Assembly (NCBI RefSeq): GCF_001644665.1 | Contig: NZ_CP011393.1 | Coordinates: 952,001-1,016,000, forward strand | Direction: 5' to 3' | Length of the DNA: 64,000 nt | Source of the DNA: Fervidobacterium pennivorans | GTDB taxonomy: Bacteria; Thermotogota; Thermotogae; Thermotogales; Fervidobacteriaceae | Shown: positions 1-64,000 of the stretch, piece after piece | How positions within the stretch are numbered: position 1 is the stretch's first letter | How the letters are laid out: every line of letters starts with the position of its first letter | Translations under genes and position numbers: made by a program | Notes under the pieces: model-generated | Databases searched by the model: none | What the model was told of the DNA's origin: nothing | Seen by the model: the letters and a program-made list of their open reading frames with translations, nothing else

Positions 1-1212
1 TTCTATGCCCGCTCTTTTCAAAAATTTGATATCAAATTTTAGATTATGACCTCCGAATCTCCTTGCGCCGACAACTTCTTTTAAGAACTCTTTGACTTTA
101 TCGAGTGGAAGGTTTGGTCCATCCAAATGTGCCACTGGTATGTAATAGGCCCTGCCCTCGTCAATAGCTATGGAAATGCCTACTATCTTACCTGTGAATG
201 GGTCAAGGGAACTGGTTTCTAAATCAAGTGCTACCTTCTTTGCTTTGAGTATTTCTTCAAGCAATCCTTTGAGTTCATTTTCTTTTGAGATGACATTGTA
301 CTCAACCGCTTTTTCAAGTGAAGCGCTCAATTGTAATTCTTTTATTATACTCGCAAATTCAAACTTTTTTAAAACCTCCAACAACTTTGCCGAGTCATAA
401 CCTTGGTATTTCAGTTCCTTCAAATTGATTGGCAACTCAATCTCATAATTCAGTTCTACGAGTTTTCTGCTCAGTTCATAGTCCTCATAGTAACCCAAAA
501 GTTTTTCTCTAATCTTATCCGGTAATTTGTCCTGGTTTTTTAGCGCATTTTCCACGCTTCCAAAGTCTTGTAGTATCTTCACCGCTGTCTTTTCACCTAT
601 GCCAGGCACTCCTGGGATGTTATCTGAAGCATCACCAACTAAAGCAAGGTAATCAACTATCTGATGCGGGTAGACTCCGTATCGTTCGTAAACATCTCTT
701 ACAGTGTATTTTCTGATATCGGTTACACCTTTTTCTATACGCCATACTGAAATATTTTCGTTCACAAGTTGGAGCAAGTCTTTATCGCTTGTTACAACGT
801 TTATTTCCGAGATTTCCAACAAACCTTTTTCTTTTTCAAATCTTTTAGCCAGTGTGGCTATCACGTCGTCAGCTTCGTAACCTGGCATACGAACAAGTTT
901 GATTCCAAAACCTTCTATTAGCTCGCCCACAAGATTAATCTGTCTAAGCAACGGTTCGGGAGTTTCAGGGCGATGCGCTTTGTATTTTTCGTAAAGTTCT
1001 CTTCTATATGTACTACCACCTTTTACATCCACAACAAAAACACAGTAGTCTTCACCTACTGTTATGTGTTCTTTTATAAACTTTAGCAACATTCGAGCCA
1101 AACCATAAAGTGCTCCGGTTGGAATACCGGTTGTGGTCGATAAGGATTGGTCTATGGCATAAAAAGCTCTGTAAAGTAGACCTGTTCCGTCAAATAGAAA
1201 TGCTCTCGCCAT
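1..1212 (-). CDS. polA: DNA polymerase I, N-terminal part (runs off the window)
   Basis: The visible 404 codons carry the 5'-3' exonuclease domain (about residues 1-290, beginning MARAFLFDGTGLLYRAFYA and including the DVKGG and EADDVIATLA acidic motifs) and the start of a 3'-5' exonuclease domain. That second domain shows an intact Exo I motif (LDLETSS, near residue 330) and Exo II motif (HNLKFD, near 388), so proofreading is probably active; many PolI enzymes lack it. The ATG at 1212-1210 is used because the protein begins exactly as family members do. The polymerase domain lies beyond the left edge. The start overlaps the end of the upstream AhpD-like gene by 23 bases, which suggests co-transcription and translational coupling. 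PolI fills gaps in repair and removes RNA primers. Confidence 0.97.
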   Translation of the reverse strand, partial: MARAFLFDGTGLLYRAFYAIDQSLSTTTGIPTGALYGLARMLLKFIKEHITVGEDYCVFVVDVKGGSTYRRELYEKYKAHRPETPEPLLRQINLVGELIEGFGIKLVRMPGYEADDVIATLAKRFEKEKGLLEISEINVVTSDKDLLQLVNENISVWRIEKGVTDIRKYTVRDVYERYGVYPHQIVDYLALVGDASDNIPGVPGIGEKTAVKILQDFGSVENALKNQDKLPDKIREKLLGYYEDYELSRKLVELNYEIELPINLKELKYQGYDSAKLLEVLKKFEFASIIKELQLSASLEKAVEYNVISKENELKGLLEEILKAKKVALDLETSSLDPFTGKIVGISIAIDEGRAYYIPVAHLDGPNLPLDKVKEFLKEVVGARRFGGHNLKFDIKFLKRAGIE

Positions 1213-1573
1213 TTGCTTGGAGCCTCCGGATTTCCAATAGTGTATTTACTGCTCTCCTCAAATGTGGAATAACAATTGAACCACCTACGATGAGTGCTAT
1301 ATCAAATGTCTCAAAAAACTCTTCGTCCGTTACCCCAAGTTCAGCACATCGTATCATGTGGTATGTTATACAATCATCGCACCTAAGAACCATCGAAGCG
1401 ACAAGTCCCATGAGTTCCTTATACTTAGGCTCAATAGCACCCTCACGGTAAACTGCACCATCAAGATTCCAGAAACGTTTTGTATTTATCGTCCCGCGGT
1501 CTAAAATTTCTTTGTTCATGCGTTCTCTGAATTTTTTAAACTCTTCAAGTGTGTTGAATGTAGTCTCCGACAT
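1190..1573 (-). CDS. AhpD-like / carboxymuconolactone decarboxylase family protein
   Basis: A 127-residue all-helical protein of the AhpD-like fold. The family motif CxxCxxxH is present as C65-D-D-C68-I-T-Y-H72. In AhpD relatives this motif acts as a peroxidase or disulfide-relay centre, so a thiol redox role is likely; the substrate cannot be read from sequence. It does not look like a true carboxymuconolactone decarboxylase, since no aromatic degradation genes are nearby. A strong ribosome site (AGGGGGG) precedes the ATG. It is followed by polA with a 23-base overlap, so the two are probably translated from one message. Confidence 0.85.
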   Translation of the reverse strand: MSETTFNTLEEFKKFRERMNKEILDRGTINTKRFWNLDGAVYREGAIEPKYKELMGLVASMVLRCDDCITYHMIRCAELGVTDEEFFETFDIALIVGGSIVIPHLRRAVNTLLEIRRLQANGESISI

Positions 1574-1617
1574 TCCATTCCCCCCTAAAGGTTAATACAA
1601 GCCAATACAAGAATATT

Positions 1618-2493
1618 TTAATATCTCTCTATACCAAATCCAGTCTGACCGGGTCCCACATGCATAGAGATAACCTTACCGGTAGGTGTGTAGTATACAT
1701 TCTTGACTTTGTAAATTTTTCTTAGCTCCTCTTCTATCTCTTTGAGCTCCTCCATGTTGTCACAACTTACCATGTATAAATCCACGGTACTACCGGCAGG
1801 GAACCCCTCTTCCTGAGCTTTTTTGATTAACTCTTCGTGTATTGCTTTTGTTGCTCTTGCTTTTGTGAATGGAACCATGTTGCCTTCGTCATCTATGTAA
1901 ATACCTACTTTAATCTTCAAAAGCGAGCCCACAAATCCCGTGAATTTACTGACCCTTCCACCTTTAACAAGGAAGTTGAAGTCTTGGACATAGAAGAACG
2001 CACCAAAACCCTTGGCTTTTATTTTCTTTTCGAGCTCTTGAGCTACCTCTTCAAGTCCCAAACCAAGGTCGAATAATTCACGTGCATACCTAACCATCGG
2101 AGATATTGCCGTAGATGCCCTTTTGGAATCAACAACCCTCACTGGGATGTCTACCTCTTTGGAAGCCAGAACCGCAGAGTTAAACGTACCAGACATAGCC
2201 GAAGATATCGTTATAACCAAAACCCCATCGTAACCGTTTTTCTTCGCTTCTTCGTATTTTGCCTTCCAGTCTTCAACAGTTGGTTGTGAGCTTTTTGGTA
2301 ATTCTGGCGCAGTTTTGAGCTTTTCATAGAACTTTTTTAACTCATTGAAATCCCTTGTATCATCCTTTTCCGTCGTTCCATCGGGCCAGATAACGTAAAG
2401 TGGGACAATATCAACATCCCATGGTTTAATGAGTTCCTTTGGAAAGTCAGACGTGCTGTCAATCAGTATCTTAACTTTTAGCTTTTCAGACAT
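1618..2493 (-). CDS. DegV family fatty-acid-binding protein
   Basis: The protein (291 residues from the chosen start) begins with the DegV signature KVKILIDSTSDFPKELIKPW and has the conserved SSAMSGTFNSA loop near residue 105 that contacts the bound fatty acid carboxylate. Family members bind a single fatty acid and, in Firmicutes, act as FakB partners of the fatty acid kinase FakA. No FakA gene is visible here. The ATG at 2493 is preferred over the upstream GTG at 2502 because GAGGGAG lies 8 bases before it, whereas the GTG overlaps that ribosome site. It sits 44 bases upstream of the AhpD-like gene on the same strand. Confidence 0.93.
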   Translation of the reverse strand: MSEKLKVKILIDSTSDFPKELIKPWDVDIVPLYVIWPDGTTEKDDTRDFNELKKFYEKLKTAPELPKSSQPTVEDWKAKYEEAKKNGYDGVLVITISSAMSGTFNSAVLASKEVDIPVRVVDSKRASTAISPMVRYARELFDLGLGLEEVAQELEKKIKAKGFGAFFYVQDFNFLVKGGRVSKFTGFVGSLLKIKVGIYIDDEGNMVPFTKARATKAIHEELIKKAQEEGFPAGSTVDLYMVSCDNMEELKEIEEELRKIYKVKNVYYTPTGKVISMHVGPGQTGFGIERY

Positions 2494-2523
2494 CTTCTTC
2501 ACTCCCTCTTATGATTTTGTATT

Positions 2524-3927
2524 TCAAATTTTATCCGTCTTTTCTGACATCACAAGCTCAAAAAGGTCTCTTACATCTTTCACATGCTCTACTTTCAAGT
2601 CCGACTTTGAATTTATGGAGTTGTAATCAACATTAGCTGGGACGATTATTCTTTCTATCTGTAGTTTTTTCGCGTTTTCAATACGCTTTGTAACATTCAC
2701 TGTCGGTCGAATGCTACCGTCTAAACCCACTTCTCCTACCATGAGCGCGTTTCCTATGTAAGAGTCGAGAAAAGACGACAATATCGCACCTGCGATTGCT
2801 AATTCACAACCGGGGTCAGTTATATTCAATCCTCCAGAAACATTTATATATATATCGTGAAAATCCAGAGGCAAGTTCAGGTGCTTTGCTAAGACAGCAG
2901 ATATTATTATGACCTTTCTGACATCTATACCATGCGAGATTCTCCTTCCGGAAGCCATCTTTACTCTGGACACAAGTGCCTGAATCTGAACATTCAAAGG
3001 TCTACTTCCCTCAAAGACACTGGTAAAAACGTTTCCTGGAGTGTTTGAATAGTTCAACAATATATCCTCAGGTAAGCTTTTTAATCCTTCTTGAGTCATT
3101 TGGAAGACGGAGATTTCACCACTGGGACCGTATCTATTCTTTTGAACTCTTAGGATCCTGTAATCAGTTGTTCTTTCACCTTCGAAATATATCACAGTAT
3201 CAACAACGTGTTCAACGAGCTTTGGTCCTGCTATAACTCCTTCTTTAGTAACATGTGCAATAAGCAAGGAAGGAATGTTGTACTTCTTTGAAAAAATTCT
3301 AACTTTTTCGACAACAGCTTTTATCTGGACAACGCCACCGACAGGGGAATCTATATCAACGCTGCTGAGTGTCTGTATCGAGTCAATAACAATTAGTCTT
3401 GCTTTTTGTGGGTCTATGTTGCTGAGGATATCTTCTATTTGTGTTTCGGAAGAAATTAAAATTCTTGGATTTTTAATTCCTAATCTCTTGGCGCGACTTG
3501 CTACTTGCTGAACGCTCTCTTCACCCGATATATAATAAACAACATGGTCTTCCCTTTCGTTACTTTTAGCCGTAGCATCGCATATTTGAAGTGCCAAAGT
3601 ACTCTTACCAACGCCTGGTTCCCCACCGAGCAATACGACTTGTCCTCGGACTAATCCGCCATTCAACAGCTGGTCAACTGCTGGAATGTTTGTTTTGATT
3701 CTCTCTTCTTCAGATCTTTCAAGGGCTGTATGCAAATCAAAAAAGCGAGGATGAGATTCCATCATCCCCGCATCTTGAGACCTAATGTTTTTTGCTTCCG
3801 TTGAAGCATCCTTTAGTTGAAATTCCTTTGCGCTGTTCCATTCACCGCAAACTGGGCAACGTCCAAACCATTTCGGTGACTCGTAACCGCACTTATCACA
3901 TACGTAGATAGTTTTTGTTTTTGGCAT
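2524..3927 (-). CDS. radA: DNA repair protein RadA (Sms)
   Basis: Full-length RadA, 467 residues. It has an N-terminal four-cysteine zinc finger (C10, C13, C24, C27), a RecA-like ATPase core with Walker [11 protein letters not shown] at 101-110, the RadA-specific KNRxG motif (as KNRYG, near residue 256), and a C-terminal Lon-like domain that lacks protease activity in this family. RadA is a branch-migration helicase acting with RecA in recombinational repair. The ATG at 3927 has AAGGTGA upstream. It is followed by degV with a 30-base gap and is probably co-transcribed. Confidence 0.97.
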   Translation of the reverse strand: MPKTKTIYVCDKCGYESPKWFGRCPVCGEWNSAKEFQLKDASTEAKNIRSQDAGMMESHPRFFDLHTALERSEEERIKTNIPAVDQLLNGGLVRGQVVLLGGEPGVGKSTLALQICDATAKSNEREDHVVYYISGEESVQQVASRAKRLGIKNPRILISSETQIEDILSNIDPQKARLIVIDSIQTLSSVDIDSPVGGVVQIKAVVEKVRIFSKKYNIPSLLIAHVTKEGVIAGPKLVEHVVDTVIYFEGERTTDYRILRVQKNRYGPSGEISVFQMTQEGLKSLPEDILLNYSNTPGNVFTSVFEGSRPLNVQIQALVSRVKMASGRRISHGIDVRKVIIISAVLAKHLNLPLDFHDIYINVSGGLNITDPGCELAIAGAILSSFLDSYIGNALMVGEVGLDGSIRPTVNVTKRIENAKKLQIERIIVPANVDYNSINSKSDLKVEHVKDVRDLFELVMSEKTDKI

Positions 3928-4010
3928 CTTTTAAAGTCACCTTCTAACATTTAGCGTGTTGAATGGTTGTGAAGTTTTAGATTGTCAAAAATCATAAAGA
4001 GTTATCTTTT

Positions 4011-6497
4011 CTACGATTCGGACTTGACAGTCGTTGCAACTTGATTTTGTTTGTTTTTTATGAAAGCAAGTTTATCACCATCACGAACGACATATACTTC
4101 GTCGTTATCCTCAACTTCACCTCTCAGCAACTCCTCAGAGAGTGGGTCCTCTATGTACTTTTGAATAGCTCTCTTCAATGGTCTTGCACCATAAACCGCA
4201 TCGTAACCAACGCTAACCAAGAAATCTTTTGCTTCTGGCGAAAGCACTAAGGTGATGTGTCTTTCGCTTAACCTTGCTCTGATGTCTTTGAGCAGTATTT
4301 CGATAATCTGTTCGATGTGTTCTTTTGTAAGTTTATGGAATACGATAATCTCATCGACCCTGTTTATAAACTCGGGTTTGAATACCTTTTTCACTTCTTC
4401 GAGCACTTTATCTTTCATTTCTTTGAACTCTCTTTCATGGGTTTCTTCACCAACAAATCCAAGGTTCTTTTTGGAAGTAACTATTTCGGTTCCTCCGATG
4501 TTACTCGTCATGATTATAATCGTATTTCTGAAATCAACAACGTGACCTTGTGAATCTGTCAAACGTCCATCATCCATTATCTGGAGTAATATATTGAACA
4601 CATCAGGATGAGCCTTTTCTATCTCGTCAAAAAGTATTACCGAGAACGGTCTTCTCCTTACCTTCTCTGTTAGTGTTCCTCCTTCTTCATACCCAACGTA
4701 TCCTGGAGGTGCACCTATCAACCTGGAGACTGAGAATTTTTCCATATACTCACTCATGTCGAACCGTACCAAAGCTTTTTCATCGCCGAACAGATATTCT
4801 GCAAGTGCTTTAGCAAGCTCAGTCTTACCAACACCAGTCGGTCCGAGGAACAGGAAAACGCCAACAGGTCTTCTTGGGTCTTTTAAACCGCTTCTTGCCC
4901 TACGAATAGCGCGTGCAATTGCACTGATTGCTTCTTCCTGGCCAACAACCCTTTCGTGCAATGCATTCTCAAGATTGAGAAGCTTCTCCCTCTCAGTCTC
5001 TTCAAGTTTTTTGAGAGGAATTCCAGTCCAACCTGCCACAACTTCTTCTATCTCAGGAACATCAACTGTAACGATTGTAGATTCAACTTGTTTACGCCAG
5101 TTGCTGTAGGCTTCGTTGAATTGCTCCTTGAGCTGCTGTTCTTTCTCTTTCAGCTCCGCTGCCTTTTCGTAATCCTGAGCGGCTACCGCTTCTTCTTTCT
5201 CGTTCTTAACAGACTCTATCTGGAGTTTTAAAAGTTGAAGGTGGCTTGGCATAACGAATAATTTCAGCCTGCTTCTGGCTCCTGCCTCGTCAATAACATC
5301 AATAGCTTTATCCGGTAAAAAGTGGTCTGTGATATATCTTTGGGACAAATATACTGCTGCCTCGAGTGCTTTATCTGTGTATTTTACTTTATGATGGCTT
5401 TCGTATTTTGATTTCAAACCTTTCAATATCTCCAACGCCATTTGTGGACTTGGTTCTTGAACGTATATTTTCTGAAACCTTCTTTCAAGAGCTGCATCCT
5501 TTTCTATGTATTTTCTGTATTCGTCGGGTGTCGTTGCCCCAATACAGTGGAGTTCTCCACGTGCCAAGGCTGGTTTAAGAATATTCGCCGCATCAACAGC
5601 ACCCTCGGCAGAGCCTGCCCCTACTATCATATGGAGCTCATCTATGAAAAGAATTATATCTTTGTTCCCTTTAACGACTTGAAGTAACTTCTTCATCCTC
5701 TTTTCAAATTCACCGCGGTATTTCGTACCGGCAACGAGTGCAGCCACGTCGAGAGAGAATATAGTCTTGCCCTTCAACGGTTCCGGCACCTCACCGGACA
5801 CTATCCTTTGCGCCAATCCTTCAACTATTGCACTTTTACCTACACCCGGCTCTCCAATAAGCACAGGATTGTTCTTCTTTCTCCTAACGAGAATTTGCAT
5901 AAGCCTTTCGATTTCATTCTCTCGTCCAATCACTGGATCAAGTTCCCCGCGTTGTGCTTGTGCTGTCAAATCAACACCAAAACCTTCGAGTTGGCGAACA
6001 GCTGGAGAAGTTGTTGGTTCTTCGTAAGACGGAGGAAACGCTTGACCTTCTTCAAAGAAATCCTCATCTGAGACATTTTCTGTTATCTCCTTGCGTAACG
6101 CTTGAATATTCACGTTGAGTTTTTTCAAAATATGAATCGCAATCCCTTCACCTTCACGTAGTATACCCAAAAGCAAATGTTCTGGGTCAATTTTGTCGCT
6201 CCCCATCATACGTGCTTCTTCAAAGGCTATTTCAGTAACCTTCCTCGCTCGTGGGGTCATTTGCGGAGACATTATGAATCCCCGCATACCCAAACCAACT
6301 ATCGAAATGACCTCGTTTTTGACACGTGCATACGTCAAGCCATACCTCTCTAAAATGTTTGAAAGAGGTTTATCATTCAACTTCAGTATTGCAAGCAACA
6401 AATGCTCAGTTCCCACGTATGAGTGACCGAGGTCTTTCGCTTCCTCTTGAGCCATAACAAAAACCTTCGCAGACCTTTCAGAAAACCTATCGAACAT
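4011..6497 (-). CDS. clpC: ATP-dependent Clp protease ATPase subunit ClpC
   Basis: An 828-residue class I Clp/Hsp100 unfoldase. Order: two Clp-N repeats (about 1-145), first AAA+ module with GEPGVGKS, a middle domain with a UVR-like segment ([18 protein letters not shown]), second AAA+ module with [17 protein letters not shown], and the C-terminal D2-small domain. It feeds unfolded substrates to ClpP, which is not in the window. The ATG at 6497 is chosen because GGAGGTGA precedes it and the protein then begins [11 protein letters not shown] as in homologs; an open frame continues 22 codons upstream with no support. No CtsR-type regulator or McsAB genes are adjacent, unlike in Firmicutes. A good -10 element lies upstream (6525-6530). 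Confidence 0.97.
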
Positions 6498-6524
6498 GTA
6501 AATCACCTCCGTACATCCGAAAAT

Positions 6525-6530
6525 ATTATA
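6525..6530 (-). promoter_or_regulatory. -10 element of the clpC promoter
   Basis: TATAAT on the minus strand, about 30 bases upstream of the clpC start. The region 17 bases further up is only TTTATT, so the -35 is weak. It lies just downstream of the terminator of the PHP gene, consistent with clpC having its own promoter. Confidence 0.5.
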
Positions 6531-6542
6531 ACACATAAAAAG

Positions 6543-6569
6543 AAAAAAATAAAGCGGGTGCACCCCGCT
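6543..6569 (-). terminator. Rho-independent terminator after the PHP-domain gene
   Basis: On the minus strand AGCGGG and CCCGCT form a 6-bp GC-rich stem around a 5-base loop, followed directly by TTATTTTTTT. It lies between the PHP-domain gene and the clpC promoter and separates the two transcripts. Confidence 0.75.
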
Positions 6570-6645
6570 ATTTTAATTCGATAAATAATGTTTTTATAGA
6601 CTAAATCTAAAGAACTACAATGTTCAACATTGTTTAACCTTGGAC

Positions 6646-8994
6646 TTATTTTACATCGAAGAGCACATTTTGAATGAACTCTTTATTGAGCTCGTAATCA
6701 AAGTCTGAAAAGACAGCTTTTCCAAGTACAACGACTTTTCCCAATCCACTCTTGAACGTCGCTGCTAGTATTATTTTATCAACAGGTTGGGCGTCGTTTT
6801 TGCCATCTGAATCCACAGATTTCGCCGTCTCTGAGGAAATCAAAACTTGTGCGTTACCGTATAACAACAATGAGCAAGGTGAGTAAAATCTTACGTTACC
6901 TGCAATTACTTTGTAGTTAGCCCCGTAGTTGTTAATTTCATCAACCACCTGGTCATCGTTAAATCTAACAGGTGAATTGAGGGCATCGAGAATCGCGTTT
7001 AAATCTTCCGTATTCCCGCCATTATTGTAATCACTTTTTGATGTGATTATCAAAATTCCACCATTCTTAACGAAGCTGACAATATTCCTAACTTCATCAT
7101 CTAAGTATCCTTTGCCGTTCATGATGATTAAATACATTCCGTCGATATTTTGAAGCTTATCTATATATGCTACTTCAAAACCTTTCACCTTAAGGAAAGC
7201 TTCGAGCTTTGTGAGCTTATCTTTATAATAATCATTCGAATGTCCTTGGTCTATGTAAACAACCTTTCTGTGTTGTTTGGTTTCTGTAGAATTTGTTAAA
7301 GATACACCAAGGATGTTTGCAAGTTCTTCTACGCTGGTAACTACGCTAGCGTTCTGGAGCAACTCTGAATACTTTCCAAAATACTCTTCATCGCTACCTT
7401 TTAACAAAATAAGTTTACCCTTAAACTCTCTTAACCAATCAACTTCATCTGGCATAAGGTCTTTGAAGAAATCCAATCCACCTTGTTTCGGCGTTGGAAT
7501 TAGGACAATATCAACATCGTTGTAATCTTTCAAAACAGTGTCAGCAAAAATTACCGTATTACCCTGTTCTTCAAACTTTCTCAACAAAGATAGTAATTCA
7601 TCACCTACATCGTTCTCATGGAGTTTGTCTACAAGGACTGTTAATCCTCTCTTTTCAGAAACTTTGATAACAACTGACTGGACATTTTTATCATCAATTA
7701 AAAAGTCTACACGGGTATCCCCTGCTTCGAGTTTCCCAAGTTGGATGTTTTTGTCGTACTCGATACCATAGGGTTTCAAAGAAATCTTTTCGCTATATAC
7801 CGACTTACCGTTAAGAAGAACTGTTAACGTTCTTTGTTCATAACTTTCAGCAACATTGTAAATGTCAAAGGTAATCTCAACATTTTGACCCACGCTTGGC
7901 TTTTCAGGACCGACGCGAACGTAATTGACCCTGAAAGGGCTATCAGTTTCAAACCAAACAGGTGCTGAAACTATTTCGTTTCCGTCCTTTTGAATAATGT
8001 AAACAAAGAACCATTCGTAACCATCGACTATATCAAATGTTGCGCTGTACTGGAACTCATCTTTTCCAGAAAGCTCGGGAAGTTCGTAGATTTTACTTTG
8101 CGAAAAGATGTATACTTTACTGACAGGGTCTCCTTTGTCTGAATAATAGATGTAAAAATTTGCTTTTTCACGGTAAGGTAAAATGCTTCCCATGATGTTA
8201 TTGTCCGCATAAAAATAAAGCTTTGCATTTTTGTCTTCCGATGCAAATGTTCTCCTGTTCCATAGTGCCTCCATAATATCTTCATAAATCAACGACTTTG
8301 CCAGGATACCGGTGCGTGCATCGTTTGCACTTGCCCAATTCTCTTTGTGGTTGTCCTGATTAGCTGTCGGTGAAAGGTGCCAACCTCTGTTCAAAGCAAG
8401 TATGAAATTGTTAAACATTTCCTCCGAAATGACGTCTGCACTGCTCCAGTTACCGTTTCCAATTTCTATCAGATTCACATATTTGTCAGCCTCTGGCCAA
8501 AACCAGAAATCTTGGAAATTGCCAAAGGTAACTCCAGGATGGTTAAACTGCGCAAGTTTTTTTACCTTTGTAATCCATTCATAAAAATCTTTCAGGTCTC
8601 CTCTTTCGTCTCTGCTGATGAATTCAAGTGTTTCGTAAACATTTATATGCCCAGAACCTGCTGTCCATTCAAACCCCTGTAATCCTACAAATTTTCCTGG
8701 AATCGTTGCGTTGCGTGCCGCTTGTTGAGTTAGATAAGTTTTTGATTGCCCATTGACAGGAATTTTTAGAAAGTAGCAATGGTCAGTAACTGCCAGCACG
8801 TTAGCGTACTTTGAAGCATGAGCATAAGCTTGTTCAGGAGTTCCTCTTCCATCAGAATATGAAGTATGAGAATGTAAATTTCCGTGATAGATTTGGTACT
8901 CAAAATTTGGTAGTGCGAAGACCGTTGCCACCAACAACAACAATACCATAGCGATAGATACTTTCATACTTACAGTCGTGTTCAAACCTTTCAT
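6646..8994 (-). CDS. Secreted PHP-domain (CehA/McbA-like) metallohydrolase
   Basis: A 782-residue exported protein. A signal peptide (KVSIAMVLLLLVATVFA) is followed by a PHP domain with the metal motif HGNLHSHTSYSDGR, then VTDHCYF, FNHPG and QDNH, the set of His/Asp residues expected for the CehA/McbA subfamily of the PHP superfamily. The middle third looks like a beta-sandwich of CARDB type. The C-terminal third has an alpha/beta glutamine-amidotransferase-like fold seen in DUF4350-type regions (YIDQGHSND, FVKNGGILIITS). A phosphoesterase or similar hydrolase acting outside the cytoplasm is likely; the substrate is unknown. The ATG at 8994 is preferred over 9003 because GGGGG touches the first ATG but lies 9 bases from the second. 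It is a single-gene transcript with its own promoter and terminator. Confidence 0.85.
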   Translation of the reverse strand: MKGLNTTVSMKVSIAMVLLLLVATVFALPNFEYQIYHGNLHSHTSYSDGRGTPEQAYAHASKYANVLAVTDHCYFLKIPVNGQSKTYLTQQAARNATIPGKFVGLQGFEWTAGSGHINVYETLEFISRDERGDLKDFYEWITKVKKLAQFNHPGVTFGNFQDFWFWPEADKYVNLIEIGNGNWSSADVISEEMFNNFILALNRGWHLSPTANQDNHKENWASANDARTGILAKSLIYEDIMEALWNRRTFASEDKNAKLYFYADNNIMGSILPYREKANFYIYYSDKGDPVSKVYIFSQSKIYELPELSGKDEFQYSATFDIVDGYEWFFVYIIQKDGNEIVSAPVWFETDSPFRVNYVRVGPEKPSVGQNVEITFDIYNVAESYEQRTLTVLLNGKSVYSEKISLKPYGIEYDKNIQLGKLEAGDTRVDFLIDDKNVQSVVIKVSEKRGLTVLVDKLHENDVGDELLSLLRKFEEQGNTVIFADTVLKDYNDVDIVLIPTPKQGGLDFFKDLMPDEVDWLREFKGKLILLKGSDEEYFGKYSELLQNASVVTSVEELANILGVSLTNSTETKQHRKVVYIDQGHSNDYYKDKLTKLEAFLKVKGFEVAYIDKLQNIDGMYLIIMNGKGYLDDEVRNIVSFVKNGGILIITSKSDYNNGGNTEDLNAILDALNSPVRFNDDQVVDEINNYGANYKVIAGNVRFYSPCSLLLYGNAQVLISSETAKSVDSDGKNDAQPVDKIILAATFKSGLGKVVVLGKAVFSDFDYELNKEFIQNVLFDVK

Positions 8995-9045
8995 GATAGT
9001 CATCCCCCTTTGTGCTTTGCAAATGACATTTCATGTGAGCTGATT

Positions 9046-9074
9046 ATTATACCACAAATACCACAAATTGTCCA
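9046..9074 (-). promoter_or_regulatory. Promoter of the PHP-domain gene
   Basis: On the minus strand TGGACA, a 17-base spacer and a perfect TATAAT. It sits about 50 bases upstream of the PHP-domain start codon and fits a sigma-70-type promoter. Confidence 0.65.
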
Positions 9075-9101
9075 AATTCACACCCTAAATAATCGGATTT
9101 T

Positions 9102-10313
9102 TTAGACTATAGTCCTGAAGAGGTCATCATATGTCTCACGTCTTCTGATTAATTTTGGCTCCTTGTTTTCAGCGATTAAAACCTCCGCGGGTTTGAGTGT
9201 AGAGTTGTAATTACTTGCCATTGCGTATCCGTAAGCTCCTGCGTTTTCGATTAAAATATAACTACCTTCTTTCGGAATTTCCAACATGCGTTGTGTTGCC
9301 AAAACATCCCCAGACTCACAAAGCGGTCCCACAACATCTACTTCCACTTTCTCATCGCACTCAGAGCTGAAGACTCTAACACCATGAAATGCTCCATACA
9401 TTGCTGGTCGAATGAGAACGTTCATTCCGCCATCTACAACTACAAAAGTCTTTGCATCTGTTTTTTTTACGTACTCAACCTTCAAAATTAGCACCCCAGC
9501 GGGTCCAATTATGTATCTCCCAATTTCTAAGACGACTTCTTCAAAATCTTTAAGCAGAGGTATAATCTCCTCACGGTACTTTGATAAATTGAGTTCTTTG
9601 TCTTTATAGTTGATTCCCCAGCCCCCACCTATATTAATCTTCCTAAAACCATAGCTTTTGCTGAGTTCAACAGTCTGACCCAAGGCTTCGTAAAACGGGT
9701 CAACATCTGTTATTTGTGAACCAATGTGAATATGGAACCCCACCAACTCGAGGTTGCTTGTCTTTACTATTTTCAAAGCTCTTTCTACCATTTCTATTGG
9801 AATCCCAAATTTGTTCTTCTTCAGACCTGTGGATATGTACGGATGCGTCTTTGAATCAACGTCTGGATTTATTCTTAAGAATAATTCGGGGATATTATCA
9901 AATTTAGAGGCGACATCTTTCCATCTTTCCAATTCTTCTATTGAATCTACATTGATATATCTAACCTTTGATAACAGCGACATCTCTTTCAAAGATTTTC
10001 CATTACCATTCCATACAATTCTCTCGTCTGGAATTTCTGCTAGTTTTGAAGCGTAGTATTCTCCCAACGTAACAATATCAGTCCCAAAGCCTTCTTCTTT
10101 TAGAATACGAAGAAGGTTTGGGTTGTTGTTTGCTTTGCATGCAAAGGTCGGAAAAATATTGATACCATTAAAAATCCCCAACACGCTCCTTGCACGTTCT
10201 CTTATTATTCTTTCGAAATAAACGTAAAGCGGTGTACCATACGAGCTTGACAACTCTTGAACCAATTCTTCCGATAATAAATCATTTATCGTTGTACAAT
10301 TGAACACGTTCAA
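9102..10313 (-). CDS. lysA: Diaminopimelate decarboxylase
   Basis: A 403-residue fold-type III PLP enzyme. The PLP lysine lies in FPTFACKANNN (near residue 60), the HIGSQ and GGGWGINY phosphate-binding motifs are present, and the C-terminal substrate motif GPLCESGDVLA identifies the diaminopimelate subgroup rather than ornithine decarboxylase. It converts meso-diaminopimelate to L-lysine, the last step of lysine synthesis. The start is a TTG at 10313 that overlaps the stop of the upstream amidotransferase gene (TTTGA); a GTG at 10307 has better spacing from AAGGTG and is an alternative. No other lys or dap genes are in the window. Confidence 0.95.
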   Translation of the reverse strand: MNVFNCTTINDLLSEELVQELSSSYGTPLYVYFERIIRERARSVLGIFNGINIFPTFACKANNNPNLLRILKEEGFGTDIVTLGEYYASKLAEIPDERIVWNGNGKSLKEMSLLSKVRYINVDSIEELERWKDVASKFDNIPELFLRINPDVDSKTHPYISTGLKKNKFGIPIEMVERALKIVKTSNLELVGFHIHIGSQITDVDPFYEALGQTVELSKSYGFRKINIGGGWGINYKDKELNLSKYREEIIPLLKDFEEVVLEIGRYIIGPAGVLILKVEYVKKTDAKTFVVVDGGMNVLIRPAMYGAFHGVRVFSSECDEKVEVDVVGPLCESGDVLATQRMLEIPKEGSYILIENAGAYGYAMASNYNSTLKPAEVLIAENKEPKLIRRRETYDDLFRTIV

Positions 10314-10987
10314 AACACCTTCCCTTCTTCAATTATTTCTCCGTTTCTTACCTTAAAGATTTGTCCGTTTTCCATAGGTGTAAGCGAGTCCTCGACATCT
10401 TCTTGTGAATATACAAAAAATGATGTTTTGTCAGCTTTGTAATACAATGTAAAGTATTCGCTATCTCCAGTGTATATGCAACCAACGTATAATGACTTAT
10501 CTAACTCATCTAATAACAAAAAATTAATTCCACTAAAATCATGATTTTCGACGTACTTTTTCACATTATTAAGTAGACCTTCAAAGTCTTTGAAATCATG
10601 AATACTGAGGAAAAAATCATATGTATCGCTCTGAAAAAGATTAGCTTTGTTGGCATTTCTTATCGTACCATTGTGTGCAAGGTATCTACCTTCTATATAG
10701 AACGGATGGAGCTGCTGCAAGCCAACGGGAATACCTGGGGAAGCCTTACGTGCATGAATTATCCCAACCTCTCCCCGGAGTTTTTCGCAAAGCTTTCTAA
10801 AATCAGCGTCCTCATATATCGCCTTAGTTGATTTGTGCTCAAATTTTTCAAATTGACTTTGAATTATTAGACCATACCCATCATCATGCGGGGCTCCCCT
10901 GCCACGCTCCGCCATTACAGATACTTTATCAAATACTTCAACAATGCAAATATCATTCGACGATGAAAACGCAGCCATTCTACACAT
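10310..10987 (-). CDS. Class II glutamine amidotransferase-like protein
   Basis: A 225-residue protein of the Ntn-type glutamine amidotransferase superfamily (YafJ/EgtC-like, with no synthase domain attached). After removal of Met the N-terminal residue is Cys2 (MCRMAAFSS), the expected nucleophile; GEVGIIHARKAS and the FYIEGRYLAHNGTI segment match the glutaminase pocket of the family. It probably hydrolyses an amide or gamma-glutamyl bond; the substrate is unknown. The ATG at 10987 is chosen because GGGAGG lies 7 bases upstream and the catalytic Cys must be residue 2; a longer frame begins at 11002. It overlaps lysA by four bases, so the two are coupled. Confidence 0.85.
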   Translation of the reverse strand: MCRMAAFSSSNDICIVEVFDKVSVMAERGRGAPHDDGYGLIIQSQFEKFEHKSTKAIYEDADFRKLCEKLRGEVGIIHARKASPGIPVGLQQLHPFYIEGRYLAHNGTIRNANKANLFQSDTYDFFLSIHDFKDFEGLLNNVKKYVENHDFSGINFLLLDELDKSLYVGCIYTGDSEYFTLYYKADKTSFFVYSQEDVEDSLTPMENGQIFKVRNGEIIEEGKVF

Positions 10988-11086
10988 CGTAAACCCTCCC
11001 ACGGAGAATGGTCTTTTGTTTAAGATATTATACCATTAAAAATCATTTCGAACTAAATCGCGTCCCTTCTAGTCTAATACATCTAA

Positions 11087-11110
11087 GCGATAGCGAAGCT
11101 ATTGCTTTTT
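11087..11110 (+). terminator. Terminator-like hairpin in the divergent region before the diguanylate cyclase gene
   Basis: GCGATAGC and GCTATTGC form an 8-bp stem (one G-T pair) with a 3-base loop, followed by TTTTTGTTTT on the plus strand. There is no plus-strand gene upstream, and the promoter of the next gene begins just after it, so what it terminates is unclear. It may stop antisense or spurious transcription. Confidence 0.45.
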
Positions 11111-11113
11111 GTT

Positions 11114-11141
11114 TTGAGAATATAGGTCTGTGTGATAAAAT
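11114..11141 (+). promoter_or_regulatory. Promoter of the diguanylate cyclase gene
   Basis: TTGAGA, a 16-base spacer and TAAAAT, ending 34 bases upstream of the GTG start. A reasonable match to the sigma-70-type consensus. Confidence 0.55.
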
Positions 11142-11175
11142 AATAACGTCATGAACATTGTACATGTAAGGGGAT

Positions 11176-12750
11176 GTGGTAAGATTGAAGGAATACATCA
11201 GTTATTACTTTAAACCATTCTTTCTTGCAACATCGTTGTTTTTCTTATTACTTTTAAGCTTTCAATATTCATTAATTGTCGATGGTACAGAGATATATGG
11301 ATGGAAAGTGCTCAAGGATGAAAATAATATCTTCACAGAGAGCACACTGCCAAAAAGGTTCTACAAGACTTTAAGGAAGCCTTCCACAGTGGTTGTAAGA
11401 GCTTTGGTAAATCATAAAGCACAAGAAGAGAGGACAACAAGATATTTATATATACCACAGATAGATACGTCATATTTTGTTGTAAAAGTAGATGGCAAAG
11501 TAATAGGTAGTTTTGGATTCTCGGAAGATAGAACCGGACATGTGTGGTATCAGCCTTTTTTATTCCAGATTCCAGAAGATTTCAAAACCATCGAATTTGA
11601 GATATCAGGAGTCTATGAAATAGGAATCGACTTTCCAGTCAAAATCGTAAACGGTTCTCAACGCACCAAATATGCTATACTCCATTTTTTGACAGTCATT
11701 ATCGTTCCACTTTCAGCGGGATTGATTCTTACGCTATCTATAATACTGTACCTTCTTTCTAAGACAACGAGCGATATCAAACGGAAAATTTACTTGTCAC
11801 TATCAATAGCAAGCTTCCTTGGACACTTGTGGATGTTCGATTTATTGCCATTTCCAACACTTGGAACCTTACACTCGTTTCTAATACTAAGGAAGATATT
11901 TACTGCAAGTGCCTATTTAGGTTTTGCTTTCCTGATAAAGGGGATAGTTAACCAATATTTCGATAAGGTTAGATTTGCCGATAAATTAATGATGATTCTC
12001 AATCTCTTGGCTGCTCTTTCTATTTCGTTAGCACCTTCAAATTACCATTTGAAGATACTTACAAACAATATCGCATTCCTTCTTTTTGTAAACGCATTTT
12101 ATCTTATATCCGTTGCAGTAAAGACCTATTCTCCTACAATCTTTGGGTTTGTGCTCTTCTTCGTACTCACAATAATTCACGATGGTGCAGTGCTTTTCTT
12201 TTCAACGAACATGAAATTGCTTTCCCATTTTGGTATAATAGCACTCTTCTTCGGCTTTTCTTACATAATTGTCACTGAATATAGGGATATGACTGTAAGG
12301 ATTACTACAACATATTTGAAAAGCATCATGGACCCTCTTACTGGTGCATACAACAGGGGTATTTTGAGCGAACTAAGACTCTCACCTAAAGATACCATTG
12401 TTTATGTAGACATGGACAAATTCAAAATGATTAACGACAATTACGGACATGAAATTGGAGATGAAATTTTGAAACTGCTAGTAAGAACTATCAAGAACAA
12501 CGTTAGGACCAGTGACTGTATTGTAAGAATGGGAGGAGATGAATTCTTAGTTGTGTTAAAAGATTGTCCAGTAAGCAAGGCGAAGCAAATATTTTCCAAA
12601 GTACAAAACGAATTCACCAACTCTCATGAACTTAGACCTGTTTTTTCTTTCGGTGCTTCACAATATAATGGTAGTTTAAGTGACACAATTAGAGCTGTGG
12701 ACAAACTCATGTATGAAATGAAGGCTCAAAAATCTGGTCACAAAATATAA
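11176..12750 (+). CDS. Membrane diguanylate cyclase (7TM sensor plus GGDEF)
   Basis: A 524-residue protein. After an N-terminal membrane anchor (residues about 12-30) comes an extracytoplasmic jelly-roll-like domain (about 35-165), then about seven transmembrane helices (165-375) in a 7TMR-DISM-like arrangement, then a GGDEF domain. The active-site motif GGDEF is intact at 453-457. A product-inhibition I-site RxxD (R444-T-S-D447) sits exactly five residues before it, so the enzyme should make c-di-GMP and be feedback-inhibited. Its input is probably a carbohydrate or other small ligand outside the membrane. The start is a GTG close to the ribosome site AAGGGG; a TTG at 11185 is an alternative. 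The H-NOX chemoreceptor gene follows by 83 bases. Confidence 0.9.
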
Positions 12751-12765
12751 TAATATATAACTATC

Positions 12766-12792
12766 CGTGGTATAATAATGAACGTGGTATAA
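12766..12792 (+). promoter_or_regulatory. Repeated -10 region upstream of the H-NOX receptor gene
   Basis: The decamer CGTGGTATAA occurs twice, 17 bases apart (12766-12775 and 12783-12792). Each holds an extended -10 (TGG-TATAAT and TGG-TATAAA). No good -35 is seen. Either promoter could drive the receptor gene independently of the cyclase gene. Confidence 0.4.
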
Positions 12793-12833
12793 AAAAGAAA
12801 ATAAAATCACAAAAGGGAAAGGAGGAAAGGGAT

Positions 12834-14648
12834 ATGAAAAGCTTCGTGATGAATATTTGGATAAACACTTGGAAAAAATTGTACGGTGAGAGTGTTGTCA
12901 ATTCGCTAATCGAAGAGTTCAAAGTTGACACTTCGAAACTCATCATCCCAACACTGGACGTTCCTGATGATTTGGTCTTTCAGTTCTCTAAGAAATTAGC
13001 GCAAAGAGTTGGAAAAACATACGAAGAACTTTGGGAAGAGACCGGAAAAAACAATGTCAGGTCATTTTCGCAATTTTACCCAGGATACTTCAAAAAGGAC
13101 AACTGCATGTCGTTTCTAAGTGCAATGGATGGGGTTCATAGGGTTCTTACAAGAAGGATTTCCGGTGCAAAACCACCAAGGATAATTTTCAATTATATAG
13201 ACCCATATACGGCAATTATTAGATATCAATCCCACAGAGATTTCAGATATTACTTTTTGGGACTGCTCAAAGGTGCATCTGAGTTTTTCAATGACCCGAT
13301 TGAAATAGAAATACTTGACCAGGGTTCTTCATCTTCGGGAAGCTTCGTCGAAGTAAAGGTCCGCTCAACGAAACCGTACGGTAAGACTATAAGCTTGAAA
13401 AGCTACCGAGCTTTGAGTTTGTGGACTTTAAAAGACTTCATTACAACCTATACAATAATATTCCCTGTATTTACATTCGTCGCCACTTTCCTTTTGACCA
13501 AATTCTTCGGACCACTTATTGGAGCAACTTTAACTTCGATACTTGCACTCATTGGCGTTATGTTTGGATTGAAAGATTTCAGAAAAGGTCTTGATGGACT
13601 AAAAGAGATTAGCAAAGTTTACAAACAAAAAGATTTTAATACTCTGGTACAAATAAAAGGTGAAAGAAACTTCGAAGAAGTCTCTAAAATTAATTCAGAG
13701 GCCATCAATGAGCTTAGAGAATTCTTAGTAGGCATCCAGGGAGACACAGAAGAACTTATGAACTTCTCCAAGAAAACCTTAGAATCTTCGGAAACGGTAC
13801 TTGAACAAATCGATACCATGAAGGAACTATCAAAACAAGTTGCTGATACTGCCGTTCAAATTAGTAACGATGCTGAAAGAATTTCGGAAACCGTGGCGTC
13901 AAACGTTGATACAATTACACGAACGATAAACGAGCAAAATCAAATTATTCACGATTTAAACTTAGCTGTTGAGAAAATAATTAACGCTGCAAAGAGTGTA
14001 GAACACTCAGCAAATGGTATGAAGACTATGAGCAGTGATTTTGAAACTATAGCAAGTGAAAGCGAGCAACTAAGAAATCAAGCAAGCGCAATTATGGAAA
14101 TCGCAAGCACTGTTATGAGTATCGCCGAACAGACAAACTTACTAGCTCTGAACGCCGCGATAGAAGCAGCAAGAAGTGGAGAAGCAGGAAGAGGCTTTGC
14201 TGTAGTCGCAGACGAAATAAGGAAACTTGCTGAGGAAAGTAAAGCTTCCGCTGTGAAAATCTCTCAATTTTTGTCCTCGGTTTCCAATGGAATTGATAGA
14301 CTCAGTCAGAGTATAATCAAAGGATACGAAGAATTGAAAGCACAATCGCAAATACTTGCCCAAAGTGCTACTGAAAGCAAGGAGTCCAGTAACATCATCT
14401 CACAAATTACGCAACAACTCAATTCTTTGGTATCAACTCTAAACTCAGAAACTGAGAAACTCGAAAGCATAACAACAAGTATCCAAAATCTACTTGCTAT
14501 TTCGGAAGAAAGTTCAGCTACTGCCGAAGAAATCAGTGCATCGATTCAGCGGTTCCTAGATGAAATAAACAATGTCTTTGCAAATGTGAAACAGACCATC
14601 AATCTTTTAAACATGATACAAGATAATTTCAAAGACATAAAAATATAA
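12834..14648 (+). CDS. H-NOX-domain methyl-accepting chemotaxis protein
   Basis: A 604-residue receptor. Residues 1-185 are a heme nitric oxide/oxygen binding (H-NOX) domain. The numbering matches the Thermoanaerobacter domain exactly: proximal heme ligand H102, P115, and the propionate-binding YxSxR motif as Y131-Q-S133-H-R135. The distal pocket has Y140, W9 and N74, the hydrogen-bond set associated with stable oxygen binding. Two hydrophobic helices (about 200-248) form a membrane hairpin with almost no outside loop, so sensing is cytoplasmic. A coiled coil and methyl-accepting signalling domain follow, with the conserved tip [19 protein letters not shown]. It should control CheA kinase in response to O2 or NO. 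It has a strong ribosome site (AAAGGAGGAAAGG) and follows the diguanylate cyclase gene. Confidence 0.95.
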
Positions 14649-14651
14649 GAC

Positions 14652-14680
14652 TTGCAAAATTTAAAAGAAAGTGGTAATAT
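14652..14680 (+). promoter_or_regulatory. Promoter of rpmE
   Basis: TTGCAA, a 17-base spacer and TAATAT, starting four bases after the receptor stop codon and about 50 bases before rpmE. A strong match to the sigma-70-type consensus. Confidence 0.65.
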
Positions 14681-14728
14681 ATAACGTGAATTTATACAGT
14701 CAAAAATCACTTGGGAGAGGTGAGTGAG

Positions 14729-14941
14729 TTGAGAAAGGGTATCCACCCAGAGATGAGGCTATTAACAGTTAAGTGTGCATGTGGTGCGGAGCACAAGATT
14801 TGGACAACAAAAGAACAACTCAAAGTTGACGTATGTTCAAATTGCCATCCACTATACAAAGGAAGTGGAGGTGTTGGATTAATAGTCGACACTGAAGGTC
14901 GTGTTCAGAAATTCAAGAAAAAGTACGAAGGCAAGTATTGA
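14729..14941 (+). CDS. rpmE: 50S ribosomal protein L31
   Basis: A 70-residue protein, [19 protein letters not shown] onwards. The zinc-ribbon cysteines are kept (CACG and CSNC), so this is the zinc-binding form of L31. The start is a TTG at 14729, 6 bases after GAGAGGTG; the frame stays open upstream to 14711 but homologs begin at MRKGIHP. The S1 gene follows 48 bases later and is likely co-transcribed. Confidence 0.96.
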
Positions 14942-14989
14942 TAGTTTGATATTTTTCTCCAATCTAATCTTTCAGGAGGGTTACATTTT

Positions 14990-15352
14990 ATGGAAGTTGG
15001 CCAAGTTGTAAAAGGCAAAGTAACAGAGGTACTCAAATTCGGAGCAAACGTTGAACTAGAAAACGGAGAAAAGGGGTTCATCCATATTTCAAAGATTTCT
15101 AACCAGTATGTACAGAAAGTCGAAGATTTTCTCAAAGTTGGTCAGGAGATTGAAGCAAAGATAATAGGAAAGGGTAAGGACGGCAAGTGGGAACTATCAC
15201 TCAAAGAAGAAACAACAAAGATGAGTGACGCTGAACTGAAGAAAGAAGAGTTTGAAAAGAAACTCCAAAAGTTCTTAAAAGACAGCCAAAAGACTTACTC
15301 GGAATACAAAAAGAGACTTGACAAAAAACAGGGCGTAACGAAGAGAAGATAA
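14990..15352 (+). CDS. S1-domain RNA-binding protein
   Basis: A 120-residue protein with one S1 RNA-binding domain at residues 1-70 (VGQVVKGKVTEVLKFGANVE, then GFIHISKIS) and a charged lysine/glutamate-rich helical tail. It resembles the small general-stress S1 proteins (YabR/GSP13 type) that bind the ribosome or mRNA. No catalytic domain is attached. The ribosome site AGGAGGG lies 7 bases before ATG. It ends 30 bases before a strong hairpin terminator. Confidence 0.9.
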   Translation: MEVGQVVKGKVTEVLKFGANVELENGEKGFIHISKISNQYVQKVEDFLKVGQEIEAKIIGKGKDGKWELSLKEETTKMSDAELKKEEFEKKLQKFLKDSQKTYSEYKKRLDKKQGVTKRR

Positions 15353-15382
15353 AGCAAGAAGGTTCATAGATAACAACTAATA

Positions 15383-15410
15383 AAAGGGGTGCAATGTGCA
15401 CCCCTTTGTT
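15383..15410. terminator. Bidirectional terminator between the S1 gene and the MFS gene
   Basis: AAAGGGGTGCA and TGCACCCCTTT form a perfect 11-bp stem with a 3-base loop, followed by TTTGTTTAT on plus and TTTTATTA on minus. The two flanking genes converge on it. Confidence 0.85.
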
Positions 15411-15452
15411 TATGACTAACTTTTGCGTTCGTATGTCTAAAATCTGAAGGTT

Positions 15453-16655
15453 CTATACTGTGGTCTGTTTTTTAATCATAATCGACAAATATAATAGCAA
15501 AACAGCTGCGAGCAACTGTGTAAAGAGGGCAAGATATATAAGATAAAACCTGTTGATGGCGTATAAAATCCCAAGCACAGCACTTCCTATAAACCAGGCT
15601 ACGCCAAAAATAGCGTTGAAGAACCCGTATGCCGTTCCTCTAATTTCCGAACTCACAAGCTTAGCTACTGTAGCTTTCATTATTGATTCATTTGCTCCCA
15701 TGCCAATACCCCAAAGCACGGAACCTAAAAATACCGCTTCTTTTGACATTCCAAACGAGAAAAACGCGTAAAATGAGGTAATAAACGATGCAAAAGCCAT
15801 GATTACTATTCCAAATTTATCAAAAAGTCTACCAAATATTAAACTTGCGAAAGCATCTACAATCATGGCAATCATGTACGCTACAGGAATTAGCACGGGA
15901 GATAATATTTTGTTGCTCTGAACATGGTAGCCAATTAGCGCAAAATCGGCGAAACCAAAAGCGATGAGAGAAATTGAGATAAGGTATAAATAAAAAGCTT
16001 TGTCAAACTTGACATTCCTTGCCTTGGACTGGTTTTTTTCCATTTTATCCGGTTCAGGTACCAGAATCCTTGCCACCGTAATAATTCCTATAGTTATCAA
16101 AGCTGGAAATAACAGAAAACCAAAGGCTTTACGATAAGCATCTACAGTTTCAAGTTTTATGTTTTGTGCTATTGTTACACTCATAACGAAAGGACCAATG
16201 GTCGCACCGATTTGGTCCAGGAATTCTTCTATAGCGAAGGTTGTTCCATAACCAAGTTGGCTTCCTGCAAAAGATGTAATCGTATCTTTTGCAGGCTTTC
16301 TCAAAGCCTTTCCTACTCGCTCTAAAATAATTAAAATGGCAGCTGTATACCAATGCTTTGTCAAAGCCAATGTTGGAATTACAAACAGGTTCATTGAATA
16401 ACCTAGTATTGCAAAAAACCAGTACTTACGTGTCTTATCGACCAGTCTTCCAGTTAAAAACCTTAGAGTATACCCTAAGAGTTCGCCAAATCCTGCAATA
16501 CTGCTCACAACAACGGCAGTTGCTCCGAGCAAACCAAGATAAGGACCTACCAAACTCCTTGCGCCTTCGTAAGTAATATCGCTAAATAAACTTACCAATC
16601 CCATCAAAATTACAAAGTAAAGGGCTTTCCTTTTTTGAGGAAGTTCGTTATCCAT
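15453..16655 (-). CDS. Major facilitator superfamily transporter
   Basis: A 400-residue protein with about twelve hydrophobic segments typical of MFS carriers. The loop after helix 2 has LTGRLVDKTRKYW and the matching loop in the second half has LIFGRLFDKFG, both versions of the MFS GxLaDrxGrk motif. Drug or metabolite efflux is the most likely role given the TetR gene 30 bases upstream, but substrate cannot be told. The ATG at 16655 is preferred because GGTGAGGTGA precedes it by 8 bases; the frame extends to 16676. It is the last gene of the radical SAM/TetR/MFS cluster. Confidence 0.9.
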   Translation of the reverse strand: MDNELPQKRKALYFVILMGLVSLFSDITYEGARSLVGPYLGLLGATAVVVSSIAGFGELLGYTLRFLTGRLVDKTRKYWFFAILGYSMNLFVIPTLALTKHWYTAAILIILERVGKALRKPAKDTITSFAGSQLGYGTTFAIEEFLDQIGATIGPFVMSVTIAQNIKLETVDAYRKAFGFLLFPALITIGIITVARILVPEPDKMEKNQSKARNVKFDKAFYLYLISISLIAFGFADFALIGYHVQSNKILSPVLIPVAYMIAMIVDAFASLIFGRLFDKFGIVIMAFASFITSFYAFFSFGMSKEAVFLGSVLWGIGMGANESIMKATVAKLVSSEIRGTAYGFFNAIFGVAWFIGSAVLGILYAINRFYLIYLALFTQLLAAVLLLYLSIMIKKQTTV

Positions 16656-16685
16656 GTTTAAATTCACCTCACCCATTACTGGAAC

Positions 16686-17252
16686 TTAGTGCTCTACCTT
16701 TTCTTTGAGAATAACTTTCAGCAGAAATTCTTCAACACTTTTAATAAGGCTTTTACGAGGAATAGAATCAACCGTTGAGATAATCTCAGTCGCAGTGGAA
16801 GGTTCGATATCGTTCAAAACATTTTCCTGCTTACCTCTTTCAAAAATCTTTTCTAATCTATTAAGCAAACTAACATACTTACCTTTTGCTCTTGATAAAC
16901 TTTCCCCGTTTTCCAGAACGTTCATTCGCTCGCGCGCAATTAATCTACTCAACTCTGATTTATTCAGTGTAAATTCAACGTATTTCTTTATTAGTTTCTT
17001 TATTGCTCCGGCTATACTCTTTTCATTTTCAACTTCTGGGAACAGTTCTTTCTCAAGTTCCTCGATAACTCCTATCCAAACTTCTTCGAACAAAACTTCC
17101 TTGCTCTCAAAGTAATAATAAATAAGGGACTTGCGCACGCCAGAGGCCTGCGCAATGTCCTCCATACTAACACCATCGTATCCTTTTTCAGCAAACAATT
17201 TCCTTGCAGCTTCTAAGATTTTCTTTCTAGTTTCCTGCGAACGACTACTCAA
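16686..17252 (-). CDS. TetR/AcrR family transcriptional regulator
   Basis: About 188 residues with a canonical TetR helix-turn-helix: ILEAARKLFAEKGYDGVSM, DIAQASGVRKSLIYYYF and KEVLFEEV. The C-terminal ligand domain is variable. It probably represses its own operon (radical SAM gene upstream, MFS gene downstream) and responds to the transported compound. The TTG at 17252 is chosen since GGGGG lies 8 bases upstream; an ATG at 17276 keeps the same frame but has no ribosome site. A candidate operator is at 18800-18815. Confidence 0.93.
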   Translation of the reverse strand: MSSRSQETRKKILEAARKLFAEKGYDGVSMEDIAQASGVRKSLIYYYFESKEVLFEEVWIGVIEELEKELFPEVENEKSIAGAIKKLIKKYVEFTLNKSELSRLIARERMNVLENGESLSRAKGKYVSLLNRLEKIFERGKQENVLNDIEPSTATEIISTVDSIPRKSLIKSVEEFLLKVILKEKVEH

Positions 17253-17310
17253 TTTAAGCGCCCCCGAGTTGGTCATATTAAAGTGATATAAGTTTTAAAT
17301 TTCACAGACT

Positions 17311-18759
17311 TTATAAAGCCATCTTCTTATCAACTTTCAGCGCTTCTTCTTTGTTGGCGTATCTCTTCATCCTCGTTTCGTAGTTGTAAATACCCCTGTT
17401 AACTGGGTATCTTTCCACGTATCCGTATTCGTACCAGAGCTTATCAGCATACTTTTTCCATTCTTCTGCGAGTTTATCAAGCTCCGGAGCAAGCTCTGTA
17501 ATTGTCTTTTCAGAACCTTCGTGCTGTGGAATTGCGTTGAAATTCTTAACCATCGCTCTGAAAACCTTTGGATTATCGATAATTGGACATGGTCTGAAAA
17601 GATTGTTGGAGAATGGAATTGCCCTCTTATAAGCTTCAAAGAACGGTGACTTAAATATCTCAAGCAATGTCTTTTCCCTAATGCTGTCCACTGCAAACTG
17701 TTGGAACACGCATGGTTCAACGTATCCTTTTGCATTCACGTGGAAATACTTTGCACCTGCTGAGAGACAACCGTGTGTTAAGAATCCGTGGTTCCAGAAG
17801 TCTGCAACAAATGCGAACCTTCCGCTCAGCCTCATTTGTTCAGTCTTAAAGAACCTTTCATACCTTTGCTGCGGGGTTGGAACAAGGTCCATAACAGGGT
17901 CTTGACCAACAGGCATGAATTGATAAATCCACACATATTCCACACCGTTTTCTTCAAGAAAGTCCCAGAATTCATCTTTCATAATGATATCGTGGTTCAT
18001 TCGTGTGGCCGTAACACTTGCTCCAAATGGAACTCCGTATCTTCTCAATCTATCCCATGTATTAAGAATTGCTCTGAAAACTCCGTGCCCTCTTCTCCAA
18101 TCCGTTTCATTTTCGAACCCTTCCACGGATATAGATATTGTCGCGTTTCCAAGTTCTGCAAGTTTTTTAGCTTTCTCTTCTGTTATCAAAATTCCATTGG
18201 AGTAAATCATGAAGTAGTGCTCGCTAAATTCCTCCAATATCTCCATGAGATGTGGCCAGTAGAAAGGTTCTCCACCGGTAATAACCCAGAAGTAAATTCC
18301 GAGTTCTTCTCCTTGTTTTAAAACACTTCGAACTTCATCTTTTGTAAGCTCATACTTTCTTCCGTACAATCCAGCGTAACATCCTACACAGTTAAGGTTA
18401 CATGCATAGGTTGGGCTTATAACTCCGAGTTTTGGAAGAACGACTTTGTGTTCGTGCATCAGTTTTTGTCTGAGAGGTTCACCAATTGCAAATTCATTAA
18501 TAATAAGGTTGTTTATGATTTTTTCAACAGCCTTAGGAGAAGATTTCTGGAAAATCTCAACCCATTTTCTAATCATCGGGTGTTCCTCTTGAGCCATCAA
18601 TCCAAGTTTCTTCAAACCGCTCTTTGCTGGCTCTTTACTAAGTGCCGACGCTGTGAATAAAAGCTTGGCAAACGTTTGAGTATCCGCCTTTCTTACAACG
18701 CTGGCTACTAACTTACCGGCCTGATGATAAAACATACCTTTCAAACCACCAACTGCCAT
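17311..18759 (-). CDS. Radical SAM protein with SPASM-like C-terminal region
   Basis: A 482-residue radical SAM enzyme. The [4Fe-4S]-SAM motif CxxxCxxC is C120-NLN-C124-VG-C127. GGEP (SAM amino-group binding) follows near residue 161. The C-terminal part has cysteines in GCLSAGAK, VEPCVFQ and RPCPII, spaced like auxiliary-cluster (SPASM/twitch) cysteines. An unusual 115-residue helical extension precedes the core. SPASM proteins modify peptides or make cofactors; no precursor-peptide gene is visible here. It heads a minus-strand cluster with a TetR gene 34 bases downstream. The ATG has AAGGAGGGG upstream. Confidence 0.88.
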   Translation of the reverse strand: MAVGGLKGMFYHQAGKLVASVVRKADTQTFAKLLFTASALSKEPAKSGLKKLGLMAQEEHPMIRKWVEIFQKSSPKAVEKIINNLIINEFAIGEPLRQKLMHEHKVVLPKLGVISPTYACNLNCVGCYAGLYGRKYELTKDEVRSVLKQGEELGIYFWVITGGEPFYWPHLMEILEEFSEHYFMIYSNGILITEEKAKKLAELGNATISISVEGFENETDWRRGHGVFRAILNTWDRLRRYGVPFGASVTATRMNHDIIMKDEFWDFLEENGVEYVWIYQFMPVGQDPVMDLVPTPQQRYERFFKTEQMRLSGRFAFVADFWNHGFLTHGCLSAGAKYFHVNAKGYVEPCVFQQFAVDSIREKTLLEIFKSPFFEAYKRAIPFSNNLFRPCPIIDNPKVFRAMVKNFNAIPQHEGSEKTITELAPELDKLAEEWKKYADKLWYEYGYVERYPVNRGIYNYETRMKRYANKEEALKVDKKMAL

Positions 18760-18799
18760 AACCTAACCCCTCCTTCTCAATATGAAAAGCAATATTTTA

Positions 18800-18815
18800 T
18801 TGACCGTTCAGTCAA
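18800..18815. promoter_or_regulatory. Candidate TetR operator upstream of the radical SAM gene
   Basis: TTGACCGTTCAGTCAA is an imperfect 16-bp palindrome (6 of 8 pairs match) with TTGAC/GTCAA arms, 41 bases before the radical SAM start codon. Size and position suit a TetR site. The link to the TetR gene of this operon is inference. Confidence 0.45.
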
Positions 18816-18902
18816 ATTTTACACCTTGTCCTTAGGAATTAATATTTCTATGTAGTTACAACTTAGTAACTTTTTGCAACTGGTAGCATATTTTGGAAAA
18901 AT

Positions 18903-18922
18903 TTGACTATAATTATAGTCAA
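18903..18922. promoter_or_regulatory. Perfect 20-bp palindrome over the antitoxin-gene promoter
   Basis: TTGACTATAATTATAGTCAA reads the same on both strands. It contains a TATAAT -10 element and ends just before the ribosome site AAGGAGG of the Phd/YefM-type gene. Antitoxins of this family bind palindromes at their own promoters, so this is very likely the autoregulatory operator. Confidence 0.7.
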
Positions 18923-18934
18923 GGAGGTCAATGT

Positions 18935-19228
18935 ATGAGAGTAAAGCAAGATTTTTACTCGCTGGCAGAAGCGAAAGCAAAGTTTTCAAAAGTGGTTGAT
19001 GATGCTCTTTCAAAGGATATAATAATCACCAGAAATGGGAAACCGGCGGTTGTAATCATATCGTATGAAAAATACACAAAGATAATGGACTTTGTTGACA
19101 AAGTTTGGGAGCTGTACTTGCTTGATCTCGGTGACCCTTCGTTGTTTAAAGAGTTGAAATTGGAAGAAATCTTCGAATTTGAAGAAATAGAAGATTCTGA
19201 AGAACAACAAAAAGAAGAGGAGGTATAA
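18935..19228 (+). CDS. Phd/YefM family antitoxin-like regulator (no toxin partner)
   Basis: A 97-residue protein. Residues 8-55 form the Phd/YefM DNA-binding domain: YSLAEAKAKFSKVVDDAL, then IITRNGKPAVVIISYEKY. The C-terminal half is acidic (LKLEEIFEFEEIEDSEEQQKEEEV) and does not resemble a known toxin-binding segment that I can name. No RelE, Doc or PIN gene follows; instead a sugar-type ABC ATPase begins 5 bases after its stop codon. It may act as a plain repressor of that operon. ATG 18935 is preceded by AAGGAGG and by the palindrome at 18903-18922. Confidence 0.85.
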   Translation: MRVKQDFYSLAEAKAKFSKVVDDALSKDIIITRNGKPAVVIISYEKYTKIMDFVDKVWELYLLDLGDPSLFKELKLEEIFEFEEIEDSEEQQKEEEV

Positions 19229-19233
19229 CACGT

Positions 19234-20343
19234 ATGGCACAGGTTGACCTTGAACATGTGTGGAAGATTTATGAAGGAAAGGTGGAAGCAGTTAAAGACG
19301 CGACATTCACCGTGGAAGACAAAGAATTTGTTGTACTTCTTGGACCATCGGGTTGTGGAAAGACAACAACTCTAAGAATGATAGCTGGCCTTGAGGAAAT
19401 TACAAAAGGTACTATCAAAATCGATGGAAGAGTTGTTAACGATGTTGAACCAAAAGACAGAGACATAGCTTTTGTGTTCCAAAACTACGCGCTCTATCCT
19501 CATATGACAGTCTACGAAAACATGGCATTTGGTTTGAAACTTAGAAAAGTGCCAAAAGATGAGATTGAAAGACGTGTTAGAGAAGCAGCAAGAATTCTTG
19601 AAATTGAACATCTCCTTGATAGGAAACCAAGACAACTTTCAGGTGGTCAAAGGCAAAGGGTTGCCGTTGGTAGGGCAATAGTTAGAAACCCTAAGGTCTT
19701 CTTGTTTGACGAACCTCTATCAAACCTCGACGCAAAGTTGCGTGTTCAAATGAGGGCAGAATTGAAAAAACTTCACATGCGACTCGAAGCAACTATAGTT
19801 TACGTTACTCACGACCAAGTTGAGGCTATGACAATGGCGGATAAAATCGTCATAATGAAAGACGGAGTAATCCAACAGATAGGTTCACCGTACGAAGTCT
19901 ACAACAGACCTGCGAATATATTTGTTGCTGGCTTCATTGGTAGCCCATCAATGAACTTTATACCTGGAAAAATCATCCGCGGCGAAGGTGGTCTTTGGGT
20001 CAAGACAAGCGGATTGAAACTTAAAGTTCCAACAGAATACGAAGACAAGCTTTCAAAATATATCGACAAAGATATCATTTTCGGTATCAGACCAGAAAAC
20101 ATTTATGATAAAATGTTCGCAATCGCTCCAAAACCGGAAAACACCGCCGAAGTTACGGTAGATGTTGTTGAACCACTTGGAAGCGAAACACTCTTGCACG
20201 TAATTGCTGGCGAAGACAGACTTGTTGCAAGAGTTAATGCCAAAACGCAAGCAAAAGAAGGTCAAAAGATAGATTTGGTTTTCGACATGAGCACGATGCA
20301 TGTGTTTGACAAAGAAACGGAAAAGGAAATATTGCACTGGTAA
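19234..20343 (+). CDS. ABC transporter ATP-binding protein, MalK/UgpC/MsmX type
   Basis: A 369-residue ATPase for carbohydrate importers. Walker A GPSGCGKTT, signature LSGGQRQRVAVGRAIVR, Walker B FLFDEPLSNLDA and the switch histidine (VTHDQ) are all intact. The C-terminal 130 residues form the OB-fold (TOBE) regulatory domain of the MalK group. No permease or binding-protein gene is adjacent, so it is probably a shared ATPase that energises several sugar transporters encoded elsewhere, as MsmX does. It is co-transcribed with the antitoxin-like gene. Confidence 0.95.
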   Translation: MAQVDLEHVWKIYEGKVEAVKDATFTVEDKEFVVLLGPSGCGKTTTLRMIAGLEEITKGTIKIDGRVVNDVEPKDRDIAFVFQNYALYPHMTVYENMAFGLKLRKVPKDEIERRVREAARILEIEHLLDRKPRQLSGGQRQRVAVGRAIVRNPKVFLFDEPLSNLDAKLRVQMRAELKKLHMRLEATIVYVTHDQVEAMTMADKIVIMKDGVIQQIGSPYEVYNRPANIFVAGFIGSPSMNFIPGKIIRGEGGLWVKTSGLKLKVPTEYEDKLSKYIDKDIIFGIRPENIYDKMFAIAPKPENTAEVTVDVVEPLGSETLLHVIAGEDRLVARVNAKTQAKEGQKIDLVFDMSTMHVFDKETEKEILHW

Positions 20344-20393
20344 AAATGTAAAACACAGGATGTGTACCACTAGAAACATATTAAATTGTAATG

Positions 20394-20414
20394 GCCGCCC
20401 GTTCCACGGGCGGC
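20394..20414. terminator. GC-rich hairpin after the ABC ATPase gene
   Basis: GCCGCCCG and CGGGCGGC form a perfect 8-bp stem with a 5-base loop. No T-run follows on either strand, so it may be a weak or Rho-assisted terminator, or a stabilising 3' hairpin. Confidence 0.5.
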
Positions 20415-20449
20415 GCATTCTAAAAAAGTTCTAAATGGGGGGAATTGCT

Positions 20450-21127
20450 TTGCCAAATTTGTATTTCTGCATTCCAAAAGATGATGCTGTTTATTTCGAT
20501 GAGCATGAGGTAACTCACATGAAAGTGATGAGACTGAAAGAAGGAGAAATCATAGAAGCCACCGATGGAAATGGAGGAAAATATAAAGTTGTGGTTAAAA
20601 GGATAGATAAATATTCAGCGGTTGGAAGTGTGATAAGCTATGAGTTCGTTGAAGGTCCTGAAGGAAGGCTCGTGCTTTTTGCACCGTCTGGTCGTTGGGA
20701 ACGACTGAGGTGGACAATTGAGAAGGCAGTCGAATTAGGTGTTGATGAAATTTATGTTTTTAACAACGAGCATGCTTCAAGACACTACGAAGATAAACAA
20801 GAAAAGCTCGAGCTTGTTGTTAGAGAAGCTGCTAAGCAATGTGTTAGATACAATTTTCCTGTTATCAAACCCATAGAGTTTTTGGATATTTTTTCTTTGG
20901 CTCCTGAGAGTACCTATATACTTGATTTTAAAGGCAGAAAGATTCCAAAGAGAATATCAAAAAATGTTGGTATCATAGCCGGTCCAGAAGGTGGATTTAG
21001 CCAAAAAGAGCTTTCGTTGCTGAAGAAACGTTTCAGAAGCATCTGCCTCGGAAAAAAGATTTTGAGATTCGAAACTGCTATAATACTCGCAACAGGTGTT
21101 TTCAGTATGAAGTTGGGTAAGATATGA
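20450..21127 (+). CDS. rsmE: 16S rRNA (uracil-1498-N3)-methyltransferase
   Basis: About 225 residues of the RsmE SPOUT family. The N-terminal PUA-like region includes HEVTHMKVMRLKEGE; the trefoil-knot SAM site shows IIAGPEGGFSQKEL and LGKKILRFETAIILA, both diagnostic. It methylates U1498 in the decoding centre of 16S rRNA. The TTG at 20450 is preferred because GGGGGG lies 6 bases before it and the protein then starts MPNLYFCIPK; an ATG at 20435 overlaps that ribosome site. Confidence 0.93.
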   Translation: MPNLYFCIPKDDAVYFDEHEVTHMKVMRLKEGEIIEATDGNGGKYKVVVKRIDKYSAVGSVISYEFVEGPEGRLVLFAPSGRWERLRWTIEKAVELGVDEIYVFNNEHASRHYEDKQEKLELVVREAAKQCVRYNFPVIKPIEFLDIFSLAPESTYILDFKGRKIPKRISKNVGIIAGPEGGFSQKELSLLKKRFRSICLGKKILRFETAIILATGVFSMKLGKI

Positions 21128-21471
21128 CTTGTAATAAGCTTGTCTTAACTTCAGAACTAACTTCTGCTGTTTTTCACTTTTTTTGATTTACCCGCCATAA
21201 GTCATCTAAAACATGCCGTGTAAATTGTTTCAACTCCCTCCTCTAAAACACCATGAATTCACCGAATATCTTCGAAATGTTAAAAATAATTTTCGTAAAG
21301 GTATTTTGTAAAGACTTGGCTCACCTTTGCCTGTTTTAATCCATTTTAGATTCTTGCTCATTCCATGTATAATCTTATGTGATTATTTCTGAGAAAGAAA
21401 AAATTAACAAAGACCAATAAACTCAGAGGTATGCGACCTTCACATAAGCATACAATTTTGGGGGAAAAGAT
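21128..21471. other. 344-bp intergenic region between rsmE and the ROK gene
   Basis: No gene is seen. A small hairpin (CAGAA/TTCTG, 21152-21166) followed by T-rich DNA may end the rsmE transcript. A TATAAT at 21368-21373 lies about 100 bases before the ROK gene with only a weak TTTAGA 17 bases upstream. An A/T-rich imperfect inverted repeat at about 21267-21296 might be a regulator site. Confidence 0.35.
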
Positions 21472-22338
21472 ATGACGAAAAAACTTAATCCAGTTTCTAT
21501 GAAGAAAGAGAATAAAAGAATCATACTCCGATACCTCATGGAAAAGGGAAAAGCGAGTCGTGCAGAGCTTTCTAAAGAAACAGGGCTTGCACAAAGTGCT
21601 GTTTGGAGATTGATAGGCGAATTAGAAGATAATGGATTACTAGAAGTTGTGGGTATATCTGCGAACATTGGAAGGAGTTCAGTTATATACGGTCCAACCA
21701 AGTCCTTTGTAACGTCTATTATATACAACGTGGAAATTGCCGAAACACTTGTTGCTGTTGGATATCTCGATGGTTCATGGGAAGTCGTAGACAGTTTTGA
21801 TACTCAAAGAGATTTCGAAAAATTTAAAAATACAGTAATCAACTCTTTTGAAAAAATCACGAAAGAATATCCAACACGAAATCACATATCAAAGGTTGTA
21901 TTTTCACTTCCTGGAATTGTGAACTATGAGAAGAAAACACTTATGTGTGCACCTAATCTAAACTGGAGAGATATAGACTTTGGAAAAGAGTTTGAGGAGC
22001 TTGGAATGGAAATATTCATCGAAAACGATGCAAATCTCTCAATGCTCGCTGAACGCTTCTTTTCACCGGATGTGAAAAATTCAAAAGTAGCGTTTTTCCT
22101 TTACTTTGGTGAAGGAATTGGTGGAGCAATTTTAGTAAATGGTAACATCGTTCGTGGTCGAAATTCCGCCGCAGGTGAGATTGGACATGTCTCATTCTGT
22201 CAAGAAGAACTTGAAAGATATCTTTCGCCTATGAGGTTGTTAGGGACTTTCGAATACGCAATAGACAACAGTTATGCGAAAAACAGCACTCTTCAGCAAA
22301 AGTTTAATTACCTGAAATCAGATAGTGTTAACTTGTAG
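21472..22338 (+). pseudogene. ROK family transcriptional regulator truncated by an IS
   Basis: The N-terminal winged helix-turn-helix (KGKASRAELSKETGLAQSAVWRLIGELEDNGLL) and ROK fold (VVFSLPGIVNY, IENDANLSMLAERFF, GEGIGGAILVNG, GEIGHVSF) identify a XylR/NagC-type regulator. Complete members are about 380-400 residues; this frame has 288, and its last five codons are insertion-sequence DNA. No continuation exists after the IS, so about 100 C-terminal residues are lost. The zinc motif CxCGxxGC that normally follows GHVSF is also absent. It once probably controlled the transporter operon downstream. Function is doubtful, although the DNA-binding domain is intact. Confidence 0.85.
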
Positions 22339-22346
22339 TGATGAAA
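22321..22346 (+). repeat. Left terminal inverted repeat of the IS
   Basis: GATAGTGTTAACT followed by a diverged stretch and TGAAA. Matches the reverse complement of 23353-23378 at about 19 of 26 positions. Confidence 0.7.
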
Positions 22347-23278
22347 GAGTGTAATTGTGAAAGAATGCGATTGATATTGCCATTGTGCGTTTTCCAAAGA
22401 TTCTTCACTACACAAAATCCTTGAATATATTTCGCTAAGTTCTTCGTATTCTTCAGCCCTCGCTTGAGTCGGAAAAAGTCTTTCAACAATGAAAACTTAG
22501 ATTCACATTGATTGTTTTTACCGAGCGGTACCACTACGTGATTGATATTTCTGAACAACAGCTTTACTGCACTTTCATATGCACCAAGTCCATCAGTAAT
22601 AGGTTCAATGTTTCTAGGTTTTGAATTACCAAAGAACTTCTCGAGCAATACTTTGACTTGTCCCATATCACGATACTTTGAGACATGCCAACAAAGAATT
22701 AAGTTAGTTTCGTGATCAACTAATAGCCAAACATAGTACTTTTGTTCTTTGAACACAAGAACAGTTTCATCAGCATGAACTGAGAAAACATTTTCGATGG
22801 TAAATGTTGGAAAAAGTACAGAGAATAAAGTACACAATTTAATAACCCATTTGTATATGGTGACATGAGATACTTTGATATTAAGAGAATGAGCAAGAGA
22901 GCGATAAGACATATTGTGTTTCATATACAAAACGAAAGCTTTTAAGATGAAGTAGATAGGAAAACGGAAATATTTAAATTTCTCAGGAATAAGGGTGACT
23001 GGTTCGGGGAGGTTAAAAGGTACTCTATCTTTGGTACGACAAGTTCTACAACGGAAGACGACGAAAGAGCGACGGACTTTGTAAATTTCCATAGATTTAC
23101 CACAAGAAGGGCATTTGGGATAAGGGAAAGAGAAGTTTTTGCGTTTGTGAGAATGGGAGAGTTTGAAAGAATGATGGCAGAGTTTGCAAAGGAATTGTTG
23201 GTTACCGTATTTGTCATGACCGTTTTTGTATAAGCTGGTGGAACCGCATTTTGGACAAGAGAGCGTTGAGTTGTTCAT
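22328..23278 (-). CDS. IS6/IS240-like DDE transposase
   Basis: A 316-residue transposase. Two N-terminal zinc ribbons are visible (CPKCG...CKLCHHSF and CPSCGKSMEIYKVRRSFVVFRCRTC), then a helix-turn-helix (SYRSLAHSLNIKVSHVTIYKW) and a DDE catalytic core with VHADETVLVF, ITDGLGAYES and NQCESKFSLLKDFFRLKRGL giving D, D and E. The core resembles the IS240/IS6 domain; the family name is by recognition only. The ATG at 23278 is used because AAAGGAGGT precedes it; the longer open frame to 23380 runs into the terminal repeat. It looks intact and may be active. Confidence 0.85.
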   Translation of the reverse strand: MNNSTLSCPKCGSTSLYKNGHDKYGNQQFLCKLCHHSFKLSHSHKRKNFSFPYPKCPSCGKSMEIYKVRRSFVVFRCRTCRTKDRVPFNLPEPVTLIPEKFKYFRFPIYFILKAFVLYMKHNMSYRSLAHSLNIKVSHVTIYKWVIKLCTLFSVLFPTFTIENVFSVHADETVLVFKEQKYYVWLLVDHETNLILCWHVSKYRDMGQVKVLLEKFFGNSKPRNIEPITDGLGAYESAVKLLFRNINHVVVPLGKNNQCESKFSLLKDFFRLKRGLKNTKNLAKYIQGFCVVKNLWKTHNGNINRILSQLHSFITTS

Positions 23279-23344
23279 ATCGGGATACCTCCTTTGTCGA
23301 GAGTTGGTTGGGGGTGTCCCCTCTTTATAAGGATAATGCGGTTT

Positions 23345-23374
23345 TTGGAAAGTTTCAATACTTTTAGTTAACAT
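23345..23374 (+). promoter_or_regulatory. Possible outward promoter at the right end of the IS
   Basis: TTGGAA, 18 bases, TAACAT read out of the IS towards the substrate-binding protein gene, whose start is 29 bases further on. The -10 is imperfect, so this is tentative. Confidence 0.35.
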
Positions 23375-23378
23375 TATC
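23353..23378 (-). repeat. Right terminal inverted repeat of the IS
   Basis: Inverted partner of 22321-22346; on the minus strand it begins GATAATGTTAACT and ends TTGAAA. Confidence 0.7.
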
Positions 23379-23402
23379 ACACATTTTTAGGGAGGTGTTT
23401 GT

Positions 23403-25217
23403 ATGAGGCGGTTTGGAACGTTTTTCCTCTTGCTCGTGGTTCTTTCGTTAACCATGGCGGCGGTAACATTGCCACGAGAAGAGACAGTTTATGTCGCAGG
23501 AGCACTTTGGGGACCAGCAACTACTTGGAACCTTTATGCAGCGCAGTCAACATGGGGAACTGACCAGTTCTTGTACCTGCCAGCATTCCAGTATGACCTT
23601 GGAAGAGATGCTTGGATTCCTGTTATCGCTGAAAAGTACGAGTTCGTAAACAGCACTACTCTAAGAATCTACATCCGTAAAGAGGCAAAGTGGAGCGACG
23701 GAAGAGACATAACCTCAGAAGATTTCATGTACACATTCCAACTTACGAAAGAGCTCGGTATAGGTCCTGGAGCTGGTTGGGACAATTACATCGAATCTAT
23801 AAACCGGGTCGGAGCAAAAGTTGTCGAATTCAAAGCAAAAACCAAACCTCTTAACTACTTCCAATTCCTTTCATACGCACTCGGTGCACAACCGATGCCA
23901 AAACATGTTTACGATGGTTTGAAAGCAAAGAAGATCAACATAGGTGATTGGGTCAATGACAAGCCGTCTGAACAAGTTGTTTCTGGACCTTACAAACTCT
24001 ACTTCTATGCCCCAGACCTCGTTGTCTATCAGAGAATTGATAACTGGTGGGGTAAGTCTATCTTTGGATTGCCAAAACCAAAGTACATTGCACACGTCAT
24101 TTACAAGGACAACCCAACAGCAACGTTGGCAATTGAGAGAGGTGACGTAGACTGGGCAGGATTGTTCATCCCAAGTGTTTGGGAAATGTGGCAAAAGAAG
24201 AATTTGCCAGTCGGAACATGGTACAAATCCAAACCATACTTTTTACCTGACGGAGTTGGATTTGTATATCTGAACAACACAAAACCAGGACTTTCTGACC
24301 CTGAAGTAAGAAAAGCTATTGCATACGCTATCCCATACGATGATATGTTAGAAAAAGCATACTTCGGATATGGAAGTCAAGCTCATCCGTCATTTGTTAT
24401 CGACCTTTTCGAACCAAACAAACAGCATATCAACTATGACCTATGGAAGAAAACCTTCGGAACAGCCGATGGAAGACCAGATTATAACCTTGACAAAGCA
24501 AAGAAAATACTTGACGATGCAGGATACAAAGTTGGTAAAGATGGCATAAGGGTTGGACCTGACGGTAAGAAGCTTTCTTACACAATTTCTGTTCCATACG
24601 GTTGGACAGACTGGATGATGATGTGTGAACTTATAGCAAAGAGCTTGAAACAAATAGGAATCGAGGTAATAACAGAATTCCCAGACTTCTCGGTATGGGC
24701 AGACAGGATGACAAAAGGAACATTCGACATGATTATCTCTTGGAGCGTTGGACCAAGCTTTGATCATCCATTCAACATTTACAGATTCGTTCTCGATAAA
24801 AGACTCTCTGCACCTGTGGGAGAAGTCACCTGGGCAGGCGACTGGGAACGCTATGATAACGATGAAATAGTAAAACTACTTGACAATGCGGTATCTACAC
24901 TTGATCCAGCAGTGAGAAAGAACGCATACTTCAGGATTCAGGAGATAATAGCAAGAGATATGCCATCAATACCTGCATTCTACACAGCCCACTGGTATGA
25001 ATATTCGACAAAATATTGGGTCAACTGGCCAAACCAAGACAAACCATATTGGTTCAGACCAGCTCCATGGCATGCTGATACGTGGCCAGTTCTATTTGGA
25101 ATTTCTTCTGCAAAGAACCCACAACCAGTTCCAAAATGGCTTGAAACAGTAGATAATGGTGGACTTAGCATACCAACGTCAAAAATTTTCAAAGACTTAC
25201 AGTCAGCAAAGAAATAA
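23403..25217 (+). CDS. Substrate-binding protein of a Dpp/oligosaccharide-type ABC transporter
   Basis: A 604-residue periplasmic binding protein of the SBP_bac_5 family. An N-terminal signal peptide (FLLLVVLSLTMAA) has no lipobox cysteine. Family signatures include LRIYIRKEAKWSDGRDITSEDFMYTF and VRKAIAYAIPYDDML. In Thermotogota many members of this peptide-type family bind oligosaccharides instead of peptides, and a ROK regulator gene upstream supports a sugar; the very aromatic C-terminal part is in keeping with that. The ligand is not proven. The ATG has GGGAGGTG upstream. The IS ends only 24 bases before the start, so its native promoter has been displaced. Confidence 0.93.
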   Translation: MRRFGTFFLLLVVLSLTMAAVTLPREETVYVAGALWGPATTWNLYAAQSTWGTDQFLYLPAFQYDLGRDAWIPVIAEKYEFVNSTTLRIYIRKEAKWSDGRDITSEDFMYTFQLTKELGIGPGAGWDNYIESINRVGAKVVEFKAKTKPLNYFQFLSYALGAQPMPKHVYDGLKAKKINIGDWVNDKPSEQVVSGPYKLYFYAPDLVVYQRIDNWWGKSIFGLPKPKYIAHVIYKDNPTATLAIERGDVDWAGLFIPSVWEMWQKKNLPVGTWYKSKPYFLPDGVGFVYLNNTKPGLSDPEVRKAIAYAIPYDDMLEKAYFGYGSQAHPSFVIDLFEPNKQHINYDLWKKTFGTADGRPDYNLDKAKKILDDAGYKVGKDGIRVGPDGKKLSYTISVPYGWTDWMMMCELIAKSLKQIGIEVITEFPDFSVWADRMTKGTFDMIISWSVGPSFDHPFNIYRFVLDKRLSAPVGEVTWAGDWERYDNDEIVKLLDNAVSTLDPAVRKNAYFRIQEIIARDMPSIPAFYTAHWYEYSTKYWVNWPNQDKPYWFRPAPWHADTWPVLFGISSAKNPQPVPKWLETVDNGGLSIPTSKIFKDLQSAKK

Positions 25218-25226
25218 TCTACTATC

Positions 25227-25248
25227 CCGGTCCCTCTCAGGGGACCGG
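25227..25248 (+). other. Stem-loop between binding-protein and permease genes
   Basis: CCGGTCCC and GGGACCGG form a perfect 8-bp stem with a 6-base loop, followed by TTTGTT. At this position in ABC operons such hairpins often protect the binding-protein mRNA 3' end or terminate part of the transcripts, giving more binding protein than permease. Confidence 0.65.
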
Positions 25249-25310
25249 TTTGTTAAGCTACAACTTTTTGTAACCCTGAGTAAAATAAAAACTGAGGAGT
25301 GATAAACACG

Positions 25311-26327
25311 ATGAAATTCAAGCCTATGTTCAAGTTTATTGGAAGAAGGTTTCTATTTCTTCTGTTAACATATATTGTAGCTACCACTATAGTCTTCATA
25401 CTACCACGCGCAATTCCTGGTAACCCGCTTTCTCAACTTCTATCAAATTTATCCCGCGTTGCTCAAGCAAATCCCGAATCTATTAGGGCAGCCGAAAGAG
25501 TTTTGCTTGAGGAATTCGGAACAGATAAACCGGTAATGGTTCAATACGTTAACTTCGTATCAAAAGCTCTTCGAGGAGATTTGGGAGTTTCAATAACCTA
25601 CTATCCGAGAAAAGTAATCGACTTGATTATACCTGTTATTCCGTGGACACTGGTTCTGTTACTTCCAGCAACACTGACAGCTTGGTGGCTTGGTAATAAA
25701 CTTGGAGCGATAGCAGGCTATAGGAGAAACACATGGGTAGATAAGTGGGTTTTGACATCTTCCATGATTCTTTCTCAAATTCCTTACTACTGGCTTGGTA
25801 TGATTTTCATTTATTTATTCGGTGTAAAATTGGGTTGGTTACCAGTCCAAGGCGCCTATTCTCAAGGGACAATTCCAAGCTTCAGCTTGAGCTTCATTAT
25901 CGATGTGTTAAAACACTACATAATGCCATTTGCGTCAATTGTTCTCTCTGCAATGGGTGGATGGGCAATAGGAATGAGAGTTATGATTGTCTATGAACTT
26001 GGTAGCGATTACGCCTTATTCTCAGAGTACCTTGGAATGGAAGATAAAAGAATATTCAAGTATGCTTATAGGAATTCTTTGTTACCACAAATTACAGGAC
26101 TCGCATTAAGCTTAGGTGGAGCGTTAGGTGGAGCATTAATAACAGAAATTGTTTTTAACTACCCTGGAACAGGATACCTGCTTTTCAAGGGACTTACAAC
26201 CCTTGATTATCCAATGATTCAAGGAATTTTTGTTATCCTCATCGCTTCAATCTACCTTGCAAACTTTGTAGTTGATTTTGTGTACGCTTTAATAGATCCA
26301 AGGATAAGACTTGGTCAGGAGGAATGA
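25311..26327 (+). CDS. ABC transporter permease (DppB type)
   Basis: A 338-residue inner-membrane permease with an N-terminal helix (FLFLLLTYIVATTIVFILPRAIPGNP) and five further membrane segments. The cytoplasmic coupling loop that docks on the ATPases is visible as EYLGMEDKRIFKYAYRNSLLPQITGL. It forms the channel with the next gene product. The ATG at 25311 is preferred over the GTG at 25299, which overlaps the GAGGAG ribosome site. The next gene starts within its stop region. Confidence 0.93.
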   Translation: MKFKPMFKFIGRRFLFLLLTYIVATTIVFILPRAIPGNPLSQLLSNLSRVAQANPESIRAAERVLLEEFGTDKPVMVQYVNFVSKALRGDLGVSITYYPRKVIDLIIPVIPWTLVLLLPATLTAWWLGNKLGAIAGYRRNTWVDKWVLTSSMILSQIPYYWLGMIFIYLFGVKLGWLPVQGAYSQGTIPSFSLSFIIDVLKHYIMPFASIVLSAMGGWAIGMRVMIVYELGSDYALFSEYLGMEDKRIFKYAYRNSLLPQITGLALSLGGALGGALITEIVFNYPGTGYLLFKGLTTLDYPMIQGIFVILIASIYLANFVVDFVYALIDPRIRLGQEE

Positions 26328-26329
26328 AT

Positions 26330-27172
26330 ATGTTGCTAACAATGATAAGACCGCTTTTTAAGAACAAAAAATTCATAATTGGAATAACAATATTCCTCTT
26401 CTTTCTTTTGAGTGGGATTTTAGGTCCATATTTTTACAAAGTAGATCCAACGCATATGAGTTGGGATTTCGAACAATCACCATCTGCTAACCATCCACTC
26501 GGAACGGATACATACGGGCGTGATATTTTAGCACAGCTACTTCATGGTATTCGTTCTTCCCTTTACGTAGGCTTTCTCGCAGCAATAATTTCACTAGTGA
26601 TAGGTTCCATTATTGGTAGTTTGGCAGCTGTTAAGAGAGGAATCATCGACGACATTTTGATGGCGATAACAAACATTGTTCTGACAACGCCTTCCATATT
26701 AATTGCTATCCTGATTGCAAGTTACCTTCGTGTTAGGAGCTTAGAAGTTGTTGCAGTTATTCTTGGTCTTTTCCAGTGGCCCTGGTATGCGAGAGCCATA
26801 AGAGCTCAGCTGATGAGTGTTATGTCTCGAGAGTATGTTTACCTCTCAAGGATTGCAGGATATTCTGACTTGAGATTGGTTGTTGAGGACCTTTTACCAA
26901 CTATAGCCACATACGCGTTTATGTCCTTCGTGTTGTTCATAAACGGAGGGATAATGGGGGAAGCAGGATTGAGTTTGATAGGTCTTGGACCTACCCAAGG
27001 AATATCATTAGGGCTGATGCTCCAGTGGTCGGTGCTAATGGACGGTATAAGGAGAGGGCTCTGGTGGTGGTTCGTGCCACCTGGAATAGCAATCGTTGCT
27101 GTAACTGCTTCTTTGATGGTTATAAGCACCACGATGGATGAAGTTTTCAATCCACGTTTGAGGGAGGAATAA
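26330..27172 (+). CDS. ABC transporter permease (DppC type)
   Basis: About 280 residues with six membrane segments. HPLGTDTYGRDILAQLLHGIRSSL is the conserved N-terminal motif of DppC/OppC permeases, and the coupling loop is EYVYLSRIAGYSDLRLVVEDLLPT. The ATG at 26330 lies 6 bases after AGGAGG; the ATG at 26324 touches it and overlaps the previous stop. The following ATPase begins three bases after its stop codon region. Confidence 0.92.
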   Translation: MLLTMIRPLFKNKKFIIGITIFLFFLLSGILGPYFYKVDPTHMSWDFEQSPSANHPLGTDTYGRDILAQLLHGIRSSLYVGFLAAIISLVIGSIIGSLAAVKRGIIDDILMAITNIVLTTPSILIAILIASYLRVRSLEVVAVILGLFQWPWYARAIRAQLMSVMSREYVYLSRIAGYSDLRLVVEDLLPTIATYAFMSFVLFINGGIMGEAGLSLIGLGPTQGISLGLMLQWSVLMDGIRRGLWWWFVPPGIAIVAVTASLMVISTTMDEVFNPRLREE

Positions 27173-27174
27173 AA

Positions 27175-28170
27175 GTGAAGGAAGTACTATTAAAAGTTGA
27201 GAATGCTAAGGCGTATTATAAATTAGAAAAGGCTACAGTTAAGGCTGTCGACAACGTATCCTTTGAAATATACGAAGGAGAAGTCATCGGCATAGTAGGT
27301 GAATCAGGGTCTGGGAAAACCACGCTCTCTAACGTCATATTCATGAATATGCTAAAACCACTGACGCTGGTAGATGGGAAAGTCTTTCTAAAAGTAGATG
27401 GCAAATTTGAAGAAATCTCTGCAATGTCCAGGGAAGAAGTGAAACGTAGATTTTGGGGTAAGGATATAACCATCATCCCACAGAGCGCTATGAACGCACT
27501 CATGCCCACCATTAAGATGTCTAAATATGTTGAACATTTGGCAGAATCGCACGGTGTTGAGCCAGCGGAACTTCTAAGGAAGGCGGAAGAAAGGTTCAAA
27601 GAAGTTGGTCTCAATCCTTTGTGGTTAAACAGGTATCCATTCGAATTGAGCGGTGGTATGAGGCAGAGAGCGGTTATCGCTATTGCAACGCTTCTGAATC
27701 CTAAGTTGCTTGTGGCTGATGAGCCGACTTCTGCTTTGGATGTAGTCAACCAAAAGGTGCTACTGCAAGTTCTGATGCAGTTGAAAAGAGCGGGGATTGT
27801 CAAAAGTATAATCTTTATCACGCATGATATTGCAACTATTAGACAGATTGCCGATAGAATGATAGTTATGTATGCAGGAAAGATTGTAGAATTCTCTGAC
27901 ATGGAAAAGATATTGGAAAAACCTCTTCATCCATACACAACGGGTTTGTTGAATTCTGTTTTAACACCTGAACCAGAAATAAGGACAAGAGGGATAAGTG
28001 TGATACCGGGTGCACCTGCAAATCTCATAAATCCACCATCAGGTTGCAGATTCCACCCAAGGTGTCCCTACGCAATGGATATATGTAAAGAAAAGGAACC
28101 TGAACTTATCGAGGTTGAAAGTGGTAGAAGGGTTGCATGTTTTCTCCACCAGGGGGCGAAAGGATTATGA
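27175..28170 (+). CDS. ABC transporter ATP-binding protein (DppD/OppD type)
   Basis: A 331-residue ATPase with Walker A GESGSGKTT, signature LSGGMRQRAVIAIATL and Walker B LLVADEPTSALDV. The C-terminal oligopeptide/dipeptide region contains NPPSGCRFHPRCPYAMDICKEKEP, whose cysteines bind an iron-sulfur cluster in some members of this group. Together with the next ATPase it forms a heterodimer that powers the importer. It starts with GTG after GGGAGG. Confidence 0.94.
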   Translation: MKEVLLKVENAKAYYKLEKATVKAVDNVSFEIYEGEVIGIVGESGSGKTTLSNVIFMNMLKPLTLVDGKVFLKVDGKFEEISAMSREEVKRRFWGKDITIIPQSAMNALMPTIKMSKYVEHLAESHGVEPAELLRKAEERFKEVGLNPLWLNRYPFELSGGMRQRAVIAIATLLNPKLLVADEPTSALDVVNQKVLLQVLMQLKRAGIVKSIIFITHDIATIRQIADRMIVMYAGKIVEFSDMEKILEKPLHPYTTGLLNSVLTPEPEIRTRGISVIPGAPANLINPPSGCRFHPRCPYAMDICKEKEPELIEVESGRRVACFLHQGAKGL

Positions 28171-28973
28171 GTAGATTAGTTGTAGAGAATCTAACAAAAA
28201 CGTTTGCAATAGGATTTTTTTCAAAAAGATATATTCATGCTGTTAAAAATGTTTCTTTTGAGGTAAAAGAAAGAGAAATCGTATCTTTGGTTGGTGAAAG
28301 TGGCTCTGGAAAAACAACGACTGCAAAAATGATTTTAAGACTTTTTCCACCTACAAGCGGAAGAATAGTATTTGAAGGAAAGGATATATGGAGAGACATT
28401 AAAAAACAAGAAGATTTGAAATGGCTCAGAAGGAAAGTCCACGCGGTCTTCCAGGACCCATTCGCCAGTTACAATCCGTTTTATCCAGTTGAAAGGACGC
28501 TTTGGCAGGCTGTGAATTTAATGGAGAAAAAACCTCAAAGCAAAAAGGAAGGTTTGGAGATAATAAAGGAAGCACTTTTCAAAGTAGGAATAGACCCAAA
28601 AGATGTCCTTGGAAAGTATCCCCACCAAATTTCCGGTGGCCAAAAACAAAGAATAATGATTGCAAGATGCTGGATTTTGAGACCTCTACTAATAGTTGCA
28701 GACGAACCAACTTCTATGATTGATGCGTCGAGTCGCGGAGGTATAATTAAATTGCTTGAAGAACTAAGGGAAGAGCAGGGAACTTCTATTATATTCATCA
28801 CACACGACTTAGGTCTTGCTTATTACGTTTCCGACAACATACTCGTAATGAAAGATGGTGAGGTAGTCGAAGGTGGACATCCTGATAAGGTTGTTTTGCA
28901 ACCATCTCATGAATATACAAAACTACTTGTCGAAAGTGTTCCAAAATTATACAGAAAGCTTGAAGGGCTGTGA
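28167..28973 (+). CDS. ABC transporter ATP-binding protein (DppF/OppF type)
   Basis: A 268-residue ATPase with Walker A GESGSGKTT, an ISGGQKQRIMIARCWI signature and Walker B LLIVADEPTSMID. It is short at the C-terminus, lacking the cysteine-containing tail of its partner. Its start ATG (28167) overlaps the stop of the upstream ATPase in an ATGA junction, so the two are translationally coupled. The frame opens upstream to 28137 without support. Confidence 0.94.
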   Translation: MSRLVVENLTKTFAIGFFSKRYIHAVKNVSFEVKEREIVSLVGESGSGKTTTAKMILRLFPPTSGRIVFEGKDIWRDIKKQEDLKWLRRKVHAVFQDPFASYNPFYPVERTLWQAVNLMEKKPQSKKEGLEIIKEALFKVGIDPKDVLGKYPHQISGGQKQRIMIARCWILRPLLIVADEPTSMIDASSRGGIIKLLEELREEQGTSIIFITHDLGLAYYVSDNILVMKDGEVVEGGHPDKVVLQPSHEYTKLLVESVPKLYRKLEGL

Positions 28974-28982
28974 TGTTAAGAT

Positions 28983-29201
28983 ATGTTTACCCGCACTGTT
29001 TTAACTATATTCACATGGGCTTTTGTGCTTGAGCTTTTAGTGTTAACGTACTATTTGTGTAAGGAACCTAAACCTTTTGAATTTTATCTCGATCTCGTAC
29101 TCACGGTATTTACCGCTATTGTTTTGATTTTTGTCGTAACTAAGGAAAAAAGACAAAAGGAACTCGAAGGGCAAAAAAATGGAAGAAAAGAAGAAAGGTA
29201 A
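28983..29201 (+). CDS. Small membrane protein of unknown function
   Basis: A 72-residue protein with two hydrophobic helices (about 7-26 and 33-51) linked by a short loop and followed by a strongly basic and acidic tail (KEKRQKELEGQKNGRKEER). The tail is probably cytoplasmic. It begins 9 bases after the transporter operon, so it may be co-transcribed. No clear ribosome site is seen and no homolog is recognised, so it may be an accessory subunit or a chance frame. Confidence 0.55.
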   Translation: MFTRTVLTIFTWAFVLELLVLTYYLCKEPKPFEFYLDLVLTVFTAIVLIFVVTKEKRQKELEGQKNGRKEER

Positions 29202-29230
29202 GAAATCGTAAAATCGCAGAGTAAAAAAGA

Positions 29231-29250
29231 CGCGGAACACAAGTTCCGCG
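29231..29250. terminator. Terminator between convergent genes
   Basis: CGCGGAAC and GTTCCGCG form a perfect 8-bp stem with a 4-base loop. On the minus strand TCTTTTTTAC follows, a good T-run for the radical SAM gene; on plus only CTATTCTTCTATTTT follows, weaker, for the transporter operon. Confidence 0.8.
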
Positions 29251-30657
29251 CTATTCTTCTATTTTGATGATTTGTTCAAGATAATCTACTGTCTGAGGAC
29301 CTTTTAAGTGTGAGAGCTCGTATTGAATTCTACTCAGCTTGTAGCTTTCAAAGTCTGCCCTGACTTTTTTTGGAACATTTCTCCTTATGAATTTTGTTTT
29401 TTCGTCATACTCTCGTTTTTCTACCATCTTTCTATCAGCAAAAGGTGTGAATGGTTTTGGCACAAGTGGATTGACACTTATCACAACTTCCTGATAGCCC
29501 ATATCAACGACCGTTTTCAGAAACTCGAAAAACTCTGCATAATCGTTCTCGTCCTCTTCTTCAAGTCCGATGATATAGTAAAACTTAACGTGCTTGAAAC
29601 CAACCTCTCTTGCTAACTCTAGAGTTTTGATAATCTGTTCTGTTGTTAAATCTTTAATCATGACATCTCTCATCTTCTGGGATATACCTTCAGGTGCTAT
29701 CGTAAAAGAATGATGGTCTGTGTTTTTCAGCAACATCAAGAGCCTTTTGTCAATTTTATCCGCTCGCATTGATGAGATTGAAAACTTTATATTTTGACTC
29801 TCCAGATAGTCTAACAGTCCCTCAAGATAAGGATAATCTGTTATTGTTGCACTTATTAATCCGTACTCGTAACCTTTGCGCTCTTCAAAAACGTTTATGA
29901 CTTCATCAAGACTTGCAAATTTCACAGGCTTTTTCGTATAACCAGTTACACAAAATGCACATCTACGAATGCAGCCGCGTCCTATTTCAACAAGTAATTT
30001 ATTTTTATATGGCGAAAAAGGGGTTATGAAATGGGCCACCGGCACAGGGCTTAAATTGCCAATACAATTCGTAAATTTCAACTTACCGTATTTTCTCGAA
30101 TAGATTTGATTGATATTCAACAGATGTCTGATTATGTCATCTTTATTATCAAGTCGCAAGGCTTCTGAGAATTCATCAACACAGCATTCCAAATCTCCAA
30201 CGAATACAAAATCAGCTATTTCGTCTACTAATTCATGATTGAAAAGCATTACAGGTCCACCAAATATAATTATCGGATGGTAGGCTTGTCGCTCGAATGC
30301 TGAGAAAGGTATACCTTTTTTAACGAGGATATCTGCTACATTTAGCAAGTCGTTTTCAAACTGTAATGTGAATAACCATACTGGAAACTCGTCTAAAGGA
30401 ATCTGGTCCTCCATAGAATAAAATCGTTCGAACCAGTTTTCGTAGAAAAACCTCTGAACATTTAACCCACGTTCTGTCAATAGAGTTTGCACCCAACTCC
30501 AAGCCAACGAACCACTCGCAATTGTATAGGAATTTGGGAAAATGAGGGCAACCCTACCAAGGTTGCCCTCTATTTTTCTAACAATCTTCTCAGAGTTTCT
30601 AAATTTTAAAACATGGCTATACTCTTTAAAAGCTTCCGAACTACGCGGTCTTCTCAT
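29251..30657 (-). CDS. Radical SAM protein with B12-binding-like N-terminal domain
   Basis: A 468-residue protein. Residues 1-170 look like a Rossmann-type cobalamin-binding-like domain without an obvious DxHxxG motif. The radical SAM cluster motif is C229-IRR-C233-AF-C236, followed by a TIM-barrel segment of Elp3/MiaB-like type (LLDYLESQNIKFSISSMRAD, FTIAPEG). Its reaction is not recognisable. The stop codon falls next to a strong terminator. The thioesterase gene lies 40 bases upstream on the same strand and is probably in the same transcript. Confidence 0.83.
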   Translation of the reverse strand: MRRPRSSEAFKEYSHVLKFRNSEKIVRKIEGNLGRVALIFPNSYTIASGSLAWSWVQTLLTERGLNVQRFFYENWFERFYSMEDQIPLDEFPVWLFTLQFENDLLNVADILVKKGIPFSAFERQAYHPIIIFGGPVMLFNHELVDEIADFVFVGDLECCVDEFSEALRLDNKDDIIRHLLNINQIYSRKYGKLKFTNCIGNLSPVPVAHFITPFSPYKNKLLVEIGRGCIRRCAFCVTGYTKKPVKFASLDEVINVFEERKGYEYGLISATITDYPYLEGLLDYLESQNIKFSISSMRADKIDKRLLMLLKNTDHHSFTIAPEGISQKMRDVMIKDLTTEQIIKTLELAREVGFKHVKFYYIIGLEEEDENDYAEFFEFLKTVVDMGYQEVVISVNPLVPKPFTPFADRKMVEKREYDEKTKFIRRNVPKKVRADFESYKLSRIQYELSHLKGPQTVDYLEQIIKIEE

Positions 30658-30697
30658 CCTTTAAGTTATTCACCTTTCTTTGGTTTTTGTTTTTTAA

Positions 30698-31096
30698 TCA
30701 TGCATGTTCAAGTGCTTTTCTTCTTAAGTAATTCTTGGAGACAACAACGCGTGTCAGGTTAATTTCTGCAATTTTTTGCGATTCTCTCAAAATAAGTACT
30801 TTGAATGTAATGTGGTTTTTAGAGACATCTGTTATCCTTAGTCCAGCTACGAGGTGCTCTCCAACAACAACAGGTGCTATATGTTCAATCTCAACTTTTG
30901 TAACAACCGACGTTTCATCTTCGCTTAAATAACTGTTCAACAAATCAAAAGAAGCGGCACTTACCTCTTTGAAAAGAGACGATGTTGAGACTAGATGAAG
31001 ATAGGAAAGCTCACTATCCTCGTCCCAAACCATCGATTCATCGGTTGCAATTTCAAAAGATTTGTTCAAACCCAAAAGGCTTTCAAAACGCTCCAT
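30698..31096 (-). CDS. Hot-dog-fold thioesterase (FlK-like)
   Basis: A 132-residue protein of the fluoroacetyl-CoA thioesterase-like hot-dog family. The segment TSSLFKEVSAASFDLL and the later VEIEHIAPVVVGEHL keep the Glu and His that act in FlK-type catalysis. The natural substrate is probably an acyl-CoA; fluoroacetate is not implied. The ATG at 31096 is preceded by AAGGAGG; the frame remains open to 31123. It sits between ftsH and a radical SAM gene. Confidence 0.82.
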   Translation of the reverse strand: MERFESLLGLNKSFEIATDESMVWDEDSELSYLHLVSTSSLFKEVSAASFDLLNSYLSEDETSVVTKVEIEHIAPVVVGEHLVAGLRITDVSKNHITFKVLILRESQKIAEINLTRVVVSKNYLRRKALEHA

Positions 31097-31131
31097 TTTT
31101 ATTCCTCCTTGCAAACTGTTCAAAACAGCTT

Positions 31132-32982
31132 TTAATTTGCCGCTACTTCATCCTTGGGATTTTCACTTTCCTCGTTGCCATTTAGCATGGCTCTCAGTTC
31201 TTCGCCACTCATAATTTCTCTTTCAAGTAATACAGCAACTATCTGGTCCATTTTGGTGCGATTCTTTTCAAGTATTTGCTTTGCTCGTTCATAACAGCTC
31301 ATCACTATTTTTTGAATCTCATGGTCGATGAGTTTTGCAACATCTTCACTGTAATTACGAATTCTGGTGAGTTCTTTACCAAGGAAGACTTCTTGTTCCG
31401 TCTTTCCCCATGCAAGTGGACCGAAGCTTTCACTCATTCCGTACTCACAAACCATTTTCCTCGCGATTTCTGTTGCACGTTCTATATCGTTTGCTGCACC
31501 ACTTGTGAAATCACCAAAAACGAGCTCTTCAGCAGCCCTTCCACCAAGTAGTGTCGTTATGTTGTCAAGAAGTTCACTTTTGCTCACAAGGTATTTATCT
31601 TCCGCCGGAAGATGTAGCGTATAACCCAAAGCGGCATATCCGCGTGGGATTATAGATATTCTGTGTACAGGATCCGCGTTTGGTAACGAAGAACTTATAA
31701 TAGCATGGCCTACTTCATGATAGGCAACTATTCGCTTTTGCTTTTCAGAAATCATCCTTGATTTTCTTGCGGGTCCAGCTATTACTCTGTCTATCGCTTC
31801 TTCAAAATCCTCCATCTTAATGATGTTTCTCCCCGCCCTTGCAGCTAAAAGAGCGGCTTCATTGACCAAGTTTTCCAAATCTGCACCTACGAAGCCCGTA
31901 GTCCTTTTAGCTAAAAGCGAGACATCCACATCTTTGTCTATAGGTTTATTTCTTAAATGAACCCTCAATATTGCCTCTCGACCTTTCACATCTGGTGGAT
32001 CCACAACGATTTTCTTGTCAAACCTGCCGGGTCTCAAAAGTGCGGGGTCAAGTATATCAGGTCGGTTTGTTGCAGCCATCACTACGATTCCCTGGTTGAC
32101 ATCAAATCCATCCATTTCGACAAGTAACTGGTTTAACGTTTGTTCCCTCTCATCATGTCCTCCACCAAGGCCAGCCCCTCTGTGCCTACCAACTGCGTCA
32201 ATTTCGTCTATGAAGACTATACACGGTGCGCTTGCTTTTGCTTGCTCAAAAAGGTCTCTAACTCTCGCAGCTCCAACACCAACAAACAGCTCAACGAAAT
32301 CCGAACCGCTTATGTGGAAGAATGGAACATTAGCTTCCCCGGCAACCGCACGTGCAAGTAATGTTTTTCCAGTACCTGGAGGTCCTACAAGTAATATACC
32401 TTTAGGCATTCGTGCACCAATTTTCGCGTACTTACCAGGGTTCTTTAAAAAGTCAACAGTTTCTCTAAGCTCCTCAACTGCCTCATCAACGCCAGCAACA
32501 TCTTTAAACGTTACTTTTATTTTGTTAGGTCCCACTTTTTCTGCTCTGCTTTTTGTAAAATTAAAGGCTTGGTTGTTACCTCTCCCAAGTCCACGTATTA
32601 TGAAGGCAAAAAGTAGCAATGTCACTACAAACATTGCTATATTTCCTATCACATTTATCCAAAAAGAACTATCAACACTTCGCTCACCTTCAACAATAAT
32701 TCCATATTCAACGAGTTTATTGATTTTTTCGACATCGTATCTAAACCAGGGAGCGTAAACTGAATACAATTTTCCATTCTTTGTTTCAACTGAGATATTT
32801 CCGTCGTCTTTTATAATAACCTTTGCTATATCGGTTTCTCCATTACCTAACCGATTGACAAAATCGCTGTAACTCATATTTATTTCTACAACACCCTTTG
32901 AATTTACCAATCCTTGGTAAACCCAGAAGAGAAAGAGAGCTGTGAGTATGAAAAAAATAATTGAACTCAAGTTACGATTCAA
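31132..32982 (-). CDS. ftsH: ATP-dependent zinc metalloprotease FtsH
   Basis: A 616-residue membrane AAA protease. Two transmembrane helices (about 6-23 and 107-129) bracket a periplasmic domain. The AAA module has [26 protein letters not shown] and the pore/SRH region [16 protein letters not shown]. The M41 zinc site is HEVGH, with the third acidic ligand in the downstream region as expected. It degrades membrane and misfolded proteins. The start is a TTG at 32982 after AAAGGAGG, overlapping the end of tilS by 11 bases, so the two genes are coupled. Confidence 0.98.
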
Positions 32983-34327
32983 AATTTATACCTCCTTTCG
33001 AAACAATCTCCAGTCCCATTTCATCAAGGATTTTAGACTTGTAATACCCCGGCACGTAAATTACACGTTCGTTTAACACAACTATTGGTATCAACCTCCT
33101 CACGAAAGTCGGAACTTTCTTTTCGTTGAATACTTCTTTCAACTTTTTACCTTCATAGGTTTTGTCACCTTCATTCCAATTTCTCACAACCAAGCAAATT
33201 TTAGGAACATCAGATTTAATTATACCACGAATCACTAAATTAATAAAGTATCCGTTAATCTCTATACCCTTCATGAGTTTCCTCGTATAATCTTCGCTAT
33301 TATCTGATAGTTCAATAACAAATTTAAAAGGTTCAAAGCTTTTGATATTCCCAAGCATTACCCATCCGTGGGATACTTCAGCCCCTAGTTCTCCCCAAAA
33401 CGAAACCTTGAAAGATTTAGATTTATTGACATTTCTGGAAAAGCGTTCGATTTTTTCTCGGTCTAATGGTTTACCAAAGAATTGGAGTGAAAACCTGCGT
33501 AGTTGTTCAATTTGTAAAAACGGATTGTTGTGCAGTTTAAAAATCAACCTATTCTCCAAAATATACTTTTCAGTTCTTTCTATCACATGTTCAACATATT
33601 CATCCAATTCCCAAATACTAAGTGCCAAAGAAATTGCTGCACTTTCAAGTTTGGGATTGATTTTTTTGAGAAGTGGCACTATGCTGTGTCTTATATAATT
33701 CCTCTGATAATGTTCATCGTAATTCGACATATCAACTACATAATCCAAATTCCTATTTTTTGCATAAAGTTCTATCTCCTGCCTTGTGAAAAATAACAGG
33801 GGTCTGAAATAATTGTTCGAAATTATTTTCAGTCCAGCCAATCCAAAGGGACCTGTGCCCTTTGTAAACCGCATTATCATTGTCTCAAGTAAGTCATTAG
33901 CATTGTGGGCAGTCACTGTCAATTCGTAATGGTGTTCTTTCATAACTTGTTCAAGAAACCTGTATCTAAGAACTCTTGCAGCTTCCTCTATCGACATCTT
34001 ATTCTCCTGAGAAAAACTCCTGACATCAGCAGAGTCTGTGAAGAATTTAAATCCCATCAGCTCTGACTTGGCTTTTACAAACTCAACTTCTTCATCCGCT
34101 TCCGATCGAAGTTTGTGGTTGAACGTTGCAACACCTATTTGTAAGTTTTGCCTTTCCTTTTTTAGTCTGAAAAACAAATCAAGCATAGTTATTGAATCTA
34201 TTCCACCTGAGACAGCAAGAAGAAATGAATTAACTTCTGAGGCATATTCATCTATTATCCTTTTAAACTTTTCATAAAGGTCGAGCTTTTCAAAATTGTG
34301 AGAACTAAAATCTGTCAGATAAGCCAT
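32972..34327 (-). CDS. tilS: tRNA(Ile)-lysidine synthetase
   Basis: A 451-residue PP-loop enzyme. The signature SGGIDSITMLDLFF is near residue 39, and the following motifs THNANDLLETMIMRF and RPLL are typical. The C-terminal part matches the TilS substrate-binding region. It adds lysine to C34 of tRNA-Ile2 so that AUA is read as isoleucine. The ATG at 34327 is chosen since it lies 11 bases after the upstream stop; a GTG at 34348 would give seven more residues and an 11-base overlap. Neither has a strong ribosome site, so translation may depend on coupling to the Lpt-fusion gene. Confidence 0.93.
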   Translation of the reverse strand: MAYLTDFSSHNFEKLDLYEKFKRIIDEYASEVNSFLLAVSGGIDSITMLDLFFRLKKERQNLQIGVATFNHKLRSEADEEVEFVKAKSELMGFKFFTDSADVRSFSQENKMSIEEAARVLRYRFLEQVMKEHHYELTVTAHNANDLLETMIMRFTKGTGPFGLAGLKIISNNYFRPLLFFTRQEIELYAKNRNLDYVVDMSNYDEHYQRNYIRHSIVPLLKKINPKLESAAISLALSIWELDEYVEHVIERTEKYILENRLIFKLHNNPFLQIEQLRRFSLQFFGKPLDREKIERFSRNVNKSKSFKVSFWGELGAEVSHGWVMLGNIKSFEPFKFVIELSDNSEDYTRKLMKGIEINGYFINLVIRGIIKSDVPKICLVVRNWNEGDKTYEGKKLKEVFNEKKVPTFVRRLIPIVVLNERVIYVPGYYKSKILDEMGLEIVSKGGINFES

Positions 34328-34337
34328 ACTTTTGTTA

Positions 34338-37300
34338 TCACATCCCACTGAATTGGAATTGACCTGCCTTTGGATCCAAAAGGAAGAAAATGTCAGATAT
34401 GTCTGTAAGATAGAACTTAAATGTAAGCTTATCCAAAAAGTCTAACCAGTTACCAGTGCTTTTATATGATAAGTCTACACCTACAAGAAGTCTCCAACAA
34501 TGCAAAGACTTATCAATTGATAAATTCATGCTATCAATAACATTTCTTGATGGGTCGTACCTAAGCTTTATATAAATATTTGGGTCAATCTTTTTTGTGC
34601 TCAATTCAAGAAGATACCTTTTTGTATTATCTGTGTTGTACGATATTACATACTTCTCATCCTTCCTTTCCATACTGTAAGACAAGCTCCAATTCGGTTC
34701 TGCTCCTGCTGTTCGCACGTAGTAAGTTCCACTTATCTTAGTATTGTAATCAAACAAGTTAAACGAACCGGACACGGTAGCTCGCTCTATGTAGTCAGGT
34801 TTCTGATAAATCGTTGCACTAAGATTAGAATATTTTAGAGTGTGAATATACATCGTTATTGGATTCCCAGGAGTTACTGAGAATTGCAAAGAGTAACTTG
34901 TTTGAATGTCTTTAAGATTAACCCCAACATTTATATTCTGAACACCAAGCTTCGCATTCTTATTATCATATGCTCCAGAGATTGAACCGTTTGTATTGAT
35001 TAGGCCAAATTGCTCTGAAAAACTTATAGAAAACGTGTCTTGTAACTGTGTGTTATTCAGAAAGTCAACACCTCTACTAATACTTGCTGTCAAGTTCTGA
35101 GAGTTCAGGTTAAAGGTAAGTTTAAAGATGTTTTTGTTAGTTGTCTTTGGTTCGTCCAGAAATGCAAAAGATTGTTCCCAGCTACCTGTAAGTCGAAATG
35201 GACCAATATTGTAGCTTAAATCTACAAGGTATCTATCAGACATACCAAGTGATTCTGTTTTTGTTGCAGATATGTTTGAAACACCCTTGATACTGAAAGT
35301 ATAGTTGAAATTCGTAGTGAACGAATCCCATTTGAAAGTCCAAGGAAGTTGATAAGTATAAAGAAAAGTTCTGCTATGACCACTTTCAGATAACGTGCCG
35401 GACATGTTGAGAGTATACTTTATGTCATTATTGGCGATATTCAAATTATATGTACCTCGGTACGTTGGCACCCAATCTCTTTCTAACGATGTTAAATATC
35501 CATCAGTTCTTATCTGTAAATTGTTATCGAAGCTAAAGTTGAGTCTATTAGCATCTAAGATGACAAAAGACATATTTCTGATGCCACCGTTAATATAAAT
35601 TATCGTATCTGTCAAACGTGCATCGTACATTATGTAAGGCTTGAAATAAAGTTGTGCCTTCTCATCTTGTAATGAAAGTCCTATTCTTTGGTAATAGTTA
35701 GCGTCCGAGAGGTAGTTACTTTCAAGGTACACAATACCATCGTATTTATAATATATTGTTTTGTTGGAATATCTATAAGTCAGTGGAAAGAGGGTAAACT
35801 CAAATCTGTCTGCTTTTAGGTCGTATGCTACTTTATTCAGTTTGTTAACGTTATCGTTGGCTTGAAACGTTACGTTGTCTGTTCCCAAAGCCAACTTCGT
35901 ATTCCAGTTGTTAACATTAAAAGCAAAAGTTTGAGAAACTCCAAATGTATTACCTAAAGTAAAAGTCAAAGAATATGGTGGTTCACCTTGAAGAGCTGTT
36001 ACAAAAACTGGGTATGGGAAAATGGGAACTCCAAGAACTACAAGGAATGAGTTCGTGGCAATTATGTATTTGTTTTCCAAAACATAAACTTCTTCTGAAA
36101 GTATCAAATAATGAGGTTCTTCATAGCTACAAGTAGTTATCGAAGGGTTACGTATTTCTATTTGCATCTTTTTCTCGTCATCGATGTTTTCGACTTCTAT
36201 CTCTGAACCATATACATATATGGGAACGTTTTTACCTTTGTAATTGTAATTATAGATAGTTTTTGCGTTAACTACAAGCACCCTACTTGTTTCAAAGTGG
36301 TAAGTAAGCGATTTTGCGACGTATTTCCTATCACCATCGTAGAATGACACATTTCCTGAGGCGAATACTGTTTTTACCTTACCGGACTCCAGTGTAGCAG
36401 TTGCCTCATCACATTCTAGTCTGTATTTATCCCATACTACTGTAATTTTGTCTTTCAAAAAGACAGAATTTTCCGAAAAATTCGCGATATTTGCAGTAAC
36501 TTTCAAATCACCAGCAAAACCTGTTGATAAAAGAATGAAAGAAAAAGAAGCAACAATCAAAAACACTACAAAAAATCTACTGAGGATTTCTCTTGCTCTG
36601 TAAGCTATCGGGGTATCCATAAGCAAGTAAAGTATGAGCCCCACCACTGCGAACAGGATGTTTGGCAACCACGTAGCCAATACTGGATCCATAAGTCCTT
36701 CTTTTCCCATACCAGAAAGCCAGGCACCGGAACCTTGATAAAGCACAACAAGTACGAACGTCAAAATCACACTCCAAGATTTGCTTGAAAAACCAAAGAG
36801 CAAAGATACAGGCAAGCCTATGAGTACTATAACTAATGAACCAAGGGCTGTTGCATAACGTTGATGTAATTCCACAGTCAGAGATGCAGTATTTATACCT
36901 AATTTCTTGTAGGTCTCGAGTTGTTCGCGAAGTTCCTTTGAGGTTTTATCACGAGTTGTTTTATAGGCTCTAAGCATCTGCTCAATCTCCCCTGCAACGT
37001 CTAACTTCATTTCCTTAAACTGCATATCAAGCTTCAGAAATCCGGTTTCTAGTTCAACAATATACATGTTACCATCGAGCAAATACCAGCCATCTGCTTT
37101 CTTTATGACTTTCTTTGATGTTAAAATTTGTTCGTTTCCTTCCTCGTTTCTAAAAAGAACGACATCGTATAGTTCCCCTTTTTGCTTGTCATATTGCTTT
37201 ACGTAAAAGTAAACGTCTTTTTCAAGCTCTACAAGCATATTTGTCTTGATAACGGTTTCTGGAGCTTGAAGAATATATTGATTTAATACTTGTGATGATT

Positions 37301-37682
37301 TGTAATTTGCGTTAGGAACGATGTAATCATTCAGAAGCCAAGAAAAAAATCCCAAGATTATTGAAAGAATCAAAAACGGGGTCACGAGTCTTTTTGACGA
37401 AATTCCATGGACCAGTATTGCGGTAATTTCCTTATTCGTCGACATTTCGCTAATCACCCAAAATATCGCGAAAAGCACGCCCACCGGTATGCCAAGAACC
37501 GTGAAATAAGGAATGTTGTATGCGACAAACAATAAAAGCTTTGAAACCCCTACCCTGTTTCTTATTATATAGTCGGAGATTTGGTATAACCACTCGACAC
37601 TTACAAAGACAATGAACCCGGCAAGTCCCATGAAAAAAGGCTTAAGTGATTGTTTGAGTACGTATTTTGTGAGAGTTTTCAG
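34338..37682 (-). CDS. LptF/LptG permease fused to LptA/LptD-like domains
   Basis: About 1114 residues. Residues 1-360 are an LptF/LptG-type permease: an N-terminal helix beginning LTKYVLKQSLKPFF, three helices, a periplasmic beta-jellyroll (about 150-285) and three more helices ending near 355. A seventh helix (about 370-388) leads into a LptA/OstA-like beta domain (about 390-490: FASGNVSFYDGDRKYVAKSL). Then comes the LptD hallmark ITTCSYEEPHYLIL near 515 and LGVPIFPYPVF near 550, followed by about 550 beta-rich residues like an outer-membrane barrel. It may span both membranes alone. The start is a CTG at 37682 with AGGAGGG 7 bases upstream; the frame has no ATG, GTG or TTG between the in-frame stop and 37631. 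The first in-frame ATG (37631) would remove part of helix 1. It overlaps nothing upstream and is followed by tilS. Confidence 0.85.
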   Translation of the reverse strand: MKTLTKYVLKQSLKPFFMGLAGFIVFVSVEWLYQISDYIIRNRVGVSKLLLFVAYNIPYFTVLGIPVGVLFAIFWVISEMSTNKEITAILVHGISSKRLVTPFLILSIILGFFSWLLNDYIVPNANYKSSQVLNQYILQAPETVIKTNMLVELEKDVYFYVKQYDKQKGELYDVVLFRNEEGNEQILTSKKVIKKADGWYLLDGNMYIVELETGFLKLDMQFKEMKLDVAGEIEQMLRAYKTTRDKTSKELREQLETYKKLGINTASLTVELHQRYATALGSLVIVLIGLPVSLLFGFSSKSWSVILTFVLVVLYQGSGAWLSGMGKEGLMDPVLATWLPNILFAVVGLILYLLMDTPIAYRAREILSRFFVVFLIVASFSFILLSTGFAGDLKVTANIANFSENSVFLKDKITVVWDKYRLECDEATATLESGKVKTVFASGNVSFYDGDRKYVAKSLTYHFETSRVLVVNAKTIYNYNYKGKNVPIYVYGSEIEVENIDDEKKMQIEIRNPSITTCSYEEPHYLILSEEVYVLENKYIIATNSFLVVLGVPIFPYPVFVTALQGEPPYSLTFTLGNTFGVSQTFAFNVNNWNTKLALGTDNVTFQANDNVNKLNKVAYDLKADRFEFTLFPLTYRYSNKTIYYKYDGIVYLESNYLSDANYYQRIGLSLQDEKAQLYFKPYIMYDARLTDTIIYINGGIRNMSFVILDANRLNFSFDNNLQIRTDGYLTSLERDWVPTYRGTYNLNIANNDIKYTLNMSGTLSESGHSRTFLYTYQLPWTFKWDSFTTNFNYTFSIKGVSNISATKTESLGMSDRYLVDLSYNIGPFRLTGSWEQSFAFLDEPKTTNKNIFKLTFNLNSQNLTASISRGVDFLNNTQLQDTFSISFSEQFGLINTNGSISGAYDNKNAKLGVQNINVGVNLKDIQTSYSLQFSVTPGNPITMYIHTLKYSNLSATIYQKPDYIERATVSGSFNLFDYNTKISGTYYVRTAGAEPNWSLSYSMERKDEKYVISYNTDNTKRYLLELSTKKIDPNIYIKLRYDPSRNVIDSMNLSIDKSLHCWRLLVGVDLSYKSTGNWLDFLDKLTFKFYLTDISDIFFLLDPKAGQFQFSGM

Positions 37683-37701
37683 AGTATATCCCTCCTACGT
37701 A

Positions 37702-37728
37702 AAAGTATGGTATAAATATTTTAGTCAA
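37702..37728 (-). promoter_or_regulatory. Possible promoter of the Lpt-fusion gene
   Basis: On the minus strand TTGACT, 15 bases, TACTTT, about 20 bases upstream of the CTG start. The spacer is short; the TTGACT abuts the edge of the IS110 relic. Confidence 0.4.
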
Positions 37729-37733
37729 AAAAT

Positions 37734-37870
37734 AGGCAGGGCAGGACGACTTAGTGTCCCTTGGCTTTCAAGCCATTACGGGAGTCTGTCGCCTGCCTTT
37801 AACCATGATAAGTTGGTTGGGTTTTTAACCCTCGTCACACTGGAGGTTTGGTTCAGCAGGCCCCTGCCCT
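37734..37870 (+). ncRNA. Structured left-end region, candidate IS110 bridge RNA remnant
   Basis: AGGCAGG (37734-37740) pairs with CCTGCCT (37792-37798); inside it CGAC pairs with GTCG (37788-37791), TCCC with GGGA (37780-37783), and GGCT with AGCC, giving a nested hairpin. A second hairpin is GGGTT/AACCC (37819-37831). AGGGCAGG (37738-37745) can also pair with CCTGCCCT (37863-37870), closing the whole 133-base segment. IS110 elements encode a bridge RNA in this position, 5' of the transposase gene. Assignment is inference. Confidence 0.45.
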
Positions 37871-37907
37871 CGCCTTTTAACCTATTCAATCGAAAGGAGG
37901 TTTTAGT

Positions 37908-38042
37908 ATGTCTCAAAACTTCTCCATCTTTGTCGGTATTGACATCTCCAAGCATAAGTTCAACGCCTGTGCTATCCAAAATCCTAATTCTATCATCTTC
38001 GAATCTGCTTTCGATATGTCCAAACAAGGGTTTTCCTCCTGA
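37908..38042 (+). pseudogene. IS110-family transposase, N-terminal fragment
   Basis: 44 codons, starting MSQNFSIFVGIDISKHKFNAC. The VGIDISK motif holds the first catalytic aspartate of the DEDD (RuvC-like) domain of IS110 transposases. The ribosome site AAAGGAGG is intact. A TGA ends the frame after FDMSKQGFSS, and the following DNA no longer looks like transposase; full proteins exceed 300 residues. The fragment cannot be active. Confidence 0.82.
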
Positions 38043-38069
38043 AGAAAATTAAACGGTAGGGTTTTTCTT

Positions 38070-38087
38070 AATATTACTTGTAATATT
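38070..38087. repeat. Perfect AT-rich inverted repeat after the phoU-like gene
   Basis: AATATTAC-TT-GTAATATT, 8-bp arms, immediately after the phoU-like stop codon (minus strand). No T-run follows on the minus strand. It might be a weak terminator or a protein-binding site. Confidence 0.45.
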
Positions 38088-38088
38088 T

Positions 38089-38796
38089 TCAATCTTGTTG
38101 AGACAAATCTTTGAAGAGCTCTATAGAAAACTCTTTAAGAGAATCTTTGTAGCACGTATAGTATTTGCCTGTAATAATGAAGTGAGTAACTTCGATTATC
38201 TGGACTGAATAATCTGATATCTCCTCCAACCCTTTTGAGATGTCCATCAGCATCAACGCACGTTTGACAACCCTTGGATTATCTTGAATCAATCGAACTA
38301 TTTCTTCGCTGAATTTTGAGTAAGACTCATCAATTTGTGCATCTTGAGCACAAATTGCAGCAGCACCTTCGATGTTCTGATCCACGTACACTCTCAGTGA
38401 TTTTCTCAGCATCCTTTGCGAAAATCTAAACATATCCGGAATTGAAATGCTCTGGTTTATGTCTGGCTCTTTTACTAAATCTAAAATGTCAGAAGCAATG
38501 TCTCGCAATCTGTCAGCTATGTCAAGTAGTATCTTCGCAATAATGACAGAACCAGATATAAATCGTAGGTCGCGTTTGTCTGGTGTAAACATACCGAACA
38601 GCTGTTGTGAAAACTCAAGAATCATGAGATATTCATTGTAAACATCCCAGTAATTGTTGTTAACTTCTTTTGCAATGATATCGTTTCGCTCCTTAAATGC
38701 AATAGAGCAGTTTTGGAATATATCTTCTACATACCATCCTTCCTTCATAACGTATTTCTTTAATTCTTCAAGCTTTTCTTTTATTATCCATTTCAC
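38089..38796 (-). CDS. PhoU-like helical regulatory protein
   Basis: A 235-residue all-helical protein with two repeats of the PhoU type: LLDIADRLRDIASDILDLV and GLEEISDYSVQIIEVTHF, each with the ExxD/D residues that bind metal in PhoU. True PhoU dampens the PhoR response and the Pst transporter; no pst genes are here, so the target is open and a DUF47-like partner of a phosphate permease is possible. The GTG at 38796 is chosen since AGGTGA lies 5 bases before it; another GTG at 38805 overlaps that site. It follows nadK on the same strand. Confidence 0.78.
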   Translation of the reverse strand: MKWIIKEKLEELKKYVMKEGWYVEDIFQNCSIAFKERNDIIAKEVNNNYWDVYNEYLMILEFSQQLFGMFTPDKRDLRFISGSVIIAKILLDIADRLRDIASDILDLVKEPDINQSISIPDMFRFSQRMLRKSLRVYVDQNIEGAAAICAQDAQIDESYSKFSEEIVRLIQDNPRVVKRALMLMDISKGLEEISDYSVQIIEVTHFIITGKYYTCYKDSLKEFSIELFKDLSQQD

Positions 38797-38842
38797 ATCA
38801 ATCACCTTGCATTCTAATTATGATTGGAAAAAACACTAATTA

Positions 38843-39646
38843 TCACTCTGAACCGTTCTTAAGAAGCCTCTTACCGTAACCGATTTTCTCTTTAATCGAG
38901 GTTGAAAAATCATAAGACTTCGGACGTAACAGTGTTATCACTTTGGAACATTTTCTAACATACACTTCTTTGACTTTTCCTACAACATCTCCATCAACCA
39001 CGAGACTAACCATGTCGCTCACGGTAATTTTTATCTTCTCTGTACTTGGTATAACCAAACTACGTGTAGCCAAAAACTGTGGTGCCATGGGGGTGATTTC
39101 AAATGCTTCAACGTTTGGAAGGATAATTGGTCCTCCAAGCGCTAACGCATATGCAGAAGACCCCGTTGGAGTGCTGACAACTAAACCATCAGCATGGTAA
39201 TAAAAAGTTCCATCTGTCATTTCTACAGTGAAGTCAACAATTTTCTGAGAAACATCTTTCTGCAAAACAGCGTCATTTATGGCGAAAAAAACTCCTACTT
39301 GGCTCTCAACCCTAAGTATCCACCTTTTATCTTCTACGAAATTCCAATTTTTTAAATCCTCTATAAGTTTGTCGATTTCTGAAAGTAGGTAGCCTGAGAA
39401 AAATCCGAGTCTTCCAGCTTTAACTCCTATCACTGGACACTTGACTTTTTTCAAAACACGAAGAACCGTGCCATCTCCACCAACGGAAATGACAACTTGT
39501 GGTTCAAACGTTTTATCATCTACAACTTCCGGAAAATTTTCTGACGAATCTTTGAAAAACAAAATATCAAAATGACTTTTCAGCTTTTCGTATACTTCCT
39601 TTGCTGGAACTACGTAGTCTGTTCTGTAAAATATTCCAATCTTCAC
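38843..39646 (-). CDS. nadK: NAD kinase
   Basis: A 267-residue ATP-NAD kinase. The catalytic GGDGT motif is in ISVGGDGTVLRV; the NAD-binding DGLVVSTPTGSSAYALALGGP region is complete. It makes NADP from NAD. The GTG at 39646 is used because GGAGG lies 5 bases upstream and the codon overlaps the upstream stop (GTGA), which couples translation to yggT. A longer frame starts at 39658. Confidence 0.97.
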   Translation of the reverse strand: MKIGIFYRTDYVVPAKEVYEKLKSHFDILFFKDSSENFPEVVDDKTFEPQVVISVGGDGTVLRVLKKVKCPVIGVKAGRLGFFSGYLLSEIDKLIEDLKNWNFVEDKRWILRVESQVGVFFAINDAVLQKDVSQKIVDFTVEMTDGTFYYHADGLVVSTPTGSSAYALALGGPIILPNVEAFEITPMAPQFLATRSLVIPSTEKIKITVSDMVSLVVDGDVVGKVKEVYVRKCSKVITLLRPKSYDFSTSIKEKIGYGKRLLKNGSE

Positions 39647-39939
39647 CGTAACCTCCACCCCAAGTCAATTAACGACTGGGCAAGGAACCTATCCAAAAAG
39701 GCAAGAAGCAAAATTGCTATAAGTGGTGTTATATCTATATAACCGATTGGGGGAATTATCCTTCTAATAGGCCTTTCAACAATATCTGCAAGTTCACGCA
39801 AAATGTGGTAAATCTTGAAAGAATAAGCTTGTGGTATCCAACTGAGTATTGCAGCAATTATTATCACCGCTGTTTCAAAATTAAAAACCATCCGAAGAAC
39901 TATCCCAATTGCGTAAAAAAAGTTACCTATAACAAACAT
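39643..39939 (-). CDS. YggT family membrane protein
   Basis: A 98-residue protein with two hydrophobic segments and the family motifs SWIPQAYSFKIYHILRELADIVERPIRRIIPPIGYIDITPLIAILLLAF split around a central amphipathic stretch. YggT proteins have been linked to osmotic or potassium stress, but the role is not settled. The ribosome site is AAGGGGTGG. It lies between yggS and nadK in a conserved-style cluster and its stop overlaps the nadK start. Confidence 0.9.
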   Translation of the reverse strand: MFVIGNFFYAIGIVLRMVFNFETAVIIIAAILSWIPQAYSFKIYHILRELADIVERPIRRIIPPIGYIDITPLIAILLLAFLDRFLAQSLIDLGWRLR

Positions 39940-39968
39940 AAAACCACCCCTTTTTGTTATTGTTTATT

Positions 39969-40664
39969 TTACTTTGATTTTCTTTCGCCAAATAAAGCTG
40001 TGCCAATTCTTACAATAGTGCTACCTTCCTCAACAGCAACAGTATAATCATTTGTCATTCCCATTGAAAGTTCGACAATATCTGGAAAATCGCCTCTTAG
40101 TTCATCTCTCAGAGCTTTTAACTTTTTAAAATACGGTCTTGTTATTTCTGGTTCAATGTATGGTGCCATGGTCATCAGTCCAACTATTTTAACGTTGGGA
40201 TATTTAGTTGCTTGTATTAGGAAATCCCTTACCTGTTCTGGTTGCAAACCAGCTTTTGTTTCTTCACCAGACACGTTCACTTCAAGCAACACATGTTGCG
40301 TCTTATTGAGTTTTTTTGCCACTTTATCAATCTCTTCCAGTTCTTCAAGCCTGTAAACCGAGTGAATCAACTTTGCAACGGGAACTATGTATTTAACTTT
40401 GTTCGTTTGAATTCTGCCTATAAAATGCCACTCTATGTCTGTGGCTTGGAGAACTTTGGCTTTGTCTCTTAATTCCTGAGCATAATTTTCCCCAAATACT
40501 TTTATTCCAACTTTAAGTGCTAAATTCAACACTTCTACAGGTTGTGTTTTTGTAACCGCAACAAGCTTTATTTCATCACAATTACGACCAACTTTTTCGG
40601 CATGAATTCTTATATTATTCAGAACGGTATCATAATTTTTTCTGAGTTCTTCTTCAGTAATCAC
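39969..40664 (-). CDS. YggS/PROSC family PLP-binding protein
   Basis: A 231-residue PLP protein with the lysine motif [14 protein letters not shown] (K near residue 38), FGENYAQEL, and the phosphate-binding LSMGMTNDY. Members keep PLP homeostasis and bind PLP without clear catalytic activity. The start is a GTG (40664) after GGGGGG with an 8-base spacer; it overlaps the last 11 bases of ruvB. Confidence 0.93.
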
Positions 40665-41712
40665 CGAAAAGTCCCCCCAATGTGTTCATTCCGAAATATT
40701 TGTAAGTCTTTTCAGTTACCATCCTTCCCCGAGCCGTTCTTGCCAAAAAACCACTTTGCACAAGAAATGGTTCGTATACTTCTGCAATGGTATCTTCCGT
40801 AATTCCTAACGAAGCAGCAAGCGCTTTCAGTCCGACAGGTCCACCTTTGTAAACTTCGATAATGACTTTCAAAAGCTTTCTATCCATCTCGTCCAACCCG
40901 TACTCATCGATTCCGAGCAGATTCATAACTTCGTTAACAGTTTCCGTATCTATGACTTTCGAGCCTTTCACAGTACTCAAGTCTCGAACACGTTTCAACA
41001 ACCTAATTGCGATTCTTGGTGTTCCACGTGAACGCCGTGCAATTAACAGAGCAGCTTCTGGTTCTATCATGACCTCCATTACCTGGGCTGCTCGAGTTAT
41101 TATTAAACTAAGCTCTTCCTGTGTGTAGAAACTCATTTCAAATATCATACCAAACCTGTTCCTTAGAGGTGAAGTAAGCAATCCACTTCGCGTTGTTGCA
41201 CCAATAAGGGTAAATGGTTGCAAATCCACTCTTATAGACCTTGCGGCAGGTCCTTTTCCAATCATTATATCAATCTGAAAATCTTCCATAGCGGAATAAA
41301 GTATCTCTTCGACACTTCTACTCATTCTGTGAATTTCATCGATAAATAGAACATCGCCACGTTCAAGATTCGTTAATATCGCTGCGAGGTCTCCTTGCTT
41401 TTCAAGAACAGGACCGCTTGTAATATGGATATTAGCATTGAGCTCGTTAGCAATGACAACGGCAAGTGTTGTCTTTCCAAGTCCTGGAGGACCAGCCAAA
41501 AGTATATGGTCAAGTTGTTCACCACGCATCTTTGAAGCAGATATCGCAAGTTTCAAACGCTCTTTGATGTTATCTTGACCTATATATTCAGACAAGAACT
41601 TGGGCCTTAGAGAGTACGTATCATAAGCATTTCTTTCAGGTGAAAATATTCTTTGAGCTTCTAAGGTTTCCTTTGGTATGTTATTTTCATTGAGTACTTT
41701 GTCTTCGTTCAC
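40654..41712 (-). CDS. ruvB: Holliday junction branch-migration helicase RuvB
   Basis: A 352-residue AAA+ motor. Walker [10 protein letters not shown], Walker B FIDEIHRM, and the RuvB motif [13 protein letters not shown] with the C-terminal winged helix ([24 protein letters not shown]) are all present. It drives migration of RuvA-bound junctions; ruvA is not in the window. It starts with GTG after AGAGGTGA (6-base spacer), within the 3' end of the preceding anchored-protein gene. Confidence 0.97.
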
Positions 41713-42163
41713 CGACTTTCACCTCTTCCTCAATGGGTAGGTTCATCTTTAGCCCATACCTTCCTATATCTATCCTGACCTTAGTAAAACCGCTTACTTT
41801 TATGGACCCGCTTTGAATTTTTCCAAAAAGTTCTGCGTTAGATATTAAGAAACTGAAGTTTTGGTTTCTAATCTTGTCACTGTTCCAGCTTCCTATATAT
41901 TTGCCATCTTGCGTAAATACTCGGAGTTGAACTATCTCAATTTCATTTTTTACCCCGGGCGTTTCAACGATTAAAGATGCATCACAAAGTAAAGAAATTC
42001 CTTTCTGCTCACAGCTCAGGATTTTGAAAAGAACTTTCGTGCTTTCCAGTTTTTTGAAAGCAACTTTTAGACTTCTCACAGACATATCAAGCAAAACAAG
42101 GGCAAGCAAGGTAAGGGAGAAAAAGAAAATGTAAAATATTAAGCGCTTTTTATCTACTGTTAT
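41687..42163 (-). CDS. Membrane-anchored beta-rich protein of unknown function
   Basis: Up to 159 residues. In frame and upstream of the first standard start (TTG at 42109) lie codons for [21 protein letters not shown], a textbook signal anchor, so translation should begin higher up. No ATG, GTG, TTG or CTG occurs between the upstream in-frame TGA and 42109; an ATA at 42163 lies 8 bases after AGGGGG and is the best placed codon. The remaining beta-rich part ([27 protein letters not shown]) recalls LEA14/WHy-like domains, weakly. It overlaps ruvB by 26 bases. Confidence 0.55.
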
Positions 42164-42292
42164 ACTATATACCCCCTGTGTGGTATTTTTAAGTCACAAA
42201 ACGTATTTATCCTGGTGATATTATAACACGATTAACTATGATTTTAAACCCCAAAGATGAACACCGCCAAAAAGTCTTTTCAAAAATAAGTA

Positions 42293-42321
42293 TTGACATT
42301 TCCAAAGCTGAGAGTTAATAT
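42293..42321 (+). promoter_or_regulatory. Consensus promoter of the marR operon
   Basis: TTGACA, a 17-base spacer and TAATAT. This is one of the best sigma-70-type matches in the window and drives marR plus the exporter genes. Confidence 0.8.
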
Positions 42322-42352
42322 ACTTATACGTCTAAATATTAGACGTATAAGT
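42322..42352 (+). promoter_or_regulatory. Long perfect palindrome at the marR transcription start
   Basis: ACTTATACGTCTAA, then ATA, then TTAGACGTATAAGT: 14-bp perfect arms starting right after the -10 and covering the expected +1. A further GTTAATA/TATTAAC pairing extends it with a 2-base slip. It is probably the MarR operator and would block initiation. Confidence 0.75.
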
Positions 42353-42403
42353 ATTAACCACAACCAACTTGCTAAATTTACAGCCTTTTTGGAGGTGAGT
42401 TTT

Positions 42404-42868
42404 TTGAAGGAATTGATTGAAAACGCTGGTATTTTGGCACTTTTGAATTCCATCCAAAGGTCCGTTTTCAAATTCATTCACGAAAGAACACTAAGAGAGT
42501 TCAACATTCATCCAGGCCAGATACCTATCCTATTTGTTCTCAAGAAACATCAGGGACTAAGCCAAAAGGAAATTGCAAAACGAATTGGTGTAGAGCAAGG
42601 AACTGTTGCTATTATGCTTCGAAGGATGGAGAAAAATGGACTGATAAGAAGAATACAAGACGAGTCAGACAAAAGAGTTACGCGTGTGTACCTTACAGAA
42701 AAATCGGAGAACTTACTCAAAAACCTTTCAGCAGTGTTAAAAGAAGCAGAGGTACTTTTGTTAAGTAGCCTATCAGACAAGGAGAAACAAGAACTTGAAG
42801 GGTTGTTGAAAAAAATCCAAGAAGTCCTTAGACAAAAAGTTGGAGAATACTGTCCGAAGGAGGCATAA
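42404..42868 (+). CDS. MarR family transcriptional regulator
   Basis: A 154-residue winged-helix regulator. HPGQIPILFVLKKHQGLSQKEIAKRIGV, then VAIMLRRMEKNGLIRRIQDESDKRVTRVYLT give the MarR recognition helix and wing. The start is a TTG at 42404 with GGAGGTGAG 6 bases upstream; the open frame runs into the promoter and is not coding there. It most likely binds the palindrome at 42322-42352 and represses itself and the two exporter genes that follow 3 bases later. A drug or metabolite ligand is expected. Confidence 0.93.
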   Translation: MKELIENAGILALLNSIQRSVFKFIHERTLREFNIHPGQIPILFVLKKHQGLSQKEIAKRIGVEQGTVAIMLRRMEKNGLIRRIQDESDKRVTRVYLTEKSENLLKNLSAVLKEAEVLLLSSLSDKEKQELEGLLKKIQEVLRQKVGEYCPKEA

Positions 42869-42871
42869 ACA

Positions 42872-44623
42872 ATGGTAATAAAGATGGCTTTCAAAAAGTA
42901 CTGGCTTCTAATAATAACTACCGTTACACTGGTAGCTGTTCAGGCTATTATTTCACTATACTTGCCAGATTTGATGTCAAAGATTGTCGACAAAGGTATC
43001 ACACGAGGAGACGTAGATTATATTTGGAGTATTGGTAGTAAAATGTTGCTTGTTTCATTGATTAGTGTAATAGCAGCTGTTATTGCAAGTTACACATCTT
43101 CGATTGTGAGTATGGGACTTGGAAGAGATTTGAGAAATTCTGTTTTTGAAAAAGTTTCTTCCTTTTCCCTCGAGGAAATGAACAAATTCAGCACTTCTTC
43201 TTTAATAACAAGAACAACGAACGATGTAGTCCAGATACAACAAGCAACGGTGATGATACTTAGAATGGTAGTAATGGCACCTATTATGGCTGTTGGTGGA
43301 ATAGTAATGGCGGTGAATAAAGATGCCAAACTAACAGGTATACTCGCTATATCTCTGCCTGTAATGCTCGGTGGTTTGGGTTTAATTGCCGCCATCGTAG
43401 CACCACTTTTCAAAAGCATGCAAAAGAAAATAGATAAGTTGAACCTTGTTGTCCGAGAGAGGGTCACCGGCATACGTGTTATAAGGGCTTTTAATAAAGA
43501 GTGGTATGAAAAAAAGAGATTCTCAGATGCCAATATCGATTTAACGAAAACTGCTCTGTGGGTCAACAGAATGGCTTCCATATTATTTCCTTATATGATG
43601 GTAGTGATGAACTTTACAACACTTGCCATAATATGGTTTGGTGCTAAGCAAATTGATGCTGGAAATTTGCAAGTCGGTCAGATGATGGCAGTTATGCAAT
43701 ACGTTCTCCAGATAATGTTTTCGTTTATCATGATATCCGTTATCTTTATTTTCCTACCAAGGGCAAGTGTATCTGCAAAGAGAATAACCGAAGTCTTAAG
43801 TGTCGAACCGAAGGTGACGGACCCAAAGGCTTTAGGGAAACAAATCACATGGTTTGAAAGTTCGGAGCCTACAGATATCAAAGGCATTGTCGAATTCGAA
43901 AATGTAACGTTCGCTTATCCTGGGGCAAAGGAACCTGTCTTAAGCGAGATTTCGTTTAAAGCAGAGCCTGGGAAGATAACGGCAATAATAGGTTCCACAG
44001 GTTCTGGTAAGACAACGCTTCTTAATCTAATTCCCCGGTTCTACGATGTTACACTTGGGAGTGTCAAGATAGACGGAATAGATGTCCGGGAAATTCCGTT
44101 CGATGTTCTCAGAAGGATTATAGGTTACGCCACGCAAAAACCTGTAATTTTCACTGGTTCCATTAGAGAAAACATCAAATTTGGGCGAGCTTGGGTAACA
44201 GACGAAATGGTAGAAAGGGCAGCCGATATCGCACAGGTTCTTGAATTTGCATCGAAATACCCAGAGGGACTTGATTACCATATAGAACAAGCTGGTTTGA
44301 ATTTGTCTGGTGGTCAAAAGCAAAGGATTTCCTTAGCAAGAGCGATAGCAGGAATGCCCAGAATATACCTCTTTGACGATACGTTCAGTGCACTCGATTT
44401 CAAAACAGATGCAAAAATAAGGTTGAGATTATTCAAAGAAACGAAAGATGCTACTGTAATTGTCGTAGCTCAAAGAGTTGCAACAATAATGAACGCAGAT
44501 CAAATAATTGTTTTAAAAGACGGAAAGATTGTAGGTATAGGTAGTCATTCAGAACTTATGAAAACAAACGAAATCTATCGTGAGATAGTTTACTCACAAC
44601 TTTCGAAAGAAGAAGCCATTTGA
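42872..44623 (+). CDS. Heterodimeric ABC exporter, subunit with degenerate ATP site (TM287-like)
   Basis: A 583-residue half-transporter: six membrane helices (about 1-310) and a nucleotide-binding domain with Walker A GSTGSGKTT and signature LSGGQKQR. After Walker B (IYLFDD) the catalytic glutamate is replaced by aspartate, as in TM287 of Thermotoga maritima, so this site should hold but barely hydrolyse ATP. Its partner, encoded next, supplies the working glutamate. It exports drugs or lipophilic compounds. The gene follows marR by 3 bases. Confidence 0.94.
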   Translation: MVIKMAFKKYWLLIITTVTLVAVQAIISLYLPDLMSKIVDKGITRGDVDYIWSIGSKMLLVSLISVIAAVIASYTSSIVSMGLGRDLRNSVFEKVSSFSLEEMNKFSTSSLITRTTNDVVQIQQATVMILRMVVMAPIMAVGGIVMAVNKDAKLTGILAISLPVMLGGLGLIAAIVAPLFKSMQKKIDKLNLVVRERVTGIRVIRAFNKEWYEKKRFSDANIDLTKTALWVNRMASILFPYMMVVMNFTTLAIIWFGAKQIDAGNLQVGQMMAVMQYVLQIMFSFIMISVIFIFLPRASVSAKRITEVLSVEPKVTDPKALGKQITWFESSEPTDIKGIVEFENVTFAYPGAKEPVLSEISFKAEPGKITAIIGSTGSGKTTLLNLIPRFYDVTLGSVKIDGIDVREIPFDVLRRIIGYATQKPVIFTGSIRENIKFGRAWVTDEMVERAADIAQVLEFASKYPEGLDYHIEQAGLNLSGGQKQRISLARAIAGMPRIYLFDDTFSALDFKTDAKIRLRLFKETKDATVIVVAQRVATIMNADQIIVLKDGKIVGIGSHSELMKTNEIYREIVYSQLSKEEAI

Positions 44624-44645
44624 CAGAAGGCAAGAGGTGAGAAAG

Positions 44646-46562
44646 ATGAGCGAAGAAAGAAAAATGGAACAACAAACAAGACCTATTGCAAACGATAGAA
44701 AATCAATAAGACCCGGAGGACCTGGAGGATTCGGAGGACCTGCATTTGCGCGTGGTGGTGAAAAACCAAAAGATTTCAAAAATACTACTCGGAAACTGCT
44801 GAAATACCTTAAACCTCACATAATTGGAATCGTTATTGTTTTTGCACTGACGATTGTTGCTACAATACTGACGATAAAGGCCCCAAAAATCCTTGGACAG
44901 GCTACAACGGAGATTTTTAGAGTAGTTATGCTTAGAAAAACGCCGTTAGCTGGGTTCTTAAAAACAAAGATGGACTATGAAAAAATCTTTGGAATCCTAC
45001 TAAATGTTGGAATTCTATATACAGTTGCTGCACTTTTGAACTTCCTGCAAGGTTATCTAATGGCAGGAATCACACAGAATATTGTGAAAAAAATGAGAGA
45101 AGATATTAACAACAAACTCGAGAGACTTCCCCTGAAATTCTACGATGGACATTCACATGGAGATGTGATAAGCCGTGTGACAAACGATGTGGATTTAATT
45201 AGCAACACTTTGCAACAAAGTTTAACACAATTCATCTCAGGTATCGTTACTATCATCGGCATAACTTACATGATGATAACAATTAACCTTAACTTAACAC
45301 TGCTCACGCTCATAACACTGCCAATGAGTGCTTTCGTAACGGTATTCATTGCCAAGAAATCACAAAAGTATTTTGCCGCACAACAAAGATACCTTGGCGA
45401 GTTAACTGGTAAAGCGGAAGAGGTGTACGGTGGCTTTTTAGCCGTTAAGACCTACGGGAGAGAGAAAGATGAAGTTCAAAGATTTAGGAAAATAAATGAA
45501 AAACTATACAAAGAGAGCAAAAAAGCCCAATTTATTACAGGTATAATAATGCCTGTGATGAACTTTATAGGGAACTTGGGTTATATCATAGTAGCTGTTG
45601 GTGGTGGCGTTCTTGTTACAAAGAAAGCTATAACAGTAGGTGATGTTCAGGCATTCATCCAATACTCAAGGCAATTTAATCAACCGATTGTTCAAATTGC
45701 CAATATTGTAAATATGATTCAATCCACACTGGCAGCTGCCGAACGAGTCTTTCAAATACTTGAAGAGGAAGAAGAGGAACCCGATAAGCCAGAAGCTATT
45801 GAGCTAGAAAGAGTGAAAGGTGATATCAAATTCGAAAATGTTAAGTTCAGTTACGTTCCAGAAAAGCCACTTATTGAGAACTTAAATATAGATGTTAAAA
45901 GCGGGCAGATGGTTGCAATCGTCGGTCCAACAGGTGCAGGTAAAACAACACTTGTCAATCTTCTCATGAGGTTCTACGAAATCCAAGGAGGTAGCATAAA
46001 AGTCGATGGAATAGACATCAGAGACATCAAGAAATACAATTTGAGAAAACACTTTGGCATGGTCTTGCAAGATACCTGGCTATTCAGAGGAACGATAAGG
46101 GAAAATATAGCATATGGTAAAGATGGCGCTACAGAAGAAGAGATAATTAACGCTGCTAAAATGGCACACGTGCATCATTTCATAATGGCTCTACCTGATG
46201 GTTATGACACTGTAATAGGAGAAGATAGCTCTAACATCTCTCAGGGTGAAAAACAACTTATCACTATTGCAAGAGCATTCTTAGCTGACCCTGACATATT
46301 GATTCTCGACGAAGCAACGAGTAACGTTGATACACTCACAGAGGTTTATATTCAAAGGGCTATGAGAGACATTATGAAAGGTAGAACATCTTTCGTAGTA
46401 GCACATAGGCTCTCAACTATCAAGAATGCGGACATTATATTAGTTATGAACGAAGGTAGGATTATCGAAATAGGAAAACACGAAGAACTCTTACACAAAA
46501 ATGGGTTCTACGCAGAGCTTTATAGAAGTCAGTTCCTTGGTGCTATGGTTGAAACAGTGTAG
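44646..46562 (+). CDS. Heterodimeric ABC exporter, catalytic subunit (TM288-like)
   Basis: A 638-residue half-transporter. A glycine/proline-rich cytoplasmic segment (RPGGPGGFGGPAFARGG) precedes six membrane helices and an ATPase domain with Walker A GPTGAGKTT and Walker B ILILDEATSNVD, which has the catalytic glutamate. Its signature is unusual, ISQGEKQ, where the partner has LSGGQ; this asymmetry is the mark of the TM287/TM288 type. The ATG at 44646 follows AAGAGGTGA by 5 bases; a GTG at 44637 overlaps that site. A terminator lies 60 bases downstream. Confidence 0.94.
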   Translation: MSEERKMEQQTRPIANDRKSIRPGGPGGFGGPAFARGGEKPKDFKNTTRKLLKYLKPHIIGIVIVFALTIVATILTIKAPKILGQATTEIFRVVMLRKTPLAGFLKTKMDYEKIFGILLNVGILYTVAALLNFLQGYLMAGITQNIVKKMREDINNKLERLPLKFYDGHSHGDVISRVTNDVDLISNTLQQSLTQFISGIVTIIGITYMMITINLNLTLLTLITLPMSAFVTVFIAKKSQKYFAAQQRYLGELTGKAEEVYGGFLAVKTYGREKDEVQRFRKINEKLYKESKKAQFITGIIMPVMNFIGNLGYIIVAVGGGVLVTKKAITVGDVQAFIQYSRQFNQPIVQIANIVNMIQSTLAAAERVFQILEEEEEEPDKPEAIELERVKGDIKFENVKFSYVPEKPLIENLNIDVKSGQMVAIVGPTGAGKTTLVNLLMRFYEIQGGSIKVDGIDIRDIKKYNLRKHFGMVLQDTWLFRGTIRENIAYGKDGATEEEIINAAKMAHVHHFIMALPDGYDTVIGEDSSNISQGEKQLITIARAFLADPDILILDEATSNVDTLTEVYIQRAMRDIMKGRTSFVVAHRLSTIKNADIILVMNEGRIIEIGKHEELLHKNGFYAELYRSQFLGAMVETV

Positions 46563-46620
46563 TATTCAAGACGTGTTTTTAAAACTAACTTTCTTTTTTT
46601 GAGTGAAAGATAAGTATCAA

Positions 46621-46650
46621 CGCTACCGTTTTGAGGCGGTAGCGTTTTTT
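46621..46650 (+). terminator. Terminator of the marR-exporter operon
   Basis: CGCTACCG and CGGTAGCG form a perfect 8-bp stem with an 8-base loop, followed by TTTTTT. Confidence 0.9.
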
Positions 46651-46691
46651 ATTAGCGATGTAAGAGCGAACAAAAACTCCTTTGTTAAGTA

Positions 46692-46721
46692 TTGATTTTG
46701 TAGTTTATTTTGTGATATAAT
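46692..46721 (+). promoter_or_regulatory. Promoter of the udg operon
   Basis: TTGATT, an 18-base spacer and a perfect TATAAT. It leaves an untranslated leader of about 125 bases before udg, in which I see no regulatory structure. Confidence 0.65.
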
Positions 46722-46852
46722 AAAATTGTTAGCCAAACTTTGTTTTTTTGCTTGTCAATTTCTTCTAAAACCCATATTAAGTTTTGCAAAATCAACCTGA
46801 GTACTTCCAGTTTTGTGAATAAGACAAACTAAATTGGGGGAGATAAATAGAG

Positions 46853-47446
46853 ATGAAAAAAGAAGAACTCATGGCAATAATTGAGCAAAGAATACGTGAG
46901 TGCCAAGCCTGTCCACTATGGCTACAAAGAACGAACGTTGTTCCAGGTGAAGGTAACCTGCATTCTCCAATAATGTTTATTGGAGAGGGACCTGGCGAGG
47001 AAGAAGACAAACAGGGGAGACCATTTGTTGGAAAGGCAGGGCAACTTTTAACAAAAATTTTGGAATCTGTGAATATAAAAAGAGAAGACGTCTATATAAC
47101 GAACGTGGTGAAATGTAGACCACCAAACAACAGAGTTCCTACACCCTTAGAAATTCAATCTTGTTCTCCTTTCTTAATTGCTCAAATAGAGGTCATAAAC
47201 CCCAGAATGATAGTTCCACTTGGTAGTACTGCTGCTTCGTTCTTCCTTGGCAAAGATGAACCTATTACAAAGATAAGAGGTAAGGAGTTCGTATGGAAAG
47301 GTGGAATAATTATATTCCCAATGTTTCACCCAAGTTATTTGTTGAGAAATCCATCGAAAGAAAAGGGTAGCCCAAAAGATTTAACCTGGCAAGACATAAA
47401 AAAGGTTCGAAAATATTACGATGAGTTTTTGAAAGGAAATATGTAA
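46853..47446 (+). CDS. udg: Family 4 uracil-DNA glycosylase
   Basis: A 197-residue thermophile-type uracil-DNA glycosylase. The four cysteines of the [4Fe-4S] cluster are C17, C20, C88 and C104. The catalytic loop GEGPGEEEDKQGRPFVGKAG and the MFHPSYLLRNP motif match the family. It removes uracil arising from cytosine deamination, a frequent event at high temperature. The ribosome site is GGGGGAG. It heads a plus-strand series with the DtxR-like gene 26 bases downstream. Confidence 0.95.
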   Translation: MKKEELMAIIEQRIRECQACPLWLQRTNVVPGEGNLHSPIMFIGEGPGEEEDKQGRPFVGKAGQLLTKILESVNIKREDVYITNVVKCRPPNNRVPTPLEIQSCSPFLIAQIEVINPRMIVPLGSTAASFFLGKDEPITKIRGKEFVWKGGIIIFPMFHPSYLLRNPSKEKGSPKDLTWQDIKKVRKYYDEFLKGNM

Positions 47447-47472
47447 TAAACAATACAAAGGAAGGAGCGAAC

Positions 47473-48006
47473 GTGGGAAATGAATTCAAGGAACAAAAAG
47501 TTGAAAAACATGAGAAGTTAACACCAACCGTCATGAGTTATATATCAACGATATATAACCTTATAGAAAAAGAAGGAGTTGCACGTATAAGCGATATTGC
47601 AAGAGCAAAAGGTGTATCTTACGCTAGTGCAACGAACGCTGTTAAGAAACTTGTATCCTTGGGATTAGTTGACCACAGAAGGTATGGATTTGCAAAGCTA
47701 ACCCCCCGTGGTCTCAGAATTGCACAAATGCTTAAATCTGGTGAGTCGAGAATTAAATACTTCTTTATGTACGTAGTCGGGATTCCAGAAAAAAAGGCAG
47801 AACAAATAGCGAGCTTGATGGTATACGACCTCGATGCCGAAACTCGAAGAAAGCTTAGAAAGTTTTATTCTATACTTATTGATTTTACAAAAGACAAGGC
47901 AGAGGAACTTGAGCGATTCATTCAAGAACAAAGGAAAAATACTGAACTCCCAGAAGAAGCATACAGACTAAAAGGAAAAATAAAGGAGGACGAAGACTAT
48001 GAGTAA
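47473..48006 (+). CDS. DtxR/MntR-fold regulator lacking the usual metal ligands
   Basis: A 177-residue protein with the DtxR winged helix (ISTIYNLIEKEGVARISDIARAKGVSYASATNAVKKLVSLGLV) and dimer domain. Aligned by eye with MntR, the metal-site positions Asp8, Glu11, His77, Glu99, Glu102 and His103 are replaced by non-ligands, so metal control is doubtful. The start is a GTG after AAGGAGCG. It overlaps the epimerase gene by 8 bases, and may regulate that operon. No metal transporter is nearby. Confidence 0.82.
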   Translation: MGNEFKEQKVEKHEKLTPTVMSYISTIYNLIEKEGVARISDIARAKGVSYASATNAVKKLVSLGLVDHRRYGFAKLTPRGLRIAQMLKSGESRIKYFFMYVVGIPEKKAEQIASLMVYDLDAETRRKLRKFYSILIDFTKDKAEELERFIQEQRKNTELPEEAYRLKGKIKEDEDYE

Positions 48007-48934
48007 GATCTTGGTTACAGGCGGAGCTGGGTTTATCGGTTCTCATCTGACAGATAAACTCGTTGAACTCGGGCATGAAGTAGTTGTAATCGACAACTTA
48101 TCTACTGGAAAGCGAGAAAATGTAAACCCAAAGGCTAAATTCTATGAAATGGATATATACGATGGAGAAGCAATTAACAAATTGTTCGCTGAAGAAAAAT
48201 TCGAATATGTTTTTCATCTGGCTGCACAGGCAAGTGTTGCTGTTTCGGTTAAAGACCCTGTCAAAGATGCAAACGTGAATATAATAGGTAGTCTGAATCT
48301 GATAAAAGCATCTATTGAAAACAGCGTTAAAAAGTTTATTTTCTCTTCAACCGGCGGTGCTATTTACGGAGAAGAAGTGAAAGTATTTCCAACACCCGAG
48401 AGTGTGTTTCCGCAACCTATGTCACCGTATGGTATAGCAAAGTTCAGCGTCGAGAACTATCTCAGGTTCTTCAGCAAAGAGTTTGGATTGAAATACACGG
48501 TGCTAAGATACGGTAATGTCTACGGTCCAAGACAAGACCCGTACGGTGAAGCTGGTGTTGTTGCAATTTTCACCTCCAGAATGCTAAAAGGAGAGGATTG
48601 TATTATCTTTGGTGACGGCGAATACGTGAGAGACTACGTGTATGTTGAAGACGTCGTTGATGCTAATATACGAGCTATGGAAAGAGGAGACAGTTTGGTA
48701 ATAAATATCGGGACAGCTACAGGAACAACAACCAATGAACTCTTCAAGATACTCAAGAAACTGACCGGGTACAAGAGGGACCCGATATACGGTCCTCACA
48801 GAAAAGGAGACATCCGAAAAAGCGTTCTCTGCTATAACAGAGCGTGGATTGAATTGAAATGGGAACCGAGATATACGTTGGAAGAGGGGTTGAGGAAAAC
48901 TGTTGAATGGTTTAAGCGAAATACTCAGGCCTAA
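47999..48934 (+). CDS. NAD-dependent nucleotide-sugar epimerase/dehydratase
   Basis: A 311-residue extended short-chain dehydrogenase. GGAGFIGSH (NAD binding) starts at residue 8 and the catalytic YGIAK (Tyr and Lys) is near residue 143, with a serine motif SSTGG. It resembles UDP-glucose 4-epimerase-type enzymes; which sugar nucleotide it uses is unknown. It begins inside the DtxR-like gene and ends 32 bases inside rarA, so all three are coupled. Confidence 0.92.
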   Translation: MSKILVTGGAGFIGSHLTDKLVELGHEVVVIDNLSTGKRENVNPKAKFYEMDIYDGEAINKLFAEEKFEYVFHLAAQASVAVSVKDPVKDANVNIIGSLNLIKASIENSVKKFIFSSTGGAIYGEEVKVFPTPESVFPQPMSPYGIAKFSVENYLRFFSKEFGLKYTVLRYGNVYGPRQDPYGEAGVVAIFTSRMLKGEDCIIFGDGEYVRDYVYVEDVVDANIRAMERGDSLVINIGTATGTTTNELFKILKKLTGYKRDPIYGPHRKGDIRKSVLCYNRAWIELKWEPRYTLEEGLRKTVEWFKRNTQA

Positions 48935-50126
48935 GACTTTTGAAGAATTCATTGGACAAGAGCACCTGCTTGGGAAGGGTGCTCTTTTACGTATATCTAT
49001 AGAACAGAATCAACTTTTTTCCGCTATTCTTGCAGGTCCACCGGGGACCGGCAAAAGTTCTGTTTTACAGTTGATAAAAAGTTACACCGACTATGAAATT
49101 TACCATTTGAACGCTGCTTTCACATCTGTAGAGGAAATAAAGAAACTTGAACAGTACGCGTACAATCTTCGGGGTATAAAAAAAGTACTAATCTTCATAG
49201 ACGAAATACATAGGTTTAACCGCAAACAACAAGACGTCTTTTTACCTGGTGTGGAAACTGGAGTTTATGTGTTGTACGGCACAACAACGGAAAGTCCGGA
49301 ACATTCAATCAATCCTGCACTTCTCTCACGCTGCAGAGTGTTACGGTTTAAGAAACTAAGTAACGAAGACCTTTTAAAAATTCTCGAAAAAGCCATCAAT
49401 TATCTGGGGATAAGGACAAGCGAGTCAACACAAGCATACCTCATAAATTCGGCAAATGGAGATGCACGGTTCTTGCTCAACACATACGAGCTCTTATCAA
49501 ATATTGCGAAAAACCAGGGAAAGGATATTATAGATGATGAGATTTTGAAAACCTACTTTGGTGAAGAATACACAAAGTACAGTGACACGGAACACTACAA
49601 TCTTGCATCTGCTTTTATCAAAAGCATCAGAGGTAGTGACCCCGACGCTGCTCTTTACTACATGATGCGCATGATTGAAGGCGGAGAAGACCCGCGTTTC
49701 ATCGCGCGAAGACTCGTTATCTTAGCAAGTGAAGATGTGGGGCTGGCTGATCCATTTGCACTTGTGCTCGCAGTTGCAACAAGTCATGCCGTTGAAAGTG
49801 TCGGCTTACCCGAATGTATAATAAACCTTTCAGAATGTGTTATTTACCTTTCGCTTGCTCCAAAGAGTAATTCCAGTTACGAAGCGGTATCAAAAGCTCA
49901 GGAACTGGCAAGAAAGACAATGAACATACCTGTTCCAAGGCATTTATTGAATGTTGAAAATAGTGGATACAAATATCCACACTTGTACGGTGGTTTCGTA
50001 AAACAAACTTATCTTCCTAAACAAGTAAAGGATAAGATTTACGTTCCAAAAAATATAGCTAAAGAAGCAAAGTTAGCAGAAGTTTACATAAAGCTCTGGA
50101 AAGAACGTTTTTCTTCGCAGGAATAG
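48903..50126 (+). CDS. rarA: Replication-associated recombination protein RarA/MgsA
   Basis: A 407-residue AAA+ ATPase. LRPKTFEEFIGQEHLLGKG opens the clamp-loader-like family, Walker A is GPPGTGKSS, Walker B FIDEIHRF, and the C-terminal LNVENSGYKYPHLYGGFVKQTYLP is typical of MgsA/Mgs1. It works at stalled replication forks. The TTG start at 48903 lies 7 bases after GAGG and inside the epimerase gene. Confidence 0.95.
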   Translation: MNGLSEILRPKTFEEFIGQEHLLGKGALLRISIEQNQLFSAILAGPPGTGKSSVLQLIKSYTDYEIYHLNAAFTSVEEIKKLEQYAYNLRGIKKVLIFIDEIHRFNRKQQDVFLPGVETGVYVLYGTTTESPEHSINPALLSRCRVLRFKKLSNEDLLKILEKAINYLGIRTSESTQAYLINSANGDARFLLNTYELLSNIAKNQGKDIIDDEILKTYFGEEYTKYSDTEHYNLASAFIKSIRGSDPDAALYYMMRMIEGGEDPRFIARRLVILASEDVGLADPFALVLAVATSHAVESVGLPECIINLSECVIYLSLAPKSNSSYEAVSKAQELARKTMNIPVPRHLLNVENSGYKYPHLYGGFVKQTYLPKQVKDKIYVPKNIAKEAKLAEVYIKLWKERFSSQE

Positions 50127-50160
50127 GATGTAAAAGATGGGGAAAAGGGAGGAAAGTAAC

Positions 50161-50739
50161 ATGGGGACCTTTGAAACGAAAGGTTTTGTCAATATTGGAA
50201 GTGTTGAAATAGAGTTCATTGTTGGAGATATAACAAAATTAGATGTAGATGCTATTGTAAATGCTGCGAATTCTTACTTGCAACACGGTGGAGGTGTTGC
50301 AGGTGCTATATCACAGGCTGGAGGTCCTGAAATCCAAAAAGAGAGTGATGAGTATGTAAGAAAAAACGGGCTTGTTCCTCCCGGAGGCGTGGCTGTAACA
50401 GGAGCTGGGAATTTGAAAGCAAAGTATGTTATACACACTGTTGGACCGATAGGAAACAAGAAAGGTAACGACGAAATTATGAAAAAGGCTTTCGAGAATG
50501 TATTCTCGAAAGCCGATGAATTAGCGATAAATTCTATTGCAATTCCTTTCGTTGGGACTGGAATCTTTGGTTATCCTCTCGAGAATTTCATTAAGGTTTG
50601 TGTAGATGAAACATTAAGGTTCTTTTCAAACTACAAAGGCTCGATAAAATTAGTTGTTTTTTGCGACATAGATAGTTCAAAGGTTCAGAAGCTGTTTGAA
50701 ACTTTTGAAAATAACTCTAAGCATTTTAAGCAACCCTAG
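50161..50739 (+). CDS. Macrodomain protein (ADP-ribose/O-acetyl-ADP-ribose processing)
   Basis: A 192-residue stand-alone macrodomain. GDITKLDVDAIVNAANSYLQHGGGVAGAI is the ADP-ribose-binding and catalytic Asn/Asp region; the later GTGIFGYP loop contacts the distal ribose. It probably removes ADP-ribose from proteins or hydrolyses O-acetyl-ADP-ribose. The ATG at 50161 is preceded by GGGAGG; the frame opens at 50137. It follows rarA by 34 bases and converges with a 4-base overlap on the SUMF1/PDZ gene. Confidence 0.93.
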   Translation: MGTFETKGFVNIGSVEIEFIVGDITKLDVDAIVNAANSYLQHGGGVAGAISQAGGPEIQKESDEYVRKNGLVPPGGVAVTGAGNLKAKYVIHTVGPIGNKKGNDEIMKKAFENVFSKADELAINSIAIPFVGTGIFGYPLENFIKVCVDETLRFFSNYKGSIKLVVFCDIDSSKVQKLFETFENNSKHFKQP

Positions 50740-52706
50740 AACAACCAAATTCCCAGTCTAACTTTTATTTCTATCACTTTTCCCCCTCTATCAATTGTGA
50801 GGGTTGAAATATCACCTTGCTTTTTTCCGGATAACGCCTTTAGAGCATCATCAAATGATTTCACGGTTTTTCCATCGATTTTTACTATTACATCACCAAT
50901 TTTGATACCCGCGAGTTGTGCAGGTGAACCTGTCTCTACAAAAGCTACGTAAAGACCTTCTGATTTTACGTTGTACTGTTTCTTAACATTCTCATTTACA
51001 ACAAACCATGTAATTCCCAACAGCTTGTTGTTAAGAGGTTTTTTGATTATGTTAAATGCTTCTTCTGCATCCATTACAACTCTAAAGGTTACGTCATTTC
51101 TTGGTTCCGATGGTGTTAAAGGAATTCTATCTGTAATTCTTCCAGCTACGGCACCCGCTCTCCCAACGACGTATGTTCCAGTGGTATTCAACGGGTTTTC
51201 CTTAGGAAGCTTTTTGTAGGCATCCTTTGCATAGTAATCTCTGCACAATTCAATAGGGTAACCGTAAGTATTTACAACCCCGTAAGGCGATATATCTACG
51301 TTTTCAAACTCATCCACTGTATAATCTCTTCTTCCATCGTTGTACTTAGTCTGGCTTTCGTTACCCCAAGGATATCTTCTTCCATCCGTACCTCGAGCTG
51401 CCTTCTCCCATTGTGCTTCCGTTGGAAGCTGGTATCCTGCCCAATCACAATATGCTTTTGCTGAAGCGTAATTTATACCGGTTATCGGAACATTCAATAA
51501 ATCACCTGGAGCGGAATAACTTACTCTAACTTTTTGACCTAGAAAATCTATCTCAACAGGGTTTATCTGTTTTCCAACAATGATGGAAGACCCCGTCTGT
51601 GAAGCTTTCAGAAAATCAAGATACTGTTTCACAGTAACAGGGTATTTAGATATGTAGAACGATGAAACATAAACTTCACGTTGGGGGAGTTCATCTTCTT
51701 CAACATTTCTCCAAGACGCATCTGCCCCCATTTTAAACACTCCGCCGGGAACAAGAACAAAAGTTACTCCTGTTCTTGGGTCAACGATTTCTTTAGGGTA
51801 GATATTTATCTTTCTAACCTCTTTGCCTTCCACTTTTACAGGAACATCAGCGACAATCGTTGCCACACCGTCCTTATCGTATATAGCTTTTTCTATGATT
51901 GTAGCAATAGATTCGACCTTTGTTTGCTGAGTGGGTTGAACATATTGGACAATTTGAGAAGGTTGTTCTTTCGTTTCTTTGTAAGTAGAAAATACAATAT
52001 CATTTTGATTGACAACAACTTTACCCCACTGTCCAGAAATTTCATATTGTGTGTCTGAAAATTTCTTAACTACGCCGTAGAGTTTTCGTCCAGTATTAAG
52101 AACAACCAAGTCGTAACTTTTGGCGTATTTGTAAGGGATATAAATGTATTCCAGTGCACCTTTTAGTATGAAAAATGTATTTTTGTAACTGTCTACTATA
52201 GTAATATAGTCGCCACTTGTATTCAATTCAAGCCCAACAATCATTTCCCCATTAATTAGAGAGCATATGTAGTAATCGTTGAGTACTAGTTCAACCTGGA
52301 AGAAAGATTCTGATGTAATGCCAGGTAATTCCGCTTTCTCAAAACCCAGGAAATCCACACTATCTGATTTCAGGTTTATCTTAATTTTTCCAAACCATGT
52401 TGTGACCACCGCATAATCTTTGGATAGTTCGGTTACATAACCACGGTATCTTTTGCCGCTGAGGGAAAATTCTTGACCGCTCTGCGGTATTGTTCCATTT
52501 TTAAAAACTATGCTTCGGATATTAGATACCGGAATCTGTATCTTACCAAGTGTAGTATTTAGAACTACGTAGTTACTGTTCGAATCTTCTATAGTACCTT
52601 CAAGAGTTGAACCGTCTCTGTAAACCACAATGATGGCAAAAACTTCTGATAATAATAACAGCATCGCCACAAGGAAAATTGATAAAACGCTTATCCGAGT
52701 TCTCAT
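50736..52706 (-). CDS. Secreted SUMF1-like protein with Sm-like repeats and a PDZ domain
   Basis: A 656-residue exported protein. After the signal peptide (LSIFLVAMLLLLSEVFA) come about four short beta repeats of SH3/Sm-like type (for example STLEGTIEDSNSNYVVLNTT then GKIQIPVSNIRSIVF). Residues about 310-560 form a formylglycine-generating-enzyme-like (SUMF1) domain, and the C-terminus is a PDZ domain (GSPAQLAGIKIGDVIVKIDGKTV). The two catalytic cysteines and RGGSW motif of true FGE are not present, so it is likely a binding protein. The ATG at 52706 follows GGGAGG; the frame opens at 52730. Confidence 0.82.
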   Translation of the reverse strand: MRTRISVLSIFLVAMLLLLSEVFAIIVVYRDGSTLEGTIEDSNSNYVVLNTTLGKIQIPVSNIRSIVFKNGTIPQSGQEFSLSGKRYRGYVTELSKDYAVVTTWFGKIKINLKSDSVDFLGFEKAELPGITSESFFQVELVLNDYYICSLINGEMIVGLELNTSGDYITIVDSYKNTFFILKGALEYIYIPYKYAKSYDLVVLNTGRKLYGVVKKFSDTQYEISGQWGKVVVNQNDIVFSTYKETKEQPSQIVQYVQPTQQTKVESIATIIEKAIYDKDGVATIVADVPVKVEGKEVRKINIYPKEIVDPRTGVTFVLVPGGVFKMGADASWRNVEEDELPQREVYVSSFYISKYPVTVKQYLDFLKASQTGSSIIVGKQINPVEIDFLGQKVRVSYSAPGDLLNVPITGINYASAKAYCDWAGYQLPTEAQWEKAARGTDGRRYPWGNESQTKYNDGRRDYTVDEFENVDISPYGVVNTYGYPIELCRDYYAKDAYKKLPKENPLNTTGTYVVGRAGAVAGRITDRIPLTPSEPRNDVTFRVVMDAEEAFNIIKKPLNNKLLGITWFVVNENVKKQYNVKSEGLYVAFVETGSPAQLAGIKIGDVIVKIDGKTVKSFDDALKALSGKKQGDISTLTIDRGGKVIEIKVRLGIWLF

Positions 52707-52865
52707 AGTTTCTACCTCCCTCGATTGCACGTCGCATTACATTGAAATTATATCAAACTTTTGAAAAAACTTATTCACTTTAAGGAAGAATTTGTGATAA
52801 AATATGTTTGAATATTACATAAAACAAAATCAAAAATTCAAAATTAAGATCGTGAGGACCAAAAC

Positions 52866-53354
52866 ATGATGAAGAAACAACTAACAATTATCATTTTCTA
52901 CATTATTTTGTTATCATTTTCTACATATCATGCAAAGGCATCTAACACCAAGGAAATTAGAAGTGATTCCAAATCAACTTATTGGTTCTCAATTTTTTAC
53001 AGTGAAAGACTCTGGAAGGTTGATAGAAATGGTCGTATATATGACATCTACCCAAATGATGATATGGCAGTTTTAATGGCAGGTCCTTTCGTAACAGGCT
53101 TAGATGTTGATATCACTGAAGGTAGAGTCACTAGTCCATTTTTAAAGTACTTACCCCCGACAATACCATTGGGCGTTTTCGAAATTAACCTTAAAGAGAA
53201 ATACATTATCACAAAAAATTCAGCAGTGGTCTATATAACAGATATTAGTGATATACAGTCTTGTGTTAATACGCTTGCCTTGATGTGGTATTATATGGAT
53301 TCCAAGAAAATATATCTCTTCAAAAATGGTAGAATTTATAGAATAAAGGGGTGA
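52866..53354 (+). CDS. Minimal FtsQ/DivIB-like protein
   Basis: A 162-residue protein with a signal-anchor helix (LTIIIFYIILLSF) and a small beta domain. LWKVDRNGRIYDI (49-61), a GPFVTGLD turn and the C-terminal DSKKIYLFKNGRIYRI resemble the FtsQ/DivIB beta domain. The POTRA domain that normally precedes it is absent. Its place directly before ftsA-ftsZ is where ftsQ lies in many bacteria. If correct, it would be a membrane divisome protein; the similarity is by eye only. Its stop is 5 bases before the ftsA start. Confidence 0.6.
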   Translation: MMKKQLTIIIFYIILLSFSTYHAKASNTKEIRSDSKSTYWFSIFYSERLWKVDRNGRIYDIYPNDDMAVLMAGPFVTGLDVDITEGRVTSPFLKYLPPTIPLGVFEINLKEKYIITKNSAVVYITDISDIQSCVNTLALMWYYMDSKKIYLFKNGRIYRIKG

Positions 53355-53359
53355 TTATC

Positions 53360-54640
53360 GTGCCTAAATCACGAGAGATTGTTTCTTTGGACATTGGAAA
53401 TGACAGTATCAAAGGTATTGTTGTTGATTTTAGTGAGGGTTATGGCACTGTCTTGGCATTTTCCAATGTGAAAACAAGGGGTATAGAGAACGGTGAAATC
53501 AAAGATGTCGTAGCTTTAAACGAGTCAATGACACAAATAATCGAAGATTTGGAAGACCAGCTCGGTAAAGAACTTAGGGGTGAGTTACTGGTTTCTTCGA
53601 GTTGCGGTGATTTTACTCTTACAGAAATCACTGAGGAGCTTATATTAACTGAGAAAGATGAAGGATATGTTTCTGAAGAACATGTAACGAAGCTAACCGA
53701 TAACTTACTAGCTGATTTATTCCCAAACAATGAGAGAAACTCCCTGCATCTTTTTGTAAAGAAATACGTACTAGATGATAATAAGATAGTTGTCAACCCT
53801 GTTGGAATGAAAGCCAAAAAAATTGCAGCGATTTACACCGTTGTTATGGGCTCTGAAAAATACAGGAACATTGTTGAATACGCCACGAAAGATATCCTTG
53901 GAGAAGCCGAATATTATATCTCATTCGTATCAAATGCCGAAGCTGTGCTTTCAAATGTCGAAAAGGATAGAGGCGTTGTTCACGTGGACTTAGGCTATAA
54001 TTACACAACGGTAACCCTGTACTATGCAAATACACCCCTTGAAATGGAGAGAATAGAGATATCTATGAAAAACGTTTTAAAAGACATAGCAATAGTTCTA
54101 AAGACATCTTTACAAGAGGCGGAAAGACTATTAAAAACATACGGTGTGGCGGTTTACTTAGATATTGAACCCACACCAATCGAATACAAAGGTTTGGATG
54201 GTAGGACTATCCAGCGAACCGATAAAGAATTTTTATCGAGAATAATCTACGCAAGACTTAGGGAAATATTTATGCGGGTAAAGAAACTTTACAAGGATTT
54301 CACGGTGAAATACCCTGATTTTGGAAACATTGGGATTCCTGGTGGAATCGTTTTAACTGGTGGTGGGGCTATGCTCCAGCGAATTGAGACACTCGCAAGC
54401 GAAGTTTTCAAGTGCCCTGTTAGAATCGGAACAGTAGCGGATACAGAAATGTTTAAAGCCGAAGGTGCTGAATTCAATGTATTTACTCCTTTATATGCAG
54501 CTACTTTTGGAAACATAATAGTTTATCAGAAAGAGCAAAACATGTATAGTCCCATGGTAGGTGAAAAAACGAAGAAACGCCAATCAGGAACAGGATTTTT
54601 CAAAAAACTGTCCGAGACCTTCGGAAAAATATTCGGTTGA
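53360..54640 (+). CDS. ftsA: Cell division protein FtsA
   Basis: A 426-residue actin-like protein. The phosphate loop SLDIGNDSIKG and the later DLGYNYTTV and LTGGGAMLQRI match the FtsA/MreB fold. The C-terminal amphipathic helix GFFKKLSETFGKIFG anchors it to the membrane. It links FtsZ to the membrane and to FtsQ-class proteins. The GTG at 53360 is preferred as AAGGGGTGA precedes it by 5 bases; a GTG at 53351 overlaps the ribosome site. The ftsZ gene follows by 30 bases. Confidence 0.96.
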   Translation: MPKSREIVSLDIGNDSIKGIVVDFSEGYGTVLAFSNVKTRGIENGEIKDVVALNESMTQIIEDLEDQLGKELRGELLVSSSCGDFTLTEITEELILTEKDEGYVSEEHVTKLTDNLLADLFPNNERNSLHLFVKKYVLDDNKIVVNPVGMKAKKIAAIYTVVMGSEKYRNIVEYATKDILGEAEYYISFVSNAEAVLSNVEKDRGVVHVDLGYNYTTVTLYYANTPLEMERIEISMKNVLKDIAIVLKTSLQEAERLLKTYGVAVYLDIEPTPIEYKGLDGRTIQRTDKEFLSRIIYARLREIFMRVKKLYKDFTVKYPDFGNIGIPGGIVLTGGGAMLQRIETLASEVFKCPVRIGTVADTEMFKAEGAEFNVFTPLYAATFGNIIVYQKEQNMYSPMVGEKTKKRQSGTGFFKKLSETFGKIFG

Positions 54641-54670
54641 TTTGGATGAAAAGATAAGGAGGGAAATTGT

Positions 54671-55732
54671 ATGCCTTTTATGATAGAAAAGGAGAGCAAA
54701 CAAAGAGATATCGAAAGGATACCAGGTGTTCCTGTTCTGAAAGTGATAGGGGTAGGGGGCGCTGGTTGTAACGCAATTAACAGGATGGCAGAGATGGGAT
54801 TGAAAGGTGTGACATTGATTGCAGTTAATACAGATGCTCAAGTCCTTGATGTAAGTAAAGCAGATATTACCGTACAAATTGGAGAAAAGTTGACAAAAGG
54901 TCTCGGAGCTGGCGGAAATCCAAAAATCGGTGAAGAAGCTGCATTGGAAGACAGGAAAAAGCTTGAGGAAATATTGCATGGTACTGATATGTTGTTTATT
55001 ACTGCAGGATTTGGCGGAGGAACTGGAACTGGAGCCGCACCTGTTATCGCAGAGATAGCCAGGAATTTGGGCATTCTAACCGTCGCAATTATCACAATGC
55101 CTTTCTTTTTTGAAGGCACACCGAGATGGAATGTGGCATTAGAAGGTGTAAAGCGAATCACAGGCAAGGTCGATACACTAATTAAAATAAGCAACAACAA
55201 ACTGCTCGAACAACTATCACCTTCAACAACTATCGTTGATGCGTTTGCAACTGCCGATGAAATTTTGCATCAAGCCGTCCGTGGCATCTCCGACCTTATA
55301 ATGAAGCGTGGTTATATCAACCTTGATTTTGCAGATGTTGAGTCGGTGATGAGAAATGCCGGTAACGCGATGCTTGGAATAGGTGTTGGAAAAGGTGAAA
55401 AGCGAGTCTTTGATGCTGCTAGGAAAGCACTCGATAGCAAGTTCTTAGATTACCCAATTGAAAACGCAAGGTCAATCATTTTGAATATTTCTGCCCCGCG
55501 AAACGCAACATTACAAGAGATGCAAGAAGCAGCAATGATAGTAAAACAAACCTGCAGCGAAGATGCTGATATGAAATTTGGTATGGTAATCGATGATGAG
55601 TTAGCAGATGACGAAATGAGGGTAACCGTAATAGCCACTCGATTCGATGTTGAAGAGAAGTTCGGAAAGTCTGAGGAAGATATACCTGCAATTTATAAGT
55701 TTGGACTTGAATACAAAGGTAGGCAGGATTAA
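54671..55732 (+). CDS. ftsZ: Cell division protein FtsZ
   Basis: A 353-residue tubulin-like GTPase. The GTP loop GGGTGTGAAPVIAEIAR, the VGGAGCNAINRM start, the NLDFADVESVM T7 loop and the DIPAIYKF C-terminal peptide (an FtsA-binding tail variant) are all present. It polymerises into the division ring. It has a strong ribosome site, AAGGAGGG. Confidence 0.98.
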   Translation: MPFMIEKESKQRDIERIPGVPVLKVIGVGGAGCNAINRMAEMGLKGVTLIAVNTDAQVLDVSKADITVQIGEKLTKGLGAGGNPKIGEEAALEDRKKLEEILHGTDMLFITAGFGGGTGTGAAPVIAEIARNLGILTVAIITMPFFFEGTPRWNVALEGVKRITGKVDTLIKISNNKLLEQLSPSTTIVDAFATADEILHQAVRGISDLIMKRGYINLDFADVESVMRNAGNAMLGIGVGKGEKRVFDAARKALDSKFLDYPIENARSIILNISAPRNATLQEMQEAAMIVKQTCSEDADMKFGMVIDDELADDEMRVTVIATRFDVEEKFGKSEEDIPAIYKFGLEYKGRQD

Positions 55733-55781
55733 AGACCGGTTTCGATATATTTCTCGCTTCCACAATAAGAGGTGACTCCGA

Positions 55782-57488
55782 GTGGAGAAAAAGATAATGA
55801 AATTAGGGGATGTGTTAATAGAGAAAGGAATAATAACACCAACTGAACTACAAAACGCTCTGGAACTTCAGAAAGAGTTGCGTAAACCTCTTGGAGAAGT
55901 CCTTATACAGCTTGGATACTGCACTTGGGACGATATTGTGAAAGCACTTGCAGAACAATACGAAATTCAAGCGTGTGTAGGAGAAGTCAAAATCAATGAT
56001 GAGTTTGTAAAATCATTCCCGAAAGATTTGATAAATGAGCTAAAAATCGTTCCTATAGACGAAAAAGAAGGTAAAGTTATTGTAGGCGTTTCAAATGTTT
56101 ACGATATTCCTGTTATAAAACGCAGATTAAAATTCAAGCTTGGTAAAGATGTTGACTTTTGTCTCATGCCGCCAAGTATTTTTGAAACACTTTACAATAA
56201 TATACTTCATGGCATTACATCCGGACTTATGGTTCAAGAAATTGGTGAGATAATTACACAACAAGAAGCAGAAGAACAACAACAAGAGGAGGTAACTGTT
56301 TCTGAACAAGAAGAAACCCCTGTTGTAAGGTTGGTATCGAACATTGTTGACCATGCAATAGAATTGGATGCAAGTGATATTCATATTGAACCTCAGAGAA
56401 GAAACGTTGTTGTCAGATATCGTGTTGACGGTGTTTTAAGAAAAATTACTGAATATCCGAGAAATATGCATGCAGCAGTCGTTTCAAGAATTAAAATCCT
56501 CGCTGGACTTGATATAGTTGAGAGAAGATTACCCCAGGATGGAAAGTTTTTCATCAAGCGTGGAGAAGAACAATTTGACCTGCGTGTCTCCACAATGCCA
56601 TCTGTTCATGGGGAAAAGGTAGTCATGCGTTTGCTCAAAGTCTCTTCATCAAAGAAAAAACTTGAAGAACTTGGTTATTCGCCTTACAACTACGAAAGAA
56701 TTCAAAAATTGATAGAACATCCTTATGGTATCTTACTTGTCACGGGTCCTACTGGTAGTGGTAAATCTACAACACTTGTGGCAATAATAAACTCGTTGAA
56801 CTCCGAAGACGTCAATATAGTCACAGCAGAAGACCCTGTCGAATACACAGTTGAAGGCATCACGCAATGCCAAGTTAATGCTGAAATAGGTCTCACGTTT
56901 GCAAAATACTTGCGTGCGTTTTTACGACAAGACCCAGACATCATTATGGTTGGTGAAATTAGGGACAGAGAAACCGCTCAACTCGCAGTTGAAGCATCGC
57001 TAACTGGTCACCTAGTTTTGTCCACGCTGCACACTAATACTGCAGCTGGTGCAATTGATAGATTAGTCAACATGGGTATCGAACCATCACTCATATCGGC
57101 ATCTTTAATAGGTGTTATCGGGCAAAGGTTGGTTAGGAAAGTTTGCAGCAAGTGTAAAGTTGAACGAGAGCTGCCAGAAAGGTTTGTTAAACTTTCCAGA
57201 AAGTTGTTTCCGCAAATGAATCCTGTTCAATACGTTGGTGAAGGATGCTCAGCATGTAATAACACAGGCTACAAAGGTAGAACTGCGGTAGCCGAAGTTC
57301 TCATGGTTAACGACGAAATACGAAGACTCATACAGAAAGGAGCATCGACTTACGAATTGGATAGGGCTGCAAGAAAACATGGAATGATTAGTATGTTCCA
57401 AGATGGACTTTACAAAGTTCTAAGTGGTGAGACTACAATTGAAGAAATCTTAGCAGTTGTGGGCGAAGAAGAGGAAGAAGAACAGTAA
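55782..57488 (+). CDS. Type II secretion / type IV pilus assembly ATPase (GspE/PilB)
   Basis: A 568-residue secretion ATPase. Domains: an N-terminal GSPII_E region (about 1-150), a linker, and the RecA-like core with Walker A GPTGSGKSTT, Asp-box ITAEDPVEYTVEG, Walker B DPDIIMVGEIRDRETA and a zinc finger (CSKCK plus CSACNNTG). It starts with GTG after GAGGTGA. No gspF or pilin gene follows; the next gene is an anchored beta protein. Confidence 0.94.
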   Translation: MEKKIMKLGDVLIEKGIITPTELQNALELQKELRKPLGEVLIQLGYCTWDDIVKALAEQYEIQACVGEVKINDEFVKSFPKDLINELKIVPIDEKEGKVIVGVSNVYDIPVIKRRLKFKLGKDVDFCLMPPSIFETLYNNILHGITSGLMVQEIGEIITQQEAEEQQQEEVTVSEQEETPVVRLVSNIVDHAIELDASDIHIEPQRRNVVVRYRVDGVLRKITEYPRNMHAAVVSRIKILAGLDIVERRLPQDGKFFIKRGEEQFDLRVSTMPSVHGEKVVMRLLKVSSSKKKLEELGYSPYNYERIQKLIEHPYGILLVTGPTGSGKSTTLVAIINSLNSEDVNIVTAEDPVEYTVEGITQCQVNAEIGLTFAKYLRAFLRQDPDIIMVGEIRDRETAQLAVEASLTGHLVLSTLHTNTAAGAIDRLVNMGIEPSLISASLIGVIGQRLVRKVCSKCKVERELPERFVKLSRKLFPQMNPVQYVGEGCSACNNTGYKGRTAVAEVLMVNDEIRRLIQKGASTYELDRAARKHGMISMFQDGLYKVLSGETTIEEILAVVGEEEEEEQ

Positions 57489-57510
57489 AACACTGAGGGG
57501 GGAATGTTTT

Positions 57511-58677
57511 TTGGGCTTTGATCCCGAGAAATTCAGAAAGGAAAAAGAGAGAGAAATAAGTGCCACTTACAGTGCAATGAGGAAGAGAAGCTTTAAATTT
57601 CTCTTCCTCAACGTTTTAATAGTATTGGCTGTTTTTTCGTTTCTTTTCTTTGTCAGGAACGTTTCTCCACAAACGTATTCTAACATCGTAGACACATTCC
57701 AATTGACTATCGAAATCCCAAAACCTGAGTACACTGCCCCAGAAAAAATTGGCGCACGGGTTTATATTGTAAATACGAAACGAGCAGAGAGGAACTTTGT
57801 TATTTCAGATTTTTACTTTAAGATTTACAACAATTCAAAAACAATTTATGAATTCTCGTATTCAAATCCAGTCCAAGGGTCCGTTCAAGCTCAAGGTCGA
57901 CGGCTAGTCTTTAATTTGGAAGAGAACGTCTTTCTGGCAAATTTGCCTGGTGGAACGTACACAATCTATGCTAGATGTAAAATCAATGGGAAAGTAGCAG
58001 AGATTTCACGAAGTTTGATATACAAAGAAGAAATACTCTATGGTATACTGTCTGAGCCTTATTACCTGGTTGGTGAAGAATTCCAACCATCTGTTTACAT
58101 TATAAACAGAACAATCCACCCGGTGGATATAGCACTTGCAAAGATAATATGGAGCTACAAAGGCAACGAATTTCAACAATACGTGAATGAAAATGTAAAG
58201 CTTTACCCCGGTGAATCACATGCATTCAAAGCAAGTACGAAGTTCAAAGCCGAAACGGAAGGAATCGAGGAAATAAACGCTAAACTTTACTTTCAAGATG
58301 GCACCATAAAAGAATTTAAATCTGCAATACCAATAGCGAAAAATCCAGAATTTTCTCCAAAAGATATAGATTTTAACATCGAGAGTGAAGAACCCGTGGT
58401 CGTTGGCAAGATTCCCGTAATCAAGGTTTATTTGGTAAATAAAATGAGCAAAGAACGTTTCCTGAAGATTGATAAGATACAATTCAGCATTGCAAAGATA
58501 GGTTACAACTTTGAAATTAATAACAGAAGAGTATACTGCATTCCTTTCGGTCGCTCTTTCATAACTAAGTTAGAAAAGCTTTCGTTTACAGAACCTGGGG
58601 TTTATGACCTGATAATTACCTTTGTTTCTGGAAGCTCAAAAATCGAAAAAAAGGTGCCACTGGCGGTAGCAAAATAA
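57511..58677 (+). CDS. Membrane-anchored beta-rich protein of unknown function
   Basis: A 389-residue protein. A basic N-terminus (about 30 residues) precedes one helix (FLFLNVLIVLAVFSFLFFV), so the rest is outside the cytoplasm. It holds three or four repeats of a beta-sandwich type, for example RVYIVNTKRAERNFVISDFYF and SVYIINRTIHPVDIALAKI and KVYLVNKMSKERFLKIDKI. These resemble Ig-like or CARDB-like domains. The TTG at 57511 follows GAGGGGGG by 8 bases. Its location after the secretion ATPase hints at a role in surface assembly; no firm function. Confidence 0.78.
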   Translation: MGFDPEKFRKEKEREISATYSAMRKRSFKFLFLNVLIVLAVFSFLFFVRNVSPQTYSNIVDTFQLTIEIPKPEYTAPEKIGARVYIVNTKRAERNFVISDFYFKIYNNSKTIYEFSYSNPVQGSVQAQGRRLVFNLEENVFLANLPGGTYTIYARCKINGKVAEISRSLIYKEEILYGILSEPYYLVGEEFQPSVYIINRTIHPVDIALAKIIWSYKGNEFQQYVNENVKLYPGESHAFKASTKFKAETEGIEEINAKLYFQDGTIKEFKSAIPIAKNPEFSPKDIDFNIESEEPVVVGKIPVIKVYLVNKMSKERFLKIDKIQFSIAKIGYNFEINNRRVYCIPFGRSFITKLEKLSFTEPGVYDLIITFVSGSSKIEKKVPLAVAK

Positions 58678-58710
58678 ACTAGATGCCAACGAGAGCAAAG
58701 GAGGAACGAT

Positions 58711-59934
58711 ATGGATATTCAAGAGAAGAATTTAGAAAGCTCAGGCCATCAAAAAATAAACTGGGTGTCTAAACATATGAAATTGTTAAATTCTATCCAA
58801 ACGATGAGTTACTCATTGAACGGTCTGAAGATAGGAATGTCAATCCACCTTGAGGCCAAGACCGCCTATCTTGCGATAACCCTAAAAAAACTTGGCGCCG
58901 ATGTCTTTGTAACTGGTTGCAACCCTCTATCAACTCAAGATGATGTTGCAGAAGCGCTCAAAGACTATGGAATAATTGTTCATGCTAAGCGAACGGAAGA
59001 TGAAAGAGAGTATTTTTCTTTTCTACACAAAATCCTAGACTACAAACCTGATTTAATACTTGACGATGGTGCTGATTTAACAGTACTTGCGCATACAGAA
59101 AGAAAAGAAGTTTTGGATAATCTAAAAGGTGTTTCCGAGGAAACAACAACAGGTGTGAGGCGATTGAAGAACTTACAAGCCCAAGGTATACTGAAAGTTC
59201 CAGTAATAGCAGTTAACAATGCAAAAATGAAGTTTATGTTTGATAACAGATATGGAACCGGACAGTCAACCTGGGATTCGATAATGAGGAACACGAACCT
59301 TCTTGTGGCTGGCAAAAGAGTACTCGTAGCCGGTTACGGTTGGTGTGGGAGAGGCATCGCATTACGTGCACACGGTTTAGGTGCCAGAGTAATGGTTAGT
59401 GAGGTCGATCCTATTAAGGCCGTTGAAGCACTTATGGATGGATTCGATGTTGGAAAAATTGATGAACTTGCTCCACAAGCGGACATAATAATCACCGCAA
59501 CAGGTGTATGTGATGTCTTGAGTGAAGAGACGATTCGTAAATTGAAAAACGGAGTTATTTTAGCAAATGCTGGTCACTTCAATGTTGAAATACCTATGGA
59601 AAAATTGGAGAAACTTGCAACAAGAAAATACGAGATAAGAAAGAACGTAACATGCTATGAAGTTAATGGAAAAGATATCTTCGTTATTGGACAAGGAAGG
59701 TTAGTTAACTTGGCTGCTGCCGATGGGCACCCAGTAGAGATTATGGATATATCGTTCGCACTTCAAGCGTTATCTCTGCTCTACCTGTCGCAACACTACA
59801 AAGATTTAAAAAACATAGTTTACGATTACCCTGAAGAACTCGATAGGCAAGTAGCAATGTTGAAATTAAGGTCTTTGGGAATAGAGATTGATAATCTAAC
59901 CGATGAACAGCGGAAATACCTTGAAAGTTTTTAA
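58711..59934 (+). CDS. ahcY: Adenosylhomocysteinase
   Basis: A 407-residue NAD-dependent enzyme that splits S-adenosylhomocysteine into adenosine and homocysteine, removing the product inhibitor of methyltransferases. The NAD site is AGYGWCGRGIALRAHGLGARV, and the substrate region EETTTGVRRLKNLQAQGIL with VNNAKMKFMFDNRYG is typical. It is of the short archaeal/thermophile length. The ribosome site AAGGAGG lies 6 bases before the ATG. Confidence 0.96.
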   Translation: MDIQEKNLESSGHQKINWVSKHMKLLNSIQTMSYSLNGLKIGMSIHLEAKTAYLAITLKKLGADVFVTGCNPLSTQDDVAEALKDYGIIVHAKRTEDEREYFSFLHKILDYKPDLILDDGADLTVLAHTERKEVLDNLKGVSEETTTGVRRLKNLQAQGILKVPVIAVNNAKMKFMFDNRYGTGQSTWDSIMRNTNLLVAGKRVLVAGYGWCGRGIALRAHGLGARVMVSEVDPIKAVEALMDGFDVGKIDELAPQADIIITATGVCDVLSEETIRKLKNGVILANAGHFNVEIPMEKLEKLATRKYEIRKNVTCYEVNGKDIFVIGQGRLVNLAAADGHPVEIMDISFALQALSLLYLSQHYKDLKNIVYDYPEELDRQVAMLKLRSLGIEIDNLTDEQRKYLESF

Positions 59935-59988
59935 CCTGGTAATGACTTTCCACAAATTTTCTACAAGCGCTGTGAAGAGGTGTAGTAT

Positions 59989-61371
59989 GTGACATTGGTT
60001 ATAAACAGAAAGAACGACAAAACCCATGCAGCACTTCTTGAAAATGGAAAACTGACAGAAATATACTTCCCAGATGATGAAGAGAGCGTTGCTGGGAGTA
60101 TATTTGTAGGCAGAATAGAGAAGTCTGTACCTGCGCTTGAGGCTGCTTTTGTAAAGCTATCAAACAACGAAAACGGTTTTCTGAGATTGAAAGACATACG
60201 ACCCGAGTATCTGGAAACATTCGGTTTGAAGAAACTCCAAGAAGGTCAAAAAGTACTTGTCCAGATAAAAAAGGAAGGTGGTCAAACGAAAGGACCACAG
60301 GTAACTACAAATATAAGTCTACCAGGTAGATATGTCGTATTAATGCCGTTTTCGCGCAGTATAGGTGTGTCAAGAAAGATTCAAGACTCAGAGGATAGAA
60401 ATAGGCTAAAAGAATTAGGACTCAAATTACGTGAAAAGTACTCTTGCGGGTTCATAATAAGAACTGCTGCAGCAGAAGCTACAGAACAGCATATTTACGA
60501 AGAAAGTGAATTACTGATAGCCAAGTGGAGCGAGTTAGTAAAAGAATTTAAGAAGGCTAAAAAAGTCAAGCTACTTTACAAAGAGTCAGACTCTGATGAA
60601 TTCTTGCTTAGAGAGTTTTTAAAACAAGGGGTCGACGAAGTAGTTACTAACTCACCGACGTATAAAGAGTTGATAAGGAACTACTCTAAAAATATTCGGA
60701 TAAGAGTAATCGATGGAGATGCATTCGAAGAGCTGGGGATAAACGAGGAGCTCAAACGTGTTTTAAACCGTCACATTCCTTTGCCTTCAGGTGGCGAAAT
60801 AGTAATTGACAAGACAGAAGCGATGGTTGTAGTAGACGTCAATTCTGGACACTTTACAACCACAAGTGACCACGAAGAACTGTCGGAACAAATAAACGCG
60901 GAAGCCGCTGTAGAAATTGCAAGAATTTTACGATTGAGAAATCTTGGAGGTATAATAATAATAGATTTTATAGATATGAGAAGTGAAAAAAGTAGAAATA
61001 AAATCATCGAAATCATGAAAAAGGAAGTTTTAAAGGATAGAAACAGGGTTGAAATCTACGGCTTTACCCAACTCGGACTTCTTGAAATGACCAGGAAAAG
61101 AACAAGTAAGTCGTTAGACGAACGCCTAACAACAATATGTCCAGTATGCAACGGAAAAGGAACAATACCAAGCGCTGAACTCGTTATTCAACAGCTTTTC
61201 AACACACTTCAAAAGAAGCCCAAGGATGTTTCAGAAGTTATTATCAAATTACACCCCCATTTCAAAGACAAGATTACCAAGGAAGAAATCAAGAAAATTG
61301 CCAAAGTAAACGTCCATGTGCATTTTACTCATGTAAACCCGTCAAACTTTGAAGTAACTTGGAAAAAATAA
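59989..61371 (+). CDS. rng: Ribonuclease E/G family endoribonuclease
   Basis: A 460-residue Rne/Rng protein without the long RNase E scaffold tail. An S1 domain near the N-terminus (IFVGRIEKSVPALEAAFVKL), the DNase I-like catalytic core with VVDVNSGH and IIIDFIDM (the two catalytic aspartates), and the zinc-link CPVCNGKG are visible. It processes rRNA and mRNA. It starts with GTG after GAGGTG. Confidence 0.95.
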   Translation: MTLVINRKNDKTHAALLENGKLTEIYFPDDEESVAGSIFVGRIEKSVPALEAAFVKLSNNENGFLRLKDIRPEYLETFGLKKLQEGQKVLVQIKKEGGQTKGPQVTTNISLPGRYVVLMPFSRSIGVSRKIQDSEDRNRLKELGLKLREKYSCGFIIRTAAAEATEQHIYEESELLIAKWSELVKEFKKAKKVKLLYKESDSDEFLLREFLKQGVDEVVTNSPTYKELIRNYSKNIRIRVIDGDAFEELGINEELKRVLNRHIPLPSGGEIVIDKTEAMVVVDVNSGHFTTTSDHEELSEQINAEAAVEIARILRLRNLGGIIIIDFIDMRSEKSRNKIIEIMKKEVLKDRNRVEIYGFTQLGLLEMTRKRTSKSLDERLTTICPVCNGKGTIPSAELVIQQLFNTLQKKPKDVSEVIIKLHPHFKDKITKEEIKKIAKVNVHVHFTHVNPSNFEVTWKK

Positions 61372-61388
61372 CTCGAATATGGTATAAT
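61359..61388 (+). promoter_or_regulatory. Promoter of the nucleoside-kinase gene
   Basis: TTGGAA, an 18-base spacer and a perfect TATAAT. The -35 lies in the last codons of the ribonuclease gene. Confidence 0.55.
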
Positions 61389-61447
61389 TATCAGCTACAT
61401 TCAAAGCAGAAGACCACCAAACAATCACAAATAGGAGGGAAAGACGT

Positions 61448-63121
61448 ATGGAGATGCTTAAAATCTATGTCGACGGAGAAACCTATGAAATAGCTCAGGG
61501 TACAACTTTAGAACAAATTGCTAAAGAGTATGAGAAAAAAACCGGAAAGATGGTGCTCGGAGCAAGGTTAAATAACTCAATAGTTGAACTATTCCGACCA
61601 ATATATCGTTCAGGGGAAGTTACTTTTATCACACTTGAGTCGCAAGATGGAATGAGGATATATCAACGTGGTTTACTATTCATCTTACACGCTGCTGTTA
61701 GAAGTTTGTTTAAAACCTACACTCTTAAAGTGCTACATGCGATTGGTCATGGAATATACTGTGAGATAAGAGATAAAAATACACCTGTAGAACTCTCTGA
61801 AGACGATGTAAAAAAACTCGCAAGCGAAATGAGAAAATGGGTTGAAGCCAACATAAGATTTAAAAAGACGGAATTACAGAAAAGCGAAGCAATTCAACTT
61901 TTTGCTTCAGCAGAAATGGAGGATAAGGTAAAACTCCTGAAGTATAGAAAGAAAAAAACAGTGAAGGTTTACGAGGCGGATGGACATTTTGACTATTTCT
62001 ATGGTTACATGCCACCGTCCACAGGGTACCTGAAGTGGTTCGACATTGTCAAATACGAACAAGGATTTGTCCTTCTTTTGCCTGTGGTTAAAGACGGAAA
62101 TGTTTCAGTACCTGCGTTTAAACCGCTACCAAAACTATCTGCCGTCTTTCTTGAATACTCGAGATGGCTCGAAATAATGGAGATAAACACCGTTGGAGAA
62201 CTAAATGAAGTGATTGCAAAAGGCGAACGAGCGGTAACTGATTTAATAATACTTGCAGAAGCACTCCATGAAAAAAGAATAGCTATGATATCTGAAGAGA
62301 TTAAGAAAAAAGGTAACGTCAGATTGGTGCTTATCGCAGGTCCTTCATCAAGTGGAAAGACAACGTTTTCAAAAAGGTTGATGGTACAACTAAAGGCGAG
62401 TGGTTTTAAGCCCGTCACTATATCCTTAGACGACTACTTTGTTGACAGGGAGAAAACACCTCGCGACGAAAATGGTAATTATGATTTTGAAGCACTTGAA
62501 GCGATAGATGTTGATTTATTCAACAGAAACTTAGTTGACCTTTTCAATGGCAAAGAAGTTGAAATACCGAAATTCAATTTCGTTATGGGGAAAAGAGAGC
62601 CAATGGGAACAAAGATGAAAATAGACAAGGATCAGATAATAATAGTTGAGGGTATACATGGACTCAATCCAAAACTAACAGAACTTGTGCCTGAAGAATT
62701 AAAATTCAAAATCTACGCAAGTGCGCTCGCTCAGCTTAACTTGGATAACGTCAATAGATTACACACGACCGATGTGAGGCTTCTAAGAAGAATGGTGAGG
62801 GATAGCAAGTTTAGAGGACACGATGCACTTGCAACACTAAGAATGTGGGATAGTGTGAGACGCGGAGAGGAAAGAAACATCTTCCCGTATCAAGAGAATG
62901 CAGATGCGATGTTCAATAGCGCACTTATTTACGAAGTGTCTGTTCTCAAAATCTTTGCGGAACCTCTTCTGACGGTAGTTCCCGATGATGTTCCTGAATC
63001 AACGGAAGCTAACAGGTTATTGAAGATACTTGATTATTTCTTACCTATCACTAACATAGAAGACATTCCACGAACATCCATTATAAGAGAATTCATAGGT
63101 AGGAGCGCATTTAGGTATTAA
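61448..63121 (+). CDS. Nucleoside kinase with TGS-type N-terminus
   Basis: A 557-residue protein. Residues 1-65 are a TGS domain (IYVDGETYEIAQGTTLEQIA), followed by a threonyl-tRNA-synthetase-like second domain (about 65-220, with GHGIYCE), then a P-loop kinase of the phosphoribulokinase/uridine kinase class (AGPSSSGKTTFSKRL near residue 300, SLDDYFVDRE). This arrangement is found in Thermotogota nucleoside kinases. It should phosphorylate uridine, cytidine or a related nucleoside. Ribosome site AGGAGGG. Confidence 0.92.
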   Translation: MEMLKIYVDGETYEIAQGTTLEQIAKEYEKKTGKMVLGARLNNSIVELFRPIYRSGEVTFITLESQDGMRIYQRGLLFILHAAVRSLFKTYTLKVLHAIGHGIYCEIRDKNTPVELSEDDVKKLASEMRKWVEANIRFKKTELQKSEAIQLFASAEMEDKVKLLKYRKKKTVKVYEADGHFDYFYGYMPPSTGYLKWFDIVKYEQGFVLLLPVVKDGNVSVPAFKPLPKLSAVFLEYSRWLEIMEINTVGELNEVIAKGERAVTDLIILAEALHEKRIAMISEEIKKKGNVRLVLIAGPSSSGKTTFSKRLMVQLKASGFKPVTISLDDYFVDREKTPRDENGNYDFEALEAIDVDLFNRNLVDLFNGKEVEIPKFNFVMGKREPMGTKMKIDKDQIIIVEGIHGLNPKLTELVPEELKFKIYASALAQLNLDNVNRLHTTDVRLLRRMVRDSKFRGHDALATLRMWDSVRRGEERNIFPYQENADAMFNSALIYEVSVLKIFAEPLLTVVPDDVPESTEANRLLKILDYFLPITNIEDIPRTSIIREFIGRSAFRY

Positions 63122-63160
63122 TTTCAAAAAAATTTAAGGAACCTTAGCGAGGTGAGGCTT

Positions 63161-63679
63161 GTGGAAAACCAACTTGGACCAACTGAAAGAAAATATCTTT
63201 TGGCAGTCTACTTAACACTAAACGAAATGGGATGGACCAGGCTGAAAAAGATATCAAACTTTTTAAGAGTTAAGATGCCTTCAGCAAAGCAATTTCTGGA
63301 AAGATTAGCAAGTGCAGGTCTACTTTATTACGAACACAGAGGAGGTATTTCTTTAACACCAGAAGGAAAAAGAATAGCTGTTGCAGAAAACGCACGGTTT
63401 AATGCCGTTAAGATATTCTTTTGTGAGATTTTACAACTTTCTTCAGAAGAAGCGGATGAAGCAGCATGGAACATATATTTCAACCTAAGTGAAAACACGG
63501 TGAATAAATTCTCAGACTTTGCAAGGTTTCTTTTTGAAGACGAAGGAAAAGAAATTGTCGAAAAGTTCAGGAAATTCTTATCACAGCCACGCAAAAAGTT
63601 AGCTCCCTGTCCATTAACAATGCATATCTCTGGTGTTGAAAATACCCAAGAGCGAACTAAGGAGGAAGCAGAAAAGTGA
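63161..63679 (+). CDS. Second DtxR-like regulator lacking metal ligands
   Basis: A 172-residue winged-helix protein of DtxR-like layout (YLLAVYLTLNEMGWTRLKKISNFLRVKMPSAKQFLERLASAGLL). The positions of the MntR metal ligands are again non-ligands by eye. A C-terminal CPLTMHI holds one Cys and one His that could still bind something. The GTG at 63161 is preceded by GAGGTGAGG; another GTG at 63152 overlaps that site. The next gene overlaps its stop. Confidence 0.78.
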   Translation: MENQLGPTERKYLLAVYLTLNEMGWTRLKKISNFLRVKMPSAKQFLERLASAGLLYYEHRGGISLTPEGKRIAVAENARFNAVKIFFCEILQLSSEEADEAAWNIYFNLSENTVNKFSDFARFLFEDEGKEIVEKFRKFLSQPRKKLAPCPLTMHISGVENTQERTKEEAEK

Positions 63680-63942
63680 TGAAGGATGATAAGTTAAACG
63701 TTCAAGAACCCGTTGAATACGATATTTTAGTAAAAATAAAAAAAGAAGACGTTCACATCCTAAACTATTTGCTTGAAGCTGAAGATAATGTTATGAACAT
63801 AAGGAGCTTCGAAGGTGAATATCTCAAAGTCATTGCTACAAAAGACACAGTAGTTGACGCAATCAGGCTTCTTGAAAATGTAAGAAGTTTAGTCGATTTG
63901 GAAATCGTAGCGTTAAAACCAAATAACGGAAGTGCTGGATAA
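63676..63942 (+). CDS. Small ferredoxin-fold-like protein (DUF4911-like)
   Basis: An 88-residue protein with alternating beta and helical segments (EYDILVKIKKEDVHILNYLLEAED, NIRSFEGEYLKVIATKD), resembling the DUF4911 family. Function unknown. It starts with GTG at 63676 (GGAGG 10 bases upstream) or ATG at 63679, overlapping the stop of the DtxR-like gene, so it probably works with it. A terminator follows. Confidence 0.75.
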   Translation: MMKDDKLNVQEPVEYDILVKIKKEDVHILNYLLEAEDNVMNIRSFEGEYLKVIATKDTVVDAIRLLENVRSLVDLEIVALKPNNGSAG

Positions 63943-63963
63943 TAACTTGCGTAAATAATGAAG

Positions 63964-64000
63964 ACCCCAACACGTTTTTCTGTTGTTGGGGTTGTTTTTT
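63964..64000 (+). terminator. Terminator at the right end of the window
   Basis: ACCCCAACA and TGTTGGGGT form a 9-bp stem with an 11-base loop, followed by TGTTTTTT. Confidence 0.88.

Follow-up and report, generated by a model that had tools for sequence, protein, structure and literature searches.

A reading frame conserved in Thermotogota and Bipolaricaulota joins an LptF/G-type permease to LptD and may encode a precursor of two proteins

The genome of Fervidobacterium pennivorans encodes a lipid permease of the LptF/LptG family and an LptD in one uninterrupted reading frame, the two halves being joined through a seventh hydrophobic helix that resembles a signal peptide. The gene lies in the window analyzed here (the whole 64,000-nucleotide stretch, in whose numbering positions are given unless another sequence is named; Table 1), and the same fusion is found throughout most of two phyla, the Thermotogota and the Bipolaricaulota. 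We propose that its product is a precursor polyprotein that would be cut into permease and LptD, probably by signal peptidase I, and we give this reading, which is built on sequence comparison and structural modeling, a probability of roughly 0.6. No description of a permease-LptD fusion was found in the openly accessible literature, and earlier notice of it is possible.

Table 1. Features of the fusion gene and its immediate surroundings, in window coordinates
Feature	Position	Strand	Basis or remark
Fusion gene: LptF/G permease + internal signal-peptide-like helix + LptD	34338..37682	-	1114 aa
Shine-Dalgarno AGGAGG	37691..37696	-	8 nt before CTG start; from sequence
Residues 1-354, LptF/LptG permease, six TM helices	36621..37682	-	PF03739; PDB LptF/LptG matches; model
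Residues 355-370, basic linker, length constant across Thermotogota	36573..36620	-	Second permease gene of split genome G005 ends here
Residues 371-391, helix 7, signal-peptide-like	36510..36572	-	Nonpolar stretch after a basic flank; GD preceded by GFA
Residues 392-516, LptA/LptD N-terminal type jellyroll (beta-taco)	36135..36509	-	Profiles, model
Residues 515-569, LptD hallmark TTC...PHY...N...P....P	35976..36140	-	Invariant C518 at 36129-36131
Residues 570-1112, beta-strand-rich half, presumed LptD barrel	34347..35975	-	C1062 (LHCW) at 34497-34499
tilS (neighbor; context, outside the system)	32972..34348	-	GTG start overlaps fusion-gene end

Results

The frame is intact on the minus strand from position 37682 to a stop codon at 34338-34340 (1114 residues), and it opens with a CTG start codon (37680-37682); the homologous start residue is also encoded by CTG in close relatives and by TTG, GTG, or ATG in more distant ones. 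Downstream, ftsH comes after tilS, and the other flank carries phoU-like, NAD kinase, and ruvB genes. A ruvB gene is located near the fusion gene in many genomes of both Thermotogota and Bipolaricaulota; the best PDB matches of the RuvB in the window are 1in4-1in8 and 1j7k, which we take to be RuvB of Thermotoga maritima. The interval separating the fusion gene from the phoU-like gene contains an element (37735-37880, minus strand) that has a strong fold with a GC-rich closing stem followed by a T run (z-score of -3.0 for the surrounding stretch, 37715-37960). It matched no Rfam family at an E value of ≤1, had no copy in the relatives compared, including those of the same genus, and may represent a lineage-specific RNA or a mobile-element terminus.

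Residues 6-352 match the Pfam family PF03739 (LptF_LptG) with an E value of 1.7e-74 (251.5 bits against a cutoff of 27.9), and the match covers positions 1-351 of the 353 in the model. Together with Foldseek matches to LptF/G, this confirms the permease layout that the first-pass annotation had read from the sequence. In the secondary structure of our model, the periplasmic beta domain of the permease falls at approximately residues 145-227, between TM3 and TM4. Scores fell below both NCBIfam equivalog cutoffs (TIGR04407, 138 bits versus 230; TIGR04408, 132 versus 240), and judged by these profiles the protein is a member of the LptF/LptG family that is neither LptF nor LptG proper. A search for a second half-permease, proposed together with that layout, recovered a single PF03739 match in the whole genome, the fusion gene itself. 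Since there is only one permease gene, the permease is probably a homodimer.

The remainder of the protein is more divergent. LptA/LptD similarity beyond the permease part went undetected in single-sequence searches of Pfam, NCBIfam, and PDB, and neither Pfam model of LptD (PF04453 and PF19838) matches the window protein; the same models also fail on three of the five separately encoded LptDs used here and match the other two. PF03968 was found in the jellyroll part of several relatives' frames. A profile built from 59 family members matched solved LptD chains over positions ∼390 to 623 (E values of 2.1e-9 and 1.1e-7) and LptA chains weakly, and an hhalign comparison with separately encoded LptDs of other phyla gave a probability of 99.9% (E value of 5.9e-32 over 221 columns), in an alignment that comprises the jellyroll and hallmark and leaves the barrel unaligned.

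Two cysteines add to this assignment. C518, in the TTC motif, is invariant (59/59 sequences), and C1062 is present in most of the 59 as HC(W/L) or LHC(W/L); separate LptDs from many phyla share both TTC and [RK][DN]LHCW. In Escherichia coli LptD, the C173-C725 disulfide links the jellyroll to the beta24-beta25 turn (PMC12644819), and in our AlphaFold2 model C1062 likewise falls within a turn that precedes two long strands. An LptD-type cysteine pair thus appears to be conserved, with C518 in the jellyroll and C1062 in the turn before the last two strands of the presumed barrel. In seven Thermotogota copies from two genera (L036-L038, L077, and L079-L081), histidine replaces the second cysteine (HHW) alongside an intact TTC, which precludes the disulfide in those genera; a few other copies also lack the second cysteine.

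The AlphaFold2 model of the whole chain (mean pLDDT of 83.9) contains the helices, the expected jellyroll, and a strand-rich C-terminal half, and its top Foldseek matches are to LptD (E value of 9e-20), followed by LptF/G. Strands in the C-terminal half have pLDDT values mostly between 85 and 96, but number ∼36 versus 26 in LptD, and TM-scores to LptD are 0.2 to 0.38; a separate model of the LptD part alone did no better. These low scores, the strand count, and the unmatched Pfam models could indicate that this half, instead of being an outer-membrane LptD, serves the toga in some other capacity as a periplasmic beta protein. We regard this as very improbable given the profile match across jellyroll and hallmark, the cysteine pair conserved at both ends, and the rank of LptD among the structural matches. 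The fused protein of one family (f9; L055-L059) is ∼350 residues longer, mostly in the LptD half, and the barrel or its loops seem enlarged there.

Taken together, frame, profiles, and model bear out the original description of ∼1114 codons carrying a permease, an extra helix, an LptA-like jellyroll, and an LptD. The family-profile and hhalign matches and the invariant TTC sustain its LptA/OstA-like domain and hallmark, whereas its LptD-type C-terminal half holds up in beta-strand content, the LHCW cysteine, and the leading structural matches but not in any Pfam LptD match.

We identified PF03739 in 100 of 103 Thermotogota genomes, nearly all with one gene each. Frames in this phylum are mostly 1050 to 1490 aa long, and broken or short ones come mostly from fragmented assemblies. 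Most of the 60 Bipolaricaulota genomes likewise have one gene (frames of ∼970 to 1435 aa). In a wide rather than exhaustive sampling of other phyla, the permease was present in ∼160 of ∼190 genomes; among the matches listed, it was usually encoded by two separate genes of 360 to 500 residues each, and some longer frames were both permeases together. Among the same matches, permease and LptD genes were apart in these ∼160 genomes, with the fusion in one outsider (G202); named records, matched in a contig scan with a Bipolaricaulota alignment, identify its phylum as Candidatus Bipolaricaulota. A contig titled Thermotoga sp. (DYGJ01000087.1; L202) carries a Bipolaricaulota-type fusion with 67% identity and may be mislabeled.

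A phylogenetic analysis of the permeases placed Thermotogota in one clade (support of 100) and Bipolaricaulota in another (99), with the two as sisters (87). With this moderate support for the sister relationship, the simplest reading of the tree would be a single origin of the fusion before the two phyla split. In two genomes of other phyla (L222 in G230 and L238 in G114), a stand-alone permease gene is immediately followed by a stand-alone lptD of equal orientation, which is the order found in the fusion and plausibly represents the state before it arose. Because lptF and lptD are adjacent and codirectional in at least these two other lineages, a lost stop codon could have fused the two, and the fusion might then be an accident without functional meaning, or else an assembly frameshift between two genes. 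Such an origin is scarcely credible for a single frame common to nearly all Thermotogota and most Bipolaricaulota genomes, complete single-contig genomes included, with invariant residues on both sides of the junction. Conservation across two phyla excludes a sequencing or frameshift artifact, which had been named at the outset as grounds for discarding the fusion.

Potential partners are encoded elsewhere in the genome. The LptB-type ATPase that was to be looked for is present (304.5 bits against a cutoff of 240; G000:C1:1050747-1051445), in a gene 61 kb from the fusion gene that adjoins an OmpH/Skp-like gene, and BamA is also encoded. The genome contains in addition a separate LptA-like protein with LptD_N and LptC matches, and this protein is kept in most of the Thermotogota. 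Its gene belongs to a run at L144:3111-6654 (G000:C1, about 638.6-642.2 kb), just downstream of an SLH/coiled-coil Omp-alpha-like gene, a patatin gene, and a second patatin-like gene, all in the same direction, which suggests a single outer-envelope operon.

LpxC was found in none of 103 Thermotogota and none of 40 Bipolaricaulota genomes, with positive controls in E. coli and others. For Thermotogae this absence agrees with a previous report (PMC5007114) and with the initial premise that these bacteria have no classical lipopolysaccharide (LPS). LPS was considered as the cargo and rejected on these grounds: without LpxC, the cargo is not lipid A-based LPS. The missing pathway supports the earlier suggestion that another lipid or glycolipid is carried, and glycolipids have been proposed as the cargo of Lpt-like systems without LPS (PMC10353723).

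What helix 7 does is most clearly indicated by a natural split. One genome, G005, falls within the Thermotogota beside fused relatives (support of 96 in the permease tree) and encodes permeases of 376 and 394 residues in tandem, both ending just short of the helix 7 position, together with an LptD of 849 residues elsewhere in the genome (the loci are L048 and L177). This LptD matches the fused family along its whole length (E value of 2.2e-96) and has an N-terminal signal peptide in place of helix 7. The arrangement looks like a secondary fission accompanied by permease duplication. Alignments with separate LptDs of other phyla also begin just past helix 7, with signal peptides preceding the aligned region.

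Helix 7 itself has diverged far more than its neighbors. Its mean pairwise identity within Thermotogota is 0.21 and its length ranges from 14 to 27, whereas TM1-6 have identities of 0.44 to 0.80 and no length variation. A basic flank precedes it in nearly all members, and we place a candidate signal peptidase I site directly behind A391. The sites that close the helix in Bipolaricaulota are of textbook type (such as AFA before QDEE, AWA before QEPP, and AQA before AP), and some Thermotogota sites are weaker, for example with serine or glycine at -1. Model confidence is <50 at residues 384-390. A simple signal peptidase site score, tried twice (the second run covering helices other than helix 7 of Bipolaricaulota), did not discriminate between helix 7 and the TM3 or TM5 ends, and the motif by itself therefore has no value as proof. 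The nonpolar run has a median of 16 residues and reaches 22, and some copies are therefore long enough to serve as plain membrane anchors.

Such an anchor is what a permanent bridge would use. In that arrangement, which the first-pass annotation favored, the polypeptide would stay uncut, joining an inner-membrane half-permease to an outer-membrane barrel with helix 7 as a lasting anchor like that of LptC; the jellyroll would extend the lipid groove from permease to barrel, and the chains of a homodimer would serve two barrels. The uninterrupted frame conserved in two phyla fits this arrangement, as does the domain order, since LptC has a jellyroll behind a TM helix and LptD has a barrel behind a jellyroll. 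Retention of the fusion over two phyla, with one clear fission, also hints that the covalent link might matter, an argument against cleavage. Several observations weaken the bridge, without refuting it, to the point where we consider it unlikely. Helix 7 is the least conserved helix and the sole one to vary in length, and the corresponding position in separate LptDs is taken by an N-terminal signal peptide that looks cleavable. The separate LptA-like protein is retained. Finally, the Omp-alpha protein of T. maritima has been reported to be a rod of 50 nm, as long as the two membranes are apart (PMC5082667); a single jellyroll of ∼11 strands would extend roughly 5 to 6 nm, as estimated from strand spacing, and this mismatch favors cutting.

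Cleavage could also be partial, or the protein could function only where the membranes touch, with intact and cut forms both having roles. The good sites at the helix 7 ends in Bipolaricaulota and the weaker ones in some Thermotogota are compatible with this, and we consider it improbable. We retain the cleaved precursor as our working model.

Discussion

According to the cleaved-precursor model, the N-terminal 354 residues would become an LptF/G half-permease of the inner membrane, and two of these would probably pair with two copies of LptB. Helix 7 would act as an internal signal peptide for the downstream LptD part, and signal peptidase I would cut after it, near A391, so that helix 7 would stay with the permease and an LptD of ∼720 residues would be released. 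BamA would then insert the freed LptD in the outer membrane, a single disulfide (C518-C1062) would tie its jellyroll to the barrel, and the separate LptA-like protein would connect it with the permease. The resulting machine would supply the outer membrane (toga) with a lipid or glycolipid other than lipid A-based LPS.

These findings have several implications for the diderm cell envelope. A 2022 survey reported that nearly all of the outer-membrane genes it examined are missing from Thermotogae and that only diderms with LPS have LptD (PMC8871954); our analysis places a conserved LptD in phyla where that survey reported almost no outer-membrane genes, which is relevant to the question of a diderm last bacterial common ancestor. 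Thermotogota and Bipolaricaulota have both been described with an outer membrane that is detached at the poles (PMC10665443), and the fusion is a molecular trait that the two have in common. With one permease and no lipid A, this reduced Lpt machine has a cargo and a coupling mechanism that are open to study. If the product is cut, it would be a bacterial polyprotein that feeds two membranes; if it truly remains uncut, it would form a covalent trans-envelope bridge, with two attached exit pores per homodimeric pump, in two LPS-free phyla.

Other Lpt systems share parts of this arrangement. The Lpt cluster of diderm Firmicutes resembles it in having LptB, a single LptF/G homolog, and OstA-domain proteins, but no LptD homolog was found there (PMC5007114), whereas the Thermotogota have an LptD that is fused to the permease. 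Borrelia and Treponema have Lpt-like systems that likewise keep Lpt parts without LPS and for which glycolipid is the proposed cargo; the accessible part of that account (PMC10353723) describes six proteins for the Borrelia system, makes no mention of a permease-LptD fusion, and cites Putker 2015 for Lpt orthologs in Thermus and Thermotoga (T. maritima). The proteobacterial system (LptB2FGC-LptA-LptDE) is similar in its LptF/G-type permease, LptB, LptA-like jellyroll protein, and LptD hallmark with a cysteine pair, but it uses LptF plus LptG where the Thermotogota have one permease gene, encodes in separate genes what is here permease and LptD in one frame, and operates in hosts with lipid A, which the Thermotogota, without LpxC, do not have. 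E. coli LptD also has two disulfides, of which the Thermotogota fusion can form only one. For the layout itself, a precedent is FbcH, the cytochrome b/c1 precursor of Bradyrhizobium, in which an inner-membrane protein, an internal signal sequence, and a second protein are encoded together and cut by signal peptidase. The proteins are unrelated and the second product of FbcH is not an outer-membrane protein, but the organization of one frame with two products is the same as the one that we propose here.

Follow-up and report, generated by a model that had tools for sequence, protein, structure and literature searches.

The gene that directly precedes ftsA and ftsZ in this part of the Fervidobacterium pennivorans genome very probably encodes a descendant of FtsQ without a POTRA domain, in which the beta domain would still scaffold division partners while the POTRA region eroded along the lineage. 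Because the defining POTRA domain is absent, we file the protein as a variant of FtsQ and not as a plain member. A sequence-only reading had described it as a reduced FtsQ-like protein; beyond this, the gene belongs to a phylum-wide family (Pfam DUF4894) whose POTRA region has been shortened in steps. Coordinates below are those of the window, meaning the whole 64,000-nucleotide stretch of DNA analyzed, which lies within a single 2.06-Mb contig.

52866..53354, plus strand: POTRA-less FtsQ-type protein, Pfam DUF4894 relative (ORF of 162 aa, ATG start)
52872..52946, plus strand: N-terminal membrane helix, model residues 3-27 (AlphaFold2 helix)
52977..53351, plus strand: beta domain, residues 38-162, aligned to E. 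coli FtsQ 127-257 (model and structure alignment)
53310..53345, plus strand: two closing strands, residues 149-153 and 156-160 (AlphaFold2 strands)
53360..54640, plus strand: ftsA (mechanical ORF from 53351; GTG at 53360 is the start by homology)
54671..55732, plus strand: ftsZ (ORF list)

The gene and its neighborhood

Both motifs named in the sequence-only reading, LWKVDRNGRIYDI and KNGRIYRI, are present in the 162-aa protein, and the gene does occupy the ftsQ position that was claimed for it, with ftsA directly 3' and then ftsZ (54671-55732). The GTG start of ftsA at 53360 lies 5 bases past the stop codon of the FtsQ-type gene, and a GAGG at 52854-52857 could be the ribosome-binding site of the 162-aa ORF. 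The gene thus heads an ftsQ-ftsA-ftsZ-like row with a divergent gene upstream. The latter is a 664-aa ORF on the minus strand (50736-52730), whose product presumably resembles a sulfatase-modifying-factor domain with a C-terminal PDZ domain. A promoter scan of 52600-52960 returned four sites, one of them at 52774-52803 on the plus strand, versus 1.5 (standard deviation, 1.4) in shuffled sequence, and was not used as evidence.

We found homologous ORFs in 19 of the 20 genomes searched in the window gene's own family and therefore regard the 162-aa ORF as a real gene; the genome lacking one (G006) is 81% complete. Of these 19 loci, 18 continue with an ftsA-type ORF longer than 200 aa; the last (L005) shows the same ftsA-type start where the locus ends. 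Compared with its closest relative over 161 codons, the window gene has a dN of 0.12 and a dS of 0.45, indicating purifying selection.

The predicted fold is that of the FtsQ/DivIB beta domain

An AlphaFold2 model (window protein plus five relatives) reached a mean pLDDT of 80.1, with block means of 83 to 95 over residues 41-160, except for residues 61-70 (56). The signal anchor proposed from sequence appears in the model as an N-terminal membrane helix at residues 3-27; numbered from the second ATG, the strongest 19-residue hydropathy window covers residues 4-22, and each of 40 proteins measured has an N-terminal 19-residue window with a mean hydropathy of 1.5 to 3.2. The helix is followed by strands at 39-45, 48-53, 57-60, and 75-77 and then a short helix, while the C-terminal half contains strands at 104-108, 113-116, and 121-124, a long helix at 127-143, and closing strands at 149-153 and 156-160. 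Modeled alone, the beta domain gave a pLDDT of 85.9 and a pTM of 0.82.

When the whole model was compared by VIA-align with 586 chains from the Foldseek list, the top seven entries (6h9o, 8hhf, 5z2w, 2vh2, 8bh1, 1yr1, and 8p1u) were all FtsQ/DivIB, with Z scores from 6.7 to 3.6 versus 2.2 for the next row, and residues 38-162 of the model superposed on residues 127-257 of E. coli FtsQ in 8hhf. The domain alone, compared with 745 chains, again placed FtsQ/DivIB in the top seven rows (Z, 6.7 to 3.7, versus 2.5 for the next), with 117 of 130 residues aligned to E. coli FtsQ 123-257. Foldseek with the domain alone gave DivIB 1yr1 as its best hit, at a probability of 0.99 and an E value of 0.014 (0.81 for the runner-up), and with the whole model it placed no FtsQ among its best 50 rows (best E, 1.3). 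Because the alignment tool's own note rates Z scores of 6 to 7 as middling, we put the weight on the gap to the other rows and on coverage. The small beta domain of the sequence-only reading is therefore predicted to have the FtsQ/DivIB fold, by VIA-align and by Foldseek with the domain alone; an unrelated fold would have spoken against that reading, and FtsQ/DivIB were the only rows that stood out.

The protein has no space for a POTRA domain

The absence of POTRA claimed from sequence was upheld: 15 residues separate the membrane helix from the beta domain, and POTRA_1 has no match in the genome at E ≤ 1. We considered a POTRA domain hidden upstream or behind a frameshift. The reading frame is open for only 6 codons upstream of the ATG, and 135 bases lie between the ATG and the divergent upstream ORF, whereas the POTRA_1 model, with its 69 positions, would take up about 207; there being no room, we dropped this idea.

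No full FtsQ was detected elsewhere in the same genome with probes of limited sensitivity, which gave zero matches to PF03799 at E ≤ 10 and zero to POTRA_1 (PF08478) at E ≤ 1; PF03799 is an insensitive probe, being positive in only 6 of 14 control genomes. The DUF4894 profile matched at the window gene (E, 1.2e-5) and at one other place only (E, 0.32), and the profile of the gene's own family (alignment A1) had the window gene as its one match.

The profile search against FtsQ/DivIB that had been suggested as a check did not recognize the protein: PF03799 picked out neither it nor its relatives over the cut-off. In 103 Thermotogota genomes PF03799 gave six with a match at E ≤ 10, none over the cut-off and none at the FtsQ-type gene. 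One of the six (L032) lies in a 176-aa frame that is not the FtsQ-type gene and looks to us like a glycerol antiterminator-type protein. Run directly on 44 members from the phylum, PF03799 matched 3 at E ≤ 1 (best, 0.0028), and on the G020 protein it scored 19 bits versus a cut-off of 21. Sequence searches of the PDB with alignments A1, A3, and A4 returned no FtsQ, and when A3 and A4 were aligned by hhalign to E. coli FtsQ as a single sequence, the probabilities were 0.3% and 0.1%; the A4 alignment to E. coli FtsQ was collinear over 124 columns and not significant. NCBIfam assigned no family to five proteins, and a first scan of genome contigs with the window protein as the query found no relative.

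Profile comparison links the short protein to long forms

The window protein matches DUF4894 (PF16235) over profile positions 2-122 of 122 with 26.1 bits (cut-off, 28; E, 1.2e-5). Among members of its own family, DUF4894 matched 16 of 19 at E ≤ 10 (best, 6.5e-13).

POTRA_1 exceeded its cut-off in 2 of 103 genomes, G023 and G100. The G100 match lies in a 785-aa frame elsewhere and was set aside as not belonging to the FtsQ-type gene. In G023, of family f6, POTRA_1 scored 24.1 bits (cut-off, 23) in the same ORF as DUF4894, and in G022, also of f6, 21.2 bits (cut-off, 23), again in the DUF4894 ORF; after trimming, the G023 protein scored 22.8 bits and the G022 protein 19.4, versus the same cut-off of 23. 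In these ORFs the DUF4894 domain comes after the POTRA_1 match. Because weak POTRA_1 matches at E ≤ 1 are widespread and also arise by chance (13 of 14 control genomes), we gave weight to their place inside the DUF4894 ORF. The gene order is murC-murB-FtsQ-type gene-ftsA-ftsZ in G022 and murB-FtsQ-type gene-ftsA-ftsZ in G023, with the mur genes named by reading, and this is the canonical place of ftsQ.

We then compared two profiles. A7 holds 18 forms of six families (16 short and 2 intermediate, with the window protein first), and A4 holds 12 long forms of families f4, f5, f6, and f8, 2 of which have a POTRA_1 match. The two matched with a probability of 98.3% (E, 1.5e-14; 124 columns), pairing window protein residues 36-160 with residues 102-235 of the G022 protein, past its POTRA region; A1 alone against A4 gave a weaker match (39.8%; E, 3e-4). 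The homology that the sequence-only reading had left conditional is thus supplied as common descent with long forms, two of them with a POTRA match.

Gene order agrees: ftsA comes next in 31 of 31 regions fetched outside family f8 and in 14 of 14 further regions of family f10. In f8, ftsA follows the FtsQ-type gene in 0 of 9 regions.

Several observations concern the gene on the other side. Of 40 regions, 37 (L106-L123 and L125-L143) have a gyrB-like gene ahead of the FtsQ-type gene; the exceptions are the two f6 regions and the region of the window. The f8 genes (L106-L113, L128, and L215) still lie after gyrB, with 9 of 9 regions lacking ftsA next, and in G034 (f8) ftsA-ftsZ is on a different contig from the FtsQ-type gene. 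Such a link between gyrase and division genes is unusual.

DUF4894 in Thermotogota

Across the phylum, DUF4894 matched 41 of 44 members at E ≤ 1. In the 103 Thermotogota genomes it gave a match at E ≤ 1 in 90, and over the cut-off in 63; with DUF4894, family profiles, and gene order taken together, 101 of 103 genomes have an FtsQ-type gene. This count includes a G034 copy cut by a contig end; G030, G033, and G102, with E values of only 0.09, 0.06, and 0.07 for DUF4894, counted by position and alignment; and 14 f10 genomes counted by position and because their alignment, A6, matched in a profile comparison (96.4%; E, 1.4e-9). The two genomes without the gene, G006 and G050, are 81% and 78% complete.

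Because the f6 ORFs join a POTRA match to DUF4894 and the profiles of short and long forms match each other, DUF4894 is very likely the FtsQ beta domain of Thermotogota. Pfam assigns DUF4894 no function, and a literature search, mostly of freely accessible papers, found none that names it. Nor did we find an account of a POTRA-less FtsQ in Thermotogota, judging by titles and the openings of abstracts in a search that mostly left out the subscription literature. A study of the dcw cluster distributed ftsQ among 24 orthologous groups, whose merging relied in part on a location upstream of ftsA, and had a tree from which Thermotogae were absent (PMC8871954).

The POTRA region was probably shortened in steps

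We measured the interval from the best hydrophobic window to the start of the beta domain in 44 aligned proteins. It is long in families f7 (71 to 94 residues), f6 (71 to 75), f4 (72), f8 (68), and f5 (66), intermediate in f9 (54 to 59), and short in f3 (10 to 51), f10 (18 to 19), f11 (13 to 15), f2 (10 to 14), and f1 (14 to 23), with the window protein at 15. POTRA_1 recognizes only f6 (2 of 44 proteins); length and alignment suggest that the other long families carry a POTRA domain as well.

A tree of FtsA and FtsZ, rooted on E. coli, was built from 46 rows: E. coli itself and 45 genomes chosen to represent the 103. Family f6 branches first, and f8, f4-f5, and f7 come next in an unsettled order. 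All shortened forms share one branch, with a support of 90, under the starred level of 95. The passage from long to shortened forms takes one change on this tree, and the three length classes take three. In this tree f8 is one row (G034) with a truncated ftsQ of its own, so that its long state is taken from sibling genomes; for nine f10 rows the short state is based on ORF length rather than on a measured interval; the tree omits five of the 14 f10 genomes that were found late; and two rows lack FtsZ, with some others having partial FtsZ. Since f6 branches first and the shortened forms share one branch, POTRA was probably ancestral in Thermotogota and then shrank, with later shortenings occurring more than once.

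FtsK and the division partners

FtsK-dependent recruitment of E. coli FtsQ is believed to require the alpha (POTRA) domain together with the membrane helix (PMC6134095). Searching for FtsK/SpoIIIE (PF01580) with a threshold of E ≤ 1e-5, we saw none in any of the 82 good genomes, among the matches listed (in most genomes, the first 25 candidates scored), and in all 103 genomes one weak partial match, in G033 (f8), again among those listed. Loss of FtsK as the sole cause of POTRA loss was rejected: the long-form families, too, have no FtsK match over the threshold except the weak one in G033, and FtsK loss therefore cannot alone explain the loss of POTRA. It may have allowed POTRA loss without forcing it.

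In the same source, FtsB contributes a strand that joins the last one of the FtsQ beta domain, and residues 257-276 of E. coli FtsQ are described as dispensable (PMC6134095). By analogy, the closing strand of the window protein, just before its C terminus, may be the counterpart of the FtsB-binding edge.

The genome of the window encodes a row of rsmH, an 89-aa FtsL-like protein, and a PBP and a second row of ftsW-murG-murC (names by reading), with three transpeptidase and two SEDS matches. The 89-aa ORF (3414-3683 on the reverse strand of G000:C1:1629000-1638000, L230), a membrane helix plus coil, lies between rsmH and a 596-aa PBP; a 95-aa ORF of the same make occupies the corresponding place in G077 (L158). 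Both are likely unrecognized FtsL proteins. A small membrane-helix-plus-coil protein of 111 aa from the same genome as the window, encoded at 2887-3222 of L154 (G000:C1:1606000-1612000), is a candidate FtsB/DivIC, as are similar ORFs of about 75 to 115 aa in L155-L157, L159, L160, L163-L165, and L168; several ORFs of this type precede a protein starting like VVTTSHKPSKEQ.

FtsB/DivIC exceeded the cut-off in only 1 of 103 genomes, G073. There a canonical DivIC lies on contig C49 (L166), near an ORF that we take to be YabQ-like, and this is probably a contaminating clostridial contig. At E ≤ 0.1, PF04977 also hit 100 of 103 genomes, with many of the matches in long unrelated frames; these were not counted as FtsB.

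Discussion

We propose that the window protein most likely does the job of FtsQ without a POTRA domain. Anchored by the N-terminal membrane helix, a single FtsQ/DivIB-type beta domain would sit on the outer side of the cytoplasmic membrane, and this domain, judging by its known role, would hold FtsB/FtsL-type partners of the FtsW-FtsI septal wall synthase. A short protein would thereby join the division complex and link an FtsL/FtsB-type pair to FtsW-FtsI without POTRA-based recruitment, reaching the division ring instead by way of its membrane helix and its beta domain. A POTRA domain would have been present in the ancestral Thermotogota protein and have shrunk along the lineage, perhaps after the loss of FtsK, the presumed recruiter in E. 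coli. In function, the protein would then approach the "minimal FtsQ core" of the sequence-only reading.

A descendant of FtsQ could instead have changed its function, keeping the beta domain, losing the scaffolding of FtsL and FtsB, and taking up, for example, an FtsA-linked or wall-sensing role. That DivIC/FtsB passes the cut-off in a single genome, that the sequence has diverged so far that FtsQ models miss it, and that the f8 gene stands apart from ftsA would all fit such a change. We consider it unlikely, since ftsA comes next in every region outside f8 (31 of 31, and 14 of 14 further f10 regions), the gene is kept in 101 of 103 genomes, and FtsL-like, FtsI-like, and FtsW-like genes in the same genome imply that a connector is still needed.

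The profile match between short and long forms (98.3%; E, 1.5e-14) already makes it very improbable that this is an unrelated small membrane protein, with a beta domain that came to resemble FtsQ by convergence and a chance place before ftsA. The middling Z scores and the failure of the window protein on its own to match FtsQ significantly by sequence would suit convergence; against it stand the like strand order, the fact that FtsQ/DivIB were the only structural matches to stand out, and the homology that the profiles show with the long forms. In two of those, the interval preceding ftsA contains a POTRA match. More improbable yet is a two-part FtsQ in which another protein supplies the POTRA function in trans. 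POTRA_1 has low power here, and the POTRA-sized regions of f4, f5, f7, and f8 escape it, so that a partner could be missed; no such protein was found, however, with zero POTRA_1 matches at E ≤ 1 in the genome, and the graded shortening resembles erosion rather than a gene split.

Returning to a POTRA-less FtsQ, we lean toward a broader reading in which Thermotogota divide without FtsK or a canonical FtsB and the window lineage does so with an FtsQ made of a helix and a beta domain; the beta domain by itself would then be the minimal FtsQ found in nature, and POTRA would be a recruitment module that the cell could dispense with and that disappeared once its recruiter was gone. With 0 of 103 Thermotogota genomes reaching the FtsQ Pfam cut-off, DUF4894 as the FtsQ beta domain would fill the FtsQ slot of the phylum. 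It would also let the change from long forms with POTRA to forms without it be followed as an evolutionary series, making testable which part of FtsQ is indispensable and whether POTRA is only a docking site for FtsK-type recruiters.

Among known systems, Pfam DUF4894 is one of the closest: the window protein spans nearly the whole profile and falls just under the cut-off (26.1 versus 28 bits). Chlamydia FtsQ (Ct764) is described as a homologue without an identifiable POTRA domain (PMC4643143), and in this it is like the window protein. Chlamydial FtsQ has 268 aa and a large periplasmic part (PMC9846249) and therefore has a POTRA-sized region that goes unrecognized, whereas the window protein has no room for one. 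Unlike FtsQ/DivIB generally, the window protein lacks POTRA, has 15 residues from helix to beta domain, and is missed by FtsQ sequence models, and it has 162 aa compared with 276 aa for E. coli FtsQ. Like FtsQ of E. coli, Yersinia, and Pseudomonas and DivIB of Geobacillus, it has a membrane helix and a beta domain that superposes on theirs, and, as in E. coli, its gene lies directly before ftsA-ftsZ.
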